A stretch of 64,000 nucleotides of DNA from Xanthobacter flavus (GTDB lineage Bacteria; Pseudomonadota; Alphaproteobacteria; Rhizobiales; Xanthobacteraceae): assembly GCF_017875275.1 (NCBI RefSeq), contig NZ_JAGGML010000001.1:1800501-1864500 (forward strand), written 5' to 3'. This document shows positions 1 through 64,000 of the stretch, in pieces (position 1 is the first letter of the stretch; each line of letters opens with the position of its first letter). The translations under genes were made by a program, and so were the position numbers. Under the pieces are notes generated by a model. The model did no database searches and was not told where the DNA came from. It was given only the letters and a program-made list of their open reading frames with translations.

Positions 1-1
1 G

Positions 2-358
2 GTGCGCATCCGCATCGCGGACGGCGACGCCTTCATCACCGTGAAGGGCAAGACGCAGGGCCTCTCCCGCGCCGAGTTCGAATATGCGATCCCCATCGAG
101 GACGCGCGTGTGATGCTGGAAACGCTCTGCGCCCGGCCGCTCATCGAGAAGACCCGCTACGCCGTGGAGCACGCCGGCCGCCTTTGGACCGTGGACGTCT
201 TCGAGGGCGAGAATGACGGGCTCGTCATGGCCGAGGTGGAGTTGGACGGCATCGACCAGCAGGTGGACCTGCCCGAGTGGGTGGGCGAGGAAGTCACCTC
301 CGACCCCCGCTACCGCAACTCCGCGCTGGTGAACGCCCCGCTGGGGTATGGGAAGTAG
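2..358 (+). CDS. CYTH domain protein, 5'-truncated by the window edge
   Basis: Only the last 118 residues are visible. They follow the CYTH (class IV adenylate cyclase / thiamine triphosphatase) pattern: a strand with VKGKTQG, then EFEYAIP, then IEKTRYAV, then WTVDVFEGENDGLVMAEVEL, in which alternating Lys, Arg, Glu and Asp residues line a triphosphate tunnel and bind metal. The usual N-terminal EIERKF motif must lie before position 1, so the GTG at 2 is an internal codon rather than the start. CYTH enzymes hydrolyse or cyclise triphosphorylated substrates; the substrate here cannot be predicted. It converges on the small membrane protein gene, with stop codons three bases apart. Confidence 0.82.
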   Translation: MRIRIADGDAFITVKGKTQGLSRAEFEYAIPIEDARVMLETLCARPLIEKTRYAVEHAGRLWTVDVFEGENDGLVMAEVELDGIDQQVDLPEWVGEEVTSDPRYRNSALVNAPLGYGK

Positions 359-361
359 GGC

Positions 362-910
362 TCACCTCGTTGGGCGGCGCCGGCCCGGACCGATGTTATT
401 GCGCGACTGGACCCGGTTCACAGTCCCAAGCACAATCTGCCGAACCGTGGCGAAATCCTCCGAACCCAGCATGTTCTCGGCGATACGCACCTTGCCGCCC
501 GTGTGAAACACGTCCAGCCAGTGATGGTTCGACATGCTGATATCGCGCAGGCCGGTAATGCTGTCCCAGGGGATGATTGCGTTGTTGGGGGAGAGAATAC
601 CCCGCGGCACCGAGAGATGTGTCGACGTGATCTCGATGTTGCGGTTTGCGAACAGGGACAGCAGCAGAATCACGATGCCCATAAGACAGAGCACGACGCT
701 TGCCGCGGCGAGCGCCAGATAGAAGAAGCTCGCATCGGAAGCACTCAGCTCAATGATGTGATTGAGAACCAGACCTCGCACATTGGTTTGGGACCTTAAA
801 AACAGGACGTAGGCGCCTGCGCCGAATGCCAGGATTCCCAGCACCGTCATGATGGGGCGGGTCGTCCGGTAGGGGAAACTCAAATCCTGCATCACGGCCG
901 GTTCCGACAC
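362..910 (-). CDS. Small membrane protein with two transmembrane helices, function unknown
   Basis: The 182-residue product has a hydrophobic helix at about residues 20-36 (TVLGILAFGAGAYVLFL), an outward-type segment, a second helix at about 63-86 (YLALAAASVVLCLMGIVILLL), then a soluble domain of about 95 residues. The soluble part (IEITSTHLSVPRG, then IIPWDSITGLRDI) resembles the bacterial PH-like domains found behind two membrane helices, which read as: basic strand, Pro-Arg-Gly turn, then an IPW(D/S)(D/S)I strand. That match is by pattern only. Codon use is less GC-extreme than in its neighbours. It is convergent with the CYTH gene and lies just downstream of the uracil-DNA glycosylase on the same strand. 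Confidence 0.6.
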   Translation of the reverse strand: MSEPAVMQDLSFPYRTTRPIMTVLGILAFGAGAYVLFLRSQTNVRGLVLNHIIELSASDASFFYLALAAASVVLCLMGIVILLLSLFANRNIEITSTHLSVPRGILSPNNAIIPWDSITGLRDISMSNHHWLDVFHTGGKVRIAENMLGSEDFATVRQIVLGTVNRVQSRNNIGPGRRRPTR

Positions 911-927
911 ACGCTATGATAGCAACG

Positions 928-1836
928 TCATAGCGCCCCGCCTGCCTTCCCCGCAAGCAGCGCCTCCACCGCCAGCATGTCGCGCCAGGCGAAGCGCTTG
1001 CCGAGCGGGGTGCGCAGGAGATAGGCCGGGTGGAAGGTGGCGATGGCGCGGATGGTGCGCGTGCCGGTGTCGTAATCCATGAAGCGCCCGCGCAGCTTGG
1101 TGATGCCCTCGGTGGTGCCGAGCAGCGCCTGCGCCGAGGGGCCGCCCAGGCACACCAGGATATCCGGGTCGGCCAGCTCGATCTGCCGGGCGATGAAGGG
1201 CAGGCACACCGCCGTCTCCTGCGGCGTCGGCGTGCGGTTGCCGGGCGGGCGCCAGGGGATGACGTTGGCGATATAGGCGCTGGTGCGGTCGAGGCCGATG
1301 GCGGCCAGCATCAGATCGAGCAGCTTGCCGGAGCGCCCGACGAAGGGCAGGCCCTGCTGGTCCTCGTCGCGGCCCGGCGCCTCGCCGACGAACATGACCT
1401 TCGCGGCCGGATTGCCATCGGCGAACACCAGCCGGCTCGCGGTGCGCTTGAGCGCGCAGCCTTCGAAACCCTCAAGGATCGCCTTCAGCTCGTCGAGGCT
1501 CGCGGCCCCCCGTGCCGCCTCGCGCGCGCCCATCACCGCCTCGTCGGGCGGCTGGGTGACGAGAGTGGGCGTCGCCGGAGCGGCTGGCCGCGCGGGCTGG
1601 TTGCGGGAGGGCGCGGGACGGGAGGGCGCGACGCCCGCCAGGGCGCCGGAGGCCGGGCCGGCATCTGCGGCCCCGCGCGCCGCAGGCGCCGGTGGCCGGG
1701 GACGGCTCGGCTCGGCGGCGCTTTCGGCGAAGCGGTCCACCGGCACCTCGCCGATGGCCACGTCCACGCCCGCCTCCCAGTGGAAGGCGAGAATGTCGGC
1801 CCAGTCGTCGAAGTCCCGATCGGCGGTCACGTCCAT
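928..1836 (-). CDS. Uracil-DNA glycosylase, family 4 type
   Basis: The protein removes uracil from DNA at the start of base excision repair. Motif [19 protein letters not shown], with the activating acid and the family-4 EDQQG-x-PFVGR signature, is at about residues 153-170, and motif II is FHPAYLLR near residue 275. Family-4 enzymes hold a 4Fe-4S cluster with four Cys. Here GCALK gives one N-terminal Cys where a CxxC pair is common, and a second pair is spaced AVC...LVC (C-x17-C), so the cluster may be incomplete or use another ligand. The first 100 residues are a Pro/Ala-rich linker of low complexity, common in alphaproteobacterial homologues. AAGGATGGG directly before the ATG supports the start. 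Confidence 0.85.
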
Positions 1837-2053
1837 CCCATCCTTTTAGACAGTCCGCCCGCCGGCGCGAAGCCCGCCCGGACGAAGCCCGCCCGAACAT
1901 GGCAACCATAGGCCAGCGCCCGCGCGTGCGTAACCACGGAACTATCGTCCCATATAGGGCAAGATGTTGCCCTAAGCGGAAGTGCCCGGTTGTCTTTGCC
2001 GGCGTGTCGTGGAAAAAGTCCAATCAACGGGATTGACGGACGGGAGCAGGCGT

Positions 2054-3727
2054 ATGGGCGCGGCGGAGCTGCCAGAGCGCGAGGGCATGGATTATGACGT
2101 GGTGGTGGTCGGCGCCGGCCCTGCGGGCCTTGCCACCGCCATCCGCCTGAAGCAGCAGGCCGCCGAGCGCGGCACGGATGTCTCCGTCGTGGTGGTGGAG
2201 AAGGGCTCGGAAGTGGGCGCCCACATCCTCTCCGGCGCGGTCGTCGATCCCATCGGCCTCGATGCCCTCATCCCCGGCTGGCGGGACGAGGCGGACACCC
2301 CCCTCACCGTCCAGGTCACGGACGACGCCTTCTATCTGCTCGGGCCCGCCGGGGGCGTGCGCCTGCCCAATTTCGCCATGCCGCCGCTGATGAACAACCA
2401 CGGCAATTATGTCGGCTCCCTCGGCAACGTGTGCCGCTTCCTCGCCCAGAAGGCCGAGGCGCTGGGCGTGGAGATCTATCCGGGCTTCGCCGCCGACGAG
2501 ATCCTCTATGACGAGAAGGGCGCGGTCATCGGCATCGCCACCGGCGACATGGGCGTCGACAAGACCGGCGCGCAAAAGGCCGAGTTTACCCGCGGCATGG
2601 AGCTGCGCGGCCGCTACACCGTCTTCGCCGAGGGCGCGCGCGGGCACCTCACCAAGAAGATCATCGCCAAGTACGACCTCGGCGCGGGCCGCGACGTGCC
2701 GAAGTTCGGCATCGGCCTGAAGGAACTCTGGAAGGTGAAGCCGGAGAAGCACAAGCCCGGCCTCGTGCAGCACGCCTTCGGCTGGCCGCTCGATTCCAAG
2801 ACCGGCGGCGGCGCCTTCCTCTACCATATCGACGACGAGCAGGTGGTGGTGGGCTTCGTGGTCCACCTCAACTACCAGAACCCCTGGCTCTCGCCCTTCG
2901 ACGAGTTTCAGCGCTTCAAGACCCACCCCATGTTCCGCGACACGTTCGAGGGCGCAAAGCGCATCTCCTACGGCGCCCGCGCCATCACCGAGGGCGGCTA
3001 CCAGAGCGTGCCGAAGCTCTCCTTCCCCGGCGGCGTGCTGGTGGGCTGCGCGGCCGGCTTCGTGAACGTGCCGCGCATCAAGGGCAGCCACAATGCGGTG
3101 CTCTCCGGCATGCTCGCCGCCGACCACCTGCTCGACGCGCTCTGCGCCGAGCGCAGCCATGACGAGCTTGCGAGCTACGAGGCGGCCTGGCGCGCCTCGG
3201 CCATCGGCGCGGACCTGAAGAAGGTGCGCAACATGAAGCCGCTGTGGTCGAAGTTCGGCACCTTCCTCGGCATCCCGCTGGGCGCGCTGGACATGTGGAC
3301 CAACACCTTCGGCTTCTCGCTGTTCGGCACGCTGAAGCACGGCAAGACCGACGCCGCCTCGCTGAAGCCGGCGAAGGACTGCAAGAAGATCCAGTATCCC
3401 CGCCCCGACGGCGTGCTGACCTTCGACAAGCTCTCCTCGGTGTTCCTCTCGAACACCAATCACGAGGAGAACCAGCAGGTGCATCTGGTGGTGAAGGACA
3501 TGGCCCTGCAGAAGGCGTCGGAGCACGACGTCTATGCCGGCCCCTCCAACCGCTACTGCCCCGCCGGCGTCTATGAGTGGATCGAGGAGGGCGCGGACGC
3601 CCCGCGCTTCCAGATCAACGCGCAGAACTGCGTCCACTGCAAGACGTGCGACATCAAGGACCCGAACCAGAACATCACCTGGACGGCGCCGGAAGGCGGC
3701 GGCGGGCCGAACTATCCCAACATGTGA
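2054..3727 (+). CDS. Electron transfer flavoprotein-ubiquinone oxidoreductase (ETF-QO)
   Basis: ETF-QO takes electrons from reduced electron-transfer flavoprotein, made by acyl-CoA and dimethylglycine-type dehydrogenases, and passes them to ubiquinone at the membrane. The N-terminus has the FAD Rossmann motif VVVGAGPAGLATAIRL. The middle has the conserved SYGARAITEGGYQSVPKL and GCAAGFVNVPRIKGSHNA segments. The C-terminus has the ferredoxin-like domain with NRYCPAGVYEW and NCVHCKTCDIKDP, giving the four Cys of the 4Fe-4S cluster. At 557 residues it matches the family length. I chose the ATG at 2054 because GGGAGCAGG precedes it and MGAAELPEREGMDYD matches usual alphaproteobacterial N-termini; upstream in-frame codons lack a ribosome site. 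Confidence 0.95.
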   Translation: MGAAELPEREGMDYDVVVVGAGPAGLATAIRLKQQAAERGTDVSVVVVEKGSEVGAHILSGAVVDPIGLDALIPGWRDEADTPLTVQVTDDAFYLLGPAGGVRLPNFAMPPLMNNHGNYVGSLGNVCRFLAQKAEALGVEIYPGFAADEILYDEKGAVIGIATGDMGVDKTGAQKAEFTRGMELRGRYTVFAEGARGHLTKKIIAKYDLGAGRDVPKFGIGLKELWKVKPEKHKPGLVQHAFGWPLDSKTGGGAFLYHIDDEQVVVGFVVHLNYQNPWLSPFDEFQRFKTHPMFRDTFEGAKRISYGARAITEGGYQSVPKLSFPGGVLVGCAAGFVNVPRIKGSHNAVLSGMLAADHLLDALCAERSHDELASYEAAWRASAIGADLKKVRNMKPLWSKFGTFLGIPLGALDMWTNTFGFSLFGTLKHGKTDAASLKPAKDCKKIQYPRPDGVLTFDKLSSVFLSNTNHEENQQVHLVVKDMALQKASEHDVYAGPSNRYCPAGVYEWIEEGADAPRFQINAQNCVHCKTCDIKDPNQNITWTAPEGGGGPNYPNM

Positions 3728-3735
3728 GGATGGGT

Positions 3736-3766
3736 CGTCATGCCCCGGCTCGTCCGGGGCATGACG
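3736..3766. repeat. Extragenic palindrome, ATGCCCCGG family
   Basis: A 13-bp perfect inverted repeat (arms begin CGTCATGCCCCGG) with a 5-base loop CTCGT sits eight bases after the ETF-QO stop. The same core recurs at 6075, 37515, 37595 and 41171, always between genes. It could act as a transcription terminator or 3' stabiliser in the ETF-QO transcript, but there is no U tract, so it is better read as a REP-type element. Confidence 0.75.
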
Positions 3767-3785
3767 GCGCTATCCGCGCCCTGCC

Positions 3786-5294
3786 CTACCCCCGCGCGGC
3801 CTCGGCCGCCTGCGGCAGGTCCTGCGCCGCGACTTCCGACAGCGCGAAACCATAGAGCACGAGGCAGGGGCCATCCGCCCCGGCCTCGACGGCGCGCGTC
3901 ACCGCCTCGGCGAGGCTGGCGACCGTGGCGACGACCACCTTTTCCTCCGGCCGGGTGACCGAGAAGATGGCGATGGCAGGCGTCGCCGGCTCGATGCCGG
4001 CGGCGAGGAGATTCCGCACGAGGTCCGGCAGTGTCCGGCGCGGCATGTAGACGACCGTGGTCGCCGCCTTGTCGGAGAGCGCCTTGAAGTCGAGATCGGC
4101 GGGCAGCTTGCCGTCGCGCGCATGGGCGGTGACGAATTGCAGCCGCCGCGCATGGTCGCGATGGGTGAGCGATGTGACGAGCCGGCTCGCCGCGCCCTGG
4201 GGGGAGGAGATGCCGGGCACCACCTCCACCGGCACGCCGGCGGCGCGGCAATAAGCGATCTCCTCGCCCGCCCGGCCGAAGATCATGGGTTCGCCGCCCT
4301 TCAGACGCACCACGCGGCGGCCCTCGCGGGCAAGGTCCACCATCAGCGCGTTGATGTCGTCCTGCTTGCAGGAGGGGCCGTAGCCGGTCTTGCCCACCAG
4401 CATCTTCTTCGCCTCGCGTCGGGCGAAATCGAGGATCGCGCCGGAGACGAGGTCGTCATAGAGCACCACGTCGGCCGATTGCAGCGCGCGCACGGCCTTG
4501 AGCGTGAGCAATTCGGGATCGCCCGGCCCTGCGCCCACCAGTACAACCGAGCCGCCCACGCCCGAGCGACCTTGCGGGGATGAGCCCTGCGTCTCGATGG
4601 CGGCGAACAGCGCGGCGCGGTCGGCTTCTTCCGGGGCGCGGTGGGGCTCGGCGAGGGCTTTCGCGGCGAACCGCTCCCAGAAGGCGCGGCGGGCGTGGAA
4701 GGAGAGGCCGCGCTCGGTCACCGCCGCGCGCCACGTCTTCGCCGCCTGCGCCCAGGCGCGGAAGCCCGAGGGCAGGAGCGCCTCGATCTTGGCCCGCACC
4801 GCCTGCCCGAACACCGGGGCGGCGCCGTCCGTGGAAATGCCCACCACGAGGGGCGAGCGGTTGACGATCGCGCCGAAGGTGAAGTCGCACAGGGCCGGCC
4901 GGTCGATGACATTCACCGGCACGCCAGCCGCGCGAGCAGCAGAGGAAAAGCGCGCGGCCGCCTCCGCATCCTCGAAATCGCCGATGGCGAGGGCCGCGCC
5001 CGCGATGTCGTCGTCATGCCAGTCGCGCACATGCACCGCGATGGCACCATGGGCAGGCGCGCCGGCCAGCCGCCAGATGTCCTCGCAGACGGCTGGGGCG
5101 ATCACCTCCACCCGCGCCCCGGCGGCGGAGAGAAGCTCCACCTTCCAGGCCGCCGGCTCACCACCGCCCGCCACCAGCACGCGCCGGCCGTCCAGCCCGA
5201 AGAACACCGGCAGGCGGGCAAGCGCCTCCATGCGCGCATGGCCGGTCTCGCGCGGGGCGCGGGGGCTGCTGGATTCGGCACCGGCGGCGGCCAT
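3786..5294 (-). CDS. cysG: Siroheme synthase CysG (uroporphyrinogen-III methyltransferase / precorrin-2 dehydrogenase / ferrochelatase)
   Basis: This bifunctional enzyme converts uroporphyrinogen III to siroheme, the cofactor of the nitrite reductase encoded at 14561. The N-terminal half is the NAD-dependent precorrin-2 dehydrogenase/ferrochelatase: RRVLVAGGGEPAAWK is the nucleotide fold and STDGAAPVFGQAVR the conserved catalytic segment. The C-terminal half is the SAM-dependent methyltransferase: VVLVGAGPGDPELLTLKA near residue 245, then LVGKTGYGPSCKQDDIN and GGEPMIFGRAGEE. The last motif has Glu and Met where GGDPFIFGRGGEE is usual. The ATG at 5294 has GGAG about ten bases upstream, and the 502-residue product fits the family; an ATG at 5357 has no comparable site. 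No other cysteine-biosynthesis gene is adjacent. Confidence 0.93.
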   Translation of the reverse strand: MAAAGAESSSPRAPRETGHARMEALARLPVFFGLDGRRVLVAGGGEPAAWKVELLSAAGARVEVIAPAVCEDIWRLAGAPAHGAIAVHVRDWHDDDIAGAALAIGDFEDAEAAARFSSAARAAGVPVNVIDRPALCDFTFGAIVNRSPLVVGISTDGAAPVFGQAVRAKIEALLPSGFRAWAQAAKTWRAAVTERGLSFHARRAFWERFAAKALAEPHRAPEEADRAALFAAIETQGSSPQGRSGVGGSVVLVGAGPGDPELLTLKAVRALQSADVVLYDDLVSGAILDFARREAKKMLVGKTGYGPSCKQDDINALMVDLAREGRRVVRLKGGEPMIFGRAGEEIAYCRAAGVPVEVVPGISSPQGAASRLVTSLTHRDHARRLQFVTAHARDGKLPADLDFKALSDKAATTVVYMPRRTLPDLVRNLLAAGIEPATPAIAIFSVTRPEEKVVVATVASLAEAVTRAVEAGADGPCLVLYGFALSEVAAQDLPQAAEAARG

Positions 5295-5355
5295 GGGTCG
5301 GAAGCTCCGGAAAAACGTCAGGCAGAGAAGGTAAGCTTTAAGAACACCTGGCGCC

Positions 5356-5382
5356 ACCCCTCTCCCCTTGCGGGAGAGGGGT
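5356..5382. repeat. Extragenic palindrome, CCCTCTCCC family
   Basis: An 11-bp inverted repeat (ACCCCTCTCCC) with loop CTTGC lies upstream of cysG. The same hairpin occurs at 20952, 28807, 41241 and 41334 and in split form at 5463, always between genes. A G-rich tail (GTCGGGGGTGAGGGG) follows several copies, suggesting the mobile or duplicated unit is longer than the hairpin. Confidence 0.75.
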
Positions 5383-5462
5383 CGGGGGTGAGGGGTAGAC
5401 GCCGCCGGGAATGTGATCGCGGCGCCACCCCCTCACCCGTCTCGCGGCTGCGCCGCGATCCA

Positions 5463-5544
5463 CCCTCTCCCGCCTGAACTCGGCTGATGCCGAGTTCATT
5501 TCGTGAAAGCCGAAGTCGGCAAAAGCCGACTTCGGGGGAGAGGG
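5463..5544. repeat. Composite extragenic palindrome (three nested hairpins)
   Basis: The arms CCCTCTCCC (5463-5471) and GGGAGAGGG (5536-5544) of the common repeat are split by two further perfect hairpins: GAACTCGGC-TGAT-GCCGAGTTC (5476-5497) and CCGAAGTCGGC-AAAA-GCCGACTTCGG (5510-5535). It lies immediately downstream of the RidA gene and could form a cloverleaf-like RNA or DNA structure. A related GAAGTCGGC hairpin occurs at 41049-41110. Function unknown. Confidence 0.7.
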
Positions 5545-5558
5545 GGATGCCCGGCAGA

Positions 5559-5903
5559 TCAGCCGCGGGCGGCGACGACGATGATCTCGACCAGGAACTG
5601 CGGCGCGGCGAGCTTGCCTTCGCTGGTGGCGCGGGCGGGGGGATTGTCCTTGTCCACCCAGCTGTCCCACACGCTGTTCATGCCGGCGAAATTCTTGATG
5701 TCCGACAGCCAGATGGTGGCGGTGAGAAGGCGCGACTTGTCGGTGCCGGCGCGGGCCAGCAGGCTGTCGATGGAGGCGAGCACGGCCTTGGTCTGGCTCT
5801 CCACGTCCGGCCCCTCGGCCACCTGGCCGGCGAGATAGACGGTGTTGCCGTGGATCACCGCCTCGCTCATGCGGGCGCCCTTGTCGAGCCGTTCGATGCT
5901 CAT
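5559..5903 (-). CDS. RidA/YjgF family enamine/imine deaminase
   Basis: RidA-family proteins hydrolyse reactive enamines and imines made by PLP enzymes such as threonine dehydratase. The 114-residue product has the family layout: MSIERLDKGARMSEAVIHGN, VYLAGQVAEG, QTKAVLASIDSLLARAG, then PPARATSEGKLA, where the Arg of PARAT is the substrate-binding residue, and a closing VEI strand. The ATG at 5903 has GAGGACACATC upstream; an in-frame ATG at 5963 would add a 20-residue leader without a ribosome site. The gene is alone between cysG and polA, on the same strand as both. Confidence 0.9.
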   Translation of the reverse strand: MSIERLDKGARMSEAVIHGNTVYLAGQVAEGPDVESQTKAVLASIDSLLARAGTDKSRLLTATIWLSDIKNFAGMNSVWDSWVDKDNPPARATSEGKLAAPQFLVEIIVVAARG

Positions 5904-6074
5904 GATGTGTCCTCGTGTTGGGGAATGGCGGGTGTTTAGCAGTTTCAGGGGCACAGACGTCAATGGCGGAGGCAGTCTCTCCTCATCCCGGCGTCATCGC
6001 CCGCCTTGTGCGGGGGATCCACCTGTGGCCGGGCACCCTGTCAGCAGTCGATGAGCGGTCCGCGGCCCCGGTGG

Positions 6075-6097
6075 ATGCCCCGGACAAGCCGGGGCAT
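6075..6097. repeat. Extragenic palindrome, ATGCCCCGG family
   Basis: ATGCCCCGG-ACAAG-CCGGGGCAT, a 9-bp perfect inverted repeat just past the polA stop codon. Same family as the elements at 3736, 37515, 37595 and 41171. Confidence 0.75.
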
Positions 6098-6146
6098 GAC
6101 GGCGGAAAGGCTGCGTTGCAGTCGGCCGGGACGCGAGAGCCGCCCC

Positions 6147-9137
6147 TCAGTGCGCCTCTTCCCAGTTCTTCGCCGCCCGCGCGTCCACCTTCAACGGCAC
6201 GGCGAGGTGCACGGCGGGCGCCGCCGCGCTCTCCATGGCGTGGCGCACGACGGGAATGGTCGCCTCGGCCTCGCCCTCGGGCACCTCGAACACCAGTTCG
6301 TCATGCACCTGCAACAGCATGCGGGCGGAAAGGCCCGCCTGTTCCAGCGCCGGCTCCATGCGGATCATGGCGCGGCGGATGATGTCGGCGGCGGTGCCCT
6401 GGAGGCGGGCGTTGATGGCGGCGCGCTCGTTGAAGGCGCGAATGGAGGGGTTCTTCGCCGCAATGTCCGGATAGTGGCAGCGCCGGCCGAACAGCGTCTC
6501 CACATAGCCGTGCTCGCGGCAGAAGGTCTTGGTCTCCTCCATATAGTCGCGGATGCCGGGGAAGCGCTCGAAATAGCGCTTGATGTACTGCCCCGCCTCC
6601 TCGCGCGGGATGGAGAGCTGGTTGGCGAGGCCGAAGGCGGAGATGCCGTAGATGATGCCGAAATTGATGGCCTTCGCCCGCCGCCGGATTTCCCCCGGCA
6701 TGTCCTGCACCGGCACGCCGAACATTTCCGATGCCGTCATGGCGTGGATGTCGAGCCCGTCGGTGAAGGCCTGCCGCAGCGCCGGGATGTCCGCGATCTC
6801 GGCCAGCAGCCGCAGTTCGATCTGCGAATAGTCGGCCGAGACGAGGAGATTGCCCTCCTCCGCCACGAAGGCGCGGCGGATGCGCCGGCCTTCCTCGGTG
6901 CGCACGGGGATGTTCTGAAGGTTGGGATCGGAGGAGGAGAGCCGCCCCGTGGTGGTGGCGGCCAGCGCATAGGAGGTGTGGACGCGCTTCGTCTCAGGAT
7001 GCACGAAGTTCGGCAGCGCGTCCGTATAGGTGGAGCGGAGCTTGGAGAGCTGGCGCCATTCCAGGATCTTCTGCGGCAGCTTGTGGCCCTGCTCGGCCAA
7101 CTCCTCCAGCGCGGTGGCCTTGGTGGACCACATGCCGGTGGCGGTCTTGGTGCCGCCGGGCAGGCCCATGCGGCCGAACAATATGTCGCCCATCTGCTTC
7201 GGCGAGCCCACGTTCAGCCGCTCGCCGGCCAGCTCCGCGATCTCGTCCTCCACCCGCGCCGCGCCCTGCGCGAATTCGGAGGAGAGGCGCGCCAGCATGG
7301 CCTTGTCGATGGCGATGCCGCGCGATTCCATGCGCGCCAGCACGGGAATGAGCGGGCGCTCCAGCGTCTCGTAGACGGTGGTGCGGCCCTCGGCGGCGAG
7401 ACGGGGCTTCAGCACCTGCCACAGGCGCAGCGTCACGTCCGCATCCTCGGCGGCGTAGGCGGTGGCGGGCTCCAGCGCCACCTTGTCGAAGGTGATCTGC
7501 GCCTTGCCCTTCCCCGTCACCTCCGAATAGCCGATGGGCTGATGGCCGAGATGGAGGACGGAGAGTTCGTCCATGCCGTGGCCGTTCTTGCCGGCATCGA
7601 GCGCGTAGGACATGCACATGGTGCAGTCGATGGGCGCAACGGTGATGCCGTGGCGGGCCAGCACCGCCTCGTCATACTTCACATTGTGCCCGACCTTGAG
7701 CGTGCCCTTGTCCTCGAGCATGGGCTTCAGCGCGGCGACCGCATCGGTGAGCGAAATCTGCCCCGGCAGCAGGCCTTCGCTGAACAGGCCGTCGCCCGCC
7801 CCCTGATGCAGCAGCGGGATGTAGCAGGCCTCATTGGGCGAGAGCGCCAGCGAGACGCCCACGAGGTCCGCCTGCATGGGGTCCAGCGAATTGGTCTCGG
7901 TGTCGAAGGCGACGACGCCGAGGTCCACGGCCTTCGCGCACCATGCCTTCAGCTCGGAAAGATCGAGGATGGTGCGGTAGGCCTTGCGGTCCACCGGCGT
8001 CGCCCGCGCGGCCTGCGCGCGCTGGTGGGCGAGATCGGCAGGGGTGGGCGTGCCGCCGGGGGCGGCGGCAGCGGCGCCCGGCTGGGCGACGGCGGCCGGC
8101 GCTTCCCCATCTGCGGCAGGCGAGGAGGCGGGCGCGAAGAGATCGCCGCCGCTCGGCGCCAGCTTCGGGTCCGGCTCCACCTCGCCGGCTTCCACACCAT
8201 AGGCCTCGGCCACACGGCGGGTGATGGTGGTGAATTCCATGGCCTTCAGGAAGGAGATCAGGCGCTTGGCGTCCGGATCTTCCAGCACGAGGTCTTCGAG
8301 CGGCACCTCCACCGCCACGTCGCGCACCAAGGTCACGAGCTGCTTGGAGATGCGCGCCGCCTCCTGATTGTTCAGAAGCGATTCCCGACGCTTGGGCTGC
8401 TTGATCTCGCCCGCGCGGGCGAGCAGCGTTTCCAGATCCCCATATTCGGCGATGAGCTGGGCGGCGGTCTTGATGCCGATGCCGGGCACGCCGGGCACGT
8501 TGTCGGTGGAATCCCCGGCCAGCGCCTGCACGTCCGTGACCTTCTCCGGCGGCACGCCGAAATATTCCTGCACCTCGCCGAGGCCGATGCGCCGCTCGGG
8601 CCGCGCCCCGCGCCCGCCGCTCTCGCCGGAGGCGGGGTCATACATGGCGACCTTCGGGCCGATCAGCTGCATCAAGTCCTTGTCGGCGGAGACGATGAGC
8701 ACGTCCGCCCCGGCCTTGACCGCCTGCTCGGCATAGGTGGCGATGATGTCGTCAGCCTCGTAGCGCGCCTGCTCCACCGGGATGAGGCCGAAGGCGCGCA
8801 CCGCCTCGCGCATGAGCGGGAACTGGGGGATCAGCTCCTCCGGCGGATCGGAGCGGTTGGCCTTGTAGTCGGGGTACAGCTCCTTGCGGAAGCTGTCCTC
8901 CGACTTGTCGAAGACGATGGCGAGATGGGTGGGGCGGATGCCCACCGCCCCGTCGCGCACGAACTGGAACAGCTTCGTGCAGAAGAGGCGCACCGCGCCC
9001 GTGGGCAGCCGGTCCGAGCGGAAATTGTACTTCCGGTCCTGGTTGATGGACTGGAAATAGGCGCGGAACACGAAGGAGGAGCCATCCACCAGGAACACAT
9101 GGTCGCCGGGCTTGAGGGGGCGGGGAGAGGGGGACAT
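6147..9137 (-). CDS. polA: DNA polymerase I
   Basis: The 996-residue product has all three Pol I domains. Residues 1-300 are the 5'-3' exonuclease (FLVDGSSFVFRAYF; RYEADDIIATYA; GDSTDNVPGVPGIGIKTA). A Pro/Ala-rich linker follows, then a 3'-5' exonuclease domain that looks active, with VAFDTETNSLDP and the AAEDADVTLRLW segment. The C-terminal 400 residues are the polymerase: motif A DYSQIELRLLAEI, motif B RRRAKAINFGIIYGISAFG and motif C VHDELVFEV. It repairs and fills gaps in DNA and removes Okazaki primers. The ATG at 9137 starts the conserved N-terminus. A long open frame on the opposite strand over the same span is a GC-skew artefact. Confidence 0.97.
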   Translation of the reverse strand: MSPSPRPLKPGDHVFLVDGSSFVFRAYFQSINQDRKYNFRSDRLPTGAVRLFCTKLFQFVRDGAVGIRPTHLAIVFDKSEDSFRKELYPDYKANRSDPPEELIPQFPLMREAVRAFGLIPVEQARYEADDIIATYAEQAVKAGADVLIVSADKDLMQLIGPKVAMYDPASGESGGRGARPERRIGLGEVQEYFGVPPEKVTDVQALAGDSTDNVPGVPGIGIKTAAQLIAEYGDLETLLARAGEIKQPKRRESLLNNQEAARISKQLVTLVRDVAVEVPLEDLVLEDPDAKRLISFLKAMEFTTITRRVAEAYGVEAGEVEPDPKLAPSGGDLFAPASSPAADGEAPAAVAQPGAAAAAPGGTPTPADLAHQRAQAARATPVDRKAYRTILDLSELKAWCAKAVDLGVVAFDTETNSLDPMQADLVGVSLALSPNEACYIPLLHQGAGDGLFSEGLLPGQISLTDAVAALKPMLEDKGTLKVGHNVKYDEAVLARHGITVAPIDCTMCMSYALDAGKNGHGMDELSVLHLGHQPIGYSEVTGKGKAQITFDKVALEPATAYAAEDADVTLRLWQVLKPRLAAEGRTTVYETLERPLIPVLARMESRGIAIDKAMLARLSSEFAQGAARVEDEIAELAGERLNVGSPKQMGDILFGRMGLPGGTKTATGMWSTKATALEELAEQGHKLPQKILEWRQLSKLRSTYTDALPNFVHPETKRVHTSYALAATTTGRLSSSDPNLQNIPVRTEEGRRIRRAFVAEEGNLLVSADYSQIELRLLAEIADIPALRQAFTDGLDIHAMTASEMFGVPVQDMPGEIRRRAKAINFGIIYGISAFGLANQLSIPREEAGQYIKRYFERFPGIRDYMEETKTFCREHGYVETLFGRRCHYPDIAAKNPSIRAFNERAAINARLQGTAADIIRRAMIRMEPALEQAGLSARMLLQVHDELVFEVPEGEAEATIPVVRHAMESAAAPAVHLAVPLKVDARAAKNWEEAH

Positions 9138-9329
9138 GGGGCGTCCTTCAAAGGTCCGGCGGCAGCGGCGACCAGCGGTCGGAATCGGGGTCGATCGAAG
9201 GCGCGCACGATGCCCGAGGGGGCGGCGGGGGACAAGAGCGGCACCGGCGGCAGCGCCGCCGATAGACGCGGCTCAAGAGGTGCACGCTCCAACGGCCAAG
9301 CCGTGCCGCGTCGCACACTTCACAGGCAT

Positions 9330-9360
9330 CTGCATCGCGTAATGACCAACACTGATGCAG
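9330..9360. promoter_or_regulatory. Inverted repeat CTGCATC-N17-GATGCAG, possible activator site of the nitrate operon
   Basis: A perfect 7-bp inverted repeat lies about 100-130 bases upstream of the predicted transcription start of the nrt operon, where an enhancer site for a sigma-54 activator is expected. It does not fit the usual NtrC box (GCAC-N7-GTGC): the half-sites resemble TGCA but the spacing is too wide. Two half-sites of an unknown activator or chance are both possible. Confidence 0.3.
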
Positions 9361-9433
9361 GCAGCGTCCGCGCCCAATTTTTAATCAGACAAGATTCAAT
9401 ATTCAAATCAGCCAGATAGGCATTTCGAGGCAG

Positions 9434-9450
9434 TTGGCCCGCCGCTTGCT
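9434..9450 (+). promoter_or_regulatory. Sigma-54 promoter of the nitrate assimilation operon
   Basis: TTGGCCCG-N4-TTGCT matches the sigma-54 consensus YTGGCACG-N4-TTGCW with one change (A to C). The invariant GG (9436-9437) and GC (9448-9449) are exactly 12 bases apart. The predicted transcription start is near 9461. Sigma-54 promoters need an ATP-dependent activator, and NtrC is the usual one for nitrogen assimilation. The start would fall one base before the first hairpin of the two-hexaloop leader, which supports both calls. Confidence 0.8.
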
Positions 9451-9461
9451 TTTAACGTTGC

Positions 9462-9509
9462 GGCGCAGTCGATGATGACCGCGCCCCATATTCGTCCCAA
9501 CGATGGGAC
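9462..9509 (+). promoter_or_regulatory. Two-hexaloop leader RNA, probable ANTAR (NasT-type) antitermination target
   Basis: Hairpin P1 (9462-9485) is a 9-position stem with one A-C mismatch closing the six-base loop GATGAT. An 8-base linker follows. Hairpin P2 (9494-9509) is a perfect 5-bp stem GTCCC/GGGAC closing the six-base loop AACGAT. ANTAR regulators such as NasT and NasR bind tandem hexaloop hairpins with A at loop position 1 and G at position 4; P2 fits exactly, P1 has G4 but G instead of A at position 1. An intrinsic terminator follows ten bases later. This is the layout of nitrate-responsive NasS-NasT antitermination leaders; neither regulator gene is in the window. Confidence 0.72.
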
Positions 9510-9518
9510 CCGCAGCAG

Positions 9519-9569
9519 AGCCGCTGACAGCCATGGCCGGAAGGTCGTGAGCATGTCCGCGGCTTTTTT
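9519..9569 (+). terminator. Intrinsic terminator inside the nitrate operon leader
   Basis: AGCCGC-T-GAC (9519-9528) pairs with GTC-C-GCGGCT (9555-9564), with one T-C mismatch, followed directly by a run of T (9564-9569). Inside the loop, CATGGCC-GGAA-GGTCGTG (9532-9549) makes a second 7-bp hairpin with G-U pairs. A terminator 47 bases before the nrtA start and after the hexaloop motif implies that transcription into the operon is conditional. Confidence 0.75.
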
Positions 9570-9615
9570 CGTTTCGGGTCTCCTCGTCCGCCTTTGCCGT
9601 CCAGGGGAAAACAAA

Positions 9616-11034
9616 ATGAGCGACGCTTCCAAGACCGAGTCCGCTGCCGCCGAATCCGCAGCCACATCGAACGCCAAGACTGAGAGCGCCAAGACTGAGA
9701 GCGCCAAGACTGAGAGCGCCACCCCGGCCGCTGCCGCCGGCGTCTCGCGCCGCTCGCTCCTGAAGGGCACGGCCGCCGCGCTCGGCACCGCTGCGCTGTT
9801 CGAGAGCATCCGCATGGCGTTCCCCGGCGGCGTGCCGGCGGCCTATGCGGCGACGCCGGAGACCACCAAGGCGACGCTCGGCTACATCGCGCTCATGGAC
9901 GCCTCGCCCCTCGTCATCGCGAAGGAGAAGGGTTTCTTCGCCAAGCACGGCGTGCCCGACGCGGAGGTGGTGAAGCAGGCCTCCTGGGGCGCCACCCGCG
10001 ACAACCTCGTGCTCGGCGGCGAGAAGAACGGCATCGACGGCGCGCACATCCTCACGCCCATGCCCTACCTGATCTCCACGGGCAAGGTGACGCAGAACAA
10101 TGTGCCGACCCCCATGTACATCCTCGCGCGCCTGAACCTCGACGCGCAGGCCATCTCGGTCTCGAACGAATACAAGGACCTCAAGGTCACGGCCAATGCC
10201 GGCGCCCTCAAGGAGGCTTTCGCCAAGAAGAAGGCCGAGGGCAAGGAAGTAAAGATCGCCATGACCTTCCCGGGCGGCACCCACGATCTGTGGATCCGCT
10301 ACTGGCTGGCCTCGGCCGGCATCGACCCGGACAAGGACGTCTCCACCATCGTGGTGCCGCCGCCCCAGATGGTCGCAAACATGAAGGTCGGCAACATGGA
10401 CGCCTTCTGCGTGGGCGAGCCGTGGAACGAGCAGTTGGTCAACCAGGGCATCGGCTTCACCGCCTGCACCACCGGCGAGATCTGGAAGCAGCACCCCGAG
10501 AAGGCGCTCGGCATGCGCGCCGACTATGTGGACAAGAACCCCAACGCCACCCGCGCCATCCTGAAAGCCGTCATGGAAGCCCAGCAATGGTGCGACAAGA
10601 TGGAAAACAAGAAGGAGATGTCGGAAATCGTCGGCAAAAGGCAGTGGTTCAACGTGCCCGTCTCCGACATCTACGGCCGCGCCATCGGCGACATCAATTA
10701 CGGCAATGGCCGCGTGGTGAAGAATTCCGACCAGTACATGAAGTTCTGGATGGACCACGCCTCCTATCCCTTCCGCAGCCATGACGCCTGGTTCATCACC
10801 GAGGACATCCGCTGGGGCAAGTTCGAGCCCACGACGGACATCAACGCCCTCGTCGCCAAGGTGAACCGCGAGGAGATCTGGCGCGAGGCGGCGAAGGAGC
10901 TGGGCGTCGCCGCCAGCGATATCCCCGCCTCGTCGTCGCGCGGCAAGGAAACCTTCTTCGACGGCAAGGTCTTCGACCCCGCCGATCCGCAGGCCTACCT
11001 CAAAAGCCTCGGCATCAAGCGCGTCGACGCCTGA
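9616..11034 (+). CDS. nrtA: Nitrate ABC transporter substrate-binding protein
   Basis: NrtA captures nitrate (or nitrite) outside the inner membrane for the NrtB-NrtC transporter. The 472-residue product has a twin-arginine signal, SRRSLLKG at residues 44-51, followed by an Ala-rich segment ending in AYAA. The mature part has the NrtA/CmpA fold: LGYIALMDASPLVIAKEKGFF, then ASWGATRDNLVLGG, then MTFPGGTHDLWIRYWLA and NMDAFCVGEPWN. Before the Tat motif is a 43-residue extension with three exact KTESA repeats. The ATG at 9616 has AGGGGAAAACA just upstream and follows the leader terminator. It is the first gene of the operon. Confidence 0.92.
   Translation: MSDASKTESAAAESAATSNAKTESAKTESAKTESATPAAAAGVSRRSLLKGTAAALGTAALFESIRMAFPGGVPAAYAATPETTKATLGYIALMDASPLVIAKEKGFFAKHGVPDAEVVKQASWGATRDNLVLGGEKNGIDGAHILTPMPYLISTGKVTQNNVPTPMYILARLNLDAQAISVSNEYKDLKVTANAGALKEAFAKKKAEGKEVKIAMTFPGGTHDLWIRYWLASAGIDPDKDVSTIVVPPPQMVANMKVGNMDAFCVGEPWNEQLVNQGIGFTACTTGEIWKQHPEKALGMRADYVDKNPNATRAILKAVMEAQQWCDKMENKKEMSEIVGKRQWFNVPVSDIYGRAIGDINYGNGRVVKNSDQYMKFWMDHASYPFRSHDAWFITEDIRWGKFEPTTDINALVAKVNREEIWREAAKELGVAASDIPASSSRGKETFFDGKVFDPADPQAYLKSLGIKRVDA
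9676..9720 (+). repeat. Three tandem 15-bp repeats in nrtA
   Basis: Three identical copies of AAGACTGAGAGCGCC encode KTESA three times just ahead of the Tat motif. Exact identity at the DNA level suggests recent slippage. The segment is in the cleaved or disordered N-terminal extension, so copy-number changes should stay in frame and be tolerated. Confidence 0.9.
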
Positions 11035-11102
11035 GCCGCGCCAATACGCCCCCTCCCGCGCGGAGGGGCCTCTTCCCGATACCCAGACCCGGAGTTCGTG
11101 CC

Positions 11103-11996
11103 ATGTCCGTCACCGCCTTGAAGGAGCCGCCCCGCGAGGTCCGACGCTCCGGGACAGCAGAAGTCGTCAAGATGAAGCCTGCCGCCATGCGCCGGCCCTC
11201 CCGCTGGCCGGGCTATGCGAAATCCGTCGCCGCCACCGTCATCCCGCCGCTGGTGATGGTGGTGCTGCTCGGCCTGCTGTGGGAAATCCTGTGCTCCGGC
11301 GCGGGCGCCACGCTGCCGCCGCCGAGCCGCATCTGGGCGGATTCCAAGGACCTCATCCTCGACCCGTTCTTCGTCGCCGGCCCGCAGGACATCGGCCTCG
11401 GCTGGCGCGTTCTGGTCTCGCTCCAGCGGGTGGCGGTGGGCTTCGGCCTCGCGGCGGTGGTGGGCATCGCGCTCGGCGCTGTGGTGGGCCAGTCGGTGTG
11501 GGCCATGCGCGGGCTCGATCCCATCTTCCAGGTGCTGCGCACGGTGCCGCCGCTGGCGTGGCTGCCCATCGCCCTGGCGGCGTTCCGCGACAGCAATCCT
11601 TCGGCGATCTTCGTGATCTTCATCACCGCCATCTGGCCGATCATCATCAACACGGCGGTGGGCATAAGGAACATCCCGCAAGATTACCGCAACGTGGCGC
11701 TGGTTCTGCGGCTGAACCCGCTCGAATTCTTCTGGAAGATCATGATGCCGTCCGCGGCACCCTACATCTTCACCGGCCTTCGCATCGGCATCGGCCTCAG
11801 CTGGCTCGCCATCGTTGCGGCGGAGATGCTCACCGGCGGCGTCGGCATCGGCTTCTTCATCTGGGATGCGTGGAACTCCTCCCGCCTGCCCGACATCATC
11901 GTCGCCCTCGTCTACATCGGCCTCGTCGGCTTCGTGCTCGACCGCCTGGTGGCCGGCATCGGCTCCTTCGTCACCCGTGGCACGCAGGCTTCCTGA
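11103..11996 (+). CDS. nrtB: Nitrate ABC transporter permease
   Basis: The inner-membrane permease of the nitrate importer, 297 residues, has about six hydrophobic helices starting with VIPPLVMVVLLGLLWEIL near residue 45. The BPD-transport loop that contacts the ATPase, RNVALVLRLNPLEFFWKIMMPSAAPYIFTGLRIGIGLSW, sits near residues 195-235 with the expected EAA-like helices. GGAGTTCGTGCC lies before the ATG. It follows nrtA by 68 bases and precedes nrtC by 33, so all three are cotranscribed. A basic N-terminal tail of about 35 residues precedes the first helix. Confidence 0.92.
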   Translation: MSVTALKEPPREVRRSGTAEVVKMKPAAMRRPSRWPGYAKSVAATVIPPLVMVVLLGLLWEILCSGAGATLPPPSRIWADSKDLILDPFFVAGPQDIGLGWRVLVSLQRVAVGFGLAAVVGIALGAVVGQSVWAMRGLDPIFQVLRTVPPLAWLPIALAAFRDSNPSAIFVIFITAIWPIIINTAVGIRNIPQDYRNVALVLRLNPLEFFWKIMMPSAAPYIFTGLRIGIGLSWLAIVAAEMLTGGVGIGFFIWDAWNSSRLPDIIVALVYIGLVGFVLDRLVAGIGSFVTRGTQAS

Positions 11997-12029
11997 GCCC
12001 TGCCCGACCCCATCTTCAAGGAGGCTTCG

Positions 12030-12824
12030 ATGCCCGCCTATCTCGAGCTGAGCCAGATCGGCAAGACCTTCTCCCGCGGCGCCGCCACCACCGAGGTGCT
12101 GCGCGATGTTTCCCTCGACATCGCCAAGGGGGAGTACATCTCCATCATCGGCCATTCCGGCTGCGGCAAGTCCACCTTGCTCAACATCGTGGCCGGCCTC
12201 ACCTCCGCCACCACGGGCGGGGTGATCCTCGACGGGCGGGAGGTGAATTCCCCCGGCCCGGACCGAGCGGTCGTGTTCCAGAACCACTCGCTGCTGCCCT
12301 GGCTCACCGTCTACGAAAATGTGCGCCTCGCGGTGGACAAGGTGTTCTCCGGCACCCGCTCGCGCGCCGAGCGGCACGACTGGACCCTGCACAATCTCGA
12401 CCTCGTGCAGATGGGCCACGCCAAGGACAAGCGCCCGGCGGAAGTCTCCGGCGGCATGAAGCAGCGCGTCGGCATCGCCCGCGCGCTCGCCATGGAGCCG
12501 AAGGTGCTGCTGCTGGACGAGCCTTTCGGCGCGCTGGACGCGCTCACCCGCGCCCATCTCCAGGACAGCGTGATGCAGATCCACGCCACGCTGGGCAACA
12601 CCATCCTCATGATCACCCACGACGTGGACGAGGCGGTGCTGCTCTCCGACCGCATCGTGATGATGACCAACGGCCCCTCCGCCTATGTGGGCGAGGTGCT
12701 GGAGGTGAAGCTGCCCCGTCCGCGCAAGCGCCTCGAGCTGGTGACCAACCCCACCTACCTCAAGGCCCGCGAGGCGGTGCTGAAATTCCTCCACGAACGC
12801 CACCGCTTCGTCGAGGCGGCCTGA
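12030..12824 (+). CDS. nrtC: Nitrate ABC transporter ATP-binding protein
   Basis: The 264-residue ATPase powers nitrate import through NrtB. Walker A is GHSGCGKST near residues 44-52, the Q-loop is VVFQNHSLLPW, the signature is SGGMKQRVGIARAL and Walker B is VLLLDEPFGALDALTR, followed by the H-loop ITHDVDEAVLLSDR. AAGGAGGCTTCG precedes the ATG. Cyanobacterial transporters have two different ATPases, NrtC with a fused binding domain and NrtD. Here one plain ATPase of NrtD length serves, so the symbol nrtC or nrtD is a matter of convention. Confidence 0.92.
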   Translation: MPAYLELSQIGKTFSRGAATTEVLRDVSLDIAKGEYISIIGHSGCGKSTLLNIVAGLTSATTGGVILDGREVNSPGPDRAVVFQNHSLLPWLTVYENVRLAVDKVFSGTRSRAERHDWTLHNLDLVQMGHAKDKRPAEVSGGMKQRVGIARALAMEPKVLLLDEPFGALDALTRAHLQDSVMQIHATLGNTILMITHDVDEAVLLSDRIVMMTNGPSAYVGEVLEVKLPRPRKRLELVTNPTYLKAREAVLKFLHERHRFVEAA

Positions 12825-12887
12825 CGCGCCGGGGAGCGGGTTTCCCCGCACCCGCTCCCCGTCTTCATTTCAAGCCAGGAGATATCC

Positions 12888-13313
12888 ATGACTCCGAGCC
12901 AGATTGATCTGATCCAGGATTCGTTTCGCAAGGTCGTTCCCATCTCCGACACCGCCGCCGCTTTGTTCTACGGCCGGCTGTTCGAGATCGCGCCGGAGGT
13001 GAAGCCCCTGTTCAAGGGCGACATGAGCCTCCAGGGCGCCAAGCTCATGGCGACGCTCGGCCTCGTGGTCGCCGGCCTCAACGATCTGTCGAAGATCGTC
13101 CCGGCCGCCGAGAGCCTCGCCCGCAAGCATGTGGGCTACGGCGTGAAGGACGAGCATTACGCCCCCGTCGGCGCCGCGCTCATCTGGACGCTGGAGCAAG
13201 GCCTCGGGCCGGACTTCACCCCCGAGACGAAGGCCGCGTGGATCGAGGCCTACGCCATCCTCTCCTCCGTCATGATCGCCGCCGCTGCCAAGGCGCCGGT
13301 CGCGGCCGAGTAA
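12888..13313 (+). CDS. Single-domain globin of the nitrate assimilation operon
   Basis: The 141-residue protein is a bacterial haemoglobin without a reductase domain. SFRKVVPISDTAAALFYGRLFEIAPEVKPLF is the A-to-CD region, and His81 in ARKHVGYGV is the expected proximal haem ligand, followed by KDEHYAPVGAALIWTLEQ. Homologous globins in alphaproteobacterial nitrate operons (Bjgb in Bradyrhizobium) protect against nitric oxide formed as a by-product of nitrate and nitrite reduction. It lies between the transporter genes and the FAD oxidoreductase, which probably reduces it or the reductases. CCAGGAGATATCC precedes the ATG. Confidence 0.9.
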   Translation: MTPSQIDLIQDSFRKVVPISDTAAALFYGRLFEIAPEVKPLFKGDMSLQGAKLMATLGLVVAGLNDLSKIVPAAESLARKHVGYGVKDEHYAPVGAALIWTLEQGLGPDFTPETKAAWIEAYAILSSVMIAAAAKAPVAAE

Positions 13314-13323
13314 GGAGGCAGGC

Positions 13324-14538
13324 GTGAGCGAGCCCCTTCTCGTCATCGGCAACGGCATGGCCGCCGCGAAGCTCTGCGAGGAGCTGACCTCCCGCGCGCT
13401 GGGCCGCCACGCCGTTGCGGTGATCGGGGCGGAGCCCTGCCTTGCGTACAATCGCGTGCTTCTGTCCGAGGTGCTCGCCGGCCACATGACCGCCGCCGAG
13501 GCGGAGATGAAGCCCGCCACCTGGTGGCGCGAGCGGGGCGTGACGCTGCAATACGGCACCCCCGCCGCCGCCATTGACCGCGCCGCGCGCAACGTGGTCC
13601 TCGCCGACGGCCGCCGCCTGCCCTTTGGCAAGCTGGTGCTGGCCACCGGCTCCCACCCCATCCGCCTGCCGCTGCCCGGCATGGCGCTGCCCGGCGTCCA
13701 CACCTTCCGCGATCTGAAGGACGTGGAAGCCCTGCTCGCCGCCGCCGCTGTTCCCGGAACCCGCGCCGTGGTCATCGGCGGCGGCCTGCTCGGCATCGAG
13801 GCCGCGGCGGGCCTTGCCGGCGCGGGCGTCGAGACCCGCCTCGTCCATCTCATGGACCGGCTGATGGAGCGCCAGCTCGATGTCGCCGCCGCCGGCTTCC
13901 TCAGGCGCGCCGTGGAGGCCAAGGGCATCGAAGTGCTGCTCGGCGCCGCGAGCGAGGCCATAGAGGGCGACAGCCATGTCACCGGCCTGCGCCTGAAAGA
14001 CGGCCGCGTCATTCCCGCCGACATTCTCGTGGTGGCCTGCGGCGTCACCCCCAATGCGGACCTTGCCCGCGCGGCGGGGCTGGAGGTGAAGCGCGGCATC
14101 GTGGTGGACGATACCCTCGCAGCCTCCGATCCCGACATCTTCGCCATCGGCGAATGCGCCGAGCATCGCGGCATGACCTACGGCCTCGTCGCCCCGGCCT
14201 ATGAGCAGGCTGGCGTGCTCGCCCGTCGCCTCGCGGGAGAGGACGCGCGCTATGCGGGCTCCGTCGTCTCCACCAATCTCAAGGTGTCGGGCGTGCCCGT
14301 CTTCTCCGCCGGCGACGTCACCGGCGGTCCGGGCACCGAGGACATCGTGCTCACCGATCGCGGCCTCGGCGTCTATCGCCGGCTCATCGTGAAGGACGGC
14401 CGGCTCGCCGGCGCCGTGCTGTTCGGCGACACGGCGGACGGTCTCTTCTATCTCGACCTCATCACACGCCGCACCCCCATCGCCGCCATGCGCCCTGAGC
14501 TTGCGTTCGGCCGCGATGCGGTGGCCGCCGCTGCCTGA
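13324..14538 (+). CDS. FAD/NAD(P)H-dependent oxidoreductase (NirB N-terminal-like flavoprotein)
   Basis: The 404-residue protein has two dinucleotide-binding folds: FAD at the N-terminus (LLVIGNGMAAAKLCEEL) and NAD(P)H at about residue 155 (AVVIGGGLLGIEAAAGLAGAG), then the FAD-closing motif DPDIFAIGECAEH. It resembles the N-terminal half of assimilatory NADH-nitrite reductase NirB and the Flp flavoprotein, known in Bradyrhizobium to feed electrons to NasC and NirA. It probably does that here, and may also keep the globin reduced. The start is a GTG with GTAAGGAGGCAGGC before it, ten bases after the globin stop. The 3' end is followed by nirA after 22 bases. Confidence 0.88.
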   Translation: MSEPLLVIGNGMAAAKLCEELTSRALGRHAVAVIGAEPCLAYNRVLLSEVLAGHMTAAEAEMKPATWWRERGVTLQYGTPAAAIDRAARNVVLADGRRLPFGKLVLATGSHPIRLPLPGMALPGVHTFRDLKDVEALLAAAAVPGTRAVVIGGGLLGIEAAAGLAGAGVETRLVHLMDRLMERQLDVAAAGFLRRAVEAKGIEVLLGAASEAIEGDSHVTGLRLKDGRVIPADILVVACGVTPNADLARAAGLEVKRGIVVDDTLAASDPDIFAIGECAEHRGMTYGLVAPAYEQAGVLARRLAGEDARYAGSVVSTNLKVSGVPVFSAGDVTGGPGTEDIVLTDRGLGVYRRLIVKDGRLAGAVLFGDTADGLFYLDLITRRTPIAAMRPELAFGRDAVAAAA

Positions 14539-14560
14539 CAAGAAGAAGAAAGGAAACCCC

Positions 14561-16318
14561 ATGGGCGCCGATTTCACCACCGACCAGAAACGCTATCTGG
14601 AAGGCTTCGTCTCCGGCGCGAAGGCGGTGCAGATCGCACGGAGCGCGCCCGCGCCCGCAGTCGCGCCGGTGGCGGAGATGACCGGCCCGGACGCCGCCAG
14701 CCACCGCGCCATGGCCCGCTTCGAGGCGGAGGGCAGGAAGCTCACCCCGGAAGAGAAGGCCAAGCGCGAGGAACTGGGCCTCGACGCCTATGACCGCATG
14801 CGCGCCGCCGCCCGCGAGGGCGTGTTCCCGAAGGGGCCCGACCTGCTGCGCTGGAAGTATCACGGCCTGTTCCATGTCGCCCCGGCGCAGGACAGCTACA
14901 TGTGCCGCATGCGCATTCCCGGCGGCATCCTCACCCACTGGCAGTTCCGGGGCGTCGCCGACATCGCGGAGCGCCATGGCGGCGGCTACACCGACATCAC
15001 CACCCGCGCCAATCTCCAGATCCGCGAGATTGCGGCCACTGACGGCATCGCCGTGCTGGAGGGGCTCGTCGCCCTCGGCCTCACGGCGAAGGGCTCGGGC
15101 GCGGACAATATCCGCAATGTCACCGGCACGCCCACCGCCGGCATCGACCCGCAGGAACTCATCGACACCCGCCCGCTGGCCAGCGGGTGGCACCATTACA
15201 TCCTCAACAGCCGCGACATGTACGGCCTGCCGCGCAAGTTCAACGTGGCCTTCGACGGCGCCGGCACCATCGGCGCGCTGGAGGACACCAACGACATCGG
15301 CTTCCAGGCGGTGGAGGTGATGGACGGCTTCGGCGTCGACGGAGGCGTGTGGCTGCGCCTCGTGCTGGGCGGCATCACCGGCCACAAGGATTTCGCCCGC
15401 GACACCGGCATCGTCGTGCGCCCGGACGAGGCGGTGGAGGTGGCGGCGGCCATCGTGCGCGCCTTCATCGACACCGGCGACCGCACCGACCGCAAGAAGG
15501 CGCGGCTGAAATACGTGCTCGATTCCATGGGCTTCGACGGCTTCCTGAAGCTGGTGGAGGACAAGCTCGGCCGCCCCTTCACCCGCCTTGCCGCCGCGGC
15601 GGTGATGCCGCGGCCGGAGCCGGACCGGCTCGCCCATCTCGGCGTGCATCCGCAGAAGCAGGCGGGGCTGAATTATGTGGGCGTGGCGACGCCCGTGGGC
15701 CGCATGAACGCGGCGCAGATGCGCGGCCTCGCCGACATTTCGGCGCGCTCCGGCGACGGCGACATCCGCCTCACCGTCTGGCAGAACCTGCTCATTTCCG
15801 GCGTTGCCGATGCGGATATCGCGGCCGTCACGGACGCGGTGGAGGCCCTCGGTCTCACCACGAAGGCAACACCGCTCCAGGCCGGCATCGTCGCCTGCAC
15901 CGGGGCGAAGGGCTGCCGCTTCGCGGCGGCCGACACCAAGGGCACCGCGCGGGCCATTCTGGCCCACTGTGAAGAGCGCGTCGCCCTCGACGGGCCGGTG
16001 AACATCCATGTCACCGGCTGCCACAATTCCTGTGCCCAGCATTACATCGGCGATATCGGGCTGATCGGGGCGCGGGTGCCCGTCAATGACGACGGGGACA
16101 CGGTGGACGGCTATCACATCCTCGTCGGCGGAGGCTTCGGCAGCGCGGCCGCCATCGCCCGCGAGCTTTACCAATATGTGCCGGCGGACGACGCCCCGGC
16201 CGTGGTGGAACGCCTGCTGAAAAGCTGGAAGGCCCACCGCACGCCGGGCGAGACCTTCGCCCAATTCACCCGCCGCCTCGATCCCGATGCGCTGAAGGCG
16301 CTGGCGGCGGCGGCATGA
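14561..16318 (+). CDS. nirA: Siroheme-dependent assimilatory nitrite reductase (ferredoxin type)
   Basis: NirA reduces nitrite to ammonium with six electrons using siroheme coupled to a 4Fe-4S cluster. The cluster ligands are visible as Cys446, Cys452 (CTGAKGC) and Cys487, Cys491 (CHNSC), the C-x5-C...C-x3-C pattern of nitrite/sulfite reductases. The two ferredoxin-like half-domains start near residues 110 (SYMCRMRIPGG) and 355 (LNYVGVATPVGRM). The nitrite over sulfite assignment comes from the operon. The ATG at 14561 has AGAAAGGA upstream and gives 585 residues. The siroheme comes from CysG at 3786; likely electron donors are the flanking flavoproteins or a ferredoxin. Confidence 0.9.
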   Translation: MGADFTTDQKRYLEGFVSGAKAVQIARSAPAPAVAPVAEMTGPDAASHRAMARFEAEGRKLTPEEKAKREELGLDAYDRMRAAAREGVFPKGPDLLRWKYHGLFHVAPAQDSYMCRMRIPGGILTHWQFRGVADIAERHGGGYTDITTRANLQIREIAATDGIAVLEGLVALGLTAKGSGADNIRNVTGTPTAGIDPQELIDTRPLASGWHHYILNSRDMYGLPRKFNVAFDGAGTIGALEDTNDIGFQAVEVMDGFGVDGGVWLRLVLGGITGHKDFARDTGIVVRPDEAVEVAAAIVRAFIDTGDRTDRKKARLKYVLDSMGFDGFLKLVEDKLGRPFTRLAAAAVMPRPEPDRLAHLGVHPQKQAGLNYVGVATPVGRMNAAQMRGLADISARSGDGDIRLTVWQNLLISGVADADIAAVTDAVEALGLTTKATPLQAGIVACTGAKGCRFAAADTKGTARAILAHCEERVALDGPVNIHVTGCHNSCAQHYIGDIGLIGARVPVNDDGDTVDGYHILVGGGFGSAAAIARELYQYVPADDAPAVVERLLKSWKAHRTPGETFAQFTRRLDPDALKALAAAA

Positions 16319-16367
16319 ATCGCCCGGCCTCTTCCCTTCGGCCGCTGCGCGACGCCGTGCGCTGGCC

Positions 16368-16406
16368 CCCGGCTCGCATTCCGCTGACGCTCCATGCGTC
16401 CGGGGC
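16368..16406. repeat. 39-bp extragenic repeat, inverted copy of 20877-20915
   Basis: Begins CCCGGCTCGCATTCCGCT and ends CATGCGTCCGGGGC. The reverse complement recurs at 20877-20915 with a few mismatches. The 19-mer GAGCCGGGACCCAGCGCAA also occurs at 16463 and 20908. The two copies border the Fe-S/FAD reductase and nitrate reductase genes in opposite orientation. This element fills most of the 205-base gap after nirA; nothing gene-like was seen in the rest of the gap. Confidence 0.7.
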
Positions 16407-16523
16407 GCGAGAACGGGCGCGTGTCCCGGCCGACTGCAATGCAACGCAGCGCAGTGGAAGGAGAGCCGGGACCCAGCGCAACATGCGTGCGCCTCTGGCG
16501 CGCACCGTTTCCGGATCCCGCCC

Positions 16524-18152
16524 ATGAGCCTCCAGTCCCGCCCCCCCGTCGTCCCCGTATTGCCCGACAGCGCCCCCTTCTCGGCGGAGCAGCGCGCGTG
16601 GCTGAACGGCTTCTTCGCCGCCATCCTCTCCACCGACGCCGGGCACGCGCCCATGGCCCTGTCGGCCGGTGACGCGGCGGCGCTGATGCCGGACATCTCC
16701 GCGCCCGCGCCTGCGGAGGAGGACGATGGCGCCCCCTGGCACGACCCATCCATGCCGCTTCCCGAGCGCATGGCGCTGGCCGAGGGCAAGGCCCTGCCCC
16801 GGCGCATGATGGCGGCCATGGCGCAGCAGGATTGCGGCCAGTGCGGCTATGTCTGCGAGACCTATGCGCAGGCGCTTGCGAGCGGCGCGGAGAGCAAGCT
16901 CAATCTCTGCGCCCCCGGCGGCAAGGAGACGCTGCGCATGCTGAAGCAGCTGGCGGCGGAAACCTCCGCCCCCGCCGAGGCGGCGCCCGAGGCCCCGGCC
17001 ACGGCCATCGTGCACCCGGCCCCCGGCCACGCCGCGCCCGCCACCGGCACCCGCGAAAATCCCGGCGAAGTCACCTTCCTCTCCCGCACCCGCCTCAACA
17101 AGGCGGGCTCGGAGAAGGAGACCTGGCACGTGGAGTTCGATCTCGCCGGCTCCGGCATCGACTATGCCGCCGGCGACAGCTTCGGCGTGTTCCCGGTCAA
17201 CGATCCCGGCCTCGTCGCGCAGGTGCTGGAGGCGCTGCACGCCCCCGCCGATTTCCCCATTGCCGGCCATACGCTGGCCGAGGTGCTGGCCCGCGAGGTG
17301 TGCCTGAAATCGGCGCCGGATGCGCTCTTCACCCTCATCTCCTATCTGGTCGGCGGGGAGCGCAAGGCGAAGGCCCGCGCGCTGGCCAATGGCGAGGACC
17401 CGGACGGCGATGCCGCCACCCTCGACGTGCTGGCGGCGCTCACGAAGTTCCCCGGCATCCGCCCCGATCCGGAGGCGCTGGTGGAGTGCCTGGAGCCGCT
17501 GCAGCCGCGCCTCTATTCCATCTCCTCCAGCCCCGTCGCCACCCCCGGCCGGCTCACCCTGACCGTGGATGCGGTGCGGTATGATCTGGAGGGCCGCACC
17601 CGGCTCGGCGTCGCCTCCACCTTCCTCGGCGACCGGCTCGCGCCGGGAACGCGGATGAAAGCCTATATCCAGAAGGCGCACGGCTTCGCCCTGCCGCAGG
17701 ATCTGGCGAAGGACGTCATCATGGTCGGCCCCGGCACGGGTATCGCGCCGTTCCGTTCCTTCCTGCACGAGCGGCTGGCGACGAAGGCCCCGGGCCGCAA
17801 CTGGCTGTTCTTCGGTCACCAGCGGCGCGAGACGGATTTCTTCTATGAGGACGAGCTTTCCGGCCTTCAGGCCGCCGGCTGCCTGACCCGCCTCGACACC
17901 GCATGGTCCCGCGACGGCGCCGGCAAGGTCTATGTGCAGGATCGCATCCGCGAGGCGGGCGCGGAATTGTGGGACTGGCTGAAGGACGGTGCGCATTTCT
18001 ACGTCTGCGGCGATGCCAAGCGCATGGCGAAGGACGTGGAAAAGGCGGTGGCTGATGTCGCCGCCACCCATGGCGGTCTTTCGGCGGAGGCGGCGGCGAA
18101 ATTCGTCGCCGATCTCAAGACCGCCGGGCGCTATCAGGCCGACGTGTACTGA
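16524..18152 (+). CDS. Fe-S/FAD/NADPH oxidoreductase (CysJ-like, no flavodoxin domain), probable electron donor of nitrate assimilation
   Basis: The 542-residue protein combines an N-terminal 4Fe-4S module with a CysJ/ferredoxin-NADP reductase body. Four Cys, C104-x2-C107-x3-C111-x17-C129, stand in DCGQCGYVC and LNLCAPGG. The rest holds the FAD-binding RLYSISSSP near residue 330, the NADPH-binding GPGTGIAPFRSFL near 405 and the C-terminal YVCGDAKRMAKDVEKA. CysJ carries a flavodoxin domain at its N-terminus; here that is absent and an Fe-S module replaces it. The usual annotation is sulfite reductase alpha subunit, but the position between nirA and the nitrate reductase gene suggests it moves NADPH electrons to these enzymes. 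Confidence 0.82.
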   Translation: MSLQSRPPVVPVLPDSAPFSAEQRAWLNGFFAAILSTDAGHAPMALSAGDAAALMPDISAPAPAEEDDGAPWHDPSMPLPERMALAEGKALPRRMMAAMAQQDCGQCGYVCETYAQALASGAESKLNLCAPGGKETLRMLKQLAAETSAPAEAAPEAPATAIVHPAPGHAAPATGTRENPGEVTFLSRTRLNKAGSEKETWHVEFDLAGSGIDYAAGDSFGVFPVNDPGLVAQVLEALHAPADFPIAGHTLAEVLAREVCLKSAPDALFTLISYLVGGERKAKARALANGEDPDGDAATLDVLAALTKFPGIRPDPEALVECLEPLQPRLYSISSSPVATPGRLTLTVDAVRYDLEGRTRLGVASTFLGDRLAPGTRMKAYIQKAHGFALPQDLAKDVIMVGPGTGIAPFRSFLHERLATKAPGRNWLFFGHQRRETDFFYEDELSGLQAAGCLTRLDTAWSRDGAGKVYVQDRIREAGAELWDWLKDGAHFYVCGDAKRMAKDVEKAVADVAATHGGLSAEAAAKFVADLKTAGRYQADVY

Positions 18153-18188
18153 GCTAGAAATGATGGCCAAGCCTCAGGCAGGACCGGC

Positions 18189-20864
18189 ATGAACGCCCCG
18201 CTCGCCTCACCCCCTTCGGTGAAGACCACCTGCCCCTATTGCGGCGTCGGCTGCGGCGTGAAGGCGACGCCCGACGGGCGCGGCGGCGCGCTCATCGAGG
18301 GGGATCATGACCACCCCGCCAATCTCGGCCGCCTGTGCTCCAAGGGCGCGGCGCTGGGCGAGACGCTGGGGCTCGGCACCCGCCTGCTCCATCCCATGGT
18401 GCGCGGCGCGGACGGCGCGCTCGCCCGCGCGACGTGGGACGAGGCGCTCGACCGCATCGCCTCCGACCTCAGGGACATCATCGACCGGCACGGGCCGCAG
18501 GCGGTGGCCTTCTATCTCTCCGGCCAGCTTCTGACCGAGGATTATTACGCCGCCAACAAGCTGGCCAAGGGCTTCCTCGGCACGGCCAACGTGGACACCA
18601 ATTCCCGCCTGTGCATGTCCTCCTCCGTCGCCGGCCACAAGCGCGGCTTCGGCTCGGATACGGTGCCGGGCAGCTATGAGGATCTGGATGGGGCGGACCT
18701 CATCATCCTCACCGGCTCCAACACGGCGTGGTGCCATCCTGTCCTGTTCCGCCGCATGGAACAGGCGCGCAAGGCGCGGGGCACGAAGCTCGTCGTACTC
18801 GATCCGCGCCGCACCGACACGGGGGCCGAGGCGGACCTTTTCCTGCCGCTGGCCCACGGCACGGATGCGGTGCTGTTCTCCGGCCTGCTGGTGCATCTGG
18901 CGCAGAGCCCGGCCTTCGATGCCGCCTATGTGGAGGCGCACACCACCGGCTTCGCCGAAGCGCTGGAAGCCGCCCGCGCGGTGGCGCCCGATGCCGAAAC
19001 CACCGCGCGCGCCTGCGGGCTGGCGGTGGAGGACGTGGAACGTTTCTTCGCGCTGTTCACGGAGACCGCGCACGCCGTCACCTGCTATTCCCAGGGGGTG
19101 AACCAGTCGGCGGTGGGCACCGACAAGGTGAACGCCATCCTCAATTGCCACCTCGCCACCGGCCGCATCGGGCGGGAGGGCATGGGGCCGTTCTCCCTCA
19201 CCGGCCAGCCCAATGCCATGGGCGGGCGCGAGGTGGGCGGGCTCGCCAACCAGCTCGCCGCCCACATGGGCTTTTCCCCCGCCGAGGTGGACCGCGTGCG
19301 CCGATTCTGGGGCGCGCCCCACATGGCGGAGCATGAGGGCCACAAGGCGGTGGACATGTTCGCCGCCATCGGCCGGGGCGAGATCAAGGCCCTGTGGGTG
19401 ATGGGCACCAACCCCGCCGTGAGCCTGCCGGAGGCGGATGCCGTGCGCACGGCGCTGGAAGGGCTGGAGCTGTTCGTCCTGTCCGAGAATGTGGTGGCCA
19501 ACGACACCGCCGCCTGCCGCCCGCATGTGATGCTGCCCGCCGCCGCCTGGGGCGAGAAGGACGGCACCGTCACCAATTCCGAACGCCGCATCTCCCGCCA
19601 GCGCCCCTTCCTGCCCCGCCCGGCCGAGGTGAGACCGGACTGGTGGGCGCTCAAGGGCGTGGCCGAGCGCCTCGGCTTCGGCGCGGCCTTCCAATGGCGC
19701 GGGCCGGCGGACATCTTCCGCGAGCACGCCGCGCTGTCCGGTTTCGAGAATGGCGGGACGCGCGATTTCGACATCTCCGCCTTCGGCGGCCTCAGCGAGA
19801 CCGCCTATGAGGATATCGCGCCGGTGCAATGGCCCGTCCCCGCCGGCCGGGTGGAGGGCACGGCGCGCCTCTTCGCGGAGGGCGGCTATTTCACGCCGGA
19901 CCGGCGCGCCCGCTTCGTTGCCCCGCGTCCCGTGGCGGCCGCGGAAAGCACCCCGCCCTTCCCCTTCCTGCTCAATACCGGCCGCATCCGCGACCAGTGG
20001 CACACCATGACCCGCACCGGCCTTGCCCCCCGCCTCGGCGCGCACATCCCGGCGCCGTTCGTGGCGGTGCATCCGGACGATGCCGCGCCGCTGGGGCTCG
20101 CCACGGGCATGCTGGCGGAGGTGACAAGCGCCCACGGCCGCGCGGTGCTGGAGGTGGTGGTGGATGCCGGCCAAAGGCAGGGCACGCTCTTCGCCCCCAT
20201 CCACTGGAGCCACGCCAATTCCTCCGACGGACGCGTCGGCGCGCTGGTGCATGCGGTGACCGATCCGGTCTCCGGCCAGCCCGACGCCAAGGCGACGCCG
20301 GCCGCCCTCGCGCCTTATGCCGCACCGTTCGAGGGCTTCGTGCTGGCGCGCCGCCACATGCCGCTGCCGGAGGGTGTGTGGTGGGCGCGCGCGGCGCTGG
20401 AGGGCGGCTATGGCTGGCGCATCGCCGGCCGCATGGCACCTGAGGACTGGGCGCAATGGGTGACGGCGGAAGGGCCGGCCGATGTGGCCGAGCTGAGCGA
20501 CACGCCCTCCGGCCTCTATCGCGCCGCCGCCTTCGATGCGGACGGGCGGCTCGATTTCGCGGTGTTCATCGGCGCCGCCGGCCAGCGCGTGGCGTGGGAT
20601 GCGCTGAAGGGGCTTCTGGCCTCCGAGGTCTCGGCCGCCGACCGGCGCCTCCTCCTCTCCGGCCGCCGCGCCGGGGCGGGGGCGTCGTGCGGGCCGCTGG
20701 TGTGCGCCTGCTTCGGCGTGCCGAAGGACACCATCCTCGCCGCCATCCGGGACGGCGCGGCCGATGCGGCAGCAGTGGGCGCCAGGCTCAAGGCCGGGAC
20801 CAATTGCGGCTCCTGCCTGCCGGAAATCCGCAAGCTCATTCTGGAGGCGAAGGCGCCGGCGTGA
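18189..20864 (+). CDS. nasA: Assimilatory nitrate reductase, catalytic molybdenum subunit
   Basis: The enzyme reduces nitrate to nitrite in the cytoplasm. The N-terminal 4Fe-4S cluster ligands are Cys15, Cys18, Cys22 and Cys50 (TTCPYCGVGC ... RLCSKG). The molybdenum ligand is the Cys in NSRLCMSSSV, and MGTNPAVSLPEAD, GREVGGLANQLA and the C-terminal RTGLAPRLGAHIPAPFVAVHP are typical of the bis-MGD family. The last 60 residues form a BFD-like 2Fe-2S domain with LVCACFGV and NCGSCLPEI, as in NasA-type assimilatory enzymes, likely the entry point for electrons. At 891 residues it fits that class, known as NasC in rhizobia. It is the last gene of the operon. Confidence 0.94.
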   Translation: MNAPLASPPSVKTTCPYCGVGCGVKATPDGRGGALIEGDHDHPANLGRLCSKGAALGETLGLGTRLLHPMVRGADGALARATWDEALDRIASDLRDIIDRHGPQAVAFYLSGQLLTEDYYAANKLAKGFLGTANVDTNSRLCMSSSVAGHKRGFGSDTVPGSYEDLDGADLIILTGSNTAWCHPVLFRRMEQARKARGTKLVVLDPRRTDTGAEADLFLPLAHGTDAVLFSGLLVHLAQSPAFDAAYVEAHTTGFAEALEAARAVAPDAETTARACGLAVEDVERFFALFTETAHAVTCYSQGVNQSAVGTDKVNAILNCHLATGRIGREGMGPFSLTGQPNAMGGREVGGLANQLAAHMGFSPAEVDRVRRFWGAPHMAEHEGHKAVDMFAAIGRGEIKALWVMGTNPAVSLPEADAVRTALEGLELFVLSENVVANDTAACRPHVMLPAAAWGEKDGTVTNSERRISRQRPFLPRPAEVRPDWWALKGVAERLGFGAAFQWRGPADIFREHAALSGFENGGTRDFDISAFGGLSETAYEDIAPVQWPVPAGRVEGTARLFAEGGYFTPDRRARFVAPRPVAAAESTPPFPFLLNTGRIRDQWHTMTRTGLAPRLGAHIPAPFVAVHPDDAAPLGLATGMLAEVTSAHGRAVLEVVVDAGQRQGTLFAPIHWSHANSSDGRVGALVHAVTDPVSGQPDAKATPAALAPYAAPFEGFVLARRHMPLPEGVWWARAALEGGYGWRIAGRMAPEDWAQWVTAEGPADVAELSDTPSGLYRAAAFDADGRLDFAVFIGAAGQRVAWDALKGLLASEVSAADRRLLLSGRRAGAGASCGPLVCACFGVPKDTILAAIRDGAADAAAVGARLKAGTNCGSCLPEIRKLILEAKAPA

Positions 20865-20876
20865 GCCCGCTCGCGA

Positions 20877-20915
20877 GCCCCGGACGCATGAAGCGAAAGC
20901 GGAATGCGAGCCGGG
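20877..20915. repeat. 39-bp extragenic repeat, inverted copy of 16368-16406
   Basis: Runs from GCCCCGGACGCATG to GCGAGCCGGG directly after the nitrate reductase stop, in inverted orientation to the copy after nirA. The remaining intergenic span to 21121 holds a CCCTCTCCC hairpin and a pseudo-palindrome around TTGTCCGGGG, but no gene that I can support. Confidence 0.7.
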
Positions 20916-20951
20916 ACCCAGCGCAAGAGACCGCCGAAGGCGCTGCACGTC

Positions 20952-20976
20952 CCCCTCTCCCCTTGCGGGAGAGGGG
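20952..20976. repeat. Extragenic palindrome, CCCTCTCCC family
   Basis: CCCCTCTCCC-CTTGC-GGGAGAGGGG, a perfect 10-bp inverted repeat between convergent nasA and ppa. It may end transcription from both sides, but no U tract follows. Confidence 0.75.
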
Positions 20977-21121
20977 ATAATGCCCCGCTACGCGGGAGTT
21001 TTGCGCTGGCCCCCGGATCGGCGCTCCACCTTCGGTGTCGCTTGTCCGGGGAACACGGACCCAATGCCCTCCGGTCGAGCCGGAGGGCGACAGGTAAACG
21101 GCCGAGAGGGCAGCGCAGCCC

Positions 21122-21664
21122 TCAGCCTTCCTTGCCTTCGGCCTTGGCGCGCTCGATGCCTTCGAGGATGAGCTTGTGCGCCTCGGCGGCATCGCGCCAG
21201 CCGACGATCTTCACCCACTTGTTGGGTTCGAGATCCTTGTAGTGCTCGAAGAAGTGCTCGATCTGCTGGAGGGTGATCTCGGGCAGGTCGCTGTAGTTGT
21301 TCACCTTGTCGTAGCGCTTGGTGAGCTTGGAGGAGGGCACGGCGATGATCTTCTCATCCATGCCGGCCTCGTCCTCCATCAGCAGCACGCCGACGGGGCG
21401 CACCGAGATGACCGCGCCGGCCACGATCGCGCGGGTGTTGGCCACCAGCACGTCGCACGGGTCGCCGTCGCCGGAGAGGGTGTGCGGGATGAAGCCGTAG
21501 TTTCCGGGATACCGCATGGCGGTATAGAGGAAGCGATCCACGAAGAGGGTGCCCGCGGCCTTGTCCATCTCGTACTTGATCGGCTCCCCGCCGATCGGGA
21601 CTTCGATCAGCACGTTCACGTCGTGGGGCGGGTTCTTGCCGATCGGGATCGCGTCGATGCGCAT
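21122..21664 (-). CDS. ppa: Inorganic pyrophosphatase
   Basis: This soluble family-I enzyme hydrolyses pyrophosphate to drive biosynthesis forward. The 180-residue product has the family signature: [18 protein letters not shown], then [24 protein letters not shown], in which the Asp residues of DGDPCD bind Mg2+, and the C-terminal [20 protein letters not shown] chose the ATG at 21664 ([13 protein letters not shown]), the family N-terminus, over a GTG nine codons upstream. The ribosome site before it (GAGCATCCC) is weak. It is convergent with the nitrate operon. Confidence 0.95.
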
Positions 21665-21784
21665 GGGATGCTCGCTCTTGCCACTGGCCACGGGACTTCA
21701 GGCCCGCTCCGACCAAAGTCGAACCCACACGGCACAAGGCTTTGCGGGCTCTGCGGACCGGACGGGCTCATGCCTGTCCGGGCG

Positions 21785-22294
21785 CTACCGCTGCCAAGCG
21801 AAGGCGGTCTTGTCCAGTGTTTTCGAACCGAACTGCTCGGTCGAGGATGCGACCGGTTGCCCCCCCAGCGCCTTGTAGAAGCCCATGGCGCCTTCGTTTT
21901 CCGAGAGCGCCCACACCACGAGACCTCCGAGCCGGGCGATGGCGAGATCGCGCCGCGCCGCCGCGAACAGCCTTTGGCCGAAGCCGAGGCCCTGGTATTG
22001 CGGGTGCAGGTAGATCTCGTAGATCTCGCCGCCATAGGGCAGCGCCTTGGCGCGGTTGCCGCCATAGTTCACGTAGCCGGCGACATCCTCTCCAACGAGC
22101 AGGACGGACAGGCGGCTGCCCCGGCGGATCGCGGCATCCCACCAGCGCGGGCCGCGCCGCTCCACCATGCGCTCCAGTTCAAGCCCCGGAATGATTCCAC
22201 GGTAGGCGGTGCGCCAGGCGTCGTCATGGACCGCCGCGATCGCCTTGGCGTCGGCGGGCTTGGCCCTGCGGATCTCGATCAGGCCGGTCGTCAT
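21785..22294 (-). CDS. GNAT family N-acetyltransferase
   Basis: The 169-residue protein has the GNAT fold: IRRAKPADAKAIAAVHDDAWRTAYRGIIP at the N-terminus and the acetyl-CoA pyrophosphate loop QYQGLGFGQRLF at about residues 100-111, followed by GLVVWALSENEGAMGFYKALGG, the usual C-terminal strand-helix. Such enzymes acetylate small molecules or proteins; the substrate is unknown. The ATG at 22294 opens the conserved domain; an in-frame ATG 29 codons upstream gives an unlikely leader. It lies upstream of ppa on the same strand, 120 bases away, and may or may not share its promoter. Confidence 0.85.
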   Translation of the reverse strand: MTTGLIEIRRAKPADAKAIAAVHDDAWRTAYRGIIPGLELERMVERRGPRWWDAAIRRGSRLSVLLVGEDVAGYVNYGGNRAKALPYGGEIYEIYLHPQYQGLGFGQRLFAAARRDLAIARLGGLVVWALSENEGAMGFYKALGGQPVASSTEQFGSKTLDKTAFAWQR

Positions 22295-22429
22295 GCCCTG
22301 ATGGAAGCAAACCCGGCGCGTTCCATCAAGGGGCATGACGCGGGACAGCCCCAACCGGCAGGGGATGGCGCCCGCCGCCATGCGGCGCGCGGAGCGAAAG
22401 CGCGTATGTTCAAAGGCGCTTAGCGCTCC

Positions 22430-23314
22430 TCAGGCGGCGATTTCGGGGATCAGCCGCACGGTCATCACAAAGCGGCGCTGCTCGCCCGGCGGGATGTGGA
22501 GAAGGCCCGGCTTCTCCACGAACGGGCGGGCATCGCCCTCGGGCGTCGCATAGCCGGACCATGGCTCGATGCAGAGGTAGGGGGCGCCGGGCTTGGTCCA
22601 GATGCCGAGGTCCGGCATGCCGGGAAAGGTGATGTCCAGCCCCGGCCGGCCGGGCACGCCATATTGCAGGCGATGGGAGTTGAGACCGAGGAAGATCAGC
22701 GCGTCCCGCTCGAACATCGCATCGTCCGGCTTCAGCACGCCGTCGGCGGCGGGGCTCGGCTCGACGGCGCGGGAGAGGAGGCCGTTGACCGGGCGATGGA
22801 TCGGCGCGGCCTCGGGATGCTCGAAGATCACCCGGTGCTCGGCCCGCGAACCGCCATAGGGCAGCGGCCAGAGGAAGGCCGGGTGGTAGCCGAAGCTCGC
22901 CGGCAGGACGCCGGGGCCGGGATTGGTGACCACCGCCTCCATGGCCAGCGTCGCGCCTTCGAGGGCGAAAGTGACCTCCAGCGCGAAATCGAAGGGATAT
23001 TCGGCGCGCGTGGCCTCACTGGGCAGGAGGCGGAAGGTGGCCCGGTCCGGCGCCTCGGCCACCACCTCGAAGACGGAGAAGCGGGCGAAGCCGTGCCGGC
23101 GCATGGAATGGCCCTTGCCCTCATGCACGAGGGTGAGGTCCGGCAGTTCGCCGACGATGGGGAACAGCAGCGGCGCGCGACCGGTCCAGAAGGCCGGGTC
23201 GCCATGCCACAGCAAAGCGCGGCCCTCGGCATCCGCAAGCGCGCGCAGCTCGGCGCCCAGCGTGGAAATCTCCGCCGACAGCGCCTCCGAGCGCAGCGAT
23301 ACGATCGTGCCCAT
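22430..23314 (-). CDS. Aldose 1-epimerase family protein (YeaD/LacX type)
   Basis: The 294-residue protein resembles bacterial mutarotase-like proteins: an N-terminal LGAELRALADAEGRALLWHGDPAFW segment, APLLFPIVGEL, a central RRHGFARFSVFEVV, then FGYHPAFLWPL, where the His is the expected catalytic residue, and a late ICIEPWSGYATPEGDA-type acid segment (LCIEPWSGY). These proteins interconvert alpha and beta anomers of sugars, or in the YeaD group sugar phosphates. GGGGGGACACC precedes the ATG at 23314. It follows the LodB-like gene by 81 bases on the same strand and could be in that transcript, though no functional link is obvious. Confidence 0.85.
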   Translation of the reverse strand: MGTIVSLRSEALSAEISTLGAELRALADAEGRALLWHGDPAFWTGRAPLLFPIVGELPDLTLVHEGKGHSMRRHGFARFSVFEVVAEAPDRATFRLLPSEATRAEYPFDFALEVTFALEGATLAMEAVVTNPGPGVLPASFGYHPAFLWPLPYGGSRAEHRVIFEHPEAAPIHRPVNGLLSRAVEPSPAADGVLKPDDAMFERDALIFLGLNSHRLQYGVPGRPGLDITFPGMPDLGIWTKPGAPYLCIEPWSGYATPEGDARPFVEKPGLLHIPPGEQRRFVMTVRLIPEIAA

Positions 23315-23395
23315 GGTGTCCCCCCGGTTTCTTCCCTGCGGCCTGTCTATCATCGGATGGACGCGGCGGGCAGGCGAGCCGGCCCGAAATGCTCG

Positions 23396-24448
23396 TTACG
23401 CCCCCGCCATCCGCCGACGTGCCCAGAGAGGCGCATCGCGCCAGCGGGTTTCCAGCACAGCGTAATGACGGCCGAGGTCGGCGGTCTCGCCCTGAAGGGT
23501 GCGGTAATCCTCCGCCCAGTCGTCAAAGGCGGAGGTCTCCCCCGCCAGCGCATCCACTACCGCCGCGCCGGCGCGGGCGCCCATGAGGATGGCGGCAGAG
23601 ATGCCCTGCGAGGACAGGGGGTCGAACGTCATGGCCGCATCCCCCGCCGCGCACCAGCGCGGGCCGTGGAGGGTGCGCTCGGCGGCGGTTTCGGCCGGGC
23701 AAATACGGGGGGCGGCGCCCGCCGCCGCGCCGGCGATCCGCCGCATGTGCTGCGTCATCTCAAGGCGCCTTGCCCATCCGGCGGTGCCGTCCCCGAGAAG
23801 GCCGGCATCGGTGAGGAAGGCGAGGACGCGCCGACCGCCGGGAAGGGGCGTCGTGTACCACCAGCCATCCGCCACCGCCTCCACGCTCGTGCCGCGATAG
23901 GGGTCGGCGTCATCCAGCGTCGCCACCAGCGCCACCTGACGGTCGGAGGCCTCGCGCCCCGTGCCCAGCCGCCGCGCCACGGCGGCGGCGCGGCCGGTGG
24001 CATCGAGAATGAAGCGCGCGACGATGCGCCGGCTGTCTCTCAGCGTGATGTCCCAGCCATCGGAGGCGGCGGCGATGGCCTCCAGCCGCCCCTCCACAAC
24101 CGCCGCGCCGGCCGCCGCCGCGCGGGCGCGCGCATCGGCATCGAAGCGGGCGCGGTCCAGCAACCAGCCGCCGCCGAGGGGATTGGCGAGGAAATCCGTC
24201 TCCACGAGATCATCGCTGCCCCACGCGGCGCGCGCGCCGTAGGAGACAAGGTGACGGTCCTCGTCGAGCAGTCCCGGCCCGAAGGCGGCGTCCACCAGCC
24301 CTGCCATGCCCGGCGGCAGGCTCTCCCCCGGCCATGTGGCGGCGCGGGCATCGTGAAGCAGCACCACGTTCAGCCCCCGCCCCGCCGCGGCGATGGCTGC
24401 GGCGGCGCCCGCCGGGCCGGCGCCGGCGACCAGCAGATCGCACCTCAT
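23396..24448 (-). CDS. LodB-like FAD-dependent oxidoreductase, probable maturase of the adjacent LodA-like protein
   Basis: The 350-residue flavoprotein starts with the FAD motif DLLVAGAGPAGAAAAIAAAGRGLNV and contains the GDAAMTFDPLSSQGISAAI segment of the halogenase/geranylgeranyl reductase-like monooxygenase superfamily. In Marinomonas, LodB is such a flavoprotein and is needed to build the cysteine tryptophylquinone cofactor of LodA. Here the ATG at 24448 overlaps the stop of the LodA-like gene by four bases (ATGA), so the two are translationally coupled, as expected for a substrate-maturase pair. The function is inferred from this pairing; on sequence alone it would be a generic FAD monooxygenase. 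Confidence 0.8.
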   Translation of the reverse strand: MRCDLLVAGAGPAGAAAAIAAAGRGLNVVLLHDARAATWPGESLPPGMAGLVDAAFGPGLLDEDRHLVSYGARAAWGSDDLVETDFLANPLGGGWLLDRARFDADARARAAAAGAAVVEGRLEAIAAASDGWDITLRDSRRIVARFILDATGRAAAVARRLGTGREASDRQVALVATLDDADPYRGTSVEAVADGWWYTTPLPGGRRVLAFLTDAGLLGDGTAGWARRLEMTQHMRRIAGAAAGAAPRICPAETAAERTLHGPRWCAAGDAAMTFDPLSSQGISAAILMGARAGAAVVDALAGETSAFDDWAEDYRTLQGETADLGRHYAVLETRWRDAPLWARRRMAGA

Positions 24449-27087
24449 CCGATGAAGACGAGGCCGCCCGGATTGGGCAGGCCATCGGCGAAGTCGGAGA
24501 CGATGCCCACCTCGCCCTTCAGCTGCACTTTCTTGATGAGCCGTCCGCGCGTCTGCGACGTGTAGAGATCGCCCTTGAGGTCGAAGGCGAGGCCGAACGG
24601 CATGGTCAGCTCCGCCCCGCGCAGGATGAGCGGGATGGGCGCGCCGAGGGGGTCGAAGCGCTTCACGCCATTGTCCAGCTGGTCCGCCACATAGAGGCGG
24701 TAGGAGGTGTCGTAGGCCATCTGGCGCGGATTGCGGAAGCCGGTGAGCCAGTGGAGGTTGATGATCTCGCCCGTGGTGGCGTTGATCCGCGCCACCGAGG
24801 TGCCGCCCCAGCTCACCAGCAGCGCGCCATCCGGCGTGACGATGACGCCGATGGGCGACACGAGCCCGGCCTCCGGCGGCACCAGCACGCGGCTCTTCCC
24901 GTCCGGCGATATGACGGAGACGAAGCCCTTCTCCACCCAGTTGGCCACATAGAGATTGCCCTGCCGGTCGGCGGCGATGCCCATGGGCTGGGAGAAGCCC
25001 TCCGCGAACAGGGAGACCTCGCCCTTGGGCGTCACCCGCCGCACATAGCCGGCATTCATGCAGGAGACGTAGAGATTGCCGTCGAGGTTGCGCGTCATGC
25101 CCTCGGGCCGCTCCAGCGGGGCGGAGAGGGCCATCACCGTCACGGCGCCCTCGGCATCCACGAGGCGCAGGCTGTTGTCGTCGGAATTGGCGGTCACCAG
25201 AGGGAAGGTCGCCGCCTGCGGATAGAGCGTGTTGGCGCCATAGCTCACGTCCGGCTCGCGGGAAAAGCCCACCAGCGTCTCCACCTTCATGCGGCCGGGA
25301 AAGGCGCCGTCGCGCGGGCCGGGACGGTCGGCGACGATGCCGAGGCGGAACCAGTCCTGCGCCATGGCGGCGAGCACCGGCGGGCGGGTCGGCGCGCTGA
25401 TGAAGCGCTCCCAGTCGCGGCGGCGGGCGAAGGCGGCGCGGCGCTCCTCGATGGCGCGGGCGGTGTCCATCACCACCTTGTAGTCGGCTTCCGACAGCAC
25501 CGTGTTTGGCACCCGCGCCGGCCAGAAGGCGGGCAGCACGGGCGAGATGGAGGACTGGTAGCCCGAGCGGCAGCTCGCCCAGTCCGCCTGCCACGGCAGG
25601 CCGAGCCACTGGGTGATGCCGCCGGGGCCGAGGCGGGAGAGCGGGCCGGATTTCGACAGTGCTTCCGGCGAGGTCAATTCGGGGCCGTAGTCGGTGAGGT
25701 CCACCGCCCGCGCGGTGGAAGCGAGGCGCATGTCGGCGGTCCAGATCCACGGCACGCGCGCGATCCACGGGAATTCCTGCCCCGGATGGAACGGCCCGCC
25801 GACGCACGCCTCCAGCGAAGCCCGGTCCAGCGCCGCCGGCCGGCCCGCGACGGCGATCTCCTCCAGCCGCGCCGTGCGCGACGGACGGCCGGGCGTGAAG
25901 CGGCCGGCCGCCCAGTTGCGCAGATGGGCATATTGCAGCGGCGTCAGCGTCATCCACTGGCGCGGCTCGATGGCGTCGGGCGGCATCACCAGATGGTCGC
26001 CGTAGAGCTGCGGCTCGAGGTCCGGCCGCACATCCCCGGAGGCGGGATCGCGGAACAGGGCGAAGATCTCGGCGCGGAAGGCCGCATTGGCCGGTGCCGT
26101 ATCGGCAAGGCGGGCGCGGAAGGCGGGGCTGGCGAAATCCTTCGCCGACCCGAACCCGAATTTCGCGAAGAAGCCGGCGTTCACCCATTGCAGATCGGAG
26201 AGGCGGGCGAAGACCGGCCAGACGTGGTCCTCGAACACCGTCGGCGGCGCCTTGCGCTTGCCGGCTGCGACCAGCGTCGCCTCCACCACGTCGTGCAGCG
26301 TGACAAGGCTGGTGGCGATGGCCGGCGCATAGTTTGGGCCGACGCTGATGAGCCACGCGGGATCGGCGCGGAACTCCCGCCCGCCCATGCGCACCACCGC
26401 ATCCACCGGCCCGTCCCCGGTGTCGTCGGCCCAGCCGTCATTGTCGGCATAGCCGCTCATGGGCGGGGCGTCCGGCGCGGGATGGCAGCGGCCGGACGCG
26501 GGCATCACCACGAGGCGGCCGTCCGTGTCGGTCATGACCTCGCCGAGCGTCACCTTCTGCCCCTGGAAGGTGCCGCCATCGAGCCGTTGGGGCGCGGCGC
26601 CCGGCCCTGAGACGGTGCGTGGACCAGGCACGATGGCGAGGCTGGCGCGGTCCGCCACCTTGGCGTTGCGGCGGCCGGCGGCGGGCGCGCCGGGCAGGTC
26701 GAAGGGAATGTCGATGCCGTACCAGAGCGCCTTGGTGTTTGCGACGGTCAGCGTCCAGGACACCTCCGCCTCGCGCGCCGTCACCTCGCCCAGCACGCGC
26801 CCCTGCGCGTCATAGGCGAAGAGGCGGAAGCGGGCGGCCTGCCGGGCCATGGCGCCGGCCTCATCCTTGAACGGGCCGGCGGGCACGCCGCCGGGCACCT
26901 CGGGGCCGAAATAGAAAGCGTCCTTGCTGTTGCCGACCCGCGCCACGCCGATGGCGGGATGGATGGCGACGCGCGCCACCCGCTTCGGATCGATCCCGGC
27001 CGTCGCGGCCGAGGCCTGTGAAACCCCGGCCAAGCCGGCGGATAGCGCCGCAACGAACGCACGACGCGACAGCACCCCGTCCCCCAT
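24445..27087 (-). CDS. LodA/GoxA-like quinoprotein amino acid oxidase with C-terminal beta-propeller
   Basis: The 880-residue protein begins with a twin-arginine signal (SRRAFVAAL, cleavage near ASA), so it should be exported folded. Residues 38-60 (VAIHPAIGVARVGNSKDAFYFGPE) are the hallmark N-terminus of LodA-like oxidases, which oxidise amino acids and release H2O2 and ammonia using cysteine tryptophylquinone (CTQ). Cys506 in WASCRSGY and Trp522 in FWPARVPN or Trp559 are candidate cofactor residues; I cannot align them securely with LodA Cys516/Trp581. From about residue 620 there are NHL-type repeats (GNLYVSCMNAGYVRRVTPKGE, GNLYVANWVEKGF), a propeller that I do not know from LodA. GGGAGGGGACC precedes the ATG. 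Confidence 0.8.
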   Translation of the reverse strand: MGDGVLSRRAFVAALSAGLAGVSQASAATAGIDPKRVARVAIHPAIGVARVGNSKDAFYFGPEVPGGVPAGPFKDEAGAMARQAARFRLFAYDAQGRVLGEVTAREAEVSWTLTVANTKALWYGIDIPFDLPGAPAAGRRNAKVADRASLAIVPGPRTVSGPGAAPQRLDGGTFQGQKVTLGEVMTDTDGRLVVMPASGRCHPAPDAPPMSGYADNDGWADDTGDGPVDAVVRMGGREFRADPAWLISVGPNYAPAIATSLVTLHDVVEATLVAAGKRKAPPTVFEDHVWPVFARLSDLQWVNAGFFAKFGFGSAKDFASPAFRARLADTAPANAAFRAEIFALFRDPASGDVRPDLEPQLYGDHLVMPPDAIEPRQWMTLTPLQYAHLRNWAAGRFTPGRPSRTARLEEIAVAGRPAALDRASLEACVGGPFHPGQEFPWIARVPWIWTADMRLASTARAVDLTDYGPELTSPEALSKSGPLSRLGPGGITQWLGLPWQADWASCRSGYQSSISPVLPAFWPARVPNTVLSEADYKVVMDTARAIEERRAAFARRRDWERFISAPTRPPVLAAMAQDWFRLGIVADRPGPRDGAFPGRMKVETLVGFSREPDVSYGANTLYPQAATFPLVTANSDDNSLRLVDAEGAVTVMALSAPLERPEGMTRNLDGNLYVSCMNAGYVRRVTPKGEVSLFAEGFSQPMGIAADRQGNLYVANWVEKGFVSVISPDGKSRVLVPPEAGLVSPIGVIVTPDGALLVSWGGTSVARINATTGEIINLHWLTGFRNPRQMAYDTSYRLYVADQLDNGVKRFDPLGAPIPLILRGAELTMPFGLAFDLKGDLYTSQTRGRLIKKVQLKGEVGIVSDFADGLPNPGGLVFIG

Positions 27088-27191
27088 GGTCCCCTCCCGC
27101 TCGCGAGCGGCGCGAGACTATGCGGGCCGGGGCAACGGCGTCCAGAGCTTGGCGGCAGGTGGATTGGCGGTAGGCAATGACGGTAGGCGGA

Positions 27192-27797
27192 TCAGCCGAA
27201 CACGTCACCGACATAGGAGGCGACCCGATTGAAGGCGGCTTCCGCGCCGCGGGCGGCCCGCGCCTCCTCCTCGGCCGAGAGGGGCACGGCATCGAGCGCG
27301 GCGACGAAGGTCTTCCAGTGGAGCCCCCGCCCCTCCGGCGCGGCGGCCAGGTGCCGGGCGCCGAAGCGCTCGTCGAGGCCGAGGCCGGCGGCGGCCTTCA
27401 GCAGGAAGGCGGCGCCGAGGTTCGAGCCCTCCGCCACATAGAGCCAGCCCAGCGCCTCAGGCAGAGGCGTCGCCGCTCCCAGCGCGGGCGCCTCGGTCGG
27501 CGCGGGCACGGGGAGGCCGAGATCGGCCAGATCGTCGGCGATGTCGGAGAGGCGGCGGCGGCCGGGAAGGTCGGGCAGCAGCGCGCCGAGGGCGGGGCTG
27601 TCATAGAGCGCGGCGATGTCGCGATGAAACAGATACTGCACCGCGAGGAAGCACCCGTAGCGCTCGCGGCTCTCGAACGGCCGGCCGGCCATGATGGCAC
27701 CGTCCAGCCGCTCATGGGCGGCATGGGTCAGGGCCTTGAGCGCCGATGCGCGGGTTTCGGCGCGGGGCGCGGGGCGGTCGAGTTCGGCGGTGGTCAT
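27192..27797 (-). CDS. Biliverdin-producing heme oxygenase family protein
   Basis: The 201-residue all-helical protein has the bacterial heme oxygenase layout. An early His in LTHAAHERLD is the likely proximal ligand, FLAVQYLFHRDIAALY follows, and ALGWLYVAEGSNLGAAFLLKA near residue 115 is the distal-helix Gly-rich motif. These enzymes open haem to biliverdin, CO and iron, for iron use or to make a phytochrome chromophore. No phytochrome or haem-uptake gene is in the window. It lies 104 bases upstream of the LodA-like gene on the same strand, so cotranscription is possible. GAGGCCCGT precedes the ATG. Confidence 0.82.
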   Translation of the reverse strand: MTTAELDRPAPRAETRASALKALTHAAHERLDGAIMAGRPFESRERYGCFLAVQYLFHRDIAALYDSPALGALLPDLPGRRRLSDIADDLADLGLPVPAPTEAPALGAATPLPEALGWLYVAEGSNLGAAFLLKAAAGLGLDERFGARHLAAAPEGRGLHWKTFVAALDAVPLSAEEEARAARGAEAAFNRVASYVGDVFG

Positions 27798-27810
27798 ACG
27801 GGCCTCAATA

Positions 27811-27831
27811 TTTGAACTATTATCGATCAAA
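27811..27831. promoter_or_regulatory. Inverted repeat TTTGA-N11-TCAAA upstream of the heme oxygenase gene
   Basis: A 21-base AT-rich imperfect dyad in the otherwise GC-rich promoter region of the heme oxygenase, 14 bases before its start. It could be an operator, for example for an iron or haem regulator, but matches no Fur, Irr or RirA consensus that I can name. Confidence 0.3.
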
Positions 27832-28193
27832 ACAGATGATCCGGCAGAACAGGGGCATTCGTCCAATATCTAGGCGGAGACGCGGCGCACCGCAAGACGA
27901 AGCGGTGGCCTCTGCGCGCGCAGGGGCAAGTCATTGCCGGCGTCGCACCATGGCGAAATCAGCGGGAACCGCATCATTACATCAACGTCCCGACGCCGCC
28001 AGCTTTGCCCTGCCGCGACCATCAGGGGGCATCGCAAGCTTTGCTGGAAAAATTCCAATCGAGGCCCGGAACGTTCGCACCCCTGTGGCGATAGGGGTGG
28101 ACGGGCCGGCTGCGGCCCGGTCGAGTTCGCCGCAGCCTTGATGTAGGCTCGTCGTCGAGGCCGGCGCGCCGTCCGGCCGGAGGAGGAACGATC
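27832..28193. other. Intergenic region between divergent heme oxygenase and sodC
   Basis: About 360 bases separate the two divergent genes. I see the sodC ribosome site (GGAGGAGGAACG at its end) and a short GC palindrome around 28100 (GGGCCGG-CTG-CGGCCC type), but no gene, repeat family member or recognised promoter. The long minus-strand frame across it is the shadow of sodC. Confidence 0.5.
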
Positions 28194-28784
28194 ATGCGTC
28201 CGTTCACCAGTGCCCGCCGCCCCGCCCGGACACCGCGCTCTCTTGCCCTTCTCGCAGCCCCGATTCTCGCCGGCGCGCTCGTCGCCACACCGGCCTTCGC
28301 ACAGGCCCCTGCCCCCGCCGCCGCGCCCGCCGCGAAGGTGGTGAAGGCCGACATCATCAACAACGAGGGCAAGACCATCGGCTCCGCCACCGCGACGGGC
28401 ACGGACCGCGTCACCATCGTGCGCGTGGCGCTGTCCGCCGGCGCGCTGCCCCCCGGCTGGCACGGCATCCACTTCCACCAGGTCGCGAACTGCTCCGACA
28501 CCGCGAAGTTCATGGACTCCAAGGGTCACGTGAACCATCACGACAAGGCCCACGGCCTGCTCAACCCTAACGGACCGGACCAGGGCGACCTGCCCAACAT
28601 CTTCGCCAACGCCGACGGCTCGGTGAATGCCGAGGTGTCGAGCACCACCGGCCTCACCGACAAGGACGGGCTGGGCCAGCCGGGCGGCTTCGCGCTGGTG
28701 ATCCACGCCAGTCCCGACGATTTCATCACCCAGCCCATCGGCGGCGCCGGCGCCCGCATCGCCTGCGCGGCGTTCAAGCCCTGA
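28194..28784 (+). CDS. sodC: Periplasmic Cu/Zn superoxide dismutase
   Basis: SodC destroys superoxide outside the cytoplasm. A Sec signal peptide (RSLALLAAPILAGALVATPAFAQA) covers residues 14-37. Copper and zinc ligands stand in HGIHFHQVANC and the zinc loop SKGHVNHHDKAHGL, followed by GDLPNIFANADG. The active-site Arg and disulfide Cys are in GARIACAAF at the C-terminus. The second GH-rich ligand usually read as HAG/HED appears as VIHASPDDF. At 196 residues it fits bacterial SodC. It is divergent from the heme oxygenase and LodA-like genes; an exported H2O2-forming oxidase next to an exported SOD may be a meaningful pairing. Confidence 0.93.
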   Translation: MRPFTSARRPARTPRSLALLAAPILAGALVATPAFAQAPAPAAAPAAKVVKADIINNEGKTIGSATATGTDRVTIVRVALSAGALPPGWHGIHFHQVANCSDTAKFMDSKGHVNHHDKAHGLLNPNGPDQGDLPNIFANADGSVNAEVSSTTGLTDKDGLGQPGGFALVIHASPDDFITQPIGGAGARIACAAFKP

Positions 28785-28806
28785 GGGGAGACAGATCGGC
28801 CATCCC

Positions 28807-28829
28807 CCCTCTCCCCTTGCGGGAGAGGG
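28807..28829. repeat. Extragenic palindrome, CCCTCTCCC family
   Basis: CCCTCTCCC-CTTGC-GGGAGAGGG followed by CCGGGGTGAGGGG, directly downstream of sodC. The G-rich tail is the same kind as that after the copy at 5356. Confidence 0.75.
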
Positions 28830-28846
28830 CCGGGGTGAGGGGTAAT

Positions 28847-29100
28847 GGAGACGCCGCGACCGTCGCCACGCAGATGAAGGCGACGCCGGTGGACGATTTC
28901 TTCTCCCACGGCAGGCGCATCCGCGAGGATGGCCGCATGGTCCACGATCTCTATCTGCTGCAGGTGAAGACGCCGGCCGAGCAGAAGTATCCGTAGGATT
29001 ATCGCAAGCTCATCCGCACCACTCCCGGCCACGAGGCGTTCCGTCCCCTCGCCGAGGGCGGCTGCCCGCTTTGCGCCAGCAGGCGGCGAAGTAGGCCTCT
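28847..29100 (+). pseudogene. Remnant of a branched-chain amino acid ABC binding protein (C-terminal end only)
   Basis: Translation from 28847 gives GDAATVATQMKATPVDDFF, then RRIREDGRMVHDLYLLQVKTP, an in-frame TAG at 28994-28996, then DYRKLIRTTPGHEAFRPLAEGGCPL. This is the conserved C-terminus of LivK/UrtA-like substrate-binding proteins (NGRIREDGRM-HDMYL-QVK-P ... PWDYYK). The stop replaces the Trp codon of PWDY (TGG to TAG). The first 80 percent of the gene is absent, replaced at its 5' side by the palindromic repeat. It is therefore a dead fragment, probably left by a rearrangement. Confidence 0.8.
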
Positions 29101-29157
29101 TAAAGCCCTTCCCGCCGCTCAGGAGCGGCGGGCGGCCTTCTGCCTTGCCCTCGCCGC

Positions 29158-30090
29158 TCAGCCGCGGCGCGGGAGCGGCCCCCCGCTCGCGAGATAGACG
29201 CCGATGGTGGCGGCGAAGATGCCCAGCCAGTCGCTGCCGGAGGGATACTCGCCGAGGATGGGGATGGCCATGAGCGCCGCCATCACCGGCACGCAGGCGC
29301 CGAAGGCCGCGCCCGCCGAGGCGCCCAGCAGCGCCACAGAGCGGGCGAACAGGAACAGCGAGATCACGGTGGCGAAGACGCCCTGATAGACCGCCTGGAA
29401 GATGACATCGCGCAGCGGCGCATCGAGCACGGTGAAGCCGTGCAGCAGTCCGTACAGCGGCAGATAGAACACCGCCGACCCCACCGACACCACCGCCACC
29501 GCGTGGAGCGCGCCGAGCCCGCTCCTGCGCAGCGCCACCGCATAGCAGGCCCACATGAAGGCGCCGGCCATGCACAGGAGGTGGCCGATGCCCGATCCCA
29601 GCCCGGTGGCCACCGCCCCCACCCCGGCGATCAGCGCCACGCTGGCGAGGATGAGCGCATAGCCGACCTTCCGCTGCATGCTGAACCGCTCGCGCAATGC
29701 CACGGCCGAGATCAGCGCCACGAAGAGGGGCATGACGCCGGGAATGAGCACGCCCGCCTCCCCCGCCGGCGTGGTGCGCAGGCCGAAGCCCGCCACCACC
29801 GCATACGGCGCGCCGGCCCCCGCGATCATCACGAGAAGCTGCCACGGCTTCGCCTTGTCGAGCCCCAGCCCGTGGCGCAGCAGCACCGGCAGCAGCACGA
29901 GGCCGGCGGTGGCGTAGCGCAGCATGGTGACGTCGAACACGCCGAGGGAAGAGGTGACGCCGAGCCGGGTGATGGACATCCACCCCGCCCAGATGGTGAC
30001 GCTCGCCAGCCCGAACAGCGCCCCCGCCACATAGCGCCCCGTAGGGATTGGCGCGGCCGCCCTGTGCGTGTCCGTCGTCTGTGAAGTCAT
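29158..30090 (-). CDS. DMT superfamily (EamA) transporter
   Basis: The 310-residue membrane protein has ten predicted helices arranged as two EamA repeats. The first opens with ALFGLASVTIWAGWMSITRLG and the second with LLCMAGAFMWACYAVALRRSG. EamA proteins export small metabolites or amino acids; the substrate is not readable. The ATG at 30090 begins MTSQTTDTHR and places the first helix at about residue 20; the reading frame continues far upstream only as a GC artefact. It is transcribed convergently toward the pseudogene and away from the PPDK-like gene, with which it shares strand and a 115-base gap. Confidence 0.88.
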   Translation of the reverse strand: MTSQTTDTHRAAAPIPTGRYVAGALFGLASVTIWAGWMSITRLGVTSSLGVFDVTMLRYATAGLVLLPVLLRHGLGLDKAKPWQLLVMIAGAGAPYAVVAGFGLRTTPAGEAGVLIPGVMPLFVALISAVALRERFSMQRKVGYALILASVALIAGVGAVATGLGSGIGHLLCMAGAFMWACYAVALRRSGLGALHAVAVVSVGSAVFYLPLYGLLHGFTVLDAPLRDVIFQAVYQGVFATVISLFLFARSVALLGASAGAAFGACVPVMAALMAIPILGEYPSGSDWLGIFAATIGVYLASGGPLPRRG

Positions 30091-30205
30091 GCTTGCCGCG
30101 TGCCCGCCTGCCGAAATCGGGCCACAGGCTACCGCGCGCGATCCATTCAACCTAATGAGAGTTTGAGCTGCAACCCATGAGGCATGCTGATGGATCGGCC
30201 GCCCG

Positions 30206-31801
30206 TCACGCCGGAGCAGGCGCGGCCACCCGCCAGCCGGCCACCGCCGCAAGCTCCGCCTGCGGCTCTTCCGACACCACCGCGCGCCGGCCCAGGAAGA
30301 CGCTGCCCGCCTCGCCGTCGAGGGACAGCCAATCCCCCTCCCCGAGCGTCTCGGCCCCGAGCCTGGCGCGACGCGACGCGCCATCGATGACGAGGGCAGA
30401 ACAGCCCACCACGCAGGCCCGGCCCAGTTGGCGCGCCACCACGGCGGCATGGGCGGTGCGCCCGCCCACGCTGGTGAGGATGCCGGCGGCCAGCGCCAAA
30501 GCGGCGATGTCGTCGGTCGCCACATCCGGCCGCAGCAGGATCACCGGATCGCCCGCCGCGGTGAGACGGCGCGCACCCTCCTCGTCGAACGCCACCCGGC
30601 CGCTCACCGTGCCGGGCGAGGCGGCGACGCCGTGCGCCACCGGCTCCGCATCGCCGGAAAAGCTTGTGGCGGCGACGGCGGAAAGATCCACGCCTTCGAG
30701 CAGCGCCAGCCCCTCGGCCGGGGTGATGGCGCCTTCCGCCACCATGTCCACCGCGATCTTGAGGGCGGCGCGCGGCGTGCGCTTGGCGGCGCGGGTCTGG
30801 AGGAAATAGAGGCGGCCCTCCTCGAAGGTGAATTCCACGTCCTGCACGTCGCGATAATGCCGCTCCAGCGCCGCGACGCCCTCGGCCAGCGCCGAGGCGA
30901 CATCGGGCAACACCGCGCCCAGCCGGTCGAGCCCCACCGGCTGGCGGCGGCCGGAAACCACATCCTCGCCCTGCGCATCGAACAGCAGGTCGGCATAGAG
31001 GCCCGGCACCCCGCTTGCCGGATTGCGCGAGAAGGCGACGCCGGAGCCCGAGCGCACGCCGGCATTGCCGTACACCATGGCCTGCACCGTCACCGCCGTG
31101 CCGGCCAAGTGCTCCAGATGGTTCAGCCGGCGATATTCGATCGCTTTCGGCGCCGCCCAGGAGCGGAACACCGCCTCCACCGCCTCGGCGAGCTGGTCAC
31201 GCGGGTCGGCGGGCACGGTCGAACCGTAGCCGTCGCGGGCGAGGTCGAGATAGCGCGCGGCGAGGCGCTCCAGCGCCTCCGGGTCCAGCCCCTGCTCGCT
31301 CAACGCCTGCTCGGCGGCGATGAGATCGCGCTGCACCTGTTCGAACGGCGCGCGCGGCAGGCCGGCCACCACCTCGCACCAGCCCTCGATGAAGCGGCGA
31401 TGGCAATCGAAGGCGAGGCGCGGGTTGCCGTGGAGGCGCATGAGGCCGCGCGCGGTCTCCGCGGTCATGCCCACGTCCAGCACGGTCTCCAGCATGCCCG
31501 GCATGGACTTTTCCGCACCGGAGCGCACCGAGACGAGGAGCGGGCGGCGTCGGTCGCCGAAGCGCCGGCCGGTGGCCGATTCGAGAAAGCCGAGCCCCTC
31601 CTCCAGCAGGCGCCGCAGGGCGCCTTCGCGACGGTCGCCGCAGAGCGCGGTGGAGAGCACGAAGGCGGGCGGCACGTCGAGCCCCAGCGCGTTCATGCGC
31701 CAGAGCTGGGCGGCCTTGGAGCCGAAGTCATGCGCGGTGAGGGGCGCCTTGGTGCCGCCGGGGCCGATGAAGGCGATGGGGTGCGGGGTGTCGTGTTTCA
31801 C
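30206..31801 (-). CDS. PPDK-like protein lacking the PEP/pyruvate-binding barrel
   Basis: The 531-residue protein matches the first two domains of pyruvate phosphate dikinase. The ATP-grasp part has FGSKAAQLWRMNALGLDVPPAF, LLVSVRSGAEKSMPGMLETV, AVTVQAMVYGNAG, SGVAFSRNP and VQDVEFTFEEGRLYFLQTR. The swivelling phosphohistidine domain has GGRTAHAAVVARQLGRACVVG with the phospho-acceptor His. Full PPDK is about 880 residues; the C-terminal TIM barrel that binds PEP and pyruvate is absent and no gene for it follows. The protein could autophosphorylate its His from ATP, but the acceptor is unknown. It starts four bases inside the end of the 652-residue gene (ATGA overlap), so the two are translationally coupled. 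Confidence 0.85.
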   Translation of the reverse strand: MKHDTPHPIAFIGPGGTKAPLTAHDFGSKAAQLWRMNALGLDVPPAFVLSTALCGDRREGALRRLLEEGLGFLESATGRRFGDRRRPLLVSVRSGAEKSMPGMLETVLDVGMTAETARGLMRLHGNPRLAFDCHRRFIEGWCEVVAGLPRAPFEQVQRDLIAAEQALSEQGLDPEALERLAARYLDLARDGYGSTVPADPRDQLAEAVEAVFRSWAAPKAIEYRRLNHLEHLAGTAVTVQAMVYGNAGVRSGSGVAFSRNPASGVPGLYADLLFDAQGEDVVSGRRQPVGLDRLGAVLPDVASALAEGVAALERHYRDVQDVEFTFEEGRLYFLQTRAAKRTPRAALKIAVDMVAEGAITPAEGLALLEGVDLSAVAATSFSGDAEPVAHGVAASPGTVSGRVAFDEEGARRLTAAGDPVILLRPDVATDDIAALALAAGILTSVGGRTAHAAVVARQLGRACVVGCSALVIDGASRRARLGAETLGEGDWLSLDGEAGSVFLGRRAVVSEEPQAELAAVAGWRVAAPAPA

Positions 31802-33756
31802 GGGGCCATCTCCTCCAGCACCGAGGCGCGCAGCGCGAGGGCGGCGCGGGCCAGTTCGTCGGTGGCGCCCTCGATGGCGCGGGCGAGTTCCAGGGTGGCC
31901 ACCAGCGCCCCGGCATCGATGGGGTCGTTAGCGGCCGGCGCCAGCGTGGCCTCCTGAACCCGGCGATGGGCGGCATCGGCCCGGCGCTCGCCCTCGGTCA
32001 CGGCGTCGATGGCTTCCAGCGTGTCGGTCACGTCCTCCCGCCGGCCGGCCGAACCCTCGCTGGCGGCGGCCACCGCCCGCACCAGGTCGGAGCAGCACAC
32101 CACCGCGCCGGCGGCGAGATCGCGCAGGGGCGGGCCGGCGAGGCCCGGTTTCAAGCGCGCGGCGCTGGCGAGGAAGGCGGCCTCCTCGAACGCATCCACC
32201 GCCTGCTCGGCGGCATCCGCCACGGGCAGGAAGCGGCCGCCCTGTCCGAACGGGCCGCTCGCCCGCTCGCGGGCGCCGATGATCTGCCGGTCGGCCTTCT
32301 CCTCCAGGCGCTTGGCGCGGCTGCGGAGCCCATCGCGGGCGGCATCGGAGAGGTCCGCCGGGCCATCGAGCACGCCGGCCACCTCGCCGGCCAGCATGCG
32401 GGCGATGCCGAGCTGGCGCAGCACCACGGCCAGCATCTCCTCCTCCACCGAGCCGAAGCTGCGCGCCAGCTCCGCCCGCACCTCGTCGCGGATCAGCCGG
32501 GCCGAGCGGCCGGCGGCCAATCCCTCGCTGGCGAGGCGCAGCACCTCGGCGAGGAAGCGCGCCGCGCCCTCACGCCCCAGCACCCGGTCGAGCCGCGCGC
32601 CATAGGGCACCCGCCCCTCGGCGCTGCGGCGGACGGCATCGAACACCAGTTCCGGCCCGCCCATCTCCAGGAAGCCGCGATGGCCGATGGCCCCGCGCGC
32701 CGCTGTGCGCAGCAAAGCGATGGCGGTGGGCTTGTCCACGAAGGTCTGGAGCGCCTTGCGCGCCTTGTTCCAGTCGATGAGGAAGACGATGTTGCGGCCC
32801 ACGGCCGCGAGAAAGCCGTCCAGCGCCTCCGCGTCCTTCGCGGTGAAGCGCCCGGTGACGAGGTGGAAGGCCGCGCCCCCCGCGATGCCCGCCGCCGTGC
32901 GCTCGGCCAGCGGCGTCCACTCGGCCCCCGCGTCCGAAAACAGGGAGATGAAGAATTTCGCGCGGGAGCGATGCACGTCGGTGTAGGTGACGGTGGCCCC
33001 GAGCCCCTCCACCGCGATGATGATGACATGGGCATCGGTGGTGCCGATGTCATTCTGGATCACGAGGCGCGCCCCGCTGCGGCTCGCCGTGGTGTCGAGG
33101 CCGGGATGGCCGAAGATCAGCCCCCGCGTCTCGGCGAGCCCGGCCATGAAGGCGGCGATGCGCGGCTTGTCGTCCTCCGCGATGCCCAGCGTCCGCGCGC
33201 CGGCCACCGTCTCCGCCGAGAGGGCGGCGGAGAGGCGGTTCAGCGCCTTGTGCAGGTCCATGACGAGGAGATGCGCGCTGTCCGCCCCGCCGCGCCGGGC
33301 ACTGGTGAGGCGCACCAGGTCGGCCTCGGAGAGGATATCGACGGAAAGAATGTCGTCCGTGCCCGCGCCGAACGCCGTGCGCAAAGCGGCAAGGCGCGCG
33401 GCGAAGGCGTCGGCGCCGGCCTCCCCCGCCGCCTCCAGAGGGTCGGCCATGGCGGCGATGTCGTCGAGGATCGCCTGCGTGAGGCGGCCGGCGCCGGCCA
33501 CCTGATAGCCGCCGCCGTCGAGCAGCCGGGCGCTGGCGACCACCGCATCGAGCCCGTCGCCCGAGAGGCCGGCGGCATGGGCCTCGGCGTCCAGCGGCCG
33601 CACGGGAGAGGCGGGCGAACGGGCGCGGGCGGCGGCGTCCTGCAAAGCGGTCATGCGCAGCTTGGCGCGGTCATTGGCGGCGAGCGCATGTTCCAGCCGC
33701 GCCGGGAGCAGCAACCCGCCCTCGCCGAGCGCTTCGACGATCAGGGTCTTCTCCAT
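31798..33756 (-). CDS. Unknown 652-residue protein coupled to the PPDK-like gene
   Basis: I do not recognise this protein as a whole. The middle (about residues 200-270) has RLVIQNDIGTTDAHVIIIAVEG and ATVTYTDVHRSRAKFFISLF, an alternating strand pattern like a nucleotide or metal-binding core. From about residue 450 it is all-helical, with RSRAKRLEEKADRQIIGARER, ADAAEQAVDAFEEAAFL and a terminal DTLEAIDAVTEGERRADAAHRRVQEA. This spacing of acidic and Ala-rich helices is reminiscent of PhoU/DUF47 phosphate regulators, by pattern only. No signal peptide or membrane helix. GGAGGCGGAAGC precedes the ATG. Cotranslation with the PPDK-like protein suggests they act together, perhaps in phosphate or phosphoryl-group handling. 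Confidence 0.6.
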   Translation of the reverse strand: MEKTLIVEALGEGGLLLPARLEHALAANDRAKLRMTALQDAAARARSPASPVRPLDAEAHAAGLSGDGLDAVVASARLLDGGGYQVAGAGRLTQAILDDIAAMADPLEAAGEAGADAFAARLAALRTAFGAGTDDILSVDILSEADLVRLTSARRGGADSAHLLVMDLHKALNRLSAALSAETVAGARTLGIAEDDKPRIAAFMAGLAETRGLIFGHPGLDTTASRSGARLVIQNDIGTTDAHVIIIAVEGLGATVTYTDVHRSRAKFFISLFSDAGAEWTPLAERTAAGIAGGAAFHLVTGRFTAKDAEALDGFLAAVGRNIVFLIDWNKARKALQTFVDKPTAIALLRTAARGAIGHRGFLEMGGPELVFDAVRRSAEGRVPYGARLDRVLGREGAARFLAEVLRLASEGLAAGRSARLIRDEVRAELARSFGSVEEEMLAVVLRQLGIARMLAGEVAGVLDGPADLSDAARDGLRSRAKRLEEKADRQIIGARERASGPFGQGGRFLPVADAAEQAVDAFEEAAFLASAARLKPGLAGPPLRDLAAGAVVCCSDLVRAVAAASEGSAGRREDVTDTLEAIDAVTEGERRADAAHRRVQEATLAPAANDPIDAGALVATLELARAIEGATDELARAALALRASVLEEMAP

Positions 33757-33793
33757 GCTTCCGCCTCCATGTCTCTTACACGGTCACCCGCAC

Positions 33794-33850
33794 ACACAGC
33801 CGCCCACGCGCCGGCCGCGCGGGCGGGCGCCGGGTGTCGAAAGGCTGTGT
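33794..33850. promoter_or_regulatory. Long GC-rich hairpin between the P-type ATPase and the 652-residue gene
   Basis: ACACAGCC (33794-33801) pairs with GGCTGTGT (33843-33850), and the 41 bases between them are almost all G and C with further self-pairing (GCGCCGGC, GGGCGCC). On the minus-strand transcript this lies after the ATPase stop and about 40 bases before the next start. There is no U tract. It may be an attenuator or a processing or stability element separating the two genes. Confidence 0.35.
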
Positions 33851-33907
33851 AGGACTTGCGGCGCCTCCGCTTTACGACCGGCATCTGACAGATCGACGAC
33901 AGGCCGC

Positions 33908-36730
33908 TCATGCCGGCCTCCCCCGCCGGATCGCCCGCGCGCCGAGCTTCCACAGCTCGCGCGTCCACACGACCGAGCTTGCCACCGCCGCGCACAGCAC
34001 CAGGTCGCCCGTTGCGAGCGGAACCGTCGAGAAAGCCCGCTGGAGCGCCGGCAGGTAGAGCACCAGCCCATGGAGGAGCAGCGACGCCGCGACGGCGGCG
34101 ATGAGCCAGCGGTTGGCGAAGGGCCGCACGAAGGCGCTCGCCGTGTCGGAGCGCGCGTTGAAGACATTGCACAGCTGGAACAGAACGAGGGTGGTGAAGG
34201 CCATGGTCTGGCCATAGGCCAGCGTGCCGTCGCCCTCCACGAACCCGCCCGGAAGCGACAGGTCGATCACGAAAAGCGTACCCACCGCCATCACCGCGCC
34301 GACGAAGGCGATGCCCGCCCACATGGTGCCGGTGATGACGCCCTCTCCGCGCCGGCGCGGCGGCCGTGACATCACGTCCCGGTCGGCCGGATCGATGCCG
34401 AGGGCGAGCGCGGGCGCGCCGTCGGTCACGAGGTTGATCCACAAAATCTGGGTGGCCAGCAGCGGCAGCGCCACGCCCCCGCCTGCCGCTCCGGCCGCGG
34501 CCGAAAGGCCGATGCGGTCGGCGAGCAGCAGCCCAAGGACCATGGTCATCACCTCACCGATGTTGGACGAGAGCAGATAGCGCAGGAACTTGCGGATGTT
34601 GGCGAAGATCGCCCGGCCTTCCGCGACGGCGCGCACGATGGTGGCGAAATTGTCGTCCGCCAGCACCATGTCGGCCGCCTCCTTCGACACGTCCGTGCCG
34701 GTGGTGCCCATGGCGATGCCGATATCCGCCGCCTTGAGGGCCGGCGCGTCGTTCACCCCGTCGCCGGTCACGGCGACCGTCTCGCCGGCCCGGCGAAGGG
34801 CCGCGACGATCCTCAGCTTGTGCTCGGGATCGACACGGGCATAAACGGACGCCTGCGCGACCACCCGGTCCAGCCCGGCCTCGTCCATGGCGGCGATGCG
34901 GGCCCCGGTCACGACCCCAACGTCCACCGGAATGCCGAGTTCGCGGGCGATGACGGCGGCGGTGGCCGGATGGTCGCCGGTCATCATGAGCGTGCGGATG
35001 CCGGCGGCATGGGCCTCAGCCACCGCCGCCCGCGCCTCGGGCCGGGGCGGGTCCATCATGCCGATCAGACCGATGAAGACGAGGTCGCGCTCGTGCTCCG
35101 CGGTGACGGCGCCATCCGCCAGGTCGGGGGCCGGCAAGGTCCGGTAGGCGACGCCCAGGGTGCGCAGCGCCTCGCCGGCAAGCGCGTCATTGGCGGAAAG
35201 GATGGCGGCGCGGCGTGCTTCGCCGAGCGGCACCTCGGCCTCGCCCCGAAGCTCGCCGGTGCAGTGGGCGAGCAGCACGTCCGGCGCCCCCTTGGTGACG
35301 AGGACGAGGTGGGAGGGGCGTTCCGCGTCGCTGTGCAGCGTGCTCATGAGCATGCGCTCGGACGAGAAGGGCACCTCGCCCAGCCGGGCGAAGCGCGCAT
35401 CGAGCGCCAGGGCGCTGAGGCCCGCCTTGCGCGCGGCGACGATGAGCGCGCCTTCCGTGGGATCGCCATGCACCACGAAGCCGTCCGCGCCCTGGCGGAG
35501 GATGGCGTTGTTGGCCCGCTCGGCGGCGATGAGCGCGCGCTCGACCTCCTGCTCCAGCGCCAGCCGGTCGGCGGGCGCGTCGGGAAATTCCAGCGCGCCG
35601 TCGGGGGCATAGCCGGTTCCAGTGAGGGCGACGCTGCCGCTTGCCGTCACCACCCGGCGCACGGTCATCTCGTTGCGGGTCAGGGTGCCGGTCTTGTCGG
35701 AGGCGATCACCGTCGCCGAGCCCAGCGTCTCCACGGCGGCGAGGCGGCGCACGATGGCCTTGTTGCGCGCCATGCGCTGCATGCCCAGCGACAGCACCGC
35801 CGTCACCACCGCCGGCAGGCCCTCCGGCACCGCGGCGACGGCGAGGGCGACGCCGAGGATCAGGACGTTCAGCACGTGTGGCAGGTCGCGCACGCCCTCC
35901 ATGAGGAGGATGGTGCCGATGACCGCGACGGCGATGGCGAGGACGACGGCGCCGAGCACCCGGCCGACCCGCTCCAGTTCCCGCTGGAGGGGCGTCTGGT
36001 CCAGCGGCGCCTTCTCGATGAGGCCGGCGATGCGCCCCATCAGCGTCTGCATGCCGGTGGCCGTCACCACCGCACGGCCGTGGCCATAGACCGCATGGGT
36101 GCCGCTCCACACCATGTTGGCGCGGTCCGCCGGCTCGGCCCCGTCCGGCAGCGCCGCCACATCCTTCGCGGTGGGCACGCTCTCGCCGGTGAGGGCCGCC
36201 TCCACCGTCTGCAATGCGGTGGCCCGTAGCAGGCGTGCGTCGGCGGGAATGGTGTCGCCTTCCGCCACGAGAATCACATCGCCGGGCACGAGGCCGGCCG
36301 CGTCGATGGACAGGGGCGCGCCGTCGCGTACGACCCGGGCCTGGGCCGCCGACAGCTGCCGCAGCGCCGCCGCCGCGCGCTCCGCCCGCGCCTCCTGCAC
36401 ATAGCCCATCACGGCGTTGATGAGCACGATGGAGAAGATCGCCAGCGCCTCATAGGGCACAGGCGTCTCGCGCTCATGCAGCCAGATGGCGGCCGAGATG
36501 GCTCCGGCGGCCACGAGCATGAGAACGAGGGCGTTGGCGAACTGGTCGAGGAACTGCCGCCATGCTCCGCGCGGCGGGGCGGTCGCGATCAGGTTCGGAC
36601 CAAAGGCCGCCTGCCGCCGCTCCGCCTCGGCGGACGACAGGCCGCGCTCGGCATCGCTGCCCAGCGCGGCGAGTACGGCCTCGGCGGCGTGTCGGTAGGG
36701 CTCGGACGATGGGACGGTAACGGGCAGCAT
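33908..36730 (-). CDS. Calcium-type P-type ATPase (P2A cation transporter)
   Basis: The 940-residue membrane pump exports a divalent cation, probably Ca2+ or Mn2+, using ATP. The phosphorylation site is SDKTGTLTRNE, the actuator loop TGES, and the hinge GDGVNDAPALK. The transport-site segments AVPEGLPAVV (M4) and NLVTDGAPALALG (M6) match SERCA/PMR1-like P2A pumps. About ten membrane helices are present, including a C-terminal cation ATPase domain. The ATG at 36730 (MLPVTVPSSEPY) opens the family N-terminus, though its ribosome site is weak; an ATG 16 codons upstream is the alternative. It is 151 bases ahead of the 652-residue gene on the same strand. Confidence 0.93.
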   Translation of the reverse strand: MLPVTVPSSEPYRHAAEAVLAALGSDAERGLSSAEAERRQAAFGPNLIATAPPRGAWRQFLDQFANALVLMLVAAGAISAAIWLHERETPVPYEALAIFSIVLINAVMGYVQEARAERAAAALRQLSAAQARVVRDGAPLSIDAAGLVPGDVILVAEGDTIPADARLLRATALQTVEAALTGESVPTAKDVAALPDGAEPADRANMVWSGTHAVYGHGRAVVTATGMQTLMGRIAGLIEKAPLDQTPLQRELERVGRVLGAVVLAIAVAVIGTILLMEGVRDLPHVLNVLILGVALAVAAVPEGLPAVVTAVLSLGMQRMARNKAIVRRLAAVETLGSATVIASDKTGTLTRNEMTVRRVVTASGSVALTGTGYAPDGALEFPDAPADRLALEQEVERALIAAERANNAILRQGADGFVVHGDPTEGALIVAARKAGLSALALDARFARLGEVPFSSERMLMSTLHSDAERPSHLVLVTKGAPDVLLAHCTGELRGEAEVPLGEARRAAILSANDALAGEALRTLGVAYRTLPAPDLADGAVTAEHERDLVFIGLIGMMDPPRPEARAAVAEAHAAGIRTLMMTGDHPATAAVIARELGIPVDVGVVTGARIAAMDEAGLDRVVAQASVYARVDPEHKLRIVAALRRAGETVAVTGDGVNDAPALKAADIGIAMGTTGTDVSKEAADMVLADDNFATIVRAVAEGRAIFANIRKFLRYLLSSNIGEVMTMVLGLLLADRIGLSAAAGAAGGGVALPLLATQILWINLVTDGAPALALGIDPADRDVMSRPPRRRGEGVITGTMWAGIAFVGAVMAVGTLFVIDLSLPGGFVEGDGTLAYGQTMAFTTLVLFQLCNVFNARSDTASAFVRPFANRWLIAAVAASLLLHGLVLYLPALQRAFSTVPLATGDLVLCAAVASSVVWTRELWKLGARAIRRGRPA

Positions 36731-36796
36731 GATGCCACGATACCGGCGTTGCCGCGACGGGGTGCTGACGCAGAGCAAAATCCCGCGGGATTCCGC

Positions 36797-37432
36797 TCAG
36801 GTCCGGTAGCCCTCCTCGGCCAGCACCTGCCGCACCACCGGGCGGGCGCGCAGGCGCTGGTAATGGGCCTTCACCTTGGGCGGCATGGGGATGCCGGTGC
36901 GGTCGGCCCAGAACTCGTTGTAGAACAGAGCCGCGTCCGCGATGGAGAAGCGCTCGCCCACGGCGAAGCCTTCTTCCGGCAGGCGACGCTCCACGATGTC
37001 GAACCCCTGCGTCACGATCTCCCGGCCATGGGATGTCACGTCGTCTTTCAGACGTCCGGTATCCTCCGGCGCGACATAGCGCTCGGCGACGAAGACGCGG
37101 GTGAAGCCCTCGCCGTGCAGATGGCCGATGGCGAAATTCATCAGCTCCTCGGCCTTGGCCGCCAGCGCCGGATCCTCCGGCAGCAGCTTGCCGCGCGGAT
37201 AGGTGCGGGCGAGCCAGAGCGCGATGGACCTGAAGTCGCACAAGGGCTCGCCGCCGTCCGGCACCAGCGTCGGGATGGTGCCGCGCGGGTTGATCTTGAG
37301 ATAGTCCGGACGCAAATGGTCGCCGGCGGGGATGTTGATGATCCACGCCTCGAACGGGAGTTCCAGCGTCTCGAGCAGGATGTGGATGCCCGTGGAGCAG
37401 GACCCGGGCGTCATGTAGAATTTCATGGCCAT
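36797..37432 (-). CDS. Glutathione S-transferase family protein
   Basis: The 211-residue protein has the thioredoxin-like GST N-domain (KFYMTPGSCSTGIHILLETLELPFEAW, with Ser in TPGSCS as candidate catalytic residue) and the cis-Pro motif RGTIPTLV followed by EPLCDFRSIALWLA, the glutathione gamma-glutamyl site where E/D-S is usual and here reads DFRS. The helical C-domain follows, ending RLRARPVVRQVLAEEG. It may conjugate or reduce toxic electrophiles; the substrate is unknown. Start at the ATG at 37432 (MAMKFY); 37426 is equally possible. The gene lies alone between the ATPase and a pair of palindromic repeats. Confidence 0.85.
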   Translation of the reverse strand: MAMKFYMTPGSCSTGIHILLETLELPFEAWIINIPAGDHLRPDYLKINPRGTIPTLVPDGGEPLCDFRSIALWLARTYPRGKLLPEDPALAAKAEELMNFAIGHLHGEGFTRVFVAERYVAPEDTGRLKDDVTSHGREIVTQGFDIVERRLPEEGFAVGERFSIADAALFYNEFWADRTGIPMPPKVKAHYQRLRARPVVRQVLAEEGYRT

Positions 37433-37514
37433 GGGGACGGCCAAGCAAGAAGCGTGACAGGACGGGGGCGTCGTTCTCGCCCGTCTGGTTCCGCGCGCTA
37501 ACCTCAAGACCGTC

Positions 37515-37537
37515 ATGCCCCGGCTTGTCCGGGGCAT
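37515..37537. repeat. Extragenic palindrome, ATGCCCCGG family
   Basis: ATGCCCCGG-CTTGT-CCGGGGCAT between the GST gene and fpr. It is in opposite orientation to the next copy at 37595, so the two arms can also pair with each other. Confidence 0.75.
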
Positions 37538-37594
37538 CCACGGAACGGCCGGGCCGGCTCTGCGCTGTCAGGCCCCCCGCGTGTGGCGAGGTGG

Positions 37595-37617
37595 ATCCCC
37601 CGGACAAGCCGGGGGAT
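37595..37617. repeat. Extragenic palindrome, ATCCCCCGG variant
   Basis: ATCCCCCGG-ACAAG-CCGGGGGAT. Both arms carry the same change relative to ATGCCCCGG, which is compensatory and indicates that pairing is maintained by selection or gene conversion. Confidence 0.75.
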
Positions 37618-37646
37618 GACGGCTATGAGCGTGAAGAGGAAGCCCC

Positions 37647-38420
37647 CTATTTCTCCACGAACGCCTTCTCGATCACATAATGCCCCGGCTCGGACATGCT
37701 GCCCTCGGCGAAGCCCTGCGCGTCGAGCAGGCCGCGGATGTCGGCGATCATCGCCGGGCTGCCGCAGAGCATCACCCGGTCGTGCGCCTTGTCGAGGGGC
37801 GGCAGGCCGATGTCGGTGAAGAATCTGCCGGAGGTCATCAGGTCCGTGAGCCGGCCCTGGTTGCGGAAGGGCTCGCGCGTCACGGTGGGGTAATAGATGA
37901 GCCGCTCGCGCACCTCCTCGCCGAGGAAGGGATCTTCCGGCAGTTCCGTCGTGAGGTAGTTGGAATAGGCGAGTTCGGCCACCGTGCGGCAGCCGTGGGC
38001 CAGCACCACCTTGTCGAAGCGCGCATAGGTATCCGGGTCGCGGATGATGCTGAGGAAAGGCGCGAGCCCCGTGCCGGTGCCGAGCAGATAGAGCGTGCGG
38101 CCGGGCAGGAGATTGTCGTGGATGAGCGTGCCGGTGGGCTTCTTCCCGACGAGGATGCGGTCGCCCACCTTCAGGTGCTGGAGGCGCGAGGTGAGCGGGC
38201 CGTTCGGCACCTTGATGGAGAAGAACTCCAGCTCCTCGTCATAGTTCGGCGAGACGATGGAATAGGCGCGCACCAGCGGGCGGCCGTCCACCTCCAGCCC
38301 GATCATGGTGAACTGGCCGTTGATGAAGCGCAGCGCCGGGCTGCGGGTGGTGCGGAAGCTGAAGAGCGTGTCGGTCCAGTGATGGACGCTGAGCACGTCC
38401 TGCGTCTCGAAATTGCTCAT
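37647..38420 (-). CDS. fpr: Ferredoxin/flavodoxin-NADP+ reductase
   Basis: The 257-residue flavoprotein exchanges electrons between NADPH and ferredoxin or flavodoxin. FAD binding is at RAYSIVSPNYDE near residue 50 and the NADP-binding GTGTGLAPFLSII near 115. The C-terminal RVMLCGSPAMIADIRGLLDAQGF and the closing EPGHYVIEKAFVEK are typical of subclass-I bacterial Fpr, which is induced by oxidative stress in many proteobacteria. It is divergent from the CoA-transferase gene; the TetR-type site at 38526 lies between them, closer to the other gene. Confidence 0.93.
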   Translation of the reverse strand: MSNFETQDVLSVHHWTDTLFSFRTTRSPALRFINGQFTMIGLEVDGRPLVRAYSIVSPNYDEELEFFSIKVPNGPLTSRLQHLKVGDRILVGKKPTGTLIHDNLLPGRTLYLLGTGTGLAPFLSIIRDPDTYARFDKVVLAHGCRTVAELAYSNYLTTELPEDPFLGEEVRERLIYYPTVTREPFRNQGRLTDLMTSGRFFTDIGLPPLDKAHDRVMLCGSPAMIADIRGLLDAQGFAEGSMSEPGHYVIEKAFVEK

Positions 38421-38525
38421 GGGCGATCCGGTGGCTCTGGGCCGCGCGGCCGCCTTGAGGCGCGCACGACGGCGCGCCCGCGCGGCACGGGGCGAATTGA
38501 CGATGGACGCATCGAGACATATAAC

Positions 38526-38539
38526 TAACTGGTGAGTTA
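38526..38539. promoter_or_regulatory. TAAC-N6-GTTA operator upstream of the CoA-transferase gene
   Basis: TAAC-TGGTGA-GTTA. Its reverse complement TAAC-TCACCA-GTTA differs from the site at 41441 (TAAC-TAACCA-GTTA) at one base. The site lies about 70 bases before the CoA-transferase start in a locally AT-rich stretch. It is the probable binding site of the TetR regulator encoded at 40268. Confidence 0.7.
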
Positions 38540-38609
38540 ATCAAGACGGAGCCCCGTGCCTCGAGGCCCGGCGGCGCCGCGATGGGCAGGAACGGCAGGG
38601 AGAATCGAC

Positions 38610-40214
38610 ATGGCGATGCGCGTTCTGAGCGCGGAGGAAGCCGCGCGGCTGGTGCAGAGTGGCGACACCATCCTCATCGGCGGCTCGGGCGGCGGCCATG
38701 CGGTGCCGGACACGCTGATCGCCGCCGTGGCCGAGCGCTTCCTGAAGGAGGGCGCCCCGCGCGACCTCACCACCATGCATCCCGTCGGCCTCGGCGACCG
38801 CAAGACCCGCGGCGTCGGCCATCTCGCCCATGACGGCCTCTTGAAGCGCGTCGTCTGCGGCACGCTGGTGGATTCCCCGCCGGTGGAGAAGATGGCGCTG
38901 GAGGACCGCGTCGAGGCCTACACCCTGCCGCAGGGCGCCCTCTCCCAGCTCACCCGCGAGATGGCCTCCGGCCGCCCCGGCCTCGTGACCCATGTGGGCC
39001 TCAACACCTTCATCGACCCGCGCCTCGGCGGCGGGCGGCAGAGCCCTTCGGCGACGGAAGACCTGGTGGAGGTGGTCCAGCTCGCCGGGCGGGAGTGGCT
39101 CTTCTACAAGCCCTTCGTGCCCAACATCGCCTTCCTGCGCGGCACCACGGCGGACGAGGACGGCAACATCTCCATGGAGCAGGAGGCCATCTTCGGCGAG
39201 ATGATCTCCATGGCGCAGGCCACCAAGCGCGCCGGCGGCACCGTCATCGTGCAGGTGAAGCGCCTCGCCCGGCGCGGCACGCTGAACCCGAAGATGGTGA
39301 AGATCCCCGGTATTCTGGTGGACGTGGTCGTGGTCGATCCCACACAGATGCAGACCTATGTCTCGGACTACAACCCCGCCTATGCCGGCGAGCTGAAGAT
39401 ACCGCTTTCCGCCATCGCGCCCTTGCCGTTCGATCCACGCAAGGTCATCGCCCGGCGCGCGGCACTGGAGCTGTATGAAGGCGCGGTTTGCAACCTCGGC
39501 TCGGGCATCTCCACCGGCATCGCCACCGTGGCGGCGGAGGAAGGGTGCCTCGATGCCATTACGCTGACCAACGAGCAGGGCCTCATCGGCGGCGCGCCGG
39601 CGAGCGGCAACGAGGTGGGCGCCAGCCGCAACTTCCACGCCATGATCGACCAGCCCTACCAGTTCGATTTCTACGACGGCGGCGGCCTCGACATCGCCTT
39701 CCTCTCCTTCGCGGAGGTGGATGCGGAGGGCTCGGTGAACGTCTCGCGCTTCTCCGACCGCATCATCGGCCCCGGCGGCTTCATCAACATCTCGCAGAAT
39801 GCGAAGAAGGTGGTCTTCTCCGGCACCTTCACCTCGGGCGGGCTCGACATGGCGTGGCCGGACGGAAAGACGGTCATCCGCAGGGAAGGGCGCGACCGCA
39901 AGTTCGTCGATCGCCTCCAGCAGCTCACCTACAGCGGCGCCTATGCCGCCGGCATCGGGCAGGAGGCGCTTTATGTCACCGAGCGCGCGGTATTCCGGCG
40001 CGGGGGCTCCGGCCGGCTGGAGCTGATCGAGATCGCCCCCGGCATCGACCTGGAGCATGACGTGCTCGCCCACATGGATTTCCGCCCTGATATCGCGCCC
40101 GATCTGCGACTGATGGATCTGGCATTGTTCCATCCGCAAACGATCGGACTTGAACAGCGGCTCGCCGTGTCGCAACGTTCGCCGCGCAAGCCCGGCGCAA
40201 GACTCAGCGCTTGA
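38610..40214 (+). CDS. Acyl-CoA:carboxylate CoA-transferase (family I, propionate/acetate type)
   Basis: The 534-residue enzyme moves CoA between an acyl-CoA and a free acid. It carries both halves of a family-I transferase: the N-terminal glycine-rich GDTILIGGSGGGHAVPDTL with a downstream LTTMHPVGLGD, and the C-terminal half with the active-site Glu in ITLTNEQGLIGGAPASGNEVG, the fused alpha-beta layout of propionate CoA-transferases. The ATG at 38610 has GGCAGGGAGAATCGAC upstream. It probably activates the first acid intermediate of the pathway encoded by the next genes. The TetR gene follows after 53 bases. Confidence 0.88.
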   Translation: MAMRVLSAEEAARLVQSGDTILIGGSGGGHAVPDTLIAAVAERFLKEGAPRDLTTMHPVGLGDRKTRGVGHLAHDGLLKRVVCGTLVDSPPVEKMALEDRVEAYTLPQGALSQLTREMASGRPGLVTHVGLNTFIDPRLGGGRQSPSATEDLVEVVQLAGREWLFYKPFVPNIAFLRGTTADEDGNISMEQEAIFGEMISMAQATKRAGGTVIVQVKRLARRGTLNPKMVKIPGILVDVVVVDPTQMQTYVSDYNPAYAGELKIPLSAIAPLPFDPRKVIARRAALELYEGAVCNLGSGISTGIATVAAEEGCLDAITLTNEQGLIGGAPASGNEVGASRNFHAMIDQPYQFDFYDGGGLDIAFLSFAEVDAEGSVNVSRFSDRIIGPGGFINISQNAKKVVFSGTFTSGGLDMAWPDGKTVIRREGRDRKFVDRLQQLTYSGAYAAGIGQEALYVTERAVFRRGGSGRLELIEIAPGIDLEHDVLAHMDFRPDIAPDLRLMDLALFHPQTIGLEQRLAVSQRSPRKPGARLSA

Positions 40215-40267
40215 GCGGGCGCGCTCTCGTCACGTTTCCTGTTTCGTTGCCAGTTCCGGACCCTGCG

Positions 40268-40951
40268 ATGCCCGCATCCCCTCCCGCCCGCAAGGCGGCC
40301 CGCTCCACCACCGCCGCCCCGCAGCGCGAGGCGGCGACGCGGGATGCGGACAAGACGCGGCTGAACATCCTTGAGGCCGCCGAGGCGGAATTCGCCGCCA
40401 AGGGCCTCGCCGGCGCGCGGGTGGACGTGGTGGCCGAGGAGGCCGGCGCCAACAAGCGCATGATCTATTATTACTTCGGCAGCAAGGAAGACCTCTATCT
40501 GGCGGTGCTGGAGCGCGTCTATACCGACATGCGCGTCGCGGAGGCCGAGCTGGCGCTGGAAGCCATGGCGCCGCTTGCGGCCATCACCTGCCTCGCCGAA
40601 TTCAAGTTCGACTATCCCGCCCAGCACCCCCACCTCATTCCGCTGCTCAACAGCGAGAATTTGCTCGGCGGCGAATATCTGCGCCGCTCCTTGCGCCTGC
40701 GCGAGATGCAGATTTCCCTCATCGCCCGGCTGGAAGCCATCCTCGCGCGCGGCGCCGCCGACGGCACGCTGCGGCCCGGCATTGACCCGCTGCACCTCTA
40801 CCTCACCATCTCGGCCATCAGCTATTTCTACTTCTCCAACAACCCCACCCTCTCCACCGCCTTCGGCCGCGACCTCGCCACCGCCGACGAGCGCGCGGCC
40901 CGGCGCCGGCATGTGGTGGATGTGGTGACGCGGTATATCGAGCGGGTGTGA
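40268..40951 (+). CDS. TetR family transcriptional regulator of the adjacent catabolic genes
   Basis: The 227-residue protein has the N-terminal TetR helix-turn-helix (RLNILEAAEAEFAAKGLAGARVDVVAEEAGANKRMIYYYFGSKEDLYLAVLE region at about residues 33-83) and a helical ligand domain with a C-terminal SAISYFYFSNNPTLS segment seen in regulators of catabolic and CoA-ester pathways. The TAAC-N6-GTTA palindrome in front of four promoters around it is the likely operator. I use the ATG at 40268; a TTG at 40211 overlapping the CoA-transferase stop would give a 19-residue longer N-terminus. The ligand may be a CoA ester or acid of the pathway. Confidence 0.88.
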   Translation: MPASPPARKAARSTTAAPQREAATRDADKTRLNILEAAEAEFAAKGLAGARVDVVAEEAGANKRMIYYYFGSKEDLYLAVLERVYTDMRVAEAELALEAMAPLAAITCLAEFKFDYPAQHPHLIPLLNSENLLGGEYLRRSLRLREMQISLIARLEAILARGAADGTLRPGIDPLHLYLTISAISYFYFSNNPTLSTAFGRDLATADERAARRRHVVDVVTRYIERV

Positions 40952-41048
40952 GGGGGGCGCAGCGAGCCCCGGAGCGTTTGAGTAGGAGCGCCTGCGGCGG
41001 CGCGGCTCGGCCTCGTTGACCCCCAAGCCGTCATGGCCGGGCTTGTCC

Positions 41049-41110
41049 CGGAAGTCGGCTGTTGCCGACTTCCGCCCCTGGGAACGGAACCCGCAAACAT
41101 GCGGGTTCCG
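41049..41110. repeat. Double hairpin related to the composite element at 5463
   Basis: CGGAAGTCGGC-TGTT-GCCGACTTCCG (41049-41074) followed by CGGAACCCGC-AAACAT-GCGGGTTCCG (41085-41110). The AAGTCGGC arm is shared with the element at 5510. Two perfect hairpins 10 bases apart. Confidence 0.7.
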
Positions 41111-41170
41111 GCCATCCACGTGGAGCGGCCGGGAACACCTTCCGCTCATCGCGCCCTCGGCCCGACGGGG

Positions 41171-41193
41171 ATGCCCGGGACAAGCCCGGGCAT
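41171..41193. repeat. Extragenic palindrome, ATGCCCGGG variant
   Basis: ATGCCCGGG-ACAAG-CCCGGGCAT, perfect 9-bp arms, with compensatory change from the ATGCCCCGG form. Confidence 0.75.
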
Positions 41194-41240
41194 GACGGTG
41201 GTTTGGCGGATAATGCCTTTCCAAGATGCCCAAGCACGCT

Positions 41241-41265
41241 CCCCTCTCCCCTCGCGGGAGAGGGG
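41241..41265. repeat. Extragenic palindrome, CCCTCTCCC family
   Basis: CCCCTCTCCC-CTCGC-GGGAGAGGGG followed by a GGGGGTGAGGGGG tail, facing the inverted copy at 41334. Confidence 0.75.
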
Positions 41266-41333
41266 CTGGGGGTGAGGGGGCTGATGCCGCAATCTCAACT
41301 TCCGGGCAAAGGGCGAAACACCCCTCACCCCAA

Positions 41334-41356
41334 CCCTCTCCCGCAAGGGGAGAGGG
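41334..41356. repeat. Extragenic palindrome, CCCTCTCCC family, inverted copy
   Basis: CCCTCTCCC-GCAAG-GGGAGAGGG, with CCCCTCACCCC on its left, so the unit is inverted relative to 41241. The pair forms a large inverted repeat around about 70 bases. Confidence 0.75.
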
Positions 41357-41440
41357 AGCGCGGGTGGCGCCTCACGCCGCACCTTTCCCGCCTGCATCCT
41401 CCCCACGCCATCCACATTGACAGCCCCGCCTCACCCGTAT

Positions 41441-41454
41441 TAACTAACCAGTTA
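41441..41454. promoter_or_regulatory. TAAC-N6-GTTA operator upstream of the Old Yellow Enzyme operon
   Basis: TAAC-TAACCA-GTTA lies 70 bases before the start at 41524. Same palindrome as at 38526, 48591 and 49868, at nearly the same distance from the start codon as at 38526. Confidence 0.7.
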
Positions 41455-41523
41455 CATAAGCAAGAACGCCGGCCGCAAGGCCCGCATCCGAAACGCCCCG
41501 AGAAACACCCCAAGGAGCCCTCC

Positions 41524-42999
41524 ATGAAGTATGGGGATTTCCCGAAGATCACGTCCTTCTCCGGCGTCGCCGGCTTCCGCGCGCATCTCGCCGAGCTGGG
41601 CGCGGACATGCCCTGCGACGACATCGTCGCCCACGGCCCCGACCAGCCGCTGGCCGCGCCGCTGACGGTCGACGGCATGACCATCGGCAACCGCTTCGCC
41701 ATCCACCCCATGGAGGGCTGGGACGGCACGCGGGAGGGTGCCCCTACCGAGAACACCGTGCGGCGGTGGCGGCGGTTCGGCGAGAGCGGGGCGAAGCTCA
41801 TCTATGGCGGCGAGGCGGTGGCCGTGCGCCATGACGGGCGCGCCAACCCGCTCCAGCTGGTGATGACCGAGGCGACGCAGCCGGCCATCGCCGGCCTGCG
41901 CGAGACGGTCATCGCGGCCCACAGGGAGGCCACCGGCAGTGACGACAAGCTCGTCATCGGCCTCCAGCTCACCCATTCGGGCCGCTTCTGCAAGCCGAAC
42001 GACAATCGCAAGTTCGAGCAGATGATCCTCTACCGCCACCCGGTGCTCGACCGGAAATTCGGTATCCCGGAGGAGTATCCGGTGATGTCGGACGACGACA
42101 TCTGGCGGCTGATCGACGATTACATCACGGCCGCCAAACGCGCGCAGGCCTGCGGCTTCGATTTCGTGGACCTGAAGCACTGCCACGGCTATCTCGGCCA
42201 CGAATTCCTCTCCGCCCGCAGCCGACCCGGCGCGTTCGGCGGACCCCTGGAGAACCGCACCCGCTTCCTGCGGGAACTCGCGAGCGGCATCCGCGCGGCC
42301 TGCCCGGGGCTGAAGTTCGGCGTGCGCCTCTCGGCCATCGACCTCATCGCCTACCGGCCGGACCCTGCGGCGAGCGTGCCCGGCATCCTCGGCCCCGGCG
42401 TGCCGGAGAATGCGGCCGGCGCTTTGCCCTATGTCTACGGCTTCGGCACCGATGCGGGCGACCCCACGGCCTATGATCTCAACGAGACGTTCGAGGTGTT
42501 CGAGGTGCTGCGGGCGCTCGACATCCACCTCGTCAACGTCACGCTCGGCAGCCCCTATTACAATCCCCACGTCACCCGCCCCGCGAGCTATCCGCCCTCC
42601 GACGGCTACCAGCCGCCGGAAGACCCGCTCTTGGGCGTGATGCGCCATCTGGAGGTGGTGCGGGCGCTGAAGCAACGCTTCCCGGACTTCACCCTCATCG
42701 GCTCCGGCTATACCTATCTTCAGGAATTCCTGCCCAACGTGGCGCAGGCGGTGGTGCGGCAGGGCTGGACGGATGTCGTCGGCCTCGGCCGCATGGTGCT
42801 CTCCTATCCCGACCTGCCGCTCGACGTGCTGCACGGCCGGCCCTTCCAGAAGAAGAAGGTGTGCCGCACCTTCTCCGACTGCACCTCGGCACCGCGCAAC
42901 GGCATCGTCTCCGGCTGCTATCCGCTGGATGCGTTCTACAAGAAGTCCGAAGAATTCAAGCAGCTCGCGGCAGTGAAGAAGGCGGCGAAGACCGCCTAA
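41524..42999 (+). CDS. Old Yellow Enzyme family NADH:flavin oxidoreductase
   Basis: The 491-residue TIM-barrel flavoprotein has the OYE elements: [23 protein letters not shown] at the FMN site, [13 protein letters not shown], where the His pairs with the substrate, then [21 protein letters not shown] and [13 protein letters not shown]. The C-terminal [15 protein letters not shown] binds the FMN phosphate. Late Cys residues ([19 protein letters not shown]) are at the place where 2,4-dienoyl-CoA reductases hold an Fe-S cluster, but the second domain is absent. OYE proteins reduce activated C=C bonds. AAGGAGCCCTCC precedes the ATG. First gene of a three-gene operon. Confidence 0.88.
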
Positions 43000-43016
43000 G
43001 AACCTCGGAGGACACC

Positions 43017-43922
43017 ATGGCGGAGATCGCACCGGGGGCGCGGATCGCCTTCCTCGGCACCGGCATCATGGGCGGACACATGGCGCGGCGGCTCGCCGAG
43101 GCCGGCTTCCGCGTCGCCGCCTGGAACCGCAGCCGGGCGAAGGCGGAGCCGCTTCTTGCCCACGGCGCCACCATCGCCGAGGCGCCGGAAGCGGCGCTTG
43201 AGGGCGCGGCGGCGGCGGTGGTGATGCTCTCCACCGGCGCGGTGATCGACGAGGTACTGTTCGAAGGCCCCGCGCTCGATGCGCTCAAACCCGGCGCAAC
43301 GATGGTGGTGATGAGCTCCATCCCCGTCGAGACCTGCCGGGCGCAGGCCGCCCAAGCCGCCGCGCGAAACATCCGATACGTGGACGCGCCCGTTTCCGGC
43401 GGCGAGGTGGGGGCGCGGGACGGCACCCTCGCCATCCTCGCGGGGGGCGATGAAGGCACCATCGCGGACCTTGCCCCCCTCTTCGCCCCCATGGGCCGGG
43501 CGACGCGCATCGGGCCGGTGGGGACGGGGCAATTGGCCAAGCTCGCCAACCAGATCATCGTCGGCGCGGCCATGGCGGGCGTCGCCGAGGCGTTCGCCTT
43601 CGCCGCGAAGGGCGGGGCGGACCTTGCCAACCTGCGCACGGCGCTGATGGGCGGTTTCGGCGACTCGAAGGTGCTGAACCTCCACGGCGCGCGCATGGCG
43701 GCGCGGGATTTCGTGCCCGGCTCCCCGGCGCAGTATCAATTGAAGGACCTGAGGACGGCGCAGGCGCTGGCGGGGGAGATGGGGCTGAGCCTCACCTTGC
43801 TCGACACGCTGACCGGCCTGTTCACGGACATGATGGCCCATGGCGGCACGGACCGCGACGTCTCCGCCATCTTCGAGGAGGTGGAGCGCCGCTCCGCCGC
43901 ACGCACGGGAGAGAACGCATGA
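43017..43922 (+). CDS. 3-Hydroxyisobutyrate dehydrogenase-like NAD-binding protein
   Basis: The 301-residue beta-hydroxyacid dehydrogenase has the NAD motif IAFLGTGIMGGHMARRLAEAGF, the substrate motif DAPVSGGEVGARDGTLAILAGG and GTGQLAKLANQIIVG with the catalytic Lys. The family oxidises or reduces 2- or 3-hydroxy acids such as 3-hydroxyisobutyrate, tartronate semialdehyde or 6-hydroxy acids; the exact substrate is open. CGGAGGACACC precedes the ATG. It follows the OYE gene by 17 bases and overlaps the next gene by four, so it is part of the same operon. Confidence 0.9.
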   Translation: MAEIAPGARIAFLGTGIMGGHMARRLAEAGFRVAAWNRSRAKAEPLLAHGATIAEAPEAALEGAAAAVVMLSTGAVIDEVLFEGPALDALKPGATMVVMSSIPVETCRAQAAQAAARNIRYVDAPVSGGEVGARDGTLAILAGGDEGTIADLAPLFAPMGRATRIGPVGTGQLAKLANQIIVGAAMAGVAEAFAFAAKGGADLANLRTALMGGFGDSKVLNLHGARMAARDFVPGSPAQYQLKDLRTAQALAGEMGLSLTLLDTLTGLFTDMMAHGGTDRDVSAIFEEVERRSAARTGENA

Positions 43923-44689
43923 GCGACACCGACGGCGCCATCCGCGTCACCCACGAAGGGGCGGTGGCGCGCCTCGTCATCGACCGGCCGCGCAAGCACA
44001 ATGCCATCACCCCCGCCATGGCCCGCGACCTCGCGGCGGCCTGCGCGGCGCTGGATGCGGACGATGGGGTGCGCGTGGTGCTCATCACCGGCGGCGGGGA
44101 GAAGGCGTTTTCCGCCGGCTCGGACATGAATGCCCTCGGCGAGATCACCGACCTCTGGGCCTTCCGCAACCGGGTGGAATATGCCGCCGTGGTGCGCGAC
44201 ATGCGCAAGCCCGTCATCGCGCTGCTGCGCGGCTGGGTGCTGGGCGGGGGGCTGGAGATCGCGCTCGGGGCCGACATCCGCATCGCCGGCACGTCCGCCA
44301 AATTCGGCGCGCCGGAGGTGACGCGGGGATGGGTGGGCGGCGGCGGCGCCTCCCAGATGCTGCCGCGCCTCGTGGGCTACGGACAGGCCATGCGCCTGCT
44401 GCTCTCCGGCGACACCATCGATGCGGCGCGCGCACTTTCCATCGGCCTCGTGGAGGAGGTGGTGGACGACGACGCCCTCGACGCCCACGCCACGGCGCTG
44501 GCCCAGCGCATCGCCACCTTCAGCCCCCTCGCCACCCAGGCCGTCAAAGCCGCCACCCGCGCCGCCCTCTCCATGCCGCTGGAGGCCGGCATCCGCCACG
44601 AGAACGAACTGCACGTGATCTGCATGAGCGACCGGGGCCGGCAGGAGGGGATCACCGCGTTTCAGGAGGGGCGGGAGGGGCGGTTTTGA
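43919..44689 (+). CDS. Enoyl-CoA hydratase/isomerase family protein
   Basis: The 256-residue crotonase-fold protein has ARLVIDRPRKHNAITPAMARDL, the oxyanion-hole segment AFSAGSDMNALG (first half) and KPVIALLRGWVLGGGLEIALGADIRIAGTSAKFGAPEV (second half), with Glu in APEVTRGWVGGGG as the likely catalytic residue. It adds water to, or isomerises, an enoyl-CoA. The ATG overlaps the dehydrogenase stop (ATGA). It ends the operon and is followed by a sharp drop in GC at 44700. Confidence 0.9.
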   Translation: MSDTDGAIRVTHEGAVARLVIDRPRKHNAITPAMARDLAAACAALDADDGVRVVLITGGGEKAFSAGSDMNALGEITDLWAFRNRVEYAAVVRDMRKPVIALLRGWVLGGGLEIALGADIRIAGTSAKFGAPEVTRGWVGGGGASQMLPRLVGYGQAMRLLLSGDTIDAARALSIGLVEEVVDDDALDAHATALAQRIATFSPLATQAVKAATRAALSMPLEAGIRHENELHVICMSDRGRQEGITAFQEGREGRF

Positions 44690-44816
44690 GGGGAGCGATT
44701 TGAACTGGTAAGCGATAAAGCAATATCAAGTTTCTCACTAAGGATGTCGCTATGTTGCGATTGGCAAAAAATTTCAGCACACTCGATGTGCCCCATCCGT
44801 TTGGTAGGATAGTGAA

Positions 44817-45734
44817 ATGCCATCTGCCGCCCGAATCCAAAGTGGACGGTACACGGAAGCCGACGTTCTCGCGCTTTACTTGAAATACAGAGAGTCTCGA
44901 ATCGGCCCATTTACCCGCGAAGTTGGAGATTTTATCGCGCACTCCAAAAGAAACAGAGGCGCAACACTCGATTCGACGGCGTATATATTTTCTCAGATTG
45001 CGTTCTTTCACACTTATCAAAGCAATCAAAAAAGGCCACTAGATCCGAAAGGCCCCTGCGGCTGGTGGCTCCGGCACTACCTACTCACAAAGATTAAAGA
45101 AGAAAGTGAACACGACCTCCTACGGTCGATTGGTCTGACCAAAAAACAATCTAAAAATGCCGTTAAATCATGGTTTCCGACAGACGAATCCTATCAAAAT
45201 ATAATTAATTGCAACGATCCAGATATTTTATACGGAATGGCTGGCCTTTTTTCGCAAAAAATAGTTGTAAATTCAGCTTTTGAATTGAATGCCGTTAAAA
45301 GAGAAGTTTTTGATATCTTCCAAAGAGAAAAAATCGAAGCAACCGAAATTGATAGATTTATCGTCGCTACCGCGGTTATTCTCAATGGAAAATCCGTCGA
45401 TATAGTTTCTGGATTTACCGCACGCATTCAATTGACAATTGGCCATCATAGAAGCGAACCGATGGAGCGCTCCAGTGAATTCGAATCTGATTTAGGATAC
45501 ACAATTTCGTCTATACTCCCCGATGGAAATCTGAAAATTGCAATCGTAACGCAAAATAATACGGGTGATAGAATCGTTGATGTCGGATTTGATTTATTAG
45601 ATACGAAAATAGATACGGAACCATACTTTTCACGATCTCTGATACGAATAGGAGATCATGGAATACCGAAACTTGATTTAGATAGAAAAATTTGCTTTAA
45701 TAGCGAAAAATATCCTCACGTATTTGAGATATAG
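44817..45734 (+). CDS. AT-rich orphan gene, function unknown
   Basis: The 305-residue product matches no family that I recognise. Visible features are an N-terminal basic segment (YTEADVLALYLKYRESRIGPFTREVGDF), a mid region rich in Lys and Asn (KKQSKNAVKSWFPTDESYQNIINC), and a C-terminal half of alternating strands (GYTISSILPDGNLKIAIVTQN; VDVGFDLLDTKIDTEPYFSR). No signal peptide or membrane helix. Codon use favours AAA, AAT, ATA, GAA and TTT, unlike every neighbour, which indicates recent horizontal transfer. TAGGATAGTGAA precedes the ATG. It stands alone between a catabolic operon and a decayed hydratase fragment, as expected for a cargo gene. Confidence 0.7.
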   Translation: MPSAARIQSGRYTEADVLALYLKYRESRIGPFTREVGDFIAHSKRNRGATLDSTAYIFSQIAFFHTYQSNQKRPLDPKGPCGWWLRHYLLTKIKEESEHDLLRSIGLTKKQSKNAVKSWFPTDESYQNIINCNDPDILYGMAGLFSQKIVVNSAFELNAVKREVFDIFQREKIEATEIDRFIVATAVILNGKSVDIVSGFTARIQLTIGHHRSEPMERSSEFESDLGYTISSILPDGNLKIAIVTQNNTGDRIVDVGFDLLDTKIDTEPYFSRSLIRIGDHGIPKLDLDRKICFNSEKYPHVFEI

Positions 45735-45940
45735 TGATTCCATCGAAAATTATAATATGTTATCTGAAAATTAATCTTTGCTTTCAATTATAGTTAATTG
45801 ATCGACGATCCCGCGATGCTTCCTGACCTCGGCGCAGTGAAGTGGCCTGCGGCCTCACTATCGGTACCGCCGCGTTCGTGTAAGCTGCAACTGAGTCACG
45901 GAAAGTCGCCCATTGTCGGCGGGACCTACTGCCTCATCAT

Positions 45941-46103
45941 ACCCACTCGCCCCACCGCCCCGAACTCCGCCTCCACCCGTCCCGCTCGCTCCAGCTGCAC
46001 CGGCGTCGTCGCCGTCCCGGTCGTCACGATCCACCCCTCGCGCAGGGGCGCGCACAAAGCCGGGCGCCGGCGATGTGCCGGACGGCTTCGAGCGCGTCGC
46101 CGC
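45941..46103 (-). pseudogene. Decayed copy of the hydratase 3' end
   Basis: The sequence matches 47020-47172, the last part of the hydratase gene, at roughly 80 percent by eye (for example CCGCCTCCACCCGTCCC and CACCGGCGTCGTCGCCGTC in both). On the minus strand it reads GDALEAVRHIAGARLCA against GDPLKAVQHLANAQRLCAP, then shifts frame before the equivalent of TTGTATTPVRLEREGRVEA. It is therefore a frameshifted duplicate of about 160 bases. The gene for the two-repeat secreted protein lies between the copy and the original. Confidence 0.72.
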
Positions 46104-46109
46104 CCCCCC

Positions 46110-46850
46110 TCACGGCTTCAGATTGAGCACCACCGTCGCGTCCGGCGTCTTGCTGGAGGGGAAGGTGTACCAGTAGCTGCCGTTGAGCTGCCGCTCGGAA
46201 TTGGAGGAGGCGAACTTGAAGCCGTTCTTGCCGAGGCCCGGGAAGGTGAAGCTGCCGCCCGCCGCGGGGGTGAGCTTCACGGCGAAGCACGAGGCATCAT
46301 AGCAATAGACCCCACGCTCGCCGGTGGAGTTGAACTGGAAGCGGCTGGTGTTCTGCCTGTTTTCCTGCGCTCTGGCGCTGCTCTGCCAAACCCAGCGGCC
46401 CTCATAATAGGGGCGGCTGAAGTCGATGGCGGCGGCGGCCGGGGCGCCGGACTTCAGCCGGAAGACGATGGTGGCGTCGGGCGCGCGGCTGGAGGGGTAG
46501 GTGTACCAGTAGCCGCCCGTGAGTTGCGCATCGGAACTTGCGGGGTCGAACTTGAAGCCGTTCTTGCCGAGGCCCGGGAAGGTGAAGCCGCCGTCCGCCG
46601 TCGTCCTGGGCGTCACGTTGTAGCAAGAGCCGTCATAGCAATAGACCGCGCGATCGGCCGTGGCGTTGAACTGCAGGCGGCTGGTGTTCTGCCTGTTTTC
46701 CTGCGGTCTGGCGCTGCTCTGCCAGGCCCAGCGGCCCTCATAATAGGGGCGGCTGAAATCGATGGATTGCGCCGCCGCCCCCGCGCCAAAGGCGGCGACA
46801 AGAGCGGTCGCGACCGCGCACACGACAAGCCCCCGGATCGACGCGATCAC
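46110..46850 (-). CDS. Secreted protein of two tandem 105-residue repeats, function unknown
   Basis: A Sec signal peptide covers residues 1-28 (start GTG, with GAGGGGGATATC upstream; VVCAVATALVAAFGAGAAAQ). The mature part is two copies of one domain at about residues 30-134 and 142-246. Each begins IDFSRPYYEGRW, continues WQSSAR-QENRQNTSR-QFN, has a Cys pair in VYCYD-SC, then FTFPGLGKNGFKF, and ends YWYT-PSS-PDAT. The two copies are about 70 percent identical with conserved Trp, Tyr and Cys, suggesting a beta-rich fold with a disulfide in each. No known family recognised. DNA repeats are visible over the same span. Confidence 0.75.
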   Translation of the reverse strand: MIASIRGLVVCAVATALVAAFGAGAAAQSIDFSRPYYEGRWAWQSSARPQENRQNTSRLQFNATADRAVYCYDGSCYNVTPRTTADGGFTFPGLGKNGFKFDPASSDAQLTGGYWYTYPSSRAPDATIVFRLKSGAPAAAAIDFSRPYYEGRWVWQSSARAQENRQNTSRFQFNSTGERGVYCYDASCFAVKLTPAAGGSFTFPGLGKNGFKFASSNSERQLNGSYWYTFPSSKTPDATVVLNLKP

Positions 46851-47005
46851 GATATCCCCCTCGTTCAGCGCAGACTGCTTTTGCCCCCACGGCGGGCCGT
46901 CCGCTTCCTCATCGGTAGCATCGTCTGCAATCAAGCGGCAACTGCGCCGCTGGCGGTTGCCCTTTTCTGTGTTGCCCCTTTTGGTGTCGCCCCTTTTGGA
47001 TTGGC

Positions 47006-47776
47006 CTACGCGATCCCCACCCCCACCCGCCCCACCGCCCCAAAATCCGCCTCCACCCGTCCCTCTCGCTCCAGCCGCACCGGCGTCGTCGCCGTCCCGG
47101 TGGTGATGATGTGGCCGGCGCGCAAGGGCGCACAGAGGCGCTGGGCGTTGGCGAGGTGCTGGACGGCCTTGAGGGGGTCGCCGAGGATGCGCGCGCCGCT
47201 GCCGGTCTCGATCTTGATGCCGTCGATGCGGAGCGTGACGGGGCCGGCGCGGTCGAGGGCGCGCCAGTCACTCACCGGCGTTCCGGGAATGAAGGCGCCG
47301 TTGCCCATGCTGTCGGCAAGGCGCAGGGCGCCGGGGGCGTCCGGAGGCACGCGGCCATCGGCGATCTCGAAGGCGGGGATAAGCGCGGCCACCGCCTCGG
47401 CAATCTCCTCCAGGGTGTAGGGCGTCTCGCGCGGGGGCAGATCCCGCCCCAGCAGGAAGGCGAATTCGCATTCCAGGAGCGGCGCAACGAAGCGGGAAAG
47501 CGCCACCTCGGCAGGCGCGGGAAACACCCAGCCGGAGAGCAGCGGGCCGGCCACCGGTCGCGTGCCGCCATAGGCCGCGCGGTCTTCCTCCTTCAGCGCC
47601 GTGACCTTCCATCCGCGAATGTCTTCACCCGAAAGGCGGACGATCTCCGACTGCACCTGATAGGCCTCCTCCGGCGTCGCGGGCACGCGCGCGTCGGCGG
47701 GCAGCTCGGCAAGGCGCGCCCCCTGCCGCGCCGCATGGAGCAGGCCGGCGAGGCGGGCGGCGTCTTCCGGGCTCAT
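47006..47776 (-). CDS. 2-Keto-4-pentenoate hydratase / fumarylacetoacetase family protein
   Basis: The 256-residue enzyme has the MhpD-like pattern: EAYQVQSEIVRLSGEDIRGWKV at the N-terminus, the metal-binding ECEFAFLLGRDLPPRETPYTLEEIAEAV (Glu-x-Glu ligands), IPAFEIADGR, and the C-terminal GHIITTGTATTPVRLEREG, where TTG binds substrate. The family hydrates 2-oxo-pent-4-enoates after meta-cleavage, decarboxylates 2-oxo-3-enoates or hydrolyses acylpyruvates. Its ATG overlaps the AroE-like stop by four bases, so the two are cotranslated under the operator at 48591. Confidence 0.88.
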   Translation of the reverse strand: MSPEDAARLAGLLHAARQGARLAELPADARVPATPEEAYQVQSEIVRLSGEDIRGWKVTALKEEDRAAYGGTRPVAGPLLSGWVFPAPAEVALSRFVAPLLECEFAFLLGRDLPPRETPYTLEEIAEAVAALIPAFEIADGRVPPDAPGALRLADSMGNGAFIPGTPVSDWRALDRAGPVTLRIDGIKIETGSGARILGDPLKAVQHLANAQRLCAPLRAGHIITTGTATTPVRLEREGRVEADFGAVGRVGVGIA

Positions 47777-48576
47777 GCGCCCGCCTGCAGGGCAAGGCCG
47801 AAATAGGCCATCATCAGATCGCGCTGGCCATCCAGCATGTGCCTGCCCTGGTGGATGGCGCAGCCGCGCGCGGCGGCGGCGTGGAGGAGAGCCGTGGTCT
47901 CCGGCTTCATCAGCACCTCGGCGACGAGGGTTTCCGGGCCCGCCTTCTCCACATCGAAGGAGAAGGGATCATCTGGCTCAAGGCCCAGCGGCGTCGCATT
48001 CACCGCCAGGTCATGGCCGGAGGGGTCGCGGGTGCCGAATTGGGTCTCGATCTGCGGGTAGGCCGCCTTCACCCGCTTAAGCAGGGCCTGCCCGATGGCG
48101 GGGGTGCGATCGAAGAGCGTGAGCCGCGCCATGCCCGCCCCCGCCAGCGCAAAGGCAATGGCGCTCGCCGCCCCGCCGGCGCCGGCGATGTAGACGGATT
48201 TCCCCTGCGGCCCCCACCCCGCCTTGGCGAGGCCGGCGACGAAGCCGTGGCCATCCAGCATGGTGCCCGTGAAGGTGCCATCCGCCTCCCGCCGCACCGT
48301 GTTCACGGCGCCCACCTTATCCCCGTCCCCCACCAGCCGGTCTACAATGCCCGCCACCCGCGCCTTGTGCGGCGCCGTGACGATGAAGCCATCCAGATTC
48401 GCGATGGCCTTGAGGCCCGCCATCGCGGTTTCGAGCTCGTCGGGGCGGATGTGGATGGGCACGCAGACGGCATCGATGCCGCGCTCGGCGAAATACGCAT
48501 TGAACACGAGCGGCGTGCGCACATGGCCGACGGGATCGCCGATGATGGCATAGAGGCGGGCGGTGCCGGCGACCAT
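47773..48576 (-). CDS. Shikimate dehydrogenase-like protein (AroE family, altered substrate site)
   Basis: The 267-residue protein has the two-domain AroE layout with IIGDPVGHVRTPLVFNAYF, VTAPHKARV, where the Lys is catalytic, GAVNTVRREADG, TMLDGHGFVAGL, the nucleotide fold VYIAGAGGAASAIAFALAG and a final GHDLAVNATPLGL. In true AroE the N-terminal motif is HSKSP, whose two Ser bind the shikimate carboxylate. Here it is HVRTP, with Val and Thr. That argues against shikimate as substrate and fits a catabolic role in the TetR regulon. It is the first gene of a two-gene operon. Confidence 0.85.
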   Translation of the reverse strand: MVAGTARLYAIIGDPVGHVRTPLVFNAYFAERGIDAVCVPIHIRPDELETAMAGLKAIANLDGFIVTAPHKARVAGIVDRLVGDGDKVGAVNTVRREADGTFTGTMLDGHGFVAGLAKAGWGPQGKSVYIAGAGGAASAIAFALAGAGMARLTLFDRTPAIGQALLKRVKAAYPQIETQFGTRDPSGHDLAVNATPLGLEPDDPFSFDVEKAGPETLVAEVLMKPETTALLHAAAARGCAIHQGRHMLDGQRDLMMAYFGLALQAGA

Positions 48577-48590
48577 GGGGGCTCCTTTGG

Positions 48591-48604
48591 TAACTATCCG
48601 GTTA
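48591..48604. promoter_or_regulatory. TAAC-N6-GTTA operator upstream of the AroE-like operon
   Basis: TAAC-TATCCG-GTTA starts 15 bases before the ATG at 48576 (read on the minus strand), overlapping the ribosome-site region. It could therefore block translation-proximal promoter elements when bound. Confidence 0.62.
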
Positions 48605-48750
48605 GGTGGTTCATGGCGCGCGGGTCTGGCGCGATCTGGAACGGCTCGGCCCCCGCGCGCGGCGGGGGCCTCGGCATCATTCGACTGACTCTCTCCCGAA
48701 CGGCATCGATTCCCCGGTGAAAACCGGGGCTGACAGCATCGATATCGCTG

Positions 48751-49743
48751 TCAGTTCGGGAGGAAGTCGTTGGTGTAAAACTTCGCGCCCTGGGCGGGGT
48801 CGATGTCCACGCCAGAGTATTTGGAGAGGATGTCCAAGGTTCCGGCGATGTCCTTGGGGTCCGTCCACAGGGGCGGCTTCTTCTCGGTGAGGGCCGTGTG
48901 CAGGAGCGGCAGGGTCACAGTCCAGCTGGCGAGAAGGGTCTCGCGTTTACCTGCCTTCGGGTTCACCTTAAGCATGGCATCCACGGCGCCTTGCGGATTC
49001 GACTTGGCTTCCGCGATGGACTTCTGCAGCGCGCGCAGGAAACGCTTGGCGAGGTCCGGGTTCTTCTCCAGAAGGTCCGGACGCACGATGACGGAGCCGT
49101 TCACCGTGTTGACGCCGAAATCGGCGAAAAGCATGGCGTAGACAGGCTTTCCAGTGGCTTCCTCGATCAGCGGCTTCTGGTCGTTGACGTTGCCGAGGAG
49201 GAAGTCGGCCTGGCCGGAAATCACCGCGTTGCGCTTGGTGGCGGCATCACCGGTGATGACCTTCACCTGGCTGTCCTGAATGCCGTTGACCTTCAGAAGT
49301 GCCGGCCACAGCTGGGAAAAACTGTCGCCCGGTGTATAGACGACAGTCTTGCCGATCATGTCCTTGGGGGTGCGGATGTTCTTGTCCGCGAAACCCTGCA
49401 CGGCCATGGGGCTCTTCTGCAGCATGATGCCCACGGCCTTGATGGGGGCGCCTTTGACGGCCGCCTTCACCATGGTGCCGAAGTCCGCGTAGCCGAACGT
49501 CGCGGAGCCCGCCGCCACCGCCTGCACGGTCGCGCCGGAGCCGCGCCCCTCCTCCACGGAAAGCTCGATACCCTCGGCCGGGAAGTATCCCTTCTCGATG
49601 CCGAGGTAGAACGGCGCATGCTCGCCGTAATTGTACCAGTTCAGCAGCAGCGTCACCTTGTCGGCAGCAGCGGCCGAAAGGGTGGTGCACAGGAGCACCG
49701 CCGCACCGCCAAGCCACGCGCCGAACCTCGCCTTGAGCGCCAT
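48751..49743 (-). CDS. ABC transporter substrate-binding protein, NMT1/THI5 (SsuA) type
   Basis: The 330-residue periplasmic protein has a signal peptide (AWLGGAAVLLCTTLSAAAA) and the NMT1/SsuA fold: KVTLLLNWYNYGEHAPFYLGIEKGYFPAEGIELSVEEGRGSG near residues 28-70, then GYADFGTMVKAAVKGAPIKAVG and TPGDSFSQLWPALLKVNG. This family binds thiamine precursors, sulfonates, taurine or aromatic acids. No permease or ATPase gene is in the window, so it must use components encoded elsewhere. GGGAGGATAAG precedes the ATG at 49743. A TAAC-N6-GTTA site is in its promoter, linking it to the catabolic regulon. Confidence 0.88.
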   Translation of the reverse strand: MALKARFGAWLGGAAVLLCTTLSAAAADKVTLLLNWYNYGEHAPFYLGIEKGYFPAEGIELSVEEGRGSGATVQAVAAGSATFGYADFGTMVKAAVKGAPIKAVGIMLQKSPMAVQGFADKNIRTPKDMIGKTVVYTPGDSFSQLWPALLKVNGIQDSQVKVITGDAATKRNAVISGQADFLLGNVNDQKPLIEEATGKPVYAMLFADFGVNTVNGSVIVRPDLLEKNPDLAKRFLRALQKSIAEAKSNPQGAVDAMLKVNPKAGKRETLLASWTVTLPLLHTALTEKKPPLWTDPKDIAGTLDILSKYSGVDIDPAQGAKFYTNDFLPN

Positions 49744-49867
49744 CTTATCCTCCCGTTCCATCCGGCCCGTATCATGTGCGGGCCTTGTCGTGTCACTCCC
49801 GCCCCCGCGTTGGCGCGCATCAGGGCGAGGCAGATCCCATCGGCGGGGCAACCCGCCGCGAGTTATC

Positions 49868-49881
49868 TAACCATATAGTTA
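49868..49881. promoter_or_regulatory. TAAC-N6-GTTA operator upstream of the ABC binding-protein gene
   Basis: TAAC-CATATA-GTTA, 125 bases before the start at 49743. Fourth copy of the palindrome. The surrounding AGTTATCTAACCATATAG is AT-rich compared with its setting. Confidence 0.65.
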
Positions 49882-49970
49882 CGTCCGCTCCGCGACGTGT
49901 CAAATGGAGGTGTTCGAACTTTCCCCATCGTCAGCCACAGACCCCCACCACCCGCGCCGCCGAAGGTCGC

Positions 49971-50660
49971 TCAGTCCTCACCCGGAGCGCGACGACGGCG
50001 GACCTTGAAATCGGCCTTCAGCTCGGCGCGGCTGTAGTGGTTGTTGCCTTCCACCAACTGCGTCAGCATCGCGAGGAAGGCTGAGCGGTATTCCGGATCG
50101 AGCGGCTCCAGCAGGCGCTGCTGGGCGCGGACCATGGCCTCATACATCTCGCCCACCAGCGTCCGGCCCTCATCGGTGAGGAAGGCGTTCATGGCGCGCC
50201 GGTCCGTCTCAGAGCGCTCGCGGCGGACGAGGCCGCGCTCGGCAAGGCGCTCGAGCACGTCCGCGACATTGGTGCGGTCGATGCCCACCTCGACGCCGAT
50301 GGTGCGCTGGTCGCTGCCGGAATGCTGGAGCAGCGTGGTCATGAGGCCGTATTGCACGGGCGTGATGTTGAAGGCCTTGCACTCCTCCAGAAAGATGGCG
50401 GAGTGGATCTGATGCAGCCGGCGCACCAGATAGCCGGGCCGCTCCCACAGCGGCATGGAGGGGGACGAAGCGCCGGCGGCATCGTGGGTAACAGCCACCT
50501 CGCGCAAGGTGGCCTCCGCATCGCGGCCCTGCGCGTCCGAGATTGGGACATCCCGGCCCGGATCGGGATCGGCGCCCCGGATCTTCCGCCCTGCGCCGAG
50601 CCGACGTGTCCCCTTCCGATCCCGCGCCGATGTTGCGTCCACGGCACCGGAAGCCGTCAT
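49971..50660 (-). CDS. MarR family transcriptional regulator
   Basis: The 229-residue product has a basic N-terminal extension of about 75 residues and then a MarR domain: RLHQIHSAIFLEECKAFNITPVQYGLMTTLL, the helix-turn-helix QRTIGVEVGIDRTNVADVLERLAERGLV and the wing RRERSETDRRAMNAFLTDEGRTL. MarR regulators are released by aromatic acids and control degradation genes. It is divergent from the ABC binding-protein gene at 50928 and upstream of the large aromatic gene set. The ATG at 50660 has AAGGGGAACGAC upstream; the frame stays open to 50897, so the N-terminus could be longer. Confidence 0.88.
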   Translation of the reverse strand: MTASGAVDATSARDRKGTRRLGAGRKIRGADPDPGRDVPISDAQGRDAEATLREVAVTHDAAGASSPSMPLWERPGYLVRRLHQIHSAIFLEECKAFNITPVQYGLMTTLLQHSGSDQRTIGVEVGIDRTNVADVLERLAERGLVRRERSETDRRAMNAFLTDEGRTLVGEMYEAMVRAQQRLLEPLDPEYRSAFLAMLTQLVEGNNHYSRAELKADFKVRRRRAPGED

Positions 50661-50872
50661 GTCGTTCCCCTTCAAGGCCTCACCTTTCATCTTCCTCGAG
50701 CGACAGCCCGCGACGGCACGAGCCCACATGATGCCTTGGCCAAGAAGAATGGGAGCACACTCGCCGCCGCGCCGGCAAGCGCCGGCAGCTATTGTTGAAT
50801 CCCGGCCTGGAAGGGACTTCCCAGCAGAGGCATGTTTCGTGCAGTGTACCACATTGTACCGCGCTCGATACG

Positions 50873-50907
50873 AGCTATTCCCGTGAGTTAAGCACACTGG
50901 AATAGCT
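50873..50907. promoter_or_regulatory. Inverted repeat AGCTATTCC-N17-GGAATAGCT between the MarR gene and an ABC binding-protein gene
   Basis: Perfect 9-bp arms ending 20 bases before the start of the gene at 50928. A second dyad GTAC-N6-GTAC (TGTACCACATTGTACC) lies just upstream at about 50846-50861. Candidate operators of the divergently encoded MarR protein. Confidence 0.5.
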
Positions 50908-50927
50908 ACCAGAAAAGGATCAACCCG

Positions 50928-51944
50928 ATGTTTGGACTGTCTGCCCCGGCCCTCCTTGCATCAATTGTAGGCTGTATGCTGACTATCTTACCGGCACATG
51001 CAGCGGACGTGATCCGCGTCCGGCTGGATTGGACGCCCTGGGGCGTCCACGCCCCCTTCCACCTTGCCGCGAAGAAGGGACTCTTCGCCGCCAACGGGCT
51101 CGATGTGGAGCTGGTGGATGGCAACGGCTCCGTGTCAACCGTGCAGATCGTCGGCAATGGTGAGTACGACGTTGGCCATGCGGCACTCGCGCCCATGGCC
51201 ATCGCCCGCGCCAAGGGCCTGAACGTAAAGGCCATCGCCGGCTTCGTGCGCCAGAACGACATCGGCCTTCTGGTTCCGAAGGACAGCGGCATCACCGGCC
51301 CGGCCGACCTGAAGGGCAAGAAGCTGGCCTTCACCGCCGGCTCGCTCGAAGCCCCCTTCATCGATCGCTTCCTGGCCGCCGGCGGCCTGAAGCGGTCGGA
51401 CGTGGAGCTGATCGCCGTGGATGCGTCCGCCAAGGGCGGCACCTACATGGCCGGACGCTCGGACGGGGTCTTCTCCACCGTGCCCTTCATCCTGCCCGTG
51501 GTGAATGCGCAGCGCCCCTCCAGCACCATCAACTTCACCACCTATGGCCTGACCTTCCCGAGCTTCGGCCTGTTCGCCACCGAGAAGAGCATCGCGGCCA
51601 AGACCGATGCGCTGCGCCGCTTCTCCAGCGTCGTCGCCGGCATGTGGACCTACATCATGGCCGGACACGAGGACGAGGCGGTCGCCGCCATCATCGAGGC
51701 CCGGCCGAACGCCAAGCTCAATCCGGCCATCCTGCGCCAGCAGATCGACGTGCTGAAGGGGTTCGTCGCCACCCCGGCCACCAAGGACAAGCCCATGGGC
51801 ATCATGGCCGAGGCCGACTGGCGGCAGGGGCTGGACGTTCTCGCGGATGGCAGTCTCGTCCCGGCCGGTCAGACCGCCCCGGACTTCTTCACCAACGACC
51901 TGATCGATACCACGATCTCGGCACGGGTCGCCTCCGGCAAGTAG
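50928..51944 (+). CDS. ABC transporter substrate-binding protein, NMT1/THI5 type
   Basis: The 338-residue protein has a signal peptide (ALLASIVGCMLTILPAHAA) and the family pattern IRVRLDWTPWGVHAPFHLAAKKGLFAANGLDVELVDGNGS, GHAALAPMAIARAKGLNVKAIAG, KGKKLAFTAGSLEAPFID. It is related in fold to the protein at 48751 but only distantly similar in sequence. It is likely the uptake receptor for the compound degraded by the gene set downstream, with permease and ATPase encoded elsewhere. AAAAGGATCAACCCG precedes the ATG. Divergent from the MarR gene, with the inverted repeat at 50873 in its promoter. Confidence 0.88.
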   Translation: MFGLSAPALLASIVGCMLTILPAHAADVIRVRLDWTPWGVHAPFHLAAKKGLFAANGLDVELVDGNGSVSTVQIVGNGEYDVGHAALAPMAIARAKGLNVKAIAGFVRQNDIGLLVPKDSGITGPADLKGKKLAFTAGSLEAPFIDRFLAAGGLKRSDVELIAVDASAKGGTYMAGRSDGVFSTVPFILPVVNAQRPSSTINFTTYGLTFPSFGLFATEKSIAAKTDALRRFSSVVAGMWTYIMAGHEDEAVAAIIEARPNAKLNPAILRQQIDVLKGFVATPATKDKPMGIMAEADWRQGLDVLADGSLVPAGQTAPDFFTNDLIDTTISARVASGK

Positions 51945-52029
51945 GCCCACACGTAGACACGCCCGCGGCCGGTGCGCCGGACGCGGGCGTTGGCGACGAT
52001 CAAACTCGGGCCGGTTGCCGGCCCGAGCC

Positions 52030-53451
52030 TCAGCCCCGGATTTCCACTTCAGGGCATGCCGGCGCCGGCATCCCAGCGGCGATCTCGGCGGCGGCGGCAA
52101 GCAGCGCCATATCGTGGTTCCAGCGCCCCACCAGCTGCACGCCGAGCGGCCCGCCATTCTCCGCAAGCCCGACGGGTAGCGCGAGAGCGGGGTGGCCCGA
52201 AAGATCGAAGAGCGACAAAGCCGAAGTCCACTCCGCCCGCAGCGGCCCCACGGCCTCGCCGTCAATCACCAGGGGCGCCGAAAGGTCGAAATCGGCGGCC
52301 ACCAGCGGGGCGGAGAGGCAGGGGGTGAGAATGAAATCGTATTGCGCGAACTTCGCCTGCACCCCACGGAACAGCTGGGCGCGGGCCACCTGGGCGCGCA
52401 TCAGGTCGAGGGCGGTGAACCCCCGCGCCGCCTCGATTCCCGCCCTGAGTGCCGGCGACAGCCGCGCGAAATCCTCTGCGGAGGTCGTAGCAAATCGCAG
52501 CGCCCAGTTCGTCTGCTGCAGGGTGCTCCAGATGGGATCGGGCGCAGCGAGGGCATAATCCTCCTCCGCCACGTTGGCGCCCAGCCGCTCCAGCATGCGC
52601 ACCGCAGCGCGGGTCGCCGCCTCCACCTCGCGGGCGACACGGCCATTCCCGGCACGCATCCACAGAAGAACCCGCGCACCTTCGAGGCCGCCGCCGGTTG
52701 CGGCGAGCGGAGGGGCGCGCAGGCTCCAGGGATCGGCCGGCGACGGCCCGGCGACCACGGGCAGGGTTGCCGCGATATCGGCGACGCTTCGGCCGATCAG
52801 CCCCAGATGGATGAAGCTGCCGAAGGCATCCGGCACCCGCTCGTGCGGCACGAGGCCCAGCGTCGGCTTGAAGCCGTAGGTGCCGGTGGCCGCGGCCGGC
52901 AGGCGGCTGGAGCAGCCGGCGTCGGTCGCGAGCGTCACCGGCGTCACCCCGAGCGCGACGCTCGTCCCGGCCCCGGAGGACGAGCCACCGCAGGTGAGGC
53001 CCGCCGCGAACGGGTTCAGCGTCAGCCCGGTGAGGGGCGAGAAGCCCAGCGGCGAATGGGCAAATTCCGTCGTCGTCGTCTTTCCGATGACGATGGCGCC
53101 CGCCGCCCTGAGCCGGGCCACGGCCGCGATATCCGACGCCGCCGGCGCGGCCTCAGCGAACAGCTGTGAACCCCAGCGCGTGGGCAGTCCGGCGCAATCG
53201 AGAATGTCCTTCACGGCGATCGGGACGCCCGCGAGCGGACCGGGCGTCTCGCCGGCGGCCGTGCGCGCGTCCATATCCGCCGCCGCCGCGCTCGCGCCCG
53301 CGCCGTCGAGCGCGGCGAAGCAATTGTACCCCGCCTGGGCCGCCTGCGCGCGGGCCAGCGCCGCGTCCACCGTCTCGCTCACCCGCCGCGTGCCGGCGGC
53401 ATGGGCTGCGGCGAGGCGTGCGACCTCGCTTTCTCGTGCAATCGCGTTCAT
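52030..53451 (-). CDS. Amidase signature family hydrolase
   Basis: The 473-residue enzyme has the amidase signature Ser-cisSer-Lys triad: Lys in PIAVKDILD, the Gly-Ser loop TCGGSSSGAGTSVALG, and the nucleophile Ser in TDAGCSSRLPAAATG. The last motif is usually GGSIRIPA; here the second Gly is Cys. The family hydrolyses amides, including amidated aromatic acids and ring-cleavage products of N-heterocycles. The ATG at 53451 is two bases past the stop of the dioxygenase beta gene, so it is the last gene of that transcript and probably acts late in the pathway. Confidence 0.9.
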   Translation of the reverse strand: MNAIARESEVARLAAAHAAGTRRVSETVDAALARAQAAQAGYNCFAALDGAGASAAAADMDARTAAGETPGPLAGVPIAVKDILDCAGLPTRWGSQLFAEAAPAASDIAAVARLRAAGAIVIGKTTTTEFAHSPLGFSPLTGLTLNPFAAGLTCGGSSSGAGTSVALGVTPVTLATDAGCSSRLPAAATGTYGFKPTLGLVPHERVPDAFGSFIHLGLIGRSVADIAATLPVVAGPSPADPWSLRAPPLAATGGGLEGARVLLWMRAGNGRVAREVEAATRAAVRMLERLGANVAEEDYALAAPDPIWSTLQQTNWALRFATTSAEDFARLSPALRAGIEAARGFTALDLMRAQVARAQLFRGVQAKFAQYDFILTPCLSAPLVAADFDLSAPLVIDGEAVGPLRAEWTSALSLFDLSGHPALALPVGLAENGGPLGVQLVGRWNHDMALLAAAAEIAAGMPAPACPEVEIRG

Positions 53452-53453
53452 GC

Positions 53454-53975
53454 TCAAACCGGGATGCACAGAGCGTTGTCGATGAGCAGGCTGTCGTAAA
53501 CGCAAATGCGCGAGGCGAGCTTCAGCCCGCCCTCCTCCCGCACGAAACGGTCGATGTAGCGGCCCACCTGGTGGATGGTCGCGTCCGGCCGGTCGAACAG
53601 CACCTGGAACACCACATAGTTCGCGGTGGCGTCGACGCTGCCGTCCTCCGCCTCGGCGACCTTCAGGTTGCCCACCATGTGCCGCAAATAACGCGGCGCG
53701 AACATGGCGGTCTTCTCCAGCGCGAACGCCCGGTCCCGGATCATGCCGCGGTTCTCGCAATAGATCAGGCCCACCGGGAGCTTCCGGTCGTAATTCTCGC
53801 GCGAGATGATGTTGTAGAAGCCATTGACGGTGAACATCTCGGCCCAGTCCGCCAGCCGCTGCTGGTCGAGGGCGGAGGCATAGGCCTCGTTGAAGGCCTC
53901 CACCTCCGCCTTAAGCAGCAGGGCATCGATCAGATCTTCACGGGAGGGCGCATTTGCACTCGTGGGGTTCAGCAT
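53454..53975 (-). CDS. Aromatic ring-hydroxylating dioxygenase beta subunit
   Basis: The 173-residue protein has the small-subunit fold of Rieske dioxygenases (SnoaL-like): EVEAFNEAYASALDQQRLADWAEMFT, YNIISRENYDRKLPVGLIYCENRGMIRDRA, then PRYLRHMVGN and FVREEGGLKLASRICVYDSLLIDN. It is structural, packing under the alpha subunit in an alpha3beta3 mushroom. It lies 12 bases after the alpha-subunit stop. The sequence style is that of the anthranilate/salicylate hydroxylase branch (AndAd/NagH type). Confidence 0.88.
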   Translation of the reverse strand: MLNPTSANAPSREDLIDALLLKAEVEAFNEAYASALDQQRLADWAEMFTVNGFYNIISRENYDRKLPVGLIYCENRGMIRDRAFALEKTAMFAPRYLRHMVGNLKVAEAEDGSVDATANYVVFQVLFDRPDATIHQVGRYIDRFVREEGGLKLASRICVYDSLLIDNALCIPV

Positions 53976-53987
53976 GTTCGCGCCTCC

Positions 53988-56861
53988 TCAGGCGATACCC
54001 ATGGCGTCGCGCCAGTGGCGATACATGGCGCGGATGGCGGCTTCCGAAATCAGCGTGTCGGCGGTGCCCGCCTCGGTGCCGGGATCGAGCTTCACCAGAT
54101 GTTTGCCACCGGGCACGCCGATCATGCCGTCCTGCACGAACTTGATCGCCTCGTTGTCCTCCAGCCCCAGGAAGCCGGCCGGACCCATCAGGTTGCCCTG
54201 GCGCAGCCGATGGCGGGTCATCTCCTCGTCATCGCCCTCGAAGCCGAACATGGTCCATTTCATGATGAACTCGTTCGGGCCGGTCGGCACGATGTGGCGG
54301 ATGCCCAGCGTGTTCATCTCCCGCTGCACGATGAGGTTCGGCCAGATGGTCGCCATGGTGACGGACCACGGGCTGTCGAACTCGTCGATGAAGTCCATGA
54401 AGCGCGGCTCCTCGAGGGTCATGCCCTCCTTGTAGGCGCGCATTTCCTTCTTCTTGTCCTCGGACACCACGGCATCCGACTTGGCGGACGCCATCACCCC
54501 GTGCCGGCCGGAGGGGTCCGCCAGCATCAGAGACTTGTTGCCCGCCACAAGCAGGCCGAACGTGACCAGGAAGGTATGCAGCAGGGTCGCGTGATAGGGG
54601 TCCTTGAGGTTCTCGTGATAGAGCTTCCAGTTGCCCGGCAGGCTGTGGCGATAGTGGCCCAGCAGCTTGGGCTTGCGGCCGTCGAAGGTGGCCTCGAACT
54701 CGCGCAGCACCTCGGGGCCGAGATAGTCCGGGAAGCTCTCCATGTCCTCCGCGTAGGAGGCGAAGACGACGCCGCGATGGGTGGTCACGTTGAGCTGCTT
54801 CAGGCCATGGTCCGCCGGCTTGAAGTCCTTCGGCATGCCGCCCTTGCCATCCACCCCGCGGCGGAAGGGGACGCCCACGAGATTGCCTTTCAGGTCATAC
54901 GACCACTGGTGATAGGGGCAGACGAACTCCTTGGCATTGCCCGACAATTCCCGGCAGAATTCGGCCGCGCGATGGGCGCAGCGGTTCTCGAAGACGTGGA
55001 TGGTGCCGTCTTCCGCGCGGGCGACCACCACGGGGGTCGGGCCGACATTGGAGCGGACGAAGTCGCCGGGATTTTCGATCTCGCATTCCAGCGCGACGAA
55101 ATTCCAGGTGCGCCCGTGGAAGATGCGCTCCACCTCGCGGTGGTACACGGTTTCGTCCGTATAGACCCAGTCGGGGATGATGGAGAGGCCTTCATCGGGC
55201 CACACATATTTCTTCGTGAACTGGACGTCGGGGCTCGCGCTCATGTCGTCCTCCTCAGGATCGATCGGCGTGGGTTCAAAATCGCCCGGCGCAAGGAGAC
55301 GCGCGCCGTGGGCGGCAAGGTCGAAGGGGGTGCCGGCGGCCAGCTCCGCGCGGGCGGCGCGGATGGCGGCGGCTTCGGAGAAGGCGATCACAGCCGTGAC
55401 GCGCCCGTCCGCGACGGTGCGGTAGACGGCGCCCGCAGCGCCGTCCGTGCCGCTCAGAGCCACCGCGTCTCCGGTGCCGGGCACGCCCAGCATCTGGATG
55501 TTGAGGCCGAACTGGTCGGTCCAGAACCACGGCGCCCTCTCGGCCCGCGCGGTGTCGTCCCCGGCGATGCTGCGGCCGGCGGCGGCACCCTGCTCCTCGG
55601 CATTCTGCCAGCTTTCGAGCCGGCCGCGCCGGCCGTTCAGCGGGGCATGATGGAGCGCGCAATCGCCCGCCGCCCATATGCCGTCGATGGTGGTGCGCCC
55701 GGACGCATCCACCACGATGCCGCCCGCGACCTCGCAGCCGGCGGAGGCGGCAAGGTCCGTCTCGGGCACGAGGCCGACGCCCACCAGAACCGTGTCTGCA
55801 AGGATCTCGCCGGCTGTGGTCGCGAGCGCCAGAGCGCCGCCGCGCGGGGCGATCGCCTTCACCGCCACATCGCGCCGGATATCGACGCCATGGGCTTGCG
55901 CGAGCCGGCGGAAGGCGGCGCCCAGGGGCGGCGGCAGGAGGCGGGACATCAGCTCGCCCTCGCGCTCCAGCAGCACCACCTTGAGACCGCGCGCCCGGGC
56001 GGCGGAGGCAAGTTCCAGCCCGATGAAGCCGCCGCCCACCACGGCAACGGTGCCGGCGGATGCCAGGGACGCGGCGATGGAGCGGGCATCCTCCAGCGTG
56101 CGCAGGTGATGCACACCGGGCAGGTCATCGCCCGCAACGCCGAGGCGGCGGGCCGTTCCGCCGGTGGCGATCAGGAGCGCGCCATAGGAGATTTCCGTTC
56201 CATCAGAAAGGGTTGCGATGCGCGACGCCGCATCGACCCCGGCCACGCGCAGGCCCGGATGGAACGTCACGCCCAGCGCCGCCACGTCGGCGGGCGGGAG
56301 GCGGCAGGCGGAGGCGGGATCGAAGGTTTCGCCCAGCGCCTCCTTGGACAAAGGAGGCCGCTCATAGGGCAGATGCGGCTCGGCGCCGACGAGATGAATG
56401 GGGGCGGAAAAGCCGGCCGCGCGCGCCGCGCGGATGGCGGCGGCGGCGGCCTGGCCGGCTCCCGCGATCACGAGCGGAAGCTGATCTCGTCCCGTTTTTT
56501 CAAGCACTTGATCCGCATCGACAGGCGCCTCATCGGCGCGGCCGGTGCTGGCGGTTTCGAGGTCGACGAGCACATCGCCGCCCTCCACCTTGGCGGCATA
56601 GGTGGTGAGGTCCTGGGTGAGGGGAGCGCACAAAGCGCGGCCGGTGCGGATGTCGAAGACGCCCTGGTGGAGGGGGCATTCGATGGTGCCATTCTCCACA
56701 TAGCCATCCTTCAGGAAGGCCAGCGCGTGGGTGCAGATGCCGTGGGTGGCGTGAACCTCATTCTCTTGACGGAACAAGGCGATAGGCACACCGTCCACCT
56801 CCACCCCGGTGACGCCGCCGTCGCGCAGCGCGTCGAGTTCCGCCACCTTCCTGAAGCCCAT
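53988..56861 (-). CDS. Fused Rieske ferredoxin - FAD ferredoxin reductase - ring-hydroxylating dioxygenase alpha subunit
   Basis: One 957-residue frame holds three usually separate parts. Residues 1-108 are a Rieske ferredoxin (CTHALAF ... ECPLHQG). Residues 128-530 are an FAD/NADH ferredoxin reductase (VIAGAGQAAAAAIRA; VAVVGGGFIGLELASAARARG; GIWAAGDCA). Residues 540-957 are the oxygenase alpha subunit, with Rieske ligands in CAHRAAEFC and FVCPYHQWSY and the mononuclear iron site ENLKDPYHATLLH plus a late acid. The alpha part resembles salicylate 5-hydroxylase and anthranilate dioxygenase large subunits. At the junction an ATG at 55244 is preceded by GAGGAGG, so alpha may also be made alone as 418 residues. 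Confidence 0.88.
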   Translation of the reverse strand: MGFRKVAELDALRDGGVTGVEVDGVPIALFRQENEVHATHGICTHALAFLKDGYVENGTIECPLHQGVFDIRTGRALCAPLTQDLTTYAAKVEGGDVLVDLETASTGRADEAPVDADQVLEKTGRDQLPLVIAGAGQAAAAAIRAARAAGFSAPIHLVGAEPHLPYERPPLSKEALGETFDPASACRLPPADVAALGVTFHPGLRVAGVDAASRIATLSDGTEISYGALLIATGGTARRLGVAGDDLPGVHHLRTLEDARSIAASLASAGTVAVVGGGFIGLELASAARARGLKVVLLEREGELMSRLLPPPLGAAFRRLAQAHGVDIRRDVAVKAIAPRGGALALATTAGEILADTVLVGVGLVPETDLAASAGCEVAGGIVVDASGRTTIDGIWAAGDCALHHAPLNGRRGRLESWQNAEEQGAAAGRSIAGDDTARAERAPWFWTDQFGLNIQMLGVPGTGDAVALSGTDGAAGAVYRTVADGRVTAVIAFSEAAAIRAARAELAAGTPFDLAAHGARLLAPGDFEPTPIDPEEDDMSASPDVQFTKKYVWPDEGLSIIPDWVYTDETVYHREVERIFHGRTWNFVALECEIENPGDFVRSNVGPTPVVVARAEDGTIHVFENRCAHRAAEFCRELSGNAKEFVCPYHQWSYDLKGNLVGVPFRRGVDGKGGMPKDFKPADHGLKQLNVTTHRGVVFASYAEDMESFPDYLGPEVLREFEATFDGRKPKLLGHYRHSLPGNWKLYHENLKDPYHATLLHTFLVTFGLLVAGNKSLMLADPSGRHGVMASAKSDAVVSEDKKKEMRAYKEGMTLEEPRFMDFIDEFDSPWSVTMATIWPNLIVQREMNTLGIRHIVPTGPNEFIMKWTMFGFEGDDEEMTRHRLRQGNLMGPAGFLGLEDNEAIKFVQDGMIGVPGGKHLVKLDPGTEAGTADTLISEAAIRAMYRHWRDAMGIA

Positions 56862-56888
56862 CGGATCCTCCCACCGTTTCCGGCGATT

Positions 56889-56908
56889 TTAATCAGTATA
56901 CCGAGTAA
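56889..56908. promoter_or_regulatory. Imperfect palindrome centred on GTATAC, upstream of the dioxygenase genes
   Basis: TTAATCAGTATACCGAGTAA, a 20-base dyad with 8 of 10 matching pairs, lies 28 bases before the start at 56861 in an AT-rich island. It is in the 86-base gap after the Fe-S/CoxG gene and may be an operator of an internal promoter for the dioxygenase, beta subunit and amidase genes. Confidence 0.45.
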
Positions 56909-56947
56909 TTTTCTGCCGCAAGCCGCTCGGTACTCACACGTTCGACA

Positions 56948-58066
56948 TCACTTCGGGTGGGGTTCCACCCACGTTTTCATCCGCTTGAACCACGTTGCCA
57001 GCACCACTTTGACAATGCCGAGTGCCGAGAGGCTCGTCTGAGTGGTCGGCGCCTCCCCTTTCAGGGCGGCGGCCAGATTGGCGGCGAACACCCCCGTCAG
57101 GTGTGAGACGAGATTTTGCACAAGGGCGCCCCGTGAAAACTGGGCGAGGGGGCCGGAGATGCGGTAGCGCAGCGCGAGGTCGATGGCGCTGCCCGTGCCG
57201 GCCGGCTTGAGGGCGAAGGTGATCTCGCCATGGGCGCGGGAGCCGCCATCCCGGCCGGAGCCGACGACGAGGCCGGTGCGCGCGGCATCGTCGAAGGTCA
57301 CGGTCGCATCGCCGCCGAAGGCCGCCTTGATGGGGCCGAAGGTGACCACCATCCGGCCCTCCAGCTTCTCTCCATCGAAGGCCGTCACCTCGGCGCCGGG
57401 CAGGCAACGGGCGATGAGGTGGATGTCCTTCAGCGCTGGCCAGACGACCTCCGGCGCGGCATCCACGGTGAGGCTCTGGCGGATCTCGCTGCCGCCGGCA
57501 CCGATGGACGCGGCGGGGGCCGGTGCGGCCTTGGGAGCGGCAGCCGCCACGGGCGCGGGAGCCGCAGCCGCGGCGATGCCGACCGCCTCCGCCTGCCATG
57601 CCGGAGCCTTCCCGGCGGAGACCGCACAGACGGCGTTCACGATGCCCACATAGCCGGTACAGCGGCAGAGGTTTCCGCTCAGCTCCTCGCGCACCGTGCG
57701 CTCGGATGTCTCCCCCAGGCGACTGACGATATCGCGCGAGGAGATGAGCATCCCCGGCGTGCAGAAGCCGCACTGGAGCGCGTGGTGGACGGAGAAGGCC
57801 TCGCGCAGCTCGCCCATCAGCGCATCGCCATCAAACCCCTCGATGGTGCGGATATCCGCCCCGTCGCAGGCGGCGGCGGAGGCGATGCAGGAGCGCTGGG
57901 GCTTGCCGTCGATGAGCACGGTGCAGGCCCCGCAGACCCCCTGCTCGCAGCCGAGGTGCGTGCCGGTGAGGTTCAGCTCCTCGCGCAGGAAATCGGCGAG
58001 GTGCGTGCGCGGCTCCACCTGACGGGAGAGGCGCTGGCCGTTGACGGTGAGGGTGATGGCGTTCAT
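56948..58066 (-). CDS. Molybdenum hydroxylase Fe-S subunit fused to a CoxG-like domain
   Basis: The 372-residue protein joins two parts. The first 155 residues are the small subunit of xanthine dehydrogenase/CO dehydrogenase-type enzymes, with two 2Fe-2S clusters: GCEQGVCGACTVLIDG (plant type) and CGFCTPGMLI ... NLCRCTGY (helical type). After an Ala/Pro linker, residues 215-372 are an SRPBCC domain like CoxG (SLTVDAAPEVVWPALKDIHLIARCLPGAEV), a membrane-recruitment subunit of CO dehydrogenase. The C-terminus has a hydrophobic helix (ALGIVKVVLATWF). The ATG overlaps the stop of the FAD subunit (ATGA). Confidence 0.9.
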   Translation of the reverse strand: MNAITLTVNGQRLSRQVEPRTHLADFLREELNLTGTHLGCEQGVCGACTVLIDGKPQRSCIASAAACDGADIRTIEGFDGDALMGELREAFSVHHALQCGFCTPGMLISSRDIVSRLGETSERTVREELSGNLCRCTGYVGIVNAVCAVSAGKAPAWQAEAVGIAAAAAPAPVAAAAPKAAPAPAASIGAGGSEIRQSLTVDAAPEVVWPALKDIHLIARCLPGAEVTAFDGEKLEGRMVVTFGPIKAAFGGDATVTFDDAARTGLVVGSGRDGGSRAHGEITFALKPAGTGSAIDLALRYRISGPLAQFSRGALVQNLVSHLTGVFAANLAAALKGEAPTTQTSLSALGIVKVVLATWFKRMKTWVEPHPK

Positions 58067-58884
58067 GCGAGCCCCGCATCGGTGAGGGCGCGGTCCACGG
58101 CCACCTGATGGAGTGCGCGGAACGCCTCCGGATGGCCCGCCAGCGCGGCCTCGATTTCTTCGTTGGCGGCGGCGCGCGCCCCCGCGATGTCGCCGGCCTT
58201 GAGGCGTTCGCCCGCCCCCGCCAGCACCAGCGGCGGCGCTTCCACCGCGCCCGCCACCACGCGGGCGAGGCCGCGCCCGCCATCCACCACCACGGCGCCG
58301 ATGGCCTGGGCGAACTCGCCGGTCTTGCGGCACACCTTGTGGTAGCCCGTCTTCGCTCCGGCCGAGAGCACCGGCACGCGGACGGCGGTGATGATCTCGT
58401 CCGCCGCGAGGGTGGTGGTGTAGGCCGCCAGCATGAAGTCGGCCATGGCGCAGGCCCGCGCACCGGCCGGTCCCCGAATGAGGAGGGTCGCGTCCAGCAC
58501 GGTCATGGTGCTGATCCAGTCGGCGGCCGGGTCCGCATGGGCAATGCTGCCGCCAATCGTCCCGCGATTGCGCACGGCGCGATAGGCGATGCCGTGGGCG
58601 ACGCGGCGCATCAGCCCACCGGTCACGTCCGGCACCACGCCGTCCTCGATCTCCGCATGGGTCCAGCCGGCCCCGATATCGAGATGGGTCGCGCTGCCCT
58701 GAAGCGTGCGCAGCTCGCCGACGCGGCGCAGGTCCACGAGCGCGGCGGGGCGGGCGAGGCGCAGGTTGAGCATCGGCCCCAGCGAGCAGCCGCCGGACAC
58801 GGGCTTTGCGCCCTCGCCTGCCAGCACGGAGAGCGCCTGATCGAGGGAGGTCGCGAGGGTGAGGTCGAAGGCTGCGGGCTTCAT
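58063..58884 (-). CDS. Molybdenum hydroxylase FAD-binding subunit (CoxM type)
   Basis: The 273-residue middle subunit carries FAD between the Fe-S and molybdenum subunits. The FAD site is KPVSGGCSLGPMLNLRLARPAALVDL near residues 30-55 and RNRGTIGGSIAHADPAADW near 105-123, the latter being the hallmark of the family. The C-terminus has the CO-dehydrogenase flavoprotein domain with AGAVEAPPLVLAGAGERL. It overlaps both neighbours by four bases (ATGA at each end), so the three subunits are cotranslated. Confidence 0.92.
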   Translation of the reverse strand: MKPAAFDLTLATSLDQALSVLAGEGAKPVSGGCSLGPMLNLRLARPAALVDLRRVGELRTLQGSATHLDIGAGWTHAEIEDGVVPDVTGGLMRRVAHGIAYRAVRNRGTIGGSIAHADPAADWISTMTVLDATLLIRGPAGARACAMADFMLAAYTTTLAADEIITAVRVPVLSAGAKTGYHKVCRKTGEFAQAIGAVVVDGGRGLARVVAGAVEAPPLVLAGAGERLKAGDIAGARAAANEEIEAALAGHPEAFRALHQVAVDRALTDAGLA

Positions 58885-61268
58885 GCGGCGCTCCGTCCGT
58901 TATTCGCGCGACGCGCCTCGGCGAGGGCCGCGAGCACGCGCTCCGGCGTCGCGGGAATCTCGCACAGGGTGGCGCCGAGATCCTTCAGCGCATCGTTGAT
59001 GGCGTTCACGATGGCCCCCGCCGGGGCGATGGCGCCGCCCTCCCCCACGCCCTTGATGCCGTGGGCGGAGAACGGGGACAGCGTCTCGGTGTGAGCGATG
59101 CGTACCTTGGGCAACTCGGTGGGGCCGGGCAGCAGATAATCCACGAGGGTGGAGGCGAGCGGCTGGCCCTCGGAATCGTAGGTGCTTTCCTCGAACAGCG
59201 CCGTGCCGACGCCCTGGGCGACGCCGCCATAGGCCTGCCCCTCGACGATCATGGGGTTCACCATGCGCCCGCAATCCTCCACCACCACATAGTCGAGGAT
59301 TTCGGTGGCGCCGGTCTTCACGTCCACGGCCACGAGTGCGGCGTGGGTGGCGTAGGAGAAGAGGCCCGTGTCCACGTCCGGCTTGTAGCCCTCGGTGACT
59401 TCGAGGCCGCCGGTGTCCACGCCGTCCGGCAGCACCTCGGGGGTGCGATACCAGGCGCGGCCGATCTCGGCGAAGGTGACGGAGCCGGTCGGCCCATGGA
59501 TGGCGCCGCCCTCGAACCGCACCTGCTCGGCGGAGCACTGCATGAGATGGGCGGCGAGCGCCTTCACCTTTTCCGCCAGCTTCTGCGCCGCCTTGGAGAC
59601 CGCGCCGCCGGCCATGACGATGCCGCGCGAGGCATAGGCGCCGGTGGAGAAGGGCGTGGTGGCGGTGTCGCCCAGCGTCACGCGGATCTGCGCGATGGGC
59701 AATGTGAGGATCTCGCTCGCCATCTGCGCCAGCGTCGTCTCCAGCCCCTGGCCGATGGTGTGGATTCCGGCCTTCACATCGGCGCTGCCGTCCGGATTGA
59801 GGCGGATGGTGGCCTGCTCATAGCCCGGCACCAGCGGCGTGCCCCAGGAGGCGAACACCTTGGTGCCGTGGGCGGACTGCTCCGTATAGGTGGAGAAGCC
59901 GACGCCGATGCGCCGGCCGTCCATCTCGCCCATCTTCTGCCGGGCGCGGATGGCCTCGAAGCCGATCATCTCGCGGGCGGTGGCGAGCGAGGCGGGATAG
60001 TCGCCGCTGTCGTAGAATTTCTTGGTAATGTTCAGGTACGGCATGGCCGAGGCGGGCACGAGATTTTCCGCCCGCACATCCACCGCCTCGCGGCCCACGG
60101 CGGCGGCGACCGCATCGATGGTCAGTTCCATGGCGAAGCACACGCCCGGCCGCGCCACGCCGCGATAGGGGGCGAAGGGCGGCTTGTTGGTGGCCACCGA
60201 ATAGGTCTTGCAGCGATACTGCGGCCAGATGTACGGCCCCGGCAGATTGCCGCCCGCCTGCGCGGCCTCCAGGCACGCCGTGAAGGGCCACACCGAATAG
60301 GCGCCCACGTTCACCGCCACTTCCGCGTCGAGGCCGAGCAGCCGGCCGCGTTCGTCGGCATAGGCGGTGATGACATATTCATGCTCGCGGGCATTGGCGC
60401 CGGCGGTGAGGTGCTCGCGCCGGTCCTCGATCCAGCGGAAGGGTCGCTTCAGCGTCATCGCCAGCCACGCCACCAGCACTTCCTCGGGCTGGAGGAGGCA
60501 CTTGTAGCCGAAGCCGCCGCCCACGTCGGGCGGGGCGATGCGGATCTGCGCTTCCGGCAGGCCCAAGGTCTCGGCGAGGCCGGCGCGGATCATGTGCGGC
60601 ACCTGGGTGGAGGTGTTCACAACCAGCGTGTCGTTCTGGAAATCCCACCACGCCACCAGCCCCTTGCCTTCCATGGGGTGCATGCACTGGCGGCCGGTGC
60701 GAAAGCGCTTCTCCACCTTCACGGCGGCAGTGCGGGCGACCTCCTCGATGCCGCCGGAATCGAAGCTGGTTTCCAGAAAGAGGTTGTCGCCCCACGCCTC
60801 GTGCAGCAGCGCGGCGCCGGGCGCGCGGCCGCTGTCGCAATCGACGATGGCGGGCAGTTCCTCATAGTCGAAGAGGGTCGCCTCGCAGAGGTCTTCCGCC
60901 TCGGCGCGGGTGGGGGCATAGGCCATGGCGACGATGTCGCCGACGAAGCGCACCTTCTCCCGCGCCAGCGGCGGATGGGCGGAGAGCTTGTAGCCGGGGA
61001 TGGTGGAGCGGGTGATGATGTCGCCGACGCCCGCGCAATCGGCGGCGGTGAAGACGGCGCCTTCGTGCCCCTGCGGCTTCGTCACCGAGAGGATGCGCGC
61101 GTGGGCCACGGGGCTGCGGAGGAAGGCGACGTCGCTCATGCCGGGCATGCGGATGTCGCCGGCGAACCGGCCGCGGCCCATCAGGTGGCGCGCATCCTCC
61201 TTGCGGCGGACGCGGGCGCCGATGCCTTCGCCGCTGACGGCGGGATGGGTGTCGTGCTCCACGGACAT
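58881..61268 (-). CDS. Molybdenum hydroxylase large subunit (CoxL/xanthine dehydrogenase type)
   Basis: The 795-residue subunit binds molybdopterin cytosine dinucleotide and hydroxylates the substrate. The N-domain reads GARVRRKEDARHLMGRGRFAGDI. Cofactor motifs are GGGFGYKCLLQPEEVLVAWLA, YASRGIVMAGGAVSKAA and the C-terminal GIKGVGEGGAIAPAGAIVNAI, whose Glu is the catalytic base. The active-site loop is PYRGVARPGVCF, without the AYRCSFR of true CO dehydrogenase, so it is a carbon or N-heteroaromatic hydroxylase rather than a CO oxidiser. AAGGAGAGGGACGCC precedes the ATG. It leads the three-gene L-M-S order. Confidence 0.92.
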   Translation of the reverse strand: MSVEHDTHPAVSGEGIGARVRRKEDARHLMGRGRFAGDIRMPGMSDVAFLRSPVAHARILSVTKPQGHEGAVFTAADCAGVGDIITRSTIPGYKLSAHPPLAREKVRFVGDIVAMAYAPTRAEAEDLCEATLFDYEELPAIVDCDSGRAPGAALLHEAWGDNLFLETSFDSGGIEEVARTAAVKVEKRFRTGRQCMHPMEGKGLVAWWDFQNDTLVVNTSTQVPHMIRAGLAETLGLPEAQIRIAPPDVGGGFGYKCLLQPEEVLVAWLAMTLKRPFRWIEDRREHLTAGANAREHEYVITAYADERGRLLGLDAEVAVNVGAYSVWPFTACLEAAQAGGNLPGPYIWPQYRCKTYSVATNKPPFAPYRGVARPGVCFAMELTIDAVAAAVGREAVDVRAENLVPASAMPYLNITKKFYDSGDYPASLATAREMIGFEAIRARQKMGEMDGRRIGVGFSTYTEQSAHGTKVFASWGTPLVPGYEQATIRLNPDGSADVKAGIHTIGQGLETTLAQMASEILTLPIAQIRVTLGDTATTPFSTGAYASRGIVMAGGAVSKAAQKLAEKVKALAAHLMQCSAEQVRFEGGAIHGPTGSVTFAEIGRAWYRTPEVLPDGVDTGGLEVTEGYKPDVDTGLFSYATHAALVAVDVKTGATEILDYVVVEDCGRMVNPMIVEGQAYGGVAQGVGTALFEESTYDSEGQPLASTLVDYLLPGPTELPKVRIAHTETLSPFSAHGIKGVGEGGAIAPAGAIVNAINDALKDLGATLCEIPATPERVLAALAEARRANNGRSAA

Positions 61269-61342
61269 GGCGTCCCTCTCCTTCGGTATGGGCAGGGCGG
61301 CGGCAAGGGCCGCCCTGCGATCATCGGCTCAGGCTGCCGCGC

Positions 61343-62437
61343 TCACGGCCATTTGGGCGCGGAGAAGCGGAAGCTGTCGAGGCGGAAGTCCGCGACGCGC
61401 ATCCAGGAATTGGATTCGTTCAGGTAGGTCTTCCAGGGCTCGTAGATCTTCTTGAACTCGGGGTTGGAGGCGGCCAGTTCCGCGAAGGTCTCCAGCGTCG
61501 CCTTGTAGACCGCCTCCATCACCGGCTGCGGGAAGGCGCGCAGCTCGACGCCGGCCGCGAGCAGGCGGCGCAGCGCCTCGGGGTTCTTGGTGTCGTAGTT
61601 CGCGAGCATCATCAGATTCTGCTCTGTCGCGGCGGTCTCGAAGGCGGCCTTGAACACCGGCGGCAGCGCGTCCCACGCCTCCTTGTTGGCAAGCGTGGTG
61701 ATCTGGGCGCTGCCCTCCCACCAGCCGGGGGTGTAGTAATACTTGGCGACCTTGTTGAAGCCGAGCTTCTCGTCGTCATAGGGGCCGATCCACTCGGCCG
61801 CGTCGATGGTGCCGCGCTCCAGCGAGGGATAGATGTCGCCCGGCGCGATCTGCTGCGGCACCACGCCGAGCTTGGTCAGGATGCGGCCGCCGAGGCCGGC
61901 GATGCGCATCTTGAGGCCCTGCAGGTCCTCGAGCCCCTTGATCTCCTTACGGTACCAGCCGCCCATCTGCACGCCGGTGTTGCCACAGGGGAAGGAGACC
62001 ATGTTCTCCTTGCCGAACAGCTCCTGGATCAGCGCCTTGCCGCCGCCGTAGTAATACCAGGCGTTCTGCTGGCGGGCGTTGGTGCCGAAGGCGATGCCGC
62101 CGTCGAAGGCATAGGCCGGATTCTTGCCGGTGAAGAAGGAGGTGAGGGTGTGCGAGCACTCCACCGTCTTGTTCTTGGTGGCATCGAACACCTGCGTCGC
62201 GCCGACGATCTCGCCGCCGGCGAAGGGCGTCACCTCGAACTTGCCCTCGGTGAGCTCGCCGATGCGCTGGCACATGGCGGCCGCCGAGCCATAGATGGTG
62301 TCGAGGCTCTTCGGCCAGCTCGTCGCCATGCGCCACTTCACCGTGGCCTGGCTCTGCGCGATGGCGGGCGCGGCCACCAAAGTGGCGGCGGAGCCGGCGG
62401 CGATATTGGTCAGGAAGGTCCGTCTCTTCATCATCAT
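61343..62437 (-). CDS. TRAP transporter substrate-binding protein (DctP family)
   Basis: The 364-residue periplasmic receptor has a twin-arginine-like signal (MMMKRRTFLTNIAAG, ending AIAQ) and the DctP fold: VKWRMATSWPKSLDTIYGSAAAMCQRI, EGKFEVTPFAGGEIVG, then the substrate-contact Arg in LQGLKMRIAGLGGRILTKLG and GTIDAAEWIGPYDDEKLGF. This is the pattern of the subfamily binding 2-oxo acids or aromatic carboxylates rather than C4-dicarboxylates. Three consecutive ATG codons are possible starts with AGGGGAATG before them; I use the first. It follows the large permease gene by 44 bases and precedes the large hydroxylase subunit. Confidence 0.9.
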   Translation of the reverse strand: MMMKRRTFLTNIAAGSAATLVAAPAIAQSQATVKWRMATSWPKSLDTIYGSAAAMCQRIGELTEGKFEVTPFAGGEIVGATQVFDATKNKTVECSHTLTSFFTGKNPAYAFDGGIAFGTNARQQNAWYYYGGGKALIQELFGKENMVSFPCGNTGVQMGGWYRKEIKGLEDLQGLKMRIAGLGGRILTKLGVVPQQIAPGDIYPSLERGTIDAAEWIGPYDDEKLGFNKVAKYYYTPGWWEGSAQITTLANKEAWDALPPVFKAAFETAATEQNLMMLANYDTKNPEALRRLLAAGVELRAFPQPVMEAVYKATLETFAELAASNPEFKKIYEPWKTYLNESNSWMRVADFRLDSFRFSAPKWP

Positions 62438-62481
62438 TCCCCTTGTTTTTGTCAGGTCGGCGTCGGTCGGCAAAGGCGAAA

Positions 62482-64000
<1,519 letters not shown>

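Follow-up and report, generated by a model that had tools for sequence, protein, structure and literature searches.

A sigma-54-type leader with three hexaloops, a probable NasT-controlled attenuator of the nitrate assimilation operon of Xanthobacter flavus

Nitrate assimilation genes of Xanthobacter flavus are preceded by a leader that is very probably a sigma-54-started, NasT-controlled attenuator, in a variant with three hexaloop hairpins. We reached this reading from sequence comparison, starting from the window, a stretch of 64,000 nucleotides of the single-contig, 5.35-Mb genome. Leaders of this kind usually have two hexaloops; the three predicted in leaders of Xanthobacteraceae are the new point, and a literature search, one part of which was weak because Antarctic papers swamped it, returned no prior description of a three-hexaloop leader.

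The leader lies in the 478-base gap between polA (6147-9137, minus strand) and the start of the nrtA-like gene at 9616. At 9435-9450 on the plus strand stands the sigma-54 box TGGCCCGCCGCTTGCT, with GG at 9436-9437 and GC at 9448-9449; the 12 bases from G to G, already noticed in the initial annotation, are those of the GG-N10-GC pattern at -24/-12 of sigma-54/NtrC promoters. Under a simple weighting of the sigma-54 consensus, no 16-mer on either strand of the window scored higher than the box. Genome-wide, a looser sigma-54 pattern matched 42 times and its reversed control 52 times, a lack of enrichment that counts against the attenuator reading; the case for the box therefore depends on the constancy of its position among relatives. 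We compared 81 leaders, namely, that of the window and those of 80 loci among 550 confirmed nrtA relatives, and found a box scoring at least 12 in 79. The other two are L062, whose contig begins 43 bases upstream, and L080, whose best box scores 11.6; L080 lacks a strong box but has hexaloops, which also counts against the reading. The box in the window predicts a transcription start at about 9461 on the plus strand.

Two possible NtrC sites lie upstream of the box on the plus strand. The site CGCACACTTCACAGGCA at 9312-9328 matches 9 of 11 positions of the Paracoccus NtrC motif reported in PMC5424462 and 7 of 10 positions of TGCAC-N7-GTGCA; it is weak alone, and its distance equals that of sites in several relatives. 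The weaker site, at 9343-9359, matches 7 of 10 positions of TGCAC-N7-GTGCA and, on the opposite strand, 8 of 11 positions of the Paracoccus motif. That even the best matches of the window are imperfect for either motif counts against the attenuator reading. Across the whole set, NtrC-like sites are enriched upstream, both for TGCAC-N7-GTGCA (66 of 106, versus 188 of 2,120 shuffles, with a plain shuffle used wherever the dinucleotide walk failed) and for the motif of PMC5424462 (70 of 106, versus 273 of 1,060).

Three hexaloop hairpins follow on the plus strand. H1 (9462-9485; GGCGC-A-GTC / GATGAT / GAC-C-GCGCC) begins one base after the predicted start and has its loop at 9471-9476; H2 (9494-9509; GTCCC / AACGAT / GGGAC) has its loop at 9499-9504. 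Both had been recognized in the initial annotation, as had A1 and G4 of the H2 loop. H3 (9513-9526; CAGC-AGAGCC-GCTG), the presumed antiterminator (P2), is identified by the terminator-arm rule, folding, and a control on T runs. An intrinsic terminator (9517-9569, plus strand) closes the leader, with its stem at 9517-9566 and its T run at 9564-9569; it had been seen before, with limits of 9519-9569. The earlier description of a two-hexaloop ANTAR leader with a terminator was thus right as to type but overlooked H3. As it is H3 with which the terminator competes, the expected hexaloop pair includes this hairpin.

Folding of 9461-9569 gave -55.8 kcal/mol (z -5.67), a value that none of 200 shuffles equaled. 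As the RNA prefix was lengthened, H1, H2, and H3 together formed the best fold up to 9527, and H1 and H2 with the terminator formed it at 9569; enforcing all three hairpins on the full piece to 9569 was 12.4 kcal/mol worse than the terminator fold. The loop and 3' arm of H3 are the start of the terminator stem, so the two exclude each other in the manner of the ANTAR antiterminator P2 (PMC3369936, PMC7496416), while H2 has no overlap with the terminator. Two hexaloops with A1 and G4, as in ANTAR targets, are present in H2 (AACGAT) and H3 (AGAGCC), H1 having G1, and the C:G pair that closes the loop from below in such targets (PMC7496416) is found in all three. The linkers measure 8 nt (H1-H2) and 3 nt (H2-H3). 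EutV control of eutP is reported to be harmed when the linker is cut to 3 nt (PMC3369931), which counts against the attenuator reading; linkers of 5 to 12 nt are described for Enterococcus faecalis eut (PMC3369931), and 2 to 25 nt were accepted for actinobacterial targets (PMC8164766). A longer fold pairs 9505-9512 (the 3' arm of H2 plus the linker) with approximately 9574-9581 beyond the T run, and read-through RNA might therefore refold.

The terminator rule detected a terminator in 72 of the 79 boxed leaders (all except L008, L009, L012, L027, L043, L066, and L082). In 70 of these 72, the 5' arm of the terminator contains the 3' arm of a hexaloop hairpin, and the loop had A1 and G4 in 69; L025 and L077 have no such hairpin, and L044 has the loop GACGCC. 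Applied to T-run sites elsewhere in these loci, a nearly identical rule (T runs of at least 4 only, arms within 75 bases, no term for T-run length) found an A1/G4 hexaloop at 14 of 501 sites and some overlapping hexaloop, whatever its letters, at 233. Inside the window, with the leader excluded, A1 and G4 occurred at 3 of 23 sites (plus strand, 0 of 8; minus strand, 3 of 15). The terminator-arm rule for H3 was adopted after the results of a noisy first picker had been seen, and the control was run afterwards; that picker, guided mainly by stem energy, had A1 and G4 in 49 of its 73 picks, often took H2 or an inner hairpin, and was abandoned. When the best hexaloop between about +6 and +20 was picked blind to its letters, A1 and G4 appeared in 60 of the 79 boxed leaders. 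Because the rows are related, all such leader counts overstate the number of independent events. Three Ancylobacter leaders (L008, L009, and L012) keep A1/G4 hexaloops and have no T-run terminator by our rule, an observation that counts against the attenuator reading.

The initial annotation had proposed looking among relatives for compensatory stem changes, and the stems of H1 and H2 do covary. In a set of 18 leaders picked for the presence of H2, the A1, G4, and closing C:G of that hairpin never vary (18/18), and 94.7% of stem cells are paired; the stem covariation score was 0.478, versus 0.198 after shuffling (0 of 500), with two of five measures unremarkable (pairs changed on both sides, 234/500; pair types, 29/500). 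A model, R1, built from 18 leaders selected for having H2, scored 63 bits on the leader of the window and matched nothing else in the same genome above 19.4 bits; the weak matches there (E of 0.14 and worse, five of them folded) were left unannotated. R1 matched in 32 of 61 family genomes, that of the window included.

The leaders take three forms across groups. Those of Rhizobiaceae mostly combine H1 (+10 to +12) with H3 (+56 to +60), the loops 46 to 49 apart and the middle hairpin not a constant hexaloop, and those of Bradyrhizobium, Methylocystis, Chelatococcus, and Mesorhizobium type mostly combine H2 with H3, the loops 16 to 19 apart; H3 alone was seen in L011 and L013. All three loops occur in Xanthobacteraceae, in the window, in nine loci of the comparison set (L003 to L009, L012, and L026), and in nine of 29 further family loci (among which L122 did not match the H3 pattern and no sound leader was obtained for L116). 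These 19 comprise 17 distinct leaders, in every one of which the loops of both H2 and H3 show A1 and G4. In H1, the closing C:G pair, A2, and G4 are likewise present in all 17, with A1 in 12 and G1 in 5 (the window, L005, L006, L101, and L104); A1 in 12/17 versus 34/34 for H2 and H3 gives a nominal P of 0.003 at face value, with related rows. The G1 of the first loop, flagged earlier as a deviation, reads as natural variation. At least 7 of the 9 stem pairs of H1 form in 12 of the 17 leaders and 3 to 6 in L007, L008, L009, L012, and L026, and the stem covaries (0.281 versus 0.170 shuffled, 0/500; pair types, 123/500). With A1 in only 12 leaders and weaker stems in five, H1 is conserved but looser than H2 and H3. 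On a tree of nrtA, with labels set by hand and rows not viewed singly counted as H1 plus H3, the three-loop label needs two changes, a count that carries no direction; the Ancylobacter loci L008, L009, and L026 stand apart. The nearest named relatives by nrtA, among the matches listed, are Azorhizobium and an uncultured Xanthobacter.

The proteins that such a leader would call for are encoded in the genome. A nasT gene (196 aa, receiver and ANTAR domains) lies ~51 kb upstream of the leader, and a nasS-like gene overlaps or directly follows it, so that the nasS-nasT look-up suggested by the initial annotation succeeded; ntrC, above the cut-off at 726.6 bits, and a single copy of rpoN were also found. 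Two ANTAR domains occur in the genome, one of them in the NasT-type protein. The second ANTAR gene (L002:302-3145, near 3213.5 kb of the same genome) stands between AmiC-type binding-protein-like and acetamidase/formamidase-like genes, by eye an AmiC-AmiR-amidase arrangement. In 11 of the 29 further family leaders, nasT is directly upstream, its end ~1.4 kb before H3. A NasT relative was present in 47 of 50 relatives' genomes tested (50 of the 80). The three without one are L027 and L043, in whose leaders neither a terminator nor an A1/G4 loop was seen, and L044, where H2 is present and the loop of H3 begins with G1; these absences are not firm, since the genomes are metagenome assemblies of 2.0 to 3.1 Mb. 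One Bradyrhizobium leader, L082 (1870-2000), has a sigma-54 box and no hexaloops in a genome with a NasT relative, which counts against the attenuator reading.

Profile matches on the plus strand agree with the earlier view that the leader and its terminator precede nrt-nir-nas genes. An nrtA-like substrate-binding protein gene (9616-11034; PF13379; similar plasmid genes are annotated as CmpA/NrtA type), with a Shine-Dalgarno-like AGGGGA at its start, is followed by nrtB, a permease gene (11103-11996; TIGR01183, over cut-off), and a gene for the nrt ATP-binding protein (12030-12824; TIGR01184, over cut-off). Between these transporter genes and a NirB-like FAD reductase part (13324-14538; TIGR02374 positions 1 to 389, below cut-off) sits a globin gene (12888-13313; PF00042, over cut-off), which recalls the hemoglobin gene of the Bradyrhizobium narK operon (PMC4724949). 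Then come nirA (open frame 14501-16318, its true start maybe internal; NF007126, over cut-off), a sulfite-reductase-alpha-like flavoprotein gene (16524-18152; NF004859, over cut-off), and a nasA-like molybdopterin nitrate reductase gene (18189-20864; NasC/NasA and Fdh-alpha models, below their cut-offs).

From this arrangement, we infer a start site, NasT binding, a nitrate response, and a role for each loop. Under nitrogen limitation, NtrC would activate the promoter at 9435-9450, RNA would begin near 9461, and H1, H2, and H3 would fold on emerging from the polymerase. When nitrate is absent, NasS would keep NasT, the more stable terminator would displace H3, and transcription would stop near 9569. 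Nitrate or nitrite would release NasT, whose ANTAR dimer would grip two hexaloops, H3 and a partner; that partner is most likely H2, with H1 an extra or early contact. Because H3 held by ANTAR would prevent the terminator, the polymerase would continue into nrtA and the following genes. That nitrogen limitation and nitrate would act in series on these genes is plausible.

Dual control of nas operons has already been described, which makes the leader of the window a new case of a known logic. Klebsiella nasF starts from an NtrC/sigma-54 promoter and is under such dual control. Its leader in Klebsiella oxytoca shares with ours the A1/G4 hexaloops, the closing C:G, the P2 hairpin over a terminator, and nitrate as the signal (PMC7496416, PMC3369936), but it answers to the one-component NasR and has two loops rather than three. 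In Paracoccus denitrificans, NasT binds the nasA leader, which has hairpins, and nitrate releases NasT from NasS (PMC3795266); expression of nasT and nasA requires NtrB, and that of the nas genes requires NasT (PMC5424462). In that species, NtrC has been shown to act at nasT, whereas the window has its sigma-54 box at the structural operon itself. The nas genes of Pseudomonas stutzeri are reported as NtrC dependent (PMC8443478), and NasT-interaction hairpins have been reported in Bradyrhizobium leaders (PMC6759348). Enterococcus EutV leaders, which respond to ethanolamine and belong to a different phylum, resemble ours in their dual hexaloop and in a box, AGCAANGRRGCUY, on the 5' part of the terminator that is close to H3, AGCAGAGCCGCTG (PMC3369931).

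Other explanations differ in how much of the leader they leave to NasT. H1 might make no contact with NasT in this clade, being a stabilizer of the 5' end or a relic, with only H2 and H3 read. We consider this a real but somewhat unlikely possibility: it would suit the G1 loops and the five poorly paired H1 stems among the 17 three-loop leaders, as well as several Bradyrhizobium-like leaders (e.g., L014 and L018) that keep H2 and H3 without an H1-type loop, but the invariance of A2, G4, and the closing C:G and the covariation of the stem argue against it, and in Rhizobiaceae it is H1 that regularly accompanies H3. That the loops are a by-product of a G+C-rich stem, the promoter being constitutive and the terminator an ordinary factor-independent one, is highly improbable. 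G+C-rich hairpins are indeed common, as the overlapping hexaloops at nearly half of the control T-run sites attest, but A1 and G4 set the leaders (69/72) sharply apart from those controls (14/501), and a promoter and terminator scan of 9140-9700, with a loop limit of 8 bases, returned neither a sigma-70-type promoter nor a terminator. Just as improbable is attenuation through translation, either of a leader peptide or of an NrtA extended at its amino terminus, starting from the ATGs at 9472 and 9475 within H1. The nrtA frame is open back past +1 in the window, where the frame from 9472 would encode 520 aa; the Shine-Dalgarno-like motif, however, is absent before these ATGs and present before 9616, in each of the 10 three-loop leaders tested, a motif of this type precedes an ATG located at +154 to +180, and half of the 10 have the frame closed downstream of +1.

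The attenuator reading may extend to a known RNA family. The Rfam search advised by the initial annotation gave no match at gathering score in the window, and none was found in 20 loci searched of the 80 relatives. A match to BcKCsr2 in the window (17.2 bits, E of 0.13) was set aside as weak, the available text of PMC10987360 giving it no tie to nitrate. The narK RNA (RF03032) scored 13.7 bits in the window, below its gathering score of 43.2, and 35.9 bits (E of 1.6e-5, full length) on the L030 leader (1757-1849), still below it; the leader is thus alike in make-up rather than a member. The RF03032 consensus begins with GGCaC...UUGCU, which resembles a sigma-54 box, continues with the hexaloop AACGGC, and ends in CGACAAAGACGUCGC; this last segment can fold into a hexaloop hairpin, but the structure line of the family shows it unpaired. 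RF03032 matched in 15 of 299 genomes of the phylum, over the cut-off in 11. At 12 narK loci (L126 to L137), a box scoring at least 13.5, a terminator, a first A1/G4 hexaloop, and a second one (at least 3 pairs each) were each found in 11, and an ANTAR gene was present in all 12 genomes. Like our leader, the narK RNA has a sigma-54 box, an A1/G4 hexaloop at about +12, a second hexaloop on the terminator, and an ANTAR gene in the genome; unlike it, the narK RNA has two loops, 22 to 25 nt apart. Given the boxes, hexaloop pairs, terminators, and ANTAR genes at the loci examined, the narK RNA appears to be an ANTAR attenuator with a sigma-54 start, its second hexaloop left unpaired in Rfam. The literature searched contained no paper linking narK RNA to ANTAR attenuation, and the original description may say so.

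For this Rfam family, the result offers a plain reading, that the narK RNA would be a sigma-54 promoter plus an ANTAR attenuator. For the Xanthobacteraceae, a further and doubtful suggestion, made by analogy, is that the terminated leader (~9461-9569), once released as a small RNA, could titrate NasT as a self-made decoy. It would retain the full H1-H2 site with its 8-nt linker, because the terminator uses up only H3. An RNA that sequesters a response regulator is reportedly part of the eut system, to which this decoy is likened. If it were true, premature termination would yield a second regulator, nitrate induction would acquire a threshold or delay, and the three-loop form would be a switch and a sponge at once, while leaders with H1 and H3 or with H2 and H3 would keep one loop. 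More broadly, these leaders show a fixed hairpin, H3, with a changing partner, H1, H2, or both, and such natural variants could be used to test how an ANTAR dimer chooses two loops of three.
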